DNA of 7,522 nucleotides, taken from assembly GCA_946644025.1 (NCBI GenBank), contig CAMPCG010000137.1, forward strand, positions 1 through 7,522, written 5' to 3'. The position numbers and the translations under genes were made by a program. The notes beneath the pieces are model-generated. The model ran no database searches. It saw only the letters and a program-made list of their open reading frames with translations, and was not told the origin of the DNA. This document shows positions 1-7,522 of this stretch, in pieces. The DNA comes from an uncultured Prevotellaceae bacterium (GTDB lineage: Bacteria > Bacteroidota > Bacteroidia > Bacteroidales > Bacteroidaceae). Positions within the stretch are counted from its first letter, which is position 1; the number at the start of each line of letters is the position of its first letter.

Positions 1-87
1 GGGGAGCGGCTGCGCCGTCGTTTGGTATACCTTGGACTTTTTAAAGTGGACTCAGATATTGCTTGGATAAGTATAATCATCTGTATA

Positions 88-1791
88 ATGAAAAAGATAT
101 GTATATTTATATTTGCTCTTCTCTGTACTAACGCATACGCGCAGTTGTTAGTCAACGGGAAAAACGTATTCTTCGACGAAGCGACCAGTACCTTGCTCGC
201 CACGGTGCCAAAGAGCTTGTTCGGCCACGATGCCGCGCTGCCAGTAGAGATAATGCCGGGTTGGCAGGACGTCACCATCGACTCCCAACAGCCAGTGGCC
301 GACACCCCGTTTCTTTTCTCGCAACTATCGGCAGAGCGCAAATGGGCGGTAAAGGCAACGAAGGCCGACGGCTCCACGCTCGAAGCCACGCTGCAGTTCA
401 CCTTCCTGCCCATCGTGCAGCTGTTGCCCTCCGCTGCCGAGGGTTTCAGCAGTGTTTACCAGCAAGCCGCATTTGTCTATTCACAACCCGAATCCGCCAC
501 CACCGACACGCTCACAGCCCGCATCAAGTGGCGCGGCGGAACGACCAACGCCCCCGACAAGCACAAGCGCAACTACAAGGTGAACTTCGACACCGACCAG
601 CGCTTCTTCGGTCTGCGCAACGACGACAAGTGGATGCTCGACGCTGGTCAGCCCGACGTGTTCCGGCTGCGCAACCGCATCGCCATGGACCTGTGGAACA
701 AGATGGCCCGTAAGCCCTACTACGCCGACCAGGAGCCTAAGGCGCTCAACGGCGTGAGGGGCGATGTCGTGGAGCTGTTCCTGGGCGACGAGTGGCGAGG
801 CATCTACAACCTCTCCGAGTTCATAGACCGCAAGCAGCTGAAGCTTAAGAAGATTGACAGCCAGACGGGCGAGATACGCGGATGCCTCTACAAGGGAGTT
901 AGTTGGAACAAGGTCCAGATGTTCGACTACTTCGACAGCTACGACAACACCAAGGACACGTTCCACGGCTACGAGTTCAAGTACCCCGAGCTGGGCGATG
1001 ACAGCGACACCGTAGACTGGGCGCCGTTCGTCGAGGCCAACAACTTCGTCAACAAGAGCACCGACGAGGACTTCCAAGAGCACATTGACGAATATGTCGA
1101 CATGCCCGTGCTTACCGACTACCACATCTTCTTTAATGTGGTCAATGCCTTGGACAACGCAGGAAAGAATATGTACTGGGCCGTCTACGATAAGACTGCC
1201 TCCTGCCGTATCACGCCTGCCCCCTGGGACCTCGACGCCACTTTTGGCCAGCGGTGGGGCGGGAAGCTCGTCTACGAAGTCGTCGAGGGGCTGACAATCT
1301 CGCCCGAATTTCGCATGGACTTCGAACTGATGCTCACCGACCGCATGTTTGAGCACAACTTCAACGACTACCTGGGTCAGCTCAACGAGCGTTACCGTCA
1401 GCTGCGCCAGCCAGGCCAGCCCCTCCACACCGACAGCATCCTCGCCATTGTAGCGGGCTACTACAAGGCCGTCAAGAACAGCGGAGCCGCCAGCCGTGAG
1501 GAGGCCAAGTGGAGCGGCGACAGCGACGTGTGGGGTGATGTCATCGACTTCGACAAGGAGTATGCCTATATCTGCGACTGGATATGCCGCCGCATGGAGT
1601 TCATCGACCAGTCAGGACTGCCGATGTTCTATACCAAGTCCTACTTCGACGAGCTGAGCGTCAATCTGCCATCGAGAGACATTGGCAATGACAGCGAGAT
1701 ATACAACCTTAGCGGCCTTCGCGTGAAGAATACGGCAAACTTGCAGCCCGGTATCTACATAAAGAACGGGAAGAAAGTGGTCATCAAGTGA
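88..1791 (+). CDS. Secreted CotH-family protein
   Basis: The 567-residue product begins with a signal peptide (MKK, a hydrophobic stretch, then AYA at 16-18 followed by Q), so it is probably exported. The middle has the CotH-family pattern: KHKRNYKVNF at 158-167, a GLRNDDKWML segment at 175-184, DVVELFLGDEWRGIYNLSE at 226-244, and PAPWDLDATFG at 377-387, whose W380-D-L-D383 corresponds to the kinase-like acidic motif. Family knowledge: CotH proteins are atypical secreted protein kinases in spore-formers; in Bacteroidota their substrates are largely unknown. The tail (about 538-567, IYNLSGLRV then PGIYIKNGKKVV) resembles the short C-terminal modules of exported Prevotella/Bacteroides proteins, some of which are type IX secretion signals. 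The frame is open upstream, but the ATG at 88 directly precedes the signal peptide and was chosen for that reason. No Shine-Dalgarno or clear TAnnTTTG promoter is visible upstream. Family call is firm; substrate unknown. Confidence 0.9.
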   Translation: MKKICIFIFALLCTNAYAQLLVNGKNVFFDEATSTLLATVPKSLFGHDAALPVEIMPGWQDVTIDSQQPVADTPFLFSQLSAERKWAVKATKADGSTLEATLQFTFLPIVQLLPSAAEGFSSVYQQAAFVYSQPESATTDTLTARIKWRGGTTNAPDKHKRNYKVNFDTDQRFFGLRNDDKWMLDAGQPDVFRLRNRIAMDLWNKMARKPYYADQEPKALNGVRGDVVELFLGDEWRGIYNLSEFIDRKQLKLKKIDSQTGEIRGCLYKGVSWNKVQMFDYFDSYDNTKDTFHGYEFKYPELGDDSDTVDWAPFVEANNFVNKSTDEDFQEHIDEYVDMPVLTDYHIFFNVVNALDNAGKNMYWAVYDKTASCRITPAPWDLDATFGQRWGGKLVYEVVEGLTISPEFRMDFELMLTDRMFEHNFNDYLGQLNERYRQLRQPGQPLHTDSILAIVAGYYKAVKNSGAASREEAKWSGDSDVWGDVIDFDKEYAYICDWICRRMEFIDQSGLPMFYTKSYFDELSVNLPSRDIGNDSEIYNLSGLRVKNTANLQPGIYIKNGKKVVIK

Positions 1792-1828
1792 TTACCAGGC
1801 TTTGCGTTGATAAAGTGAACAGTGCACT

Positions 1829-2974
1829 ATGAATTATATACTATGTGTAGGAGTATTCCTGCTCGTCAATTCCATTTTCATCTGGAAATACCTTTCCCGC
1901 ACTGCCTATAGCCCTGTTGTAGGCATCCTGGTATGGTCGTTGCTGGCAGGAGCCGTCTGTGCACTGGCTTTTCGGCTGTTTAGCAATGAGCGCAGGGCCA
2001 AGTGGGCCTCCATGGTGCTCTTAGCTGCATGTTTCTCAGTCATCGCGTCGGCCCTTGTGTTGATAGACCCGCTCTCGGTGAACGTTGACCGATGGTCGGC
2101 ACTGGACTATTTCATCCGCGCCCTTTTCGACGGCACCTATCCTTACGGCGTAGAGACGCATATAGGTAACCACCCCTCGCCATTCCCTTTGTGGCACTAT
2201 CTGCACATACCTTTTTATTGGTTAGGCGATGTCGGTCTCGGTCTTTTTGCCTATCTTGCTGCGTTCGTGTTTACTGTCCGCTGGTTCACCCGCTCGTGGA
2301 TTCCCACCTTTTTCTCCTTGCTTCTGCTGTCGCTGTCTCCGGCCTATTGGTGGGAGGTAATCGTGCGCAGTGACGGTCTGGGCAACGCCATGGTCGTGTT
2401 TTGCATTATTATGTGGATGGAGCGCCGGCAAATATCCTTTAGCCATCCCAAGCAAGGACCATGGGTAGCCTGCGCTTTCATTTGTGGGCTCGTGGCCGTA
2501 ACCCGCCTTTCCGCTGCCCTGCCACTGGCCATCTATACCTTCAAGAGCTTCCTGTTCGCCTCTCATCGCCGACAACTCCTCTCGCTGCTGATGATCATGG
2601 CCATTGTGCTGCTCTTCTTCGCCCCCTACATCTTTTGGGATACACAGACCTGGATATTCTTCAGCGTCAACCCCATGATGACCCAGACCCAGCAGGGCCA
2701 CCCGCTTGTCCTGCTCCTGATGATAGGCATAGAGCTCTGGCTGGTCCTGCGCTACAACACGACCTTCGACCGTTATGTCAGTTCCACGGCTTGTTTCTTG
2801 TTCGTATTCTTTCTGACTGCTATTGTAAACAATCACCTCATCAGCAATGCTGAAACGCCCTGGATGGAAGATGCGAGTTTCGACATATCCTACCTCACCC
2901 TGGCATTTCCTTATTGCCTCTTCTCATTAGCCCGGAGAGAGAGCGGACAGCTTTGGACTTCACAAAGCCGATAA
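1829..2974 (+). CDS. Polytopic membrane protein, possible GT-C type glycosyltransferase
   Basis: A 381-residue protein made largely of hydrophobic segments (for example about 4-19, 28-50, 60-79, 118-132, 158-170, 211-228, 240-260, 282-298, 311-325 and 353-367), so an inner-membrane protein. After the third segment comes a polar loop with D87-R88-W89, followed by DYFIRALFDGTYPYG at 93-107 and N114-H115-P116. An acidic residue in the first outer loop followed by a short conserved polar stretch is how GT-C fold, polyprenyl-sugar-dependent glycosyltransferases look, and R170-S171-D172 may belong to the active face. I do not recognise a named family, so the enzymatic role is inference. It lies 37 bp after the CotH gene on the same strand and could be co-transcribed. 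Its last 26 codons overlap the end of the convergent acyltransferase gene. The start ATG at 1829 gives a normal first membrane segment. GC is visibly lower than in the genes after position 4056. Confidence 0.55.
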   Translation: MNYILCVGVFLLVNSIFIWKYLSRTAYSPVVGILVWSLLAGAVCALAFRLFSNERRAKWASMVLLAACFSVIASALVLIDPLSVNVDRWSALDYFIRALFDGTYPYGVETHIGNHPSPFPLWHYLHIPFYWLGDVGLGLFAYLAAFVFTVRWFTRSWIPTFFSLLLLSLSPAYWWEVIVRSDGLGNAMVVFCIIMWMERRQISFSHPKQGPWVACAFICGLVAVTRLSAALPLAIYTFKSFLFASHRRQLLSLLMIMAIVLLFFAPYIFWDTQTWIFFSVNPMMTQTQQGHPLVLLLMIGIELWLVLRYNTTFDRYVSSTACFLFVFFLTAIVNNHLISNAETPWMEDASFDISYLTLAFPYCLFSLARRESGQLWTSQSR

Positions 2975-3986
2975 CATTCGCCGCCTTGCTGATGAAGAAA
3001 ATCAAGGCAGTGTTTATAATAAAGAGCGAAACGATACCTACGACAACGACTACCCACAAAGGCCACTTCGTAAGGATTGCTGTGCCGATGAGCGAGACAA
3101 ACAGCCACATCCCGTAGTTATGGTAGAGGTAGATGGTGAAGATGTGGCGGTTCCAGAAATCCACTATTCTTGGAAATGGGAGGCGGAAGTTCCCTGCAAT
3201 CAGTGATAAAGCGCTTAGGCTGACGATGCCAAAGAGCATGAATAGCGTGGAGGGAGGAAATTTCTCTAACTGGAAGTCCGGAAGCCGGCCCTTGCTTAGA
3301 ATGACAAGCAGCAGGGCCGAGACAGCCAGGATGATTACGGTCGTGCGGGTAGAAACGCGGCGATAACAGACAAAACCAGCCACAAAGAAAACATTGTAGC
3401 AAAAGATGTAGAGAGAGGTCATGCAGATTATCTGCCAGACACTTACAATGCCCTCATAGCGAGGAAAGCCTGTCAAGTGGTAGGCCAAATCGGTGCAGAC
3501 CATCATCGCCGCCGCCAAGAGCAAGTAGGCAAGTCCCCATTTCTCGGCCAGGCGACGCTGAAAATGAAACGAAACAGAGATAACCAGATAGGGGGCTATA
3601 AACCAAAGGTGCATGGCGTATGGCAGTCCGGGAATCTCCCTTGCCAGCAATATTTTCAGGAAATCGCGCAGACTGAAGGAGGAAGGGGCTAAGTCCCACA
3701 AAAATATGATGAGCAGCGACAAAGCGGCATAGACGTAATAGGGTAACAGCACCCTTTGGCAGCGGTTACTCAACGTTTCCCAGAAGCGTTTTGGGCGTGA
3801 CAGCCTTGCAGAAGCCCCCGACACAAAGAATATGACAGGCATCTCGACGAGAATGAGCGAGGTGGCGGCCGAGGTATATGGTAAGAACCAATAGACCAAA
3901 TGTACACAACAGGCAATGTACATCATGGTATAGCCTCGTATGGCATCGAGCCTTACGTCTCGCTTGGAACCTAATGCATAGTTCAT
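2895..3986 (-). CDS. Acyltransferase family 3 membrane protein
   Basis: The 363-residue product fits the acyltransferase-3 (OafA/NodX-like) family in length and layout, with about ten membrane segments. Near the N-terminus is R12-L-D14-A-I-R17-G, then H29 in the first membrane segment (CCVHLVYWF), which is the usual position of the family's catalytic histidine. FFVSGASARLSRPKRF at 53-68 and RVLLPYYVY at 78-86 match the family's second and third conserved blocks, and MHLWFIAPYLV at 125-135 and IYLYHN at 285-290 the later ones. Family members transfer acetyl or other acyl groups from a cytoplasmic donor onto a glycan at the membrane. The gene follows the LicD-type gene on the same strand after 69 bp and probably shares its transcript, which suggests decoration of the same glycan. 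Its 3' end overlaps the convergent membrane-protein gene by 80 bp. The specific acyl group and acceptor are unknown. Confidence 0.85.
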   Translation of the reverse strand: MNYALGSKRDVRLDAIRGYTMMYIACCVHLVYWFLPYTSAATSLILVEMPVIFFVSGASARLSRPKRFWETLSNRCQRVLLPYYVYAALSLLIIFLWDLAPSSFSLRDFLKILLAREIPGLPYAMHLWFIAPYLVISVSFHFQRRLAEKWGLAYLLLAAAMMVCTDLAYHLTGFPRYEGIVSVWQIICMTSLYIFCYNVFFVAGFVCYRRVSTRTTVIILAVSALLLVILSKGRLPDFQLEKFPPSTLFMLFGIVSLSALSLIAGNFRLPFPRIVDFWNRHIFTIYLYHNYGMWLFVSLIGTAILTKWPLWVVVVVGIVSLFIINTALIFFISKAANVIGFVKSKAVRSLSGLMRRGNKEMPG

Positions 3987-4020
3987 AATACTTTCTGAAA
4001 GAAGGGCGGGGGGAGAGCCT

Positions 4021-4075
4021 GTCGTAGCCTCCTCGGGGGGCTGAAGGGCGGACTTCTACCTTACAAAGCTACGAC
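4021..4075. repeat. Inverted repeat between the LicD and acyltransferase genes
   Basis: GTCGTAGC at 4021-4028 is the exact reverse complement of GCTACGAC at 4068-4075, with 39 bp between. The right arm lies inside the last codons of the LicD-type gene; the left arm is in the 69-bp intercistronic gap. The loop is G-rich on the plus strand. In minus-strand mRNA this could form a stem at the gene junction. No T-run follows on the minus strand, so it is not a standard intrinsic terminator. A 9-bp direct repeat, GAAGGGCGG, occurs at 4001-4009 and 4043-4051 in the same gap. An 8-bp stem with a long loop could be chance. Confidence 0.35.
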
Positions 4076-4889
4076 GGTCGTGATACTGCCGGTAGGGCAA
4101 GTCGTAGTCCAGGAAGAAGAAGTTGTGCTGCCGCTGTCGGCTGGCTGTCGGCGGCGTCATGTAGTCGTCGCCGTATTTCTGGCGCAGGTAGGTGTCGGCC
4201 TGCTCCACTCCCATGACGGTGTGCCCGTCGAAGTTGTAGGGCTGTGGCGTTCCGAGCACGTCCTTCGACATCACCCCGCGCAGTCCGTCGTCGTAGTCCA
4301 GCACGCGGTCGGCGCGGTCGTAGTCGTAGGCATGATAGGCCTTGAGCAGCTGCCGCCGCGCCCACTCGTGGGTGAAGAGCCGCTGCACGAGCACCACGGG
4401 CCATGCCGACGGCCCGTGTCCGTGCTTGTAAGGGTCGCGGTGGAGGAAGTAGAGCAGCTTGTCGCAGGCCTTGTAGCGCGCCACGGCCAGTCGCTGCATG
4501 AGCCTGTTTGACGAGATGCCGTCGATGGGGAACACGTCTATGTAGATGCCGCCTACGTAGTCCGAGTGCTCGCGCTCTATGAGCGTGGTGCTGGCGTCGA
4601 CAATCTTGCCGAAGCCTCCGGGAAACGTAGGGCTCGTCTCGATGGCCAGTGCCTCCAGCGGCTCGGGCAGCCACTCGCTGGCGTGGGCCATGAGCCGGTC
4701 GTAGTCGGGCCGAGGCATACAGATGTCCATGTCGTCGTCCCAGGGAATGAAGCCCCCGTGGCGCACGGCACCGAGCATGGTGCCCGCCCAGCAGTAATAG
4801 CGCAGCCCGTGCTCGCGGCAGACAGCGTCCACGCGCAGCAGTATCTGCAGGATGCGCCGATGAAGCTTTTCTATATCGTATGCAGCCAT
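4056..4889 (-). CDS. LicD-family phosphotransferase
   Basis: The 277-residue product carries the hallmark LicD block: YYCWAGTMLGAVRHGGFIPW at 31-50 followed by DDDMDICM at 51-58, whose aspartates are the expected metal and nucleotide ligands of this nucleotidyltransferase-like fold, and then R60-P-D-Y63. A second family block is GGIYIDVFPIDG at 113-124. LicD proteins transfer phosphocholine or similar phospho-substituents from a CDP-activated donor to cell-surface glycans; Bacteroidota members may use other donors. No membrane segment is visible, so it is probably cytoplasmic. The ATG at 4889 was chosen because the promoter's TAnnTTTG box (4899-4906) lies only 9 bp upstream, so any start further 5' would be outside the transcript. 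The next internal Met would remove part of the conserved block. It is divergent to the GT4 gene and upstream of the acyltransferase. Family call is strong; the group transferred is unknown. Confidence 0.93.
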   Translation of the reverse strand: MAAYDIEKLHRRILQILLRVDAVCREHGLRYYCWAGTMLGAVRHGGFIPWDDDMDICMPRPDYDRLMAHASEWLPEPLEALAIETSPTFPGGFGKIVDASTTLIEREHSDYVGGIYIDVFPIDGISSNRLMQRLAVARYKACDKLLYFLHRDPYKHGHGPSAWPVVLVQRLFTHEWARRQLLKAYHAYDYDRADRVLDYDDGLRGVMSKDVLGTPQPYNFDGHTVMGVEQADTYLRQKYGDDYMTPPTASRQRQHNFFFLDYDLPYRQYHDRRSFVR

Positions 4890-4898
4890 AATGTGCCG

Positions 4899-4928
4899 CA
4901 AAGGTAGCATAAAAGGGCAAAACGGCAA
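4899..4928 (-). promoter_or_regulatory. Bacteroides-type promoter for the LicD gene
   Basis: On the minus strand, TTG (4928-4926), a 19-bp spacer, then TACCTTTG (4906-4899) match the known Bacteroides primary-sigma promoter (TTG or TTTG near -33, TAnnTTTG near -7). Only 9 bp separate the end of the box from the ATG at 4889, so the transcript would begin about 5-6 nt before the start codon. It lies back to back with the promoter of the GT4 gene; 17 bp separate the two -33 elements. Confidence 0.7.
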
Positions 4929-4945
4929 AATTATCGGGCATAAAT

Positions 4946-4976
4946 TTGTCTATTATTCTATATTTTGGTACTTTTG
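4946..4976 (+). promoter_or_regulatory. Bacteroides-type promoter for the GT4 gene
   Basis: TTG at 4946-4948 (within ATTTG), a 20-bp spacer, then TACTTTTG at 4969-4976 fit the Bacteroides -33/-7 consensus. Eight bases separate the box from the ATG at 4985, so the mRNA leader would be only about 5 nt. This decides the start codon: the upstream in-frame TTG at 4946 is itself part of the -33 element and cannot be translated from this promoter. Confidence 0.7.
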
Positions 4977-4984
4977 CACTTCAA

Positions 4985-6115
4985 ATGCAGAACATCATCC
5001 ACATTGTCTCCAACCGTGAGTGGGGCGGCGGCGAGCAGTACGTGCTCGACCTGGCCAGCCGCCAGCGTGCCGACGGCATCGGCGTCACCGTGGTGTGCAA
5101 GCCCGTGGAGTCCATCCGCCGCAAGTACGACGAGGCCGGGCTGCGCGTGCTCACCATGCCGCTGGGCGGCGTGCTCGACGTACGTAGCGCCATCGCCCTC
5201 GCCCGTGAGGTCTCGTGCCTCTCGCCACCATTCCCGACGCGTCAGCGTCGGGCACCCCTCACCGTCATCCACGCCCATAACTTCAAGGATGCCTTCACTG
5301 CCTGCTATGCCCGCCGCCTGTCGAGGCGGAGCGATGTGCGGGTGGTGATGTGCCGCCACCTCACGCGCAAGGGCAAGAACACCCTGCCCTACCGCTGGCT
5401 CTACCGCGAGCTTGACTGCCTGTGTCTGGACTCGGAGGTGTCGCGCCGCGAGTTTCTCAGCACCCGTCCCTCCATCGACCCCCAGAAGCTGCGCATCGTC
5501 CACACGAGCATCGTCGTGCCGCGGGGGGTGGAGGCCGTCGACGTCCGCGGGCGTTTCGACATCCCCGCCGATGCCGTCATCGCCATGTTCCACGGCCGCC
5601 TCGACCCCGAGAAGGGGCTTGACGCCCTGCTCGAGGCAATGGCCCTGCTCAACGGCCACCTGCGGGGACCGCAGGAACTGCGCCTCGTCCTCGTAGGCCG
5701 CGGCAGCGATGAGTACACGGCCCACCTGGTGCAGAAGGCCGCCGAGCTGGGCATCACCGGCAGTGTCGTCTTCGCCGGGTTCCAGCACCCCGTGCTGCCC
5801 TGGGTGGCCGCTGCCGACGTCGGCGTGTTGGCCTCTACGGTGAGCGAGGGCTGTCCCCTGTCGCCGATGGAGTATATGTCTCAGGGTCGTCCCGTCGTCG
5901 TGACCAACAACGGCGGGCAGTGCGAGTATGTCGCCGACGGCAGCAACGGGCTCCTCGTGACCCCCGGCGACGTCGAGGCGCTGGCCCGTGCACTCAGCAG
6001 CCTGGCTGCCGACCCTGCCCTGCGCCAACGGCTGGGCCATCAGGCCAGGGCCGACTTCGACGACCACCTGAACTACGACCACTTCTACCAACAGATAAAC
6101 GCCATCTACCAATGA
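4985..6115 (+). CDS. GT4-type (GT-B fold) glycosyltransferase
   Basis: The 376-residue product is of normal length for family GT4. The N-terminal domain starts MQNIIHIVSN, has the acceptor-side glycine loop G14-G-G-E-Q18, and the strand VIHAHN at 94-99. The C-terminal domain has FHGRLDPEKGLDALLEA at 202-218, typical of nucleotide-sugar binding, and the retaining E-x7-E motif at E288 and E296 (EGCPLSPME), followed by GRPVVVTNNGGQCEYV. It would transfer a sugar from a nucleotide donor to a growing surface glycan in the cytoplasm. Residues 80-90 (SPPFPTRQRRA) are encoded by a palindromic repeat element and form an extra basic loop between the helix ending near 76 and the VIHAHN strand; reading frame and downstream motifs are intact. 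The stop overlaps the start of the barrel-protein gene (ATGA). Sugar and acceptor cannot be inferred. Confidence 0.93.
   Translation: MQNIIHIVSNREWGGGEQYVLDLASRQRADGIGVTVVCKPVESIRRKYDEAGLRVLTMPLGGVLDVRSAIALAREVSCLSPPFPTRQRRAPLTVIHAHNFKDAFTACYARRLSRRSDVRVVMCRHLTRKGKNTLPYRWLYRELDCLCLDSEVSRREFLSTRPSIDPQKLRIVHTSIVVPRGVEAVDVRGRFDIPADAVIAMFHGRLDPEKGLDALLEAMALLNGHLRGPQELRLVLVGRGSDEYTAHLVQKAAELGITGSVVFAGFQHPVLPWVAAADVGVLASTVSEGCPLSPMEYMSQGRPVVVTNNGGQCEYVADGSNGLLVTPGDVEALARALSSLAADPALRQRLGHQARADFDDHLNYDHFYQQINAIYQ
5224..5254. repeat. Palindromic element copy 1, inside the GT4 gene
   Basis: A 31-bp block whose core is CCCGACGC (5233-5240), loop GTCA (5241-5244), GCGTCGGG (5245-5252): a perfect 8-bp stem with a 4-nt loop. 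The preceding nine bases (5224-5232, GCCACCATT) and the two following bases also match a second copy at 6463-6493. The two copies agree at 29 of 31 positions, and both differences lie at paired stem positions. Here it is read as SPPFPTRQRRA. It looks like a small dispersed palindromic element accepted in frame in a loop. Confidence 0.8.
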
Positions 6116-7035
6116 AGCGCTCACCCCAAAATTGTAACGCCTCTTACGCTGCAATTCTATTGCAGCACAGCCTCGCTCTCGTCGTCCTCTTCCTGGCCAT
6201 GACGGCGCGCGCCGAGCTGCGCCCCGCCCGCAGCGTGGGCAGTGTGGGCGCCGAGATAGGCGTAGGCACCGAGGGTTTCCGCCTGGGCCTCGGCATGGGC
6301 CTCACGCCCTTCATCGAGATTGACGTGGGCCTGAACTACATGCCGGCCATCACCATCAGCGGCAACATGCACTTCCGTAACAGCTCCATCACCATCCCCC
6401 CGTCCCCCCCTCCCTCGGCCCCCGCCCCCTCGGCCCCCGCCCCCGACGCCCCCGCCCCCTCGGCCACCATTCCCGATGCGTCAGCATCGGGCAAGACCTA
6501 CCACCTGAACACCGTCCGCGTGGAGGGCAAGTTCGACCGCCTCACCTTCGACGCCAAGCTCTACCTCTACCCCTTCGGCTCGGCGGCCAGCTTCTTCTTG
6601 GTCGGCGGCGTGTCGGCGGGCGGCGGACGCCTGGCTTGGCTCAACGGACACAGCGACGAGGCACAGCGCATCTACGAGGAGAACCGCGAGTACTTCGACC
6701 AGCAGATAGGCCAGTACGAGGACATGGTGGAGGCCGTGGTGGGCAAGACGGCCCTCTCGCTGGCCAAGAACGGAAACGTGGCGGGTGAGGTGCGCGTGCC
6801 CAAGGTGCGGCCCTACGTGGGGCTGGGCTTCGGCCGCATGGTCACCGACGACGGCGTCGGCGCTCGCCTGGAGGCCGGCGTGGAGTTCACTGGCAAGCTG
6901 AAGGTGTACCAGGGCAACATAGAGGTGGACTACCAGGACTATCTGGAGCGTGCCGACAACAACCTGGCCAAGCTCATGGACCGCATGAGAGTCTACCCCG
7001 TGCTGAAACTCACCCTCACAGGCCGACTCTTTTAG
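6112..7035 (+). CDS. Outer-membrane beta-barrel protein with Pro-rich loop
   Basis: The 307-residue product starts at the ATG overlapping the GT4 stop (ATGA); this start gives an N-terminal signal peptide with a hydrophobic core at about 20-31 and an ARA motif at 32-34, so cleavage before E35 is likely. The mature part alternates glycine-rich amphipathic strands (VGAEIGVGTEGFRLGLGMG, then FIEIDVGLNYM, FDAKLYLYPF, FFLVGGVSAGGG, RPYVGLGFGR, GARLEAGVEFTGK) and ends in LKLTLTGRLF with a terminal aromatic residue, as outer-membrane barrels do. Between two strands lies a low-complexity stretch at 96-128, partly four PSAPA-type pentapeptides (101-120) and partly a palindromic repeat element (118-128). 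A charged, probably helical segment (about 161-219) sits between later strands. I recognise no named family; a porin-like or surface structural role is inference. Translational coupling to a glycosyltransferase suggests linked expression. Confidence 0.75.
   Translation: MKRSPQNCNASYAAILLQHSLALVVLFLAMTARAELRPARSVGSVGAEIGVGTEGFRLGLGMGLTPFIEIDVGLNYMPAITISGNMHFRNSSITIPPSPPPSAPAPSAPAPDAPAPSATIPDASASGKTYHLNTVRVEGKFDRLTFDAKLYLYPFGSAASFFLVGGVSAGGGRLAWLNGHSDEAQRIYEENREYFDQQIGQYEDMVEAVVGKTALSLAKNGNVAGEVRVPKVRPYVGLGFGRMVTDDGVGARLEAGVEFTGKLKVYQGNIEVDYQDYLERADNNLAKLMDRMRVYPVLKLTLTGRLF
6412..6471 (+). repeat. Four 15-bp tandem units encoding PSAPA-like pentapeptides
   Basis: Units start at 6412, 6427, 6442 and 6457. 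The first two are identical (CCCTCGGCCCCCGCC), the third changes TCG to GAC, and the fourth has diverged at its end. They encode PSAPA, PSAPA, PDAPA and PSATI in the barrel gene. The last unit runs directly into the palindromic element. Just upstream are runs of six and seven C (6396-6401, 6404-6410). A 15-bp unit allows loop length to change without breaking the frame. Confidence 0.8.
6463..6493. repeat. Palindromic element copy 2, inside the barrel-protein gene
   Basis: Second copy of the 31-bp element seen at 5224-5254. Stem CCCGATGC (6472-6479), loop GTCA (6480-6483), GCATCGGG (6484-6491). Compared with copy 1 the left arm has T instead of C and the right arm has A instead of G at the partner base, so the stem stays perfect. 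It is read in a different frame from copy 1, giving ATIPDASASGK at residues 118-128, in the presumed loop of the barrel. Confidence 0.8.
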
Positions 7036-7040
7036 CCGGT

Positions 7041-7104
7041 CTTTGGCCGCTGGCCTTTGGCCTTTGCCTGTCGGCTTTTGTCCTTTGGACGTTGGCTGTT
7101 GGCC
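7041..7104. repeat. Degenerate TTTGGCC-rich tract
   Basis: CTTTGGCC occurs at 7041-7048 and 7055-7062, CTTTGCC at 7062-7068, and related forms (CTTTGGA, GTTGGCT, GTTGGCC) follow to 7104. The spacing is irregular, so this is a low-complexity or decayed repeat without a fixed period. It begins 6 bp after the barrel-gene stop codon. Confidence 0.45.
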
Positions 7105-7136
7105 ATTATTTTCCGAAAAGTTGAAATACCGAAGCT

Positions 7137-7226
7137 GTTTTTACAAACACCGTCGGTGTTTGTAAAAACGCTGTCGGCGTTTATACAAACGTCGTCGACG
7201 TTTATACAAACGCCGACGACGTTTGT
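7137..7226. repeat. Array of four 17-bp dyads at an exact 21-bp period
   Basis: Units at 7145-7161 (AAACACCGTCGGTGTTT), 7166-7182 (AAACGCTGTCGGCGTTT), 7187-7203 (AAACGTCGTCGACGTTT) and 7208-7224 (AAACGCCGACGACGTTT). Each has the form AAAC-N3-core-N3-GTTT; units 1 and 3 have perfect 7-bp arms, and units 2 and 4 have one mismatch each. Starts are exactly 21 bp apart, with 4-bp linkers GTAA, ATAC and ATAC. The core is GTC in units 1-3 and GAC in unit 4, so unit 4 is in the opposite orientation. Unit 1 extends to a perfect 15-bp-arm palindrome (7137-7169). This is the layout of a multimeric protein-binding site or a structured DNA/RNA element; its function is unknown. Confidence 0.85.
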
Positions 7227-7232
7227 AGATTG

Positions 7233-7289
7233 CCCCGGCTCTTTCTGCGTTTAATATACGGGCAAAGACAACCTTTCCCCGGCTCTTTC
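7233..7289. repeat. 13-bp direct repeat pair
   Basis: CCCCGGCTCTTTC occurs at 7233-7245 and again at 7277-7289, 44 bp apart start to start. Both copies lie between the dyad array and the 35-bp tandem repeats. The sequence between them is AT-richer and has no recognised feature. It could be a decayed target or duplication footprint, or a pair of binding sites; nothing decides between these. Confidence 0.6.
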
Positions 7290-7329
7290 CCACCATCAGC
7301 ACGGCTGAGACTGTAGGAAAAGACCGCGT

Positions 7330-7469
7330 AATCCGTTTAATCGGTTTAATCCGTTGTCAGAAGAAATCCGTTTAATCGGTTTAATCCGTGCAATCGGTTT
7401 AATCCGTTGTCAGAAGAAATCCGTTTAATCGGTTTAATCCGTTGTCAGAAGAAATCCGTTTAATCGGTT
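7330..7469. repeat. Tandem 35-bp repeats made of alternating 9-mers
   Basis: Unit structure: AATCCGTTT, AATCGGTTT, AATCCG, then TTGTCAGAAGA (35 bp). Full units are 7330-7364 and 7418-7452. The unit at 7365-7417 is 53 bp because it holds an extra 18-bp pair of 9-mers, joined by TGC instead of TTT. A truncated copy begins at 7453 and stops at about 7468, next to the ATG at 7470. CCG and CGG strictly alternate, so neighbouring 9-mers can pair as short stems. Units are contiguous with no unique spacers, so this is not a CRISPR array. Confidence 0.85.
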
Positions 7470-7522
7470 ATGATTATCCGCATGAACCCGTATAAGACGC
7501 TGAAAGCGTCAACGCTCAATAA
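7470..7522 (+). CDS. Possible start of an unidentified gene, cut by the window end
   Basis: An ATG at 7470 opens a frame with no stop to the window end, reading MIIRMNPYKTLKASTLN; a second in-frame ATG is at 7482. Seventeen codons are too few to recognise a family or to prove coding. An in-frame TAA at 7461 limits the start from upstream. The frame begins immediately after the truncated 35-bp repeat copy, and no promoter or ribosome site is visible. It also includes the short inverted repeat at 7496-7510. Confidence 0.3.
   Translation, partial: MIIRMNPYKTLKASTLN
7496..7510. repeat. Short inverted repeat near the window end
   Basis: GACGCT (7496-7501), loop GAA (7502-7504), AGCGTC (7505-7510), a perfect 6-bp stem. 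The right arm can also pair with ACGCT at 7512-7516. It may be chance, or the edge of another palindromic element or the beginning of a gene; the window ends too soon to tell. Confidence 0.25.

What the first reader, a model, noticed from the sequence alone, without database searches (positions are those of the whole stretch)
5224..6493. A covarying palindromic element sits in two adjacent genes, read in different frames
The 31-bp blocks at 5224-5254 and 6463-6493 match at 29 positions. The two differences are paired stem bases (C with G in one copy, T with A in the other), so the stem is preserved by compensation. One copy is read as SPPFPTRQRRA in a cytoplasmic glycosyltransferase, the other as ATIPDASASGK in a secreted barrel protein. 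Shared DNA with unrelated peptides points to a selfish or structural nucleic-acid element that inserts in frame in tolerant loops. Rickettsia palindromic elements are a known precedent for this behaviour; a Bacteroidota equivalent inside genes would be notable.
Basis: partly seen in the sequence, partly recalled or inferred. Interest (0 to 1): 0.85.

Follow-up and report, generated by a model that had tools for sequence, protein, structure and literature searches.

The report
In-frame hairpin repeats in Prevotella genes
Two neighbouring bacterial genes each carry a copy of a 29-letter DNA hairpin that is scattered through some gut Prevotella genomes and often sits inside protein genes without breaking the reading frame, much like the palindromic elements known from Rickettsia.

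Summary
Both blocks belong to a dispersed ~29-nt family: a tag GCCAC(C/T)NNK plus an 8-bp hairpin with a 4-nt loop. Copy numbers reach 63, 26 and 19 in the three richest of 23 chosen Prevotella-type genomes. A tagged pattern hits 19 of 150 genomes of the genus, reversed control 0, and 1 of 395 of the phylum, the reference itself. Stems covary, also in a sequence-only search and at a synonymous codon position, so a peptide cannot be the cause. Of 170 copies 91 scored intragenic, 80 of them in one phase (about 20 expected); hosts include ClpB, glutamate synthase, sigma-54 and DNA ligase. Outside the closest relatives, aligned orthologues of both window genes lack the segment; in the glycosyltransferase it forms a low-confidence loop. 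It behaves like intragenic REPs and RPEs but lacks GTAG or CGTC tags. The mobiliser is unproven; RAYT-like HUH enzymes are candidates. New variant of a known kind.

The parts
5224..5252 (+). Element copy 1: tag 5224-5232 (GCCACCATT) plus hairpin 5233-5252 (CCCGACGC-GTCA-GCGTCGGG); read one base out of the usual phase
   Evidence: 50.8 bits; intragenic s1
6463..6491 (+). Element copy 2: tag 6463-6471 plus hairpin 6472-6491 (CCCGATGC-GTCA-GCATCGGG); read in the usual phase as ATIPDASASG
   Evidence: 49.4 bits; intragenic s0
4985..6115 (+). Host gene 1: GT4-type glycosyltransferase, 376 aa; the insert (about residues 80-90) lies between helix 66-79 and strand 93-97, and residues 81-90 are the lowest pLDDT block (63)
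   Evidence: Pfam; orthologue alignment; AlphaFold2 model
6112..7035 (+). Host gene 2: 307-aa protein whose start overlaps the stop of gene 1; no Pfam match itself, 3 of 105 listed homologues carry PF13505
6397..6462 (+). Pro/Ala/Ser-rich segment (22 codons, about 15-nt repeats) directly before copy 2; varies in the two closest relatives and is absent in the 18 other aligned orthologues
   Evidence: (D2)

Best explanation
The two blocks are copies of a small dispersed REP/RPE-like element of gut Prevotella. SHOWN: a 9-nt tag plus a covarying 8-bp hairpin, many copies per genome in unrelated genes, one dominant codon phase, orthologues without it, and neighbouring copies spaced by multiples of 3. 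INFERRED: copies are made from single-stranded DNA in which hairpin and tag are recognised by an enzyme acting in trans, most likely a RAYT/TnpA-REP-type HUH endonuclease (my probability for that step about 0.4). Copies land or survive mainly in exposed loops, replacing a few old codons; copies that shift the frame or damage the protein are purged, leaving the benign ATxPxxSxSG reading. The nucleic-acid structure, not the peptide, is what is conserved.
For: Dispersal: 36 exact-match stretches in genome contigs, 20 of them in Prevotella/Prevotellaceae/Bacteroidaceae records; CCAC at tag positions 2-5 in 16 of 23 of those copies and 0 of 16 copies from all other records. At E<=0.01 the covariance model (R1) finds 1-63 copies in 23 chosen genomes. 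In one genome 8 of 57 examined copies are identical over 29 nt. Specificity: 19 of 150 genus genomes, control 0; 1 of 395 phylum genomes. Structure: 94.9% of cells paired, 83 cells changed on both sides vs 18.2 in shuffles; with a sequence-only model 95.7% and 55 vs 11.3. Pair 15-24, where base 24 is a fourfold-degenerate third position, is Watson-Crick in 66 of 77 rows vs 37.8 shuffled, 0 of 20000 reaching it. Genes: 91 of 170 deduplicated copies scored intragenic, phases 80/4/4/3 (s0/s1/s2/a2), about 20 expected for s0 over open frames. 18 of 19 host proteins scanned have a Pfam match over cut-off; in 9 of 19 a copy lies inside a matched stretch. Sites without it: both window genes, ClpB and pullulanase, a pyridine-nucleotide oxidoreductase at two sites, glutamate synthase. 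13 of 13 same-strand spacings under 120 nt are multiples of 3. RAYT link: two R1 copies inside a HUH gene of one genome and an R1-type hairpin in that of another.
Against: No transposition event or target-site duplication was seen, and it is not a clean 30-nt insertion. Neither the 30 short- and long-Y1 loci nor the 30 long-RAYT loci (some genes are in both sets) have a flanking copy at E<=0.01; apart from the internal copies in one gene the hits are at E 0.047-0.39. The long-RAYT profile is in 19 of 20 element-positive but also 10 of 16 genomes without a pattern match (Fisher p=0.03), and the richest genome (63 copies) has one long-RAYT locus. The number of stem pairs that ever change on both sides is not above shuffles in the sequence-only set (3 vs 2.5, 236 of 500; further pair types 13 vs 10.8, 38 of 500) - the covariation sits in three to five of eight pairs. 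Shuffle controls ignore relatedness, and copies were found by similarity. Shared sites (glutamate synthase, pullulanase) point to vertical inheritance of some copies. 79 of 170 copies were not scored intragenic by my crude codon score (48 edge, 10 between/edge, 17 noncoding, 4 undecided).
Confidence: 0.82

Rival explanations
1. Peptide-level explanation: a favoured flexible linker (ATxPxxSxSG) arose or was duplicated many times, and the DNA similarity follows from coding for it.
For: 80 of 91 intragenic copies use the same reading phase; the peptide is small, polar and linker-like; clusters keep codon spacing.
Against: Window copy 1 and 10 other copies are read in other phases or antisense. 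A synonymous third base covaries with its stem partner. Third bases of the tag and stem are nearly fixed (codon 1: C in 76 of 77; codon 4: C in 76 of 77; GCC and CCC are only 58% and 48% of Ala and Pro codons in the host ORFs), and where codon 7 is serine it is TCA in 55 of 66 rows although TCA is 10.6% of Ser codons there. 16 of the 17 copies scored noncoding could be counted and are paired as well as the intragenic ones (0.961 vs 0.955).
Confidence: 0.05
2. Functional RNA element: the hairpin is kept for a role in the transcript (stability, pausing, regulation) and not because it is mobile.
For: Strong hairpin; sense-strand bias (88 sense to 3 antisense among copies scored intragenic).
Against: Host genes are unrelated and orthologues in relatives do without it. 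Stem sequence differs between and within genomes; copies also occur antisense, between genes and in viral contigs. No Rfam family matches the element in the window.
Confidence: 0.08
3. In-place growth: loops with short GC-rich quasi-palindromes expand by template switching or slippage, and shared tags reflect gene conversion between sites.
For: The same loops in relatives carry other low-complexity or palindromic inserts. One oxidoreductase site in G013 shows a 12-nt expansion of the hairpin region relative to G010 and G014. The net change is +18 nt in the simplest carriers at five sites; the old loop reads ADG in pullulanase and QDG in some ClpB relatives.
Against: The tag and loop are shared at unrelated loci and genomes; 8 identical 29-nt copies in one genome.
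Confidence: 0.15

Closest known systems
Rickettsia palindromic elements (RPE; RPE-4, -6 and -7 in particular)
   Same: Repeated palindromes inside existing ORFs without destroying the frame; encoded segments in solvent-exposed areas; orthologues with different RPE groups near the same place (PMC3767692 passages).
   Different: Host phylum; 29-30 nt here while PMC3767692 gives 100-150 bp for RPEs in general; GCCAC tag. Sequence relation to RPEs was not tested.
GTAG- and CGTC-tagged REPs, including intragenic ones (O. terrae, R. conorii, Thauera)
   Same: 20-40 bp; the 8-bp stem and 4-nt loop fit the CGTC families; an unpaired tag at one end; in-frame copies in genes, DNA ligase among them (PMC3733652 abstract, passages and section 15).
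   Different: Tag is GCCAC(C/T), neither GTAG/GTGG nor CGTC at the 5' foot; no fixed 3' tail; 91 of 170 copies scored intragenic here, whereas that paper puts most REPs between genes; one dominant codon phase.
TnpA-REP/RAYT subclass 2.4 with REPs inside the transposase gene
   Same: [quoted passage not shown] Here 16 of 24 parsed long-RAYT loops hold a stem of at least 8 bp, against 0 of 24 in the stretches before and 0 of 24 after.
   Different: That subclass has GT[AG]G-footed REPs that also flank the gene; the element here has neither. The subclass of the long proteins found here was not determined.

Membership tests
RPE | Palindromic repeat in frame inside unrelated protein genes | tested here: met
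RPE | Orthologues without the insert; insert in exposed loop | tested here: met
   loop position from one structure model only
RPE | Host is Rickettsia or Wolbachia | tested here: not met
   Prevotella-type hosts
RPE | Sequence homology to RPE families | not tested
   no RPE sequences were compared; Rfam gave no match over the element
CGTC REP | Unpaired CGTC at one end | tested here: not met
   alignment A1; contexts
CGTC REP | Stem 8-9 bp, loop 4-5 nt | tested here: met
GTAG REP | 5' GT[AG]G foot directly before the hairpin | tested here: not met
   5' foot is GCCAC(C/T)NNK; GGTGGC appears only on the 3' side of the other strand
GTAG REP | Copies flank a RAYT gene (REPtron) | tested here: not met
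   no hit at E<=0.5 in 30 PF01797 loci; in 30 long-RAYT loci only internal copies of one gene at E<=0.01
RAYT subclass 2.4 REP in own gene | Hairpin in frame between HuH and Y motifs | tested here: inconclusive
   R1 copies in one such gene and an R1-type hairpin in a second; other clades hold other hairpins and three genes of the same clade none; cognate pairing not shown
REP/RPE as mobile element | Demonstrated movement | not testable with these tools
   needs a strain series or an assay

The most novel reading that the evidence does not exclude
Rumen Prevotella run several parallel families of tiny hairpin elements (the GCCAC-tagged one here, a TGTTGC...GCAACA one, others), each tied to a clade of long RAYT-like HUH enzymes that carry the matching hairpin in their own reading frame. 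These elements have specialised for life inside proteins: they swap out a loop, in the simplest cases for a net +18 nt, in a phase that reads as a harmless linker, so genes rather than intergenic spaces are their main habitat.
Probability: 0.25. Interest if true: 0.88.

Novelty: new variant of a known kind. Interest (0 to 1): 0.72.

Why it matters
In-frame palindromic insertions are best known from Rickettsia (recalled, and PMC3767692 passages). Here they occur in gut bacteria with genomes of 2.4, 3.0 and 4.9 Mb in the three richest cases, inside core enzymes. That makes the question of how short hairpins copy themselves into genes and stay tolerated directly testable in another phylum, gives a measurable source of new protein loops, and matters for annotation and structure prediction of rumen bacteria.

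Tried and rejected
Own-genome search was impossible: no genome is held for the window. Transposase link through Pfam Y1_Tnp: 26 of 36 genomes match, with and without the element, and no copies lie within the 30 fetched loci; rejected as proof. Long-RAYT profile: 19 of 20 vs 10 of 16 genomes, weak; 'without' means no match to one pattern with up to 3 mismatches. A peptide-only explanation was rejected. Clean insertion with target duplication was looked for and not seen. Rfam weak hits at 7125-7242 are far below their gathering scores and do not touch the element.

Print searches showed, in the rows listed (several lists were cut: 20 of 42, 12 of 2419, 15 of 29, 8 of 22), no title or abstract start describing a Prevotella or Bacteroidota in-gene palindrome beyond the REP/RAYT papers cited; the library holds only openly licensed papers and no preprints. 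Seen of papers: PMC3733652 outline with abstract, passages and section 15; PMC6006769 passages; PMC3767692 passages; all others search listing only (PMC8040213, on structured RNAs of human microbiomes, was listed and not opened).

Rows dropped: the seed alignment A1 has 63 of the 66 distinct copies (left out: L009 and L025, weak tags; L027, same letters as window copy 2) plus window copy 2. 175 model hits became 170 after removal of repeats by context. Identical rows are collapsed in pair counts. 6 of 30 long-RAYT loci gave no ORF that my motif search could parse. Of 120 listed glycosyltransferase relatives 45 were aligned; of 105 for gene 2, 21.

Full report
THE OBSERVATION. The hairpin pattern occurs twice in the window against 0.01 expected. 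Copy 1 is read in the glycosyltransferase gene, copy 2 in the next gene, in different phases.

A FAMILY. An exact scan of one genome per species found 36 stretches: 20 in Prevotella/Prevotellaceae/Bacteroidaceae records, many named as rumen or other gut samples, 1 in another Bacteroidetes bacterium and 15 elsewhere. Only the first group shares the 5' tag: CCAC at tag positions 2-5 in 16 of 23 copies against 0 of 16 in the rest, so the others are probably chance matches. Allowing one mismatch and any loop, 16 of 16 chosen genomes had matches; forward counts reached 25 while the reversed pattern gave 0-2. A 64-row alignment gave a covariance model, R1. With it, 23 chosen genomes have 1 to 63 copies at E<=0.01, and 16 of 399 genomes drawn from the family of the reference genome have at least one, under stricter filters that scored at most 18 candidates per genome. 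A tagged pattern with up to 3 mismatches hits 19 of 150 genomes of the genus, reference included, with 0 control hits, and 1 of 395 of the phylum, that one being the reference.

STRUCTURE IS WHAT IS CONSERVED. On 132 distinct rows 94.9% of pair cells are standard, with 83 cells changed on both sides against 18.2 in shuffles; slid controls give 34-51% paired. Because that model rewards pairing, I repeated the search with a model of sequence alone: 118 distinct rows, 95.7% paired, 55 cells changed on both sides against 11.3. The changes lie in a few inner pairs: the number of pairs that change on both sides is 3 against 2.5 shuffled there (not notable), 5 against 3.1. In the 77 distinct copies read in the main phase, stem base 24 is the third base of a fourfold-degenerate codon and is Watson-Crick with base 15 in 66 rows (37.8 expected, 0 of 20000 shuffles; the shuffles ignore relatedness). 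A peptide cannot see that. The frequent G-U cells at pair 14-25 (32) fit folding of the tagged strand.

INSIDE GENES. Among 170 deduplicated copies in fetched loci, a codon-usage score put 91 inside genes: 80 in one sense phase, 4 and 4 in the other two, 3 antisense. If copies were spread evenly over frames free of stops, about 20 would be in the main phase. The skew holds at stricter thresholds and outside the richest genome (57 to 2). The remaining 79 were edge (48), between/edge (10), apparently noncoding (17) or undecided (4); in about half of the edge rows, counted by eye, both flanks favour the same frame. Of 19 host proteins that I chose for scanning, 18 match a Pfam family over its cut-off; in 9 a copy lies inside a matched stretch. 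They include ClpB, glutamate synthase, NAD-dependent DNA ligase, sigma-54, UDP-GlcNAc 2-epimerase, pullulanase, a DegT aminotransferase and a MutY-like glycosylase (HhH-GPD plus NUDIX_4).

SITES WITHOUT IT. For the window glycosyltransferase, 44 of 45 aligned relatives lack the segment (the exception is 99% identical; the rest are 64-79% identical), and P0005, P0009 and P0012 have other low-complexity inserts in the same loop. For gene 2, two close relatives keep ATIPDASASG after a variable Pro-rich stretch and the other 18 aligned lack both. Five further sites could be compared at DNA level. ClpB: +18 nt against most of 16 relatives, two of which are 3 nt shorter than the rest and one of which has its own palindrome there. 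Pullulanase: three carriers at +18 against 10 of 11 relatives, the other having its own insert. Oxidoreductase site 1: +18 in G010 and G014 and +30 in G013 against the two relatives without any insert, most others having different inserts; site 2: +18 in G010 and G013, +30 in G014. Glutamate synthase: +18 in G249 and +21 in G004 against the five nearest relatives; remoter ones are shorter and one has its own insert. So about 12 nt of the old loop was lost in the simplest cases; I have no explanation for that. The AlphaFold2 model of the glycosyltransferase (mean pLDDT 91.1) puts the insert in a loop between a helix and a strand with the lowest confidence of the chain (63), partly because relatives in its alignment lack it.

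WHO MOVES IT. Unknown. Y1-type transposase loci show no copy within about 1.5 kb (30 loci). A family of longer RAYT-like proteins (HUH motif, tyrosine motif, extra C-terminal part) is common here. In one near-complete genome such a gene (Y1_Tnp match 21.9 bits, below the cut-off) carries two R1 copies and a degenerate 27-nt array between the HUH and Tyr motifs; a second gene has an R1-type hairpin there (R1 E-value only 0.16). Other clades carry other hairpins in the same loop: 16 of 24 parsed loops have stems of 8 bp or more, 0 of 24 in the stretches before and 0 of 24 after. One of these, TGTTGCNRYNNNRYNGCAACA, is itself dispersed in 17 of 25 genomes with 0 control hits. In-frame REPs between HuH and Y motifs are already described for RAYT subclass 2.4 (PMC6006769). 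This makes RAYT mobilisation plausible, but the loop may simply be tolerant; three genes of the R1-bearing clade have no hairpin of 7 bp or more.

WHAT IT IS LIKE. By behaviour it is an intragenic REP or RPE. By defining tags it is neither a GTAG nor a CGTC REP, and it is not in the RPE hosts. I therefore call it a new variant of a known kind.

Noticed in passing
window 7124-7227: Dense AT-rich palindromes (arms up to 32 nt) just after gene 2, unlike the element. Weak Rfam miRNA matches there are far below threshold.
   Followed up: no
window 7330-7469: Three direct repeats of 52 nt beginning AATCCGTTTAATCGGTTTAATCCG.
   Followed up: no
L314, L316, L319-L325, L332 and others (variable loop of long RAYT-like ORFs): Clade-specific perfect hairpins lie in frame inside RAYT-like genes; the TGTTGC...GCAACA type is dispersed in 17 of 25 genomes. 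Of 13 fetched copies 12 lie in an open frame of over 150 codons and 8 have a codon score above 5; three of the 13 are in the RAYT genes themselves.
   Followed up: partly
L206, L208, L229: CCCAGGGC-NNN-GCCCTGGG hairpins near short Y1-transposase genes, on both sides in L206 and L208, like a classical REPtron.
   Followed up: no
L234 2830-2850 and 3106-3126: A tagless hairpin CCCAGCGGTTCTGCCGCTGGG occurs twice in the ClpB locus of another genome, once at the same loop where G249 has the element.
   Followed up: no
P0005, P0009, P0012; L266, L303, L367: The same protein loops hold in-frame low-complexity repeats in relatives without the element, so these loops look like general insertion hotspots.
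   Followed up: partly
L280-L299: 20 stretches of viral contigs carry element-type sequences, often antisense in open frames; hosts not determined.
   Followed up: partly
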